A DNA stretch of 8,013 nt from positions 1-8,013 of the forward strand of contig VGSD01000114.1 in NCBI GenBank assembly GCA_016875155.1, written 5' to 3'. Of this stretch, positions 1 to 8,013 are shown piece by piece (the stretch's first letter is position 1; the number at the start of each line of letters is the position of its first letter). The stretch is from Deltaproteobacteria bacterium. Lineage in GTDB: Bacteria; Desulfobacterota; BSN033; UBA1163. Below the pieces are notes generated by a model. It did no database searches and was not told the DNA's origin. It saw only the letters and a list, made by a program, of their open reading frames with translations. The position numbers and the translations under genes were made by a program.

Positions 1-212
1 GGTTTTAGGTTGGCAATGGCCGTTGGATTCCCACACCCCATGGACATGTCGGCGACTTCTTTGGAGAGACTTCCAATCTCTTCCTTGCTGTAAAGGGCTT
101 CCACGTAAGCTTGATTGGATGCATCGTCACTGGGGCAACAACAACTTTTATTCATCTCAGCCAGTTTGGAATACTTTTTCTTTACCGTTTCTTTAATCAC
201 AGTCTTCTTCAT
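1..212 (-). CDS. arsM: ArsM-type arsenite S-adenosylmethionine methyltransferase, N-terminal part
   Basis: Only the first 70 residues are in the window; the rest lies beyond position 1. They match the N-terminus of ArsM-family methyltransferases. A short basic start, VKKKYSKLAEMNKS, leads to a cysteine cluster S-C-C-C (24-26). Then comes ALYSKEEIGSLSKEVADMSMGCGNPTAIANLKP, where the GCGNP motif (59-63) precedes the SAM-binding core, which is not visible here. ArsM transfers methyl groups from SAM to trivalent arsenic held by cysteines. The family also includes members of unproven substrate, especially in anaerobes next to DGC and thioredoxin-like genes, so arsenic is likely but not certain. 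The ATG at 210-212 has a strong AAGGAG. No arsenic regulator or efflux gene is in the window. The name is given on N-terminal similarity only. Confidence 0.8.
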   Translation of the reverse strand, partial: MKKTVIKETVKKKYSKLAEMNKSCCCPSDDASNQAYVEALYSKEEIGSLSKEVADMSMGCGNPTAIANLK

Positions 213-624
213 CTTGTTCTCCTTTCCCTTTGAGGCGGTCCATCCGTTTTGCTACCTCCATGGCTACCATCCGAGCAAGATTAAGATCGAATTTCTCCTT
301 CGTTCCTTTCATATTGAGATGAAGTTCCCCAAGGATATCCGGAATTACCAATCCAAATGCAACGGAGTGACTATATTTCTCTGTTCCGATTTGAGCACAG
401 CGCTTTTCACAACCGTCCAGTGTGATCGTAGGAAAAAGTTGGGCGAAGGTCCTCTCCTGTTCATCCCCGGCCAGGAAAAGAGGAAGGCAAATGGTTGCGG
501 TTTCATCCGGCTTGATCTCTTCCATGAGGATTCGAACGACTGCGCGGGTGAGAGTCCCTTCAGGGATTTCCTCTCCGCAGCAAGCAATGACTCCAATCCG
601 TTTAGGGGATGTCTTTTCAATCAT
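193..624 (-). CDS. DGC-domain putative zinc-binding protein
   Basis: The protein has 143 residues. The N-terminal turn is I-A-C-C-G (Cys15, Cys16) instead of the C-S-G or C-G-G of its paralogs, followed by EGTLTRAVVRIL. A mid-protein Cys46 precedes TLDGCEKRC, with Asp-Gly-Cys at 70-72 and Cys76. The C-terminus is a helix with MVAMEVAKRMDRL and a charged tail ending Asp-Cys-Asp. The gene starts inside the end of the preceding DGC gene (8-base overlap) and its stop lies 20 bases inside the ArsM-like gene, so the last three genes are probably made together. The tandem with 617-1036 looks like an old duplication with considerable divergence. Function is unknown beyond presumed metal binding. Adjacency to an ArsM-type gene makes metalloid or thiol-metal handling worth considering. 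Confidence 0.87.
   Translation of the reverse strand: MIEKTSPKRIGVIACCGEEIPEGTLTRAVVRILMEEIKPDETATICLPLFLAGDEQERTFAQLFPTITLDGCEKRCAQIGTEKYSHSVAFGLVIPDILGELHLNMKGTKEKFDLNLARMVAMEVAKRMDRLKGKGEQDEEDCD
219..224 (-). promoter_or_regulatory. Ribosome binding site of the ArsM-like gene
   Basis: AAGGAG on the minus strand lies 6 bases before the ATG at 210-212. It supports translation of the ArsM-like frame although its first 20 bases overlap the preceding gene. Confidence 0.75.
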
Positions 625-1036
625 CCTTCTCCTCCATTCTGTCCATTTCGTGACAGATTTCATCCGCCAGAAGATGGACCAATCGCTTTCCTCCTTCTTC
701 GAGATGAAGGACGGTACCGAGATCGAACTCATTGGGGTTAAGATATTTATACTTTTTAAAAAGATCCATGATCGTGAATGATATGGGGATTTTTTCAGCC
801 ATTCGTTCAATGTTCTTGTAGGAGCATTTTTTTGCGCAACCATCCACAGAGATGCAGGGATTTTCTTTGAGAAGTTCAATCGCCTCTTCATCTCCTTTGG
901 TCAGAAGGCCGAGGCAGAGAGTCCGGGCTTCATTGGGCCGACGACGTTCCACCACCTCATAAACGGCTTCGCGACAGATGGTCCCATAAGCCTTTCCAAT
1001 GCCGCTACATGGAATCACAACAATGGGTTTCTTCAT
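617..1036 (-). CDS. DGC-domain putative zinc-binding protein
   Basis: The protein has 139 residues from the ATG at 1034-1036, which has GAGGA about 7 bases before it. A TTG at 1061-1063 overlapping the upstream stop would add nine residues and is less likely. The N-terminus shows IPCSGIG (Cys10) and Cys21. Cys41 and Cys61 follow, then Asp-Gly-Cys at 65-67 with Cys71, giving D-G-C-x3-C as in the other DGC proteins here. It lacks the long C-terminal region of the pair at 7110-8013 and is nearer the compact family form. It lies directly after the selenoprotein. Small thioredoxin-like genes and DGC genes are, from memory, often neighbours, which suggests that the two act on each other. The metal and substrate are unknown. 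It overlaps the next DGC gene by 8 bases. Confidence 0.87.
   Translation of the reverse strand: MKKPIVVIPCSGIGKAYGTICREAVYEVVERRRPNEARTLCLGLLTKGDEEAIELLKENPCISVDGCAKKCSYKNIERMAEKIPISFTIMDLFKKYKYLNPNEFDLGTVLHLEEGGKRLVHLLADEICHEMDRMEEKDD
631..635 (-). promoter_or_regulatory. Ribosome binding site deciding the start of the fourth DGC gene
   Basis: GGAGG on the minus strand lies 6 bases before the ATG at 622-624. It fixes this start rather than the far longer open frame reaching back to 891, whose first 89 codons lie inside the preceding gene. Confidence 0.7.
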
Positions 1037-1059
1037 TTTCAATTCCTCAAGGTCCTTTA

Positions 1060-1335
1060 TCAAAGTCTCTGTCGAATGGCTTCGATCAAGGTATCCGAGT
1101 CGGGGATGAAATCGAATACAATTTCTTCATTCATCAAGATGGAAGGGACGTTGGGCTTACGATCCAGTCTCTTTCTCACCTGTTTTAGTCTTTCGAGACC
1201 TTCAGGACTCGATATGTCCATCATCGAATAAGTCAATTGGTCCTTAAAAATTGGAGAGACCTCATCCAGAGCCTCCATTGCCAGTTGGCAGAGAATTCAG
1301 TTGGAGGTTCCCACGATCTCAACAATGACCTTCAT
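1060..1335 (-). CDS. Thioredoxin-like selenoprotein with U-I-L-C site (in-frame UGA)
   Basis: From the ATG at 1333-1335 the frame reads MKVIVEIVGTSN, then TGA at 1297-1299, then ILCQLAMEALDEV and on to a stop at 1060-1062. With TGA as selenocysteine it has 91 residues. The UGA sits exactly where the first Cys of a CxxC redox site is expected, giving U13-I-L-C16. The Cys paralog at 3429-3764 has C-I-P-C at the same place. The strand before the UGA (KVIVEIVG) aligns with KIFIEVIS there. After it come a helix, the cis-Pro loop VPSILMNEEIVFDFIP and a final helix, as in the paralog. Sequence conservation on both sides of the UGA argues against a chance ORF. A gene caller would report only 1060-1278, starting at an internal Met with no active site. 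The alternative is a nonsense mutation. A candidate SECIS hairpin follows the UGA. Confidence 0.85.
1252..1277 (-). promoter_or_regulatory. Candidate bacterial SECIS hairpin
   Basis: On the mRNA, UGGAGG (1277-1272) pairs with UCUCCA (1257-1252) with one G-U pair. Inside it, CUC (1271-1269) pairs with GAG (1263-1261) around the loop UGGAU, leaving GUC (1260-1258) bulged. The hairpin starts 19 bases after the UGA. The GG of the loop lies about 30 bases after it, within the usual distance for bacterial SECIS elements, which normally carry a G in a small apical loop. Competing pairings exist: CCUCCA at 1307-1302 can also pair with UGGAGG, and UGCC/GGCA forms a small hairpin closer to the UGA. The fold was found by eye, without energy calculation. 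Confidence 0.5.
1297..1299 (-). other. Putative selenocysteine codon (UGA)
   Basis: In-frame TGA at codon 13, three residues before a Cys (U-x2-C). It aligns with the first Cys of the C-I-P-C site in the paralogous protein of the same cluster. Confidence 0.82.
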
Positions 1336-1342
1336 TGTATAG

Positions 1343-1347
1343 CCCTT
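1343..1347 (-). promoter_or_regulatory. Ribosome binding site of the selenoprotein gene
   Basis: AAGGG on the minus strand lies 7 bases before the ATG at 1333-1335. A competing in-frame ATG at 1351-1353 has a GGGGGGAG block directly before it, only 2 bases away, so the ATG at 1333-1335 is preferred. Confidence 0.55.
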
Positions 1348-1390
1348 TGTCATATCTCCCCCCGCCCTTTGAGAGGCTACAAGAATTCGC

Positions 1391-1412
1391 AAAAGTCTCC
1401 ATCCCGACTTTT
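1391..1412. terminator. Inverted repeat, possible weak terminator or operator
   Basis: A perfect 7-base inverted repeat (AAAAGTC / GACTTTT) surrounds an 8-base loop in the 119-base gap between the flavin reductase-like gene and the selenoprotein gene. The stem is AT-rich and reads as A-rich then T-rich on both strands, so it could attenuate transcription or bind a protein. The rest of the gap holds no convincing promoter. Confidence 0.3.
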
Positions 1413-1454
1413 CAAATATTTGCTTCAGGGAATGCCCATCGCTTTCCATAATCC

Positions 1455-1967
1455 CTACAAATAAGCGAAAGCAGCATTCTCCCCCCTGTCATACCCCTCC
1501 AGAGGAGTCCCCAGCAGGTGGACGGTCAGGATTTCTCCGAAGAACCAGGTATGGGTTCCCAGGTCAGCGGTCTGTATCACCTTGCACTCGATATTGACTG
1601 GACACTCATCGATCAGGAAGGCGTTCACTTTGCTGGCGCGTAAAGGTGTCAAGCCGGTTTCTTTGAATTTATCTACTTTTCTGCCGGATTGGGTGCCGCA
1701 GTAGTCGATGGCCGGGCGCAAATCGGCTTTGGGGATGTTGACTACGAATTCCCCGTATTTTGTCGCTAATTCGTGACTGTACTGACCCCGGCCAATGCCA
1801 ACGCCCATTATGGGCGGCTTGAAGGAGACAGGATGGACGAAGTGGATCGTGATGATATTGCGATCCTGTTCGCCGCCCACGGTGACCAGAACCACCGGAA
1901 ATTTTGGAAACTGGAAGATCCCCTGAAGTAAGGGGACTTCATGTTTTACGAGTGGAGTTTCTTTCAT
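1455..1967 (-). CDS. Flavin reductase-like FMN-binding split-barrel protein
   Basis: The protein has 170 residues from the ATG at 1965-1967. It matches the flavin reductase-like domain (PF01613): PVVLVTVGGEQDRNIITIHFVHPVSFKPPIMGV at the N-terminal barrel, YSHELATKYGEFVVNIP, the segment CGTQSGRKVDKFKETGL, and a C-terminal strand LGTHTWFFGEILTVHLL. Members bind FMN and either reduce flavin with NAD(P)H or act as flavoredoxin-type electron carriers in anaerobes. Which one applies is not visible. In this cluster it is the obvious flavin electron donor. AAGGG lies about 9 bases before the chosen ATG. A GTG at 1989-1991, 6 bases after the upstream stop, would add eight residues and cannot be excluded. 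It is followed by the only sizeable gap in the window. Confidence 0.87.
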   Translation of the reverse strand: MKETPLVKHEVPLLQGIFQFPKFPVVLVTVGGEQDRNIITIHFVHPVSFKPPIMGVGIGRGQYSHELATKYGEFVVNIPKADLRPAIDYCGTQSGRKVDKFKETGLTPLRASKVNAFLIDECPVNIECKVIQTADLGTHTWFFGEILTVHLLGTPLEGYDRGENAAFAYL

Positions 1968-1997
1968 CGTCTCGTCCCTTTGGGTGTCCACGTTGGT

Positions 1998-2516
1998 TCA
2001 GCCTTCCTTCTGGCTGCGAATTCCGGTGTAGATAGTCCGGCATGTTGGAGAGGCCCCTCCCTTCAGCCCTTTGGGATTTCCGCAAGCCTCGGACTGGAGA
2101 AGTCTATCCCGGTAAGACATGTGGTTTAAAAAGTGAAGAGAAAGATCTATAGGGTTTGGTAGCTGAAGAGAAAAAACCCAGGCATGTCCATAGGGATCTT
2201 CCTGGAAGAGACGGGGATTATCGATCAGAAGCGAGTTGAGGTTGAGGATATGTCCGGGAAGAGGCGTTTCTATATATTTGACTTTGTTTGTTACGGCAAA
2301 GGCCACTGTTTCTCCGGAGGAGACGACTTGTCCTTCCTCGACAAGATATTCCAAACTGATGACCCCACCCGAAAGGATCAGGCCTGCCCGGGTCAAACCA
2401 TGGAGTAGTATTTTACCGCTCCCCTGTGGCTGGATCCATAGTTCAGGGCCCGGAAGAAAGTAACGATCTTCAGGGATCTCTATTCGATGTCCGTTGAATC
2501 CTTCAATGATGAGCAT
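1998..2516 (-). CDS. Second GcvH-like carrier protein, diverged at the lipoyl site
   Basis: This 172-residue protein is a paralog of the one at 6389-6883: IEGFNGHRIEI against LEGFYGQKVEL, ELWIQP against ELWVKP, GLTRAGLILSGG against GVTHAGVILVSG, and SLEYLVEEGQVV against YLEYIVEAGDSL. The modification hairpin reads V-T-N-K-V-K-Y-I-E-T-P-L-P-G-H. Lys78 falls at the lipoyl-lysine position of the paralog, but the preceding acidic residue is gone and the stretch to the conserved proline is one residue shorter. Lipoylation is therefore possible but less certain. The C-terminal extension carries two cysteines. No glycine cleavage gene is nearby. The ATG follows the upstream stop by 17 bases; the nearest purine-rich block (AAAAGGG) is rather far from it, so initiation may be weak or coupled. 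Confidence 0.82.
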   Translation of the reverse strand: MLIIEGFNGHRIEIPEDRYFLPGPELWIQPQGSGKILLHGLTRAGLILSGGVISLEYLVEEGQVVSSGETVAFAVTNKVKYIETPLPGHILNLNSLLIDNPRLFQEDPYGHAWVFSLQLPNPIDLSLHFLNHMSYRDRLLQSEACGNPKGLKGGASPTCRTIYTGIRSQKEG

Positions 2517-2533
2517 TTTGCCATAAGTCCCTT

Positions 2534-3445
2534 TTAAACGTTAACCTCTCGGAATTCGACTGCCACCTGATCTCCTTTTGCTTCGATGATAGCATATGAA
2601 CCTTTATTTCCGTCTGCCGGATTTATTTTGCCGACATTAACAAAATGGCGATTCGGCAGAATTTTGTATAAAGGTTCTCCGGTATGGTTAAAAACATATA
2701 GATGGGCCCAAAACTGCTTCGCGAGTGTTTCAAAGGCCGGAGCGACAGATTCATCCCTAAGGTAATTACTCAAATAGATGATCGCGTTGATGTCAGCCCC
2801 GTACTTATCGTATTCCGAGTACCCCGGAATCTCCTCCATGGCGCCTCCGTGGAAAGCAATCCCTCTAAGATTTCCCAATCGGAATTCAAGAATGACCGGT
2901 AGTTGAGATAAGAATTCTTTCCCCGGGTTAGAACCATTTTCCCTTTGATATATATTGAAGTCGGAAGGGCTAAGTAGAATGATCGCTTTTGACTTGACTA
3001 ATGAGGAGATGATCTCTTTGTGAAAGAACCCTTCTCCAGTAAGATTTCCCAGGCAAATCACTTTATCAAGGTTTTGATGGGCGAGTTCCTCCAGAACCCT
3101 ATTCAGATTTTGAATGTCTCCACGCACACCTGAAAATACACCAATTCGTTTCCATCTCTCATCAACCGTGAGGATTTTCATTTCTACTGCGGGAAGTCCT
3201 TCGATTTCGTCCAATTCGAGAGCTTTCGCTACCTGGTCGGGGCAAGAAGTTCCCTCTCGACAAGGGATACCCTTGAGCAGAGGGATCAGTTCTGAAGCGC
3301 TCCTTCCCTGAAGGAGTTTGGAGACCAGTTGAGCATTTCCTGGGCAACCTCCGCCCAAGAAATTCAGTTCTTTCAGGATTCCTCCTTCAATGTCCAGATG
3401 AATCTCCTTGGGGCAGACACCCGAAGGTCTAAAACGTTTCTTCAT
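2534..3445 (-). CDS. TSCPD-domain protein fused to a degenerate metallophosphoesterase fold
   Basis: The protein has 303 residues in two parts. Residues 1-80 match the short TIGR03905/TSCPD family: G-V-C (Cys11), GGGCPGN (Cys34), Cys62 and the name-giving T-S-C-P-D at 66-70. Residues 95-303 follow the order of YfcE-like calcineurin phosphoesterases, but the metal ligands are mostly replaced. The D-x-H position reads F-S-G-V, the G-D-x position reads L-G-N-L, and the G-N-H-D position reads S-P-S-D. The final G-H-T-H reads N-H-T-G. One H (AFHGG) and some glycines remain. I infer a catalytically dead fold used for binding or regulation. The ATG at 3443-3445 has GGAG about 8 bases before it and overlaps the upstream stop by 17 bases. 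An in-frame ATG at 3482-3484 would give a larger overlap and an unlikely basic leader. Confidence 0.82.
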   Translation of the reverse strand: MKKRFRPSGVCPKEIHLDIEGGILKELNFLGGGCPGNAQLVSKLLQGRSASELIPLLKGIPCREGTSCPDQVAKALELDEIEGLPAVEMKILTVDERWKRIGVFSGVRGDIQNLNRVLEELAHQNLDKVICLGNLTGEGFFHKEIISSLVKSKAIILLSPSDFNIYQRENGSNPGKEFLSQLPVILEFRLGNLRGIAFHGGAMEEIPGYSEYDKYGADINAIIYLSNYLRDESVAPAFETLAKQFWAHLYVFNHTGEPLYKILPNRHFVNVGKINPADGNKGSYAIIEAKGDQVAVEFREVNV

Positions 3446-3764
3446 TTTGCGACTCCATCTCTTTTCCCTCCAATACCCTTTCAATGGTCGTTCTCAGAAG
3501 TTGGGGGCCTGGAATTCTTTCAAAAGCCACTCGCTCGTTGATCAGAATGGAAGGAATGGGGGGATTCTTCCCCAGCTTCTGAGCAAGCTCCAGGTATCGG
3601 TTGGCACCTTCTCGCTCTTTCAGAAGCACCACGCTCCACTCTATGACCCCCTCAAATTCAGGAGCTATCTCCCGCACCGATTTAATGGCATATTCGCAGG
3701 GGATACAATGAGGCCCTTCTGAGATGACTTCTATGAAAATCTTGTCTTTTTGTGCAGGGAGCAT
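3429..3764 (-). CDS. Small thioredoxin-like protein with C-I-P-C site
   Basis: This 111-residue protein has a thioredoxin-like layout. A first strand, KIFIEVIS, leads to a redox turn G-P-H-C-I-P-C with Cys20 and Cys23. A helix (EYAIKSVREIAPEF) and a second strand (EWSVVLL) follow. The cis-proline loop is IPSILINERVAFERIP, then a C-terminal helix. It lacks the W-C-G-P-C motif of classical thioredoxins and is closer to the small glutaredoxin/thioredoxin-fold proteins found beside DGC genes. It is clearly paralogous to the protein at 1060-1335: PxxPSILINE against PxVPSILMNE, and C-I-P-C against U-I-L-C. It probably reduces a disulfide, or accepts a thiol intermediate, on another protein of this cluster. 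The ATG has AGG about 7 bases before it and lies 8 bases after the DUF2284 stop. Confidence 0.85.
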   Translation of the reverse strand: MLPAQKDKIFIEVISEGPHCIPCEYAIKSVREIAPEFEGVIEWSVVLLKEREGANRYLELAQKLGKNPPIPSILINERVAFERIPGPQLLRTTIERVLEGKEMESQNEETF

Positions 3765-3772
3765 TAAAACAC

Positions 3773-4432
3773 CTACTCCAGGAGGACGATGCTATAGTGT
3801 TTATAACAGTCGCCAGTGTTCTGAGCTACTTTGGTTTCCTTTCCGATACGCTGCAAAGTTCGGAAGATGTCAATTGAAAAGGATTCTACCGAAGGCCGTT
3901 TCTCTTTCGGGAAGAGACAGTTCTCCGGGTAAGCGCACTTCTTGCAGAGGGCACACGATTCTGAAGTAAGACCAAAAGCCTTATGATAGCCGAGAAGAAA
4001 AAGCTCCCGTTCAACGGCTACCGTACCTTTCCAGAACTGAACCTGCCTTCGTCTCTTTTTAGAATTGTTTCGGTAGAATTGAGGGTGGTCTGCTTCTCCA
4101 ATTAGAAGTAAGGCTCTTTTATACTCCTTCAAAATCTCCCTTGCCTCCCTCACAGTGACCGTGGCAGGAGGGCAACACCAGTTCGTATTATAGTGGTCGC
4201 ATCCATAGCGACATTTAAGCCGCACCCACCGGGCCACCACAATTTGTGAGGTCTTTATAAAGTGAACCCCTTGGATACCATGGTGTTGGCATAGAGTAAA
4301 GATCCTTTCCTCTAATACGGGGTTTTCCAAGAATGGTTCGTTCCTGGGTAAGGATGACCAGGGTTTGTCATAGGACAGTGGAATTCTGTTCTCTATTAAC
4401 ATCTCAACCCAGCTATGATTTGGGAATAGCAT
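3773..4432 (-). CDS. DUF2284 family cysteine-rich metal-binding protein
   Basis: This 219-residue protein carries the signature of DUF2284 (predicted metal-binding proteins). The first cysteine cluster is C-R-Y-G-C near 74-78, followed by N-W-C-C-P-P (Cys86, Cys87). A second cluster near the C-terminus has Cys160, Cys163, Cys166 and Cys172, spaced C-x2-C-x2-C-x5-C like an iron-sulfur site. No enzymatic activity is established for the family to my knowledge. A lone iron-sulfur or metal-binding redox role is the simplest inference. The ATG at 4430-4432 overlaps the upstream stop by 20 bases and has only a weak ribosome binding site. An ATG at 4400-4402, ten bases after that stop, would remove ten residues without touching any motif. 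I cannot decide between them. The next gene starts 8 bases after the stop. Confidence 0.85.
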   Translation of the reverse strand: MLFPNHSWVEMLIENRIPLSYDKPWSSLPRNEPFLENPVLEERIFTLCQHHGIQGVHFIKTSQIVVARWVRLKCRYGCDHYNTNWCCPPATVTVREAREILKEYKRALLLIGEADHPQFYRNNSKKRRRQVQFWKGTVAVERELFLLGYHKAFGLTSESCALCKKCAYPENCLFPKEKRPSVESFSIDIFRTLQRIGKETKVAQNTGDCYKHYSIVLLE

Positions 4433-6359
4433 CCAGGATATGCTGGATATGAGGAAACTTATCCTTCATATGGGGCAGATGCATAGACTCCATAAATTCT
4501 CTTTGGAACGTTGGATCGACCGCCAGCTCCACATACTCCACCTGCCTTGCAATCGCATTGGCTTCATCTCGTTTAGCCTTATTGAGCAAGGCAATTCTTG
4601 CCCCATCTCCGGCCGCGTTACCGACCGCATAGACATTCTCCATTTCGCAATCGGGGAACATCCCGATTAACATGGCCGATTCCTTATCTATATAGCTTCC
4701 AAAGGCTCCGGCCAAAATTACCCTATCAAGCTTGGTTACACCCAGCCTTTTCATCATTAGCTTGGCCCCCGAATAAAGGGCTCCCTTGGCCAGTTGAACC
4801 GCTCTGACGTCTTTGATAGACATTGTGATGTCACGGCCAATGGAGGTTTCCTTGGCCCAGGCGATAACAAATTCCGATCCATCGTCCCCTTTTCGAACCC
4901 TGGGAGACTGAATGTTCATATTGATATTCCCATTTTTAAGAATGACGCCTGTCCTGAACATTTCCGCTACGGCATCAATGATACCCGAACCGCAGATTCC
5001 TTTGGCTTCGGGATTTTCAATTTCTGTACTCCATTCCTCCTTTCCGATCACTTTGTACTTCACCTCTTTCGTTTCGGGATCAATCTTTATCTTTTCAATG
5101 GCTCCCGGAGCAGCCCTCATCCCAAACTTGATATGGGCACCTTCCAGGGCCGGACCGGTAGCACATGAGGAAGAGATGAGTTTCTGTCGGTTGCCGAGCA
5201 CCAGTTCCCCGTTTGTCCCGATATCGATGACCAGCTCCATGCTGTCCTGATTATAAGGCTCTTCAGCGATGAGTACACCCACATTATCTGCACCGACAAA
5301 CCCAGCTTCGATGGGGAGGATATGGACATAGGCCCCTTCAAAAATATTTAGCCTTAAATCCCTGGCCTTCACGTTAATAGAGTGATGAAGGGTAGGGGGG
5401 AATGGGGCAACCCCGATATGTTCTGGGTAGATGTTCATGAAGAGATGGTGCATGGCTGTATTGCCAACAATCGTCAATTCACAGATATCCTCTGGAGTAA
5501 TACCACCTAAGCTGGAGACATTCTGAATGAGTTTATTGAGGCCATAGATGATCGACCGATTCAGTTTTTCCAAACCGTCCTGATGCATCATGGCGTAAGT
5601 AATCCGGGACATGACATCTTCCCCGTAAGGAACCTGGGGGTTCATCATGGAGTCTACGGCTACAATTGATCCTGTTGTAACATCACACAGATAGGCGGCA
5701 ACAGTCGTCGTTCCAATGTCAATGGCTAAACCATAACCCTTTTCTACAAAGCCAGGTTCTATCTTAACCACTTCCTTTTCATCCCAGATGGTGACCGTCA
5801 CATTCCACTTGCCCTGCCTGATTCGGATGGGCATATCTCTTAGGACGAAGTAGTCAATAGTCAAATGGTCTAAGGCGTAAGTTTTTTTCAGTTCCTGGGT
5901 TAATCGTTCCCAATCTCCCATGGGCTCGTGGAGCGAAGGAGGAGGGAGTTCCACATAGAATTTTCTGATCGCCGGATCCAGTTTGATTGCCCGTTCTGTG
6001 GCCGCCTTTCTGACCACCTGTTTCCCTGCACGGCTTTCTTCAGGAACGAAGACCAAGACGTCTCCGGTTATAGCCGTCACACACCCTAAGCGGTAGCCCT
6101 CGGCCTCTTCCTCGGTCTTGATGAATTTCAGTTCTTCTTCAGTCAAGCCGAGAGGGGTCAAATGTTCCATCTTCGATTCAATGCCATAGCGTTCAAAGAA
6201 CCCCTCTTCTATCCTCACCTTGCACTTCCCGCACTTCTTCTTCTCTCCGCAGACGCCTTCGATGTCCACTCCTAATTCCCTTGACGCTTGAAGAATGGTC
6301 TTGCCCGCCTCCACCTCCCCCCTTCGACCGGAGGGCTGAAAAATTATTTTATGTGTCAT
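4413..6359 (-). CDS. [2Fe-2S]/ASKHA reductive activator of corrinoid proteins (RACo/DUF4445 type)
   Basis: The protein has 648 residues, the usual length for this family. The N-terminus is a plant-type ferredoxin domain with Cys37, Cys43, Cys46 and Cys93 (C-x5-C-x2-C, then a distant C). A linker leads to an ATP-binding ASKHA domain with the phosphate loop DIGTTTVA near residue 214. A second loop, DIGTNGELVLG, lies near 380, and the signature CATGPALEGAHI follows. RACo-type proteins use ATP hydrolysis to push a low-potential electron onto an oxidised Co(II) corrinoid protein and restore Co(I). No corrinoid protein or methyltransferase is visible here, so the partner is unknown. Two ATG codons are adjacent. 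I chose the second because GGGAGG at 6367-6372 lies 7 bases before it, against 4 bases for the first at 6360-6362. The gap to the upstream gene is about 29 bases. Confidence 0.9.
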   Translation of the reverse strand: MTHKIIFQPSGRRGEVEAGKTILQASRELGVDIEGVCGEKKKCGKCKVRIEEGFFERYGIESKMEHLTPLGLTEEELKFIKTEEEAEGYRLGCVTAITGDVLVFVPEESRAGKQVVRKAATERAIKLDPAIRKFYVELPPPSLHEPMGDWERLTQELKKTYALDHLTIDYFVLRDMPIRIRQGKWNVTVTIWDEKEVVKIEPGFVEKGYGLAIDIGTTTVAAYLCDVTTGSIVAVDSMMNPQVPYGEDVMSRITYAMMHQDGLEKLNRSIIYGLNKLIQNVSSLGGITPEDICELTIVGNTAMHHLFMNIYPEHIGVAPFPPTLHHSINVKARDLRLNIFEGAYVHILPIEAGFVGADNVGVLIAEEPYNQDSMELVIDIGTNGELVLGNRQKLISSSCATGPALEGAHIKFGMRAAPGAIEKIKIDPETKEVKYKVIGKEEWSTEIENPEAKGICGSGIIDAVAEMFRTGVILKNGNINMNIQSPRVRKGDDGSEFVIAWAKETSIGRDITMSIKDVRAVQLAKGALYSGAKLMMKRLGVTKLDRVILAGAFGSYIDKESAMLIGMFPDCEMENVYAVGNAAGDGARIALLNKAKRDEANAIARQVEYVELAVDPTFQREFMESMHLPHMKDKFPHIQHILDAIPKS

Positions 6360-6366
6360 CATCGAT

Positions 6367-6372
6367 CCTCCC
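6367..6372 (-). promoter_or_regulatory. Ribosome binding site of the RACo-type gene
   Basis: GGGAGG on the minus strand lies 4 bases before the ATG at 6360-6362 and 7 bases before the ATG at 6357-6359. The spacing favours the second ATG. Confidence 0.65.
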
Positions 6373-6388
6373 TTTCAATACGAATGAT

Positions 6389-6883
6389 CTAACTTTCCTC
6401 TTTCTGATATTTGCTCCTTCTCTGAACTCTTGCTCCGGCTCCACAATGGTCTGACTCTCCACGAAGCAGAGCCTGTTTATATGCCTCAACATCAAGGAAT
6501 ACTTTCTTTGGGTCTATGGGTTCTTTTGGAACCATTAAAAAAAGGGGATTTTCGTAGCAGCGGGTCTCCAAAATAGACGCTTTCTCACCTTTGATGTTTT
6601 CATTAATCTGGGTGATATGTCCAGCGACAGGGGACTGAATGTTAAACATTGCTTTATAAGTTTCTACGAACAGGACATCGTCACCTTTCTCCAGAGAATC
6701 TCCTGCTTCGACGATGTATTCTAAGTAAGTGAATCCGCTGACCAAGATTACACCAGCGTGGGTGACACCAAAGGCCAATTCACCGTCTTTTCCAGTAGGT
6801 TTAACCCATAGTTCCTGAGGAGGATAATAAAGGAGGTCTTCACGGAGTTCGACCTTTTGTCCGTAGAACCCCTCCAGAATCAT
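6389..6883 (-). CDS. GcvH-like lipoyl-domain carrier protein
   Basis: This 164-residue protein resembles glycine cleavage H protein. It has the N-terminal LWVKP, GVTHAGVILVSG and the strand YIVEAGDSLEKGDDV. The modification-site hairpin VETYKAMFNIQSPVAGHI follows, with the candidate lipoylated lysine at Lys77; GcvH has ES-x-KA in the same place. H proteins are usually about 125-130 residues. This one has a C-terminal extension ending in a basic tail with one cysteine. No P, T or L protein of the glycine cleavage system is in the window, so the usual function is unlikely here. The context (sulfur carrier, thioredoxin-like proteins, a second GcvH-like protein) suggests a dedicated lipoyl carrier, as known for lipoate-binding proteins of the sHdr sulfur-oxidation pathway. 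No Hdr gene is seen here. The start is set by an ATGA overlap and a GGAGGA ribosome binding site. Confidence 0.87.
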   Translation of the reverse strand: MILEGFYGQKVELREDLLYYPPQELWVKPTGKDGELAFGVTHAGVILVSGFTYLEYIVEAGDSLEKGDDVLFVETYKAMFNIQSPVAGHITQINENIKGEKASILETRCYENPLFLMVPKEPIDPKKVFLDVEAYKQALLRGESDHCGAGARVQRRSKYQKEES

Positions 6884-7113
6884 CTCTCGCTTCCTCCGGA
6901 AAGAATTCGAAGGATTTCGATTCTGTACCCTGGTTTAAGAAATTTCTGATCGTACTCAGACCTCAAGATCATTTTTCTATTGCAAGCCACCCAATAAGGA
7001 TCTGTCTCCTTTATCCCAAGTTCTTCTAAGAGATCCTGGAGAGTCATCTTTTCTTTAATTTCAATCTGCCTCAGTGAATTTTCAAAAAGGACTTCGACAA
7101 GACCACCTATCAT
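6880..7113 (-). CDS. ThiS/MoaD-like small sulfur-carrier-fold protein
   Basis: This 77-residue protein has the beta-grasp pattern of the ThiS/MoaD family. An N-terminal strand (VEVLFENSLRQIEI) is followed by a helix with LQDLLEELGI, then the core strand WVACNRKMIL, an RSEYDQKFLKPGYRIEI segment very like ThiS, and a Gly-Gly near the C-terminus. In ThiS and MoaD the terminal Gly-Gly is adenylated and becomes a thiocarboxylate that donates sulfur. Here three residues (Ser-Glu-Arg) follow the Gly-Gly, so activation would need trimming, or the protein may act differently. Start and stop both lie in ATGA overlaps with neighbours, and the two Gly codons form the Shine-Dalgarno sequence of the next gene. 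No thiamine or molybdopterin gene is nearby, so I do not assign thiS. No E1-like activating enzyme is visible in the window. Confidence 0.85.
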   Translation of the reverse strand: MIGGLVEVLFENSLRQIEIKEKMTLQDLLEELGIKETDPYWVACNRKMILRSEYDQKFLKPGYRIEILRILSGGSER

Positions 7114-7676
7114 AACTGGATCTCTTTTTCTTCAAGTCCCGGCAATGAATTCATTTCCTTGGGTCTGTAAACTCCTGGGGCTATTTTGATATACCCCAAA
7201 GCCTCCTCGGCATCCACTTCATAATCGCAAAGGATAAGCCCGACGGCATTGATCTTCTGAAGAGTATAATGATAGTTTGGGCTCTCTCTCATTCCTTTAA
7301 CCATCCTTGCAGCCCTCCGGGCGACCTCTCTGGCCAGTCGTTGCCCTGAATCCTCTAAAACCTTTCTCGCCCTCCCAGGGTAGAGGCCAGTTTCAGCGAT
7401 GATCTCCGGAATGTAAATCCTGGCAGCCGGTTTGATCCTGAGCAATCGGAAGAGGTTTGATCCGCATTGGTGGGCACATCCATCAAGGATGATCGTGGGA
7501 AACCTTTCTATCAATTCGATCTCATCGGAGAGTCCCCGGATGAGACGATGCATATCAAGGGTTTCAACTTCCGATTTGAGAAGTTCTTCTAGAAGATAAC
7601 CGGCCAATCGGGTTACGCATGAGACATGTAACCCGATTCCCCCGCACGGGTAAATGGCAACCTTGTCAACGCTCAC
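7110..7676 (-). CDS. DGC-domain putative zinc-binding protein
   Basis: The protein has 188 residues from the GTG at 7674-7676. That start forms a GTGA overlap with the upstream stop and has GGGG a few bases before it. A TTG at 7698-7700 would add eight residues and a longer overlap. Near the N-terminus is a Pro-Cys-Gly-Gly turn (Cys11) followed by Cys20. The name-giving Asp-Gly-Cys is at 65-67, with Cys71 forming D-G-C-x3-C. This matches the DGC domain family (PF08859), whose biochemical role is unknown; zinc binding is presumed from the cysteines. The C-terminal half is shared with the partial gene upstream, and the two are tandem paralogs. It is longer than the two DGC proteins at the far end of the cluster (139 and 143 residues) because of this extra C-terminal region. 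It is coupled to the next gene by an ATGA overlap. Confidence 0.88.
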   Translation of the reverse strand: MSVDKVAIYPCGGIGLHVSCVTRLAGYLLEELLKSEVETLDMHRLIRGLSDEIELIERFPTIILDGCAHQCGSNLFRLLRIKPAARIYIPEIIAETGLYPGRARKVLEDSGQRLAREVARRAARMVKGMRESPNYHYTLQKINAVGLILCDYEVDAEEALGYIKIAPGVYRPKEMNSLPGLEEKEIQL

Positions 7677-8013
7677 GAAATCCCCGATATCCCATCCCAA
7701 AGGGGCGGCATGAACTTTGGCCGATAGATGGCTGGTTCTACCTGGATGTAATCGAAAGATTCAATGGCCTGGTCCGAAAATTCACAGAGCCTCTGATTGA
7801 GCAGTTTTGCTTTTCTTGTTTGATAGTTGTAATTTGGGTTGTCCAACATCCACTGGGCTACTTTAGACACACGCTTGGCGACCTCTTGGGCCAATTTTTC
7901 CCCAACCGCATCTAAAACCTGTCGATTTCGACCAGTGGTCAGCCCGGTTTGGCTGACCACATCAGGGATATAGATTCGTGCGGCCGGCGGAATTCCAATC
8001 AAAGCCATCAGGC
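7673..8013 (-). CDS. DGC-domain putative zinc-binding protein, C-terminal part
   Basis: The frame stays open to the window edge, so the true start lies beyond 8013 and the ATG at 8006-8008 is an internal Met. About 112 residues are visible. They align well with the C-terminal part of the next gene: PAARIYIPDVV against PAARIYIPEII, then TGL..GR, a helix rich in Arg, Lys and Ala, NPNYNYQ against SPNYHYT, and IYRPK against VYRPK. The N-terminal half, where the family's Cys-Gly/Ser-Gly and Asp-Gly-Cys motifs lie, is outside the window, so the family call rests on this paralogy. DGC proteins are small cysteine-rich proteins of unknown activity, presumed to bind zinc. The stop codon overlaps a GTG that probably starts the next gene. 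I am fairly sure of the family and have no evidence for its substrate. Confidence 0.8.
   Translation of the reverse strand, partial: LMALIGIPPAARIYIPDVVSQTGLTTGRNRQVLDAVGEKLAQEVAKRVSKVAQWMLDNPNYNYQTRKAKLLNQRLCEFSDQAIESFDYIQVEPAIYRPKFMPPLWDGISGIS

Follow-up and report, generated by a model that had tools for sequence, protein, structure and literature searches.

Selenoproteins of the thioredoxin (PF00085) and glutaredoxin (PF00462) families carry selenocysteine (Sec) as the first residue of U-x-x-C on a thioredoxin fold, according to the accessible part of PMC13188914, and the selenoprotein families tabulated in the same part of this 2026 review include, after Haft and Tolstoy 2025, NF047660, the HUIPC motif thioredoxin-like (seleno)protein. 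A shorter thioredoxin fold of ~85 residues is found in the MJ0307 family thioredoxins (TIGR00411) and the small archaeal thioredoxins, with 1nho as a solved relative. Among gene clusters, the type 1 mlp clusters described in the accessible part of PMC10418091 bring together a UroD-type methyltransferase, a corrinoid protein and a corrinoid activator, and are proposed there to act in methyl-selenide metabolism. Here we analysed a stretch of 8,013 nucleotides from an uncultured, anaerobic Deltaproteobacteria bacterium (contig VGSD01000114.1; hereafter the window), in which reading through a single in-frame TGA yields a small protein, termed type E, with a U-x-x-C motif. We consider it very probable from sequence comparison that this TGA specifies Sec and that the gene encodes a full-length thioredoxin-fold selenoprotein. 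The features of the gene are as follows.

1060..1353, minus strand: predicted thioredoxin-like selenoprotein gene (type E), 97 aa, from the read-through translation, the L001 and L002 orthologs and an AlphaFold2 model
1297..1299, minus strand: in-frame TGA, putative selenocysteine codon (residue 19); TGA in 3/3 DNA sequences, Cys in 119/120 listed wider relatives
1288..1299, minus strand: redox motif U-I-L-C at the N-terminus of helix 1, from the translation and helix 20-39 of the model
1276..1278, minus strand: ATG used by ORF callers as the start (72-76 aa annotations), start in 16/19 database homologs
1333..1335, minus strand: alternative ATG of the initial annotation (91 aa); Met absent here in L001 and L002

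The codons of the type E gene occupy 1063-1353 of the minus strand and are followed by the stop codon TGA at 1060-1062 and then by TAA; codon 19 of the 97-residue read-through product is the TGA at 1297-1299, within U-I-L-C. The initial annotation had noticed that the open frame at 1060-1278 begins mid-domain and that passing one TGA restores an N-terminus with U-I-L-C. Both observations were borne out: the frame (minus strand) encodes 72 aa and lacks strand 1 of the thioredoxin fold and the redox motif, and read-through of the single upstream TGA from the ATG at 1335 gives MKVIVEIVGTSN-U-ILC...QRL, 91 aa. The proposed start at 1335 behind a ribosome binding site held only in part. AAAGGG, which looks like a ribosome binding site by eye, does lie 7 nt ahead of 1335 on the minus strand, but the start codons of the L001 and L002 genes line up with another in-frame ATG, at 1353. 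Because both relatives have this matching ATG and neither has Met at the 1335 position, the protein of the window probably starts at 1353 and comprises 97 aa.

An AlphaFold2 model built from an alignment of 37 sequences (mean pLDDT 89.6) has the DSSP order strand, helix, strand, helix, strand, strand, helix, with residue 19 directly before helix 20-39; the fold predicted for the type E protein is that of thioredoxin. V-P at residues 69-70, ahead of strand 3, is a candidate cis-Pro loop, in which P70 is invariant and V69 is kept in at least 90% in A2. A Foldseek search against the PDB gave 35 matches at E 0.001 or better, and in the 50 rows listed (query TM 0.55-0.67) thioredoxins predominate, beside a few fusion constructs and a single glutaredoxin. 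The sequence itself matches the solved structures 1j08 (E 0.001) and 1nho (E 0.0017), the latter shared with the small archaeal thioredoxins. All NCBIfam and Pfam models stay below their cut-offs with the type E protein: it scores 19.9 bits with TIGR00411 (cut-off 92.75) and 17 bits with the Glrx-like PF05768 (cut-off 26), has no match to PF00085 or PF00462 up to E 0.1, and has its best NCBIfam match, 52.4 bits or half the cut-off of 105, in NF047660. With this family it shares the fold and the position of U-x-x-C; it differs in having N-U-I-L-C for H-U/C-I-P-C, in scoring below the cut-off, and in forming a separate clade with Cys relatives of the KKKGCMLC kind. A paralog in the window, for which the initial annotation had reported C-I-P-C in agreement with the translation, does belong to NF047660.

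3429..3764, minus strand: Cys paralog, type B, motif HCIPC; NF047660 member at 106.7 bits against the cut-off of 105

In the phylum (395 genomes), the NF047660 search returned ten matching genomes at E 0.001 or better, three of them above the cut-off. The suggestion that the host family is not a standard selenoprotein family is too strong in that NF047660 is already tabulated as a selenoprotein family in the accessible part of PMC13188914, although the type E protein misses the NF047660 cut-off. The type E protein appears to be of a known kind, with NF047660 as the nearest named model, and to form an unlisted subfamily within it. We found no published account of this subfamily in the accessible literature, including PMC13188914, PMC9312934 and PMC12013277; Haft and Tolstoy 2025 may describe it.

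The type E gene is surrounded in the window by the following genes.

3..212, minus strand: start of an ArsM (arsenite methyltransferase) gene, cut by the window end; 74% identical to L001 ArsM
193..1063, minus strand: two DGC-domain genes directly downstream of type E, at 617-1063 (or from the ATG at 1036) and 193-651; PF08859, 52.2 and 53.2 bits, cut-off 27
1455..8011, minus strand: flavin reductase, two GcvH-like proteins, TSCPD, type B thioredoxin-like protein, DUF2284, RACo-like corrinoid activator, small putative ThiS-like protein and two DGC proteins, from family matches; the two DGC genes were assigned by their L001 counterparts and tblastn, and the first is cut by the window end

The L001 ArsM scores 340.4 against the NF008823 cut-off of 263, and the small protein of the cluster is one that we take to be ThiS-like. 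The TSCPD domain (TIGR03905) opens a 304-aa protein (2534-3448, minus strand), the next part of which weakly matches a phosphodiesterase model (14.1 bits, cut-off 117). The same genes recur in genome G001 (Thermodesulfobacteriota MAG Yes70-18, the source of L001), where the order is MtrH-family, NAD(P)-type oxidoreductase, UroD-type, type A thioredoxin-like, UroD-type, corrinoid protein, DGC, DGC and ThiS-like, then GcvH-like, RACo-like activator, DUF2284, type B, TSCPD, GcvH-like, flavin reductase and type E, and finally DGC, DGC, ArsM, methyltransferase, type D, a membrane protein and a CbiQ-type transporter. The membrane protein after type D has no NCBIfam match and is one that we take to be an ECF substrate component. 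Genome G002 (an uncultured proteobacterium MAG of the same class, the source of L002) repeats the G001 order from MtrH to the first DGC past type E, where its contig ends; the flavin reductase was not found in its cluster, and its second GcvH-like gene appears to be in two pieces. The window follows the G001 order from the first DGC to the ArsM start and contains no corrinoid, UroD or MtrH genes, which, judging by the shared gene order, would lie beyond it. A search in all six frames of the window for further read-through genes, with L026 and L028 for comparison, gave no usable signal because the loci are so alike.

The G001 cluster has the UroD-type methyltransferase, corrinoid protein and corrinoid activator of the type 1 mlp clusters. 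It differs from them, as far as the accessible part of PMC10418091 describes them, as follows: First, it contains an MtrH-family gene, whereas the H4folate methyltransferase is missing from the C. ljungdahlii cluster. Second, it adds ArsM, DGC, DUF2284, GcvH-like and several thioredoxin-like genes. A His-Cys-Cys ligand set is linked in the same source to S or Se methyl transfer; of the two UroD-type proteins of G001, UROD_1 has His240, Cys242 and Cys320, and UROD_2 is without the HxC motif. A cluster of this composition seems made for transferring methyl groups onto or off a soft atom (S, Se or As), and the methyl donor may be a methyl-arsenic, methyl-selenium, methyl-sulfur or other compound. 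In a divergent locus, that of genome G160, an ArsM-type gene lies 239 bases downstream of a Cys form of type E. This gene matches NF041537, the ArsM/AhpD selenoprotein, over its first 202 positions (366.1 bits against a cut-off of 510, cut at the first TGA) and continues through three in-frame TGA codons. NF041537 is a different protein from type E, and the L001 ArsM has no internal TGA. No RACo or corrinoid match was found in the 19 kb examined in G160.

L067:9506-11211 (G160): Cys form of type E and ArsM/AhpD-type gene with three TGA codons

In thioredoxin-fold enzymes, the first residue of the motif attacks and the second Cys resolves. By analogy, the type E protein should be a selenol/thiol oxidoreductase with Sec19 attacking and Cys22 resolving: the selenolate of Sec19 would attack an oxidised bond in a partner protein, Cys22 would resolve and free the partner, and the selenenylsulfide would then be re-reduced by a cluster-encoded or a general reductase. 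Likely partners would be ArsM and/or other products of the cluster, namely its Cys-rich DGC, DUF2284 and corrinoid-activation proteins. The activity of ArsM depends on a thioredoxin-type reductant, a requirement on which we found no literature. For the partner and substrate the evidence is the gene neighbourhood, and on it we propose, tentatively and at somewhat below an even chance, a dedicated selenol/thiol reductant for the methyl-transfer cluster proteins. It is nearly an even call that the selenoprotein instead has another role, acting on a general target (e.g. a peroxidase) or in selenium delivery, which is compatible with the Sec reading; the partial resemblance of the cluster to the mlp clusters, proposed for methyl-selenide metabolism in the accessible part of PMC10418091, agrees with this, whereas the conserved place of type E within a methyl-transfer gene cluster and the ArsM-type genes near it in two divergent loci (G001 and G160) argue for the dedicated reductant.

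The Sec reading itself was examined by comparison with related DNA. When one genome per species was scanned (GTDB 220), 186 stretches matched, of which two, L001 and L002, are close relatives, and among the 23 genomes of the class of G001 the matches were limited to G001 and G002. In both loci the gene keeps the TGA in frame and encodes the motif W-P-N-U-I-L-C, so that all three DNA sequences of the Sec form (window, L001 and L002; two from one class) have this TGA. Class-level searches around G068 (five genomes) and G042 (three genomes) gave nothing new, and scans of viral contigs and plasmids found no relative. Over the 11 codons before the TGA, the three sequence pairs differ 6/2/15 times at codon positions 1/2/3, and of their 33 codon pairs 12 show a synonymous and 6 a non-synonymous change; the corresponding values for the stretch upstream of the gene are 20/20/25 and 3 versus 30, in an ungapped comparison that inflates the differences upstream of the gene and whose pairs are not independent. 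The differences ahead of the TGA show the pattern expected of translated sequence, and synonymous changes outnumber non-synonymous ones on both sides of the TGA.

The wider relatives point in the same direction. A profile search retrieved 989 proteins at E 1e-5 or better out of 6238 candidates, and in an alignment of the best 120 of the 989 the TGA column holds Cys in 119, mostly within KKKGCMLC; since ORF callers cannot report Sec inside a frame, this count gives the equivalent residue and not the frequency of Sec. The exception, P0002 (from a 552-base contig, ena), has a gap in this column and Gly in the adjoining one. Cys forms of the type E subfamily, which the NF047660 search of the phylum revealed in G068 and G160, have KKKGCMLC in place of the TSN-U-ILC of the window. 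Of the 23 rows in a tree, five belong to type E (three Sec, two Cys), and a branch supported at 98/97 separates them from the others. Deeper joins are unsafe owing to long branches elsewhere; type B does not form a single group, and the support for types A and D is only 84/73 and 74/65. The initial annotation had placed the TGA at the sole position chemically suited to Sec and had proposed looking for homologs with Cys or UGA there. The 119 Cys-containing relatives of the 120 listed, with Gly in P0002 as the one exception, support this placement, and both of the DNA loci found (L001 and L002) have the TGA.

Other thioredoxin-like paralogs accompany type E. Genome G001 contains types A, B, D and E, and a type C paralog occurs in G042, G068 and, without its cysteines, G179, where L044 (G179:C1:271504-271791) has both active-site cysteines replaced, with YLPS for CLPC. 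Type D (Q-U-A/I-A-C) is a second thioredoxin-like selenoprotein subfamily, with TGA in 3/3 genomes where it was seen.

L026:9758-10033 (G001), minus strand; L064 (G042); L065 and L066 (G068): type D loci, 25-40 bits against the NF047660 cut-off of 105

A gene that starts at the ATG at 1278 and makes a 72-aa product, with the TGA closing an unrelated or decayed upstream frame, is how most of the database homologs are annotated. A search with the full-length query gave 19 homologs, of which 16 are annotated from a Met seven codons past the TGA and two from further in; P0003 is the window's own protein, and P0002 is the sole full-length protein and has Gly at the TGA position, which may be an error or a true variant. 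The active site is therefore missing from 18 of the 19. This reading is very unlikely: the 72-aa form would have neither strand 1 nor the active site, the upstream frame is kept as coding sequence in three genomes, full-length Cys relatives align across it, and by eye no Shine-Dalgarno-like sequence precedes the ATG at 1278.

The machinery for Sec insertion was found in both close relatives. tRNA-Sec scores 82.2 bits in G001 and 79.3 bits in G002 (Rfam cut-off 47), selB 373.9 and 366.9 (cut-off 242.25), and selA 632.2 and 638.4 (cut-off 267.9). G001 has selD twice (391.9 and 368.6, cut-off 125), and G002 has only a fragment at 123.1 bits, below the cut-off.

G001:C295:38347-39267 and G001:C121:29380-30297: two selD genes, one internal TGA each

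Weak matches to such machinery mean little because control genomes also pass the cut-offs (of 14 named control genomes, five for tRNA-Sec, two for selB, one for selA and two for selD). tRNA-Sec scores near 50 bits are not decisive, and those of G001 and G002 are far above. Among five further genomes with relatives of the family, four have tRNA-Sec above the cut-off; the best in G068 is 45.7 against 47, with 150 of 906 first-look candidates scored, despite TGA in its type B and type D genes. G002 also has a second tRNA-Sec match (51.7 bits, near the cut-off of 47) beside a second selB-like gene (346.7 bits) at G002:C188:2306-4121, which could reflect either MAG contamination or a second Sec system. 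In the window, Rfam at the gathering score gave no match and ARAGORN no tRNA, so no tRNA-Sec was seen there; we infer the machinery of the window's own organism from its relatives G001 and G002. A SelA/SelB/SelD/tRNA-Sec pathway would then decode the TGA at 1297-1299 as Sec to give the 97-residue U-x-x-C protein, Sec insertion itself being presumptive, as are the redox partner and the substrate.

The Gly of P0002 would also fit a UGA read as another amino acid, through general reassignment or Trp or Gly read-through. We regard this as highly improbable. TGA terminates 6 of the 13 window genes checked (DGC_1, DGC_2, the ThiS-like gene, GcvH_2, DGC_3 and the type E gene itself), so the genetic code is not simply reassigned; in addition, 119 of the 120 listed relatives have Cys rather than Trp or Gly, and the two closest genomes have Sec machinery. 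A pseudogene or an assembly error at the TGA, with which the sense codon in P0002 would agree, is scarcely credible given the same TGA in three separate sequences and the excess of synonymous changes on both of its sides; a sequencing error is likewise unlikely because separate assemblies carry the TGA.

For the Sec reading we also searched for a SECIS hairpin, the consensus of which in the accessible part of PMC13188914 is a loop of 3-9 nt with G in its first two positions, at a distance of 16-37 nt from the UGA. A lenient test was passed by 51% of random positions. A strict search of the type E gene gave 4-bp stems only, a length reached by 62% of random positions, and single-sequence folds past the TGA did not clearly outdo those of shuffled sequences (z -1.29, 0.06 and -0.55). 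One candidate was drawn by eye.

1255..1276, minus strand: candidate SECIS hairpin GGAGGCY-loop-GGUCUCY with GG in the loop, drawn by eye

Both variable stem pairs of this hairpin are still paired in the three sequences (by eye); it is a candidate and not an established SECIS element. Third-position changes are rarer after the TGA (11/48 codon pairs versus 75/183 elsewhere, Fisher P 0.028, the pairs not being independent), in line with an RNA element there. In the strict search, 5-bp stems, as found at 35% of random positions, were obtained for type B in G042 and G068 and for type D in G001. For type D in G042 and G068 the search gave 8-bp stems with the loops GUC and GGC, 32 nt past the UGA; this length is reached by 3.6% of random positions, and the stems show a G-C to A-U double change by eye.

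Taken as a selenoprotein, type E would be the Sec variant within a larger family, whose members are small thioredoxin-like proteins carrying C-M-L-C. A further, speculative and on balance unlikely, proposal is that types A-E form a specialised thioredoxin-like set, some members of which use Sec, and that each acts at its own step of a so far unreported anaerobic pathway, in which methyl groups pass between a methylated metalloid or chalcogen (As or Se), a corrinoid protein and a pterin, with ArsM in the cluster and with Sec used where the fastest reductant is needed. With this finding, the thioredoxin-like selenoproteins gain a Sec subfamily that appears not to have been listed before. An annotation error that keeps recurring also comes to light, since of 19 close homologs in the databases 18 lack the active site. 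The finding further links selenocysteine with a cluster for corrinoid/arsenic methyl transfer in uncultured Thermodesulfobacteriota, conserved but uncharacterised, and provides concrete proteins to test.
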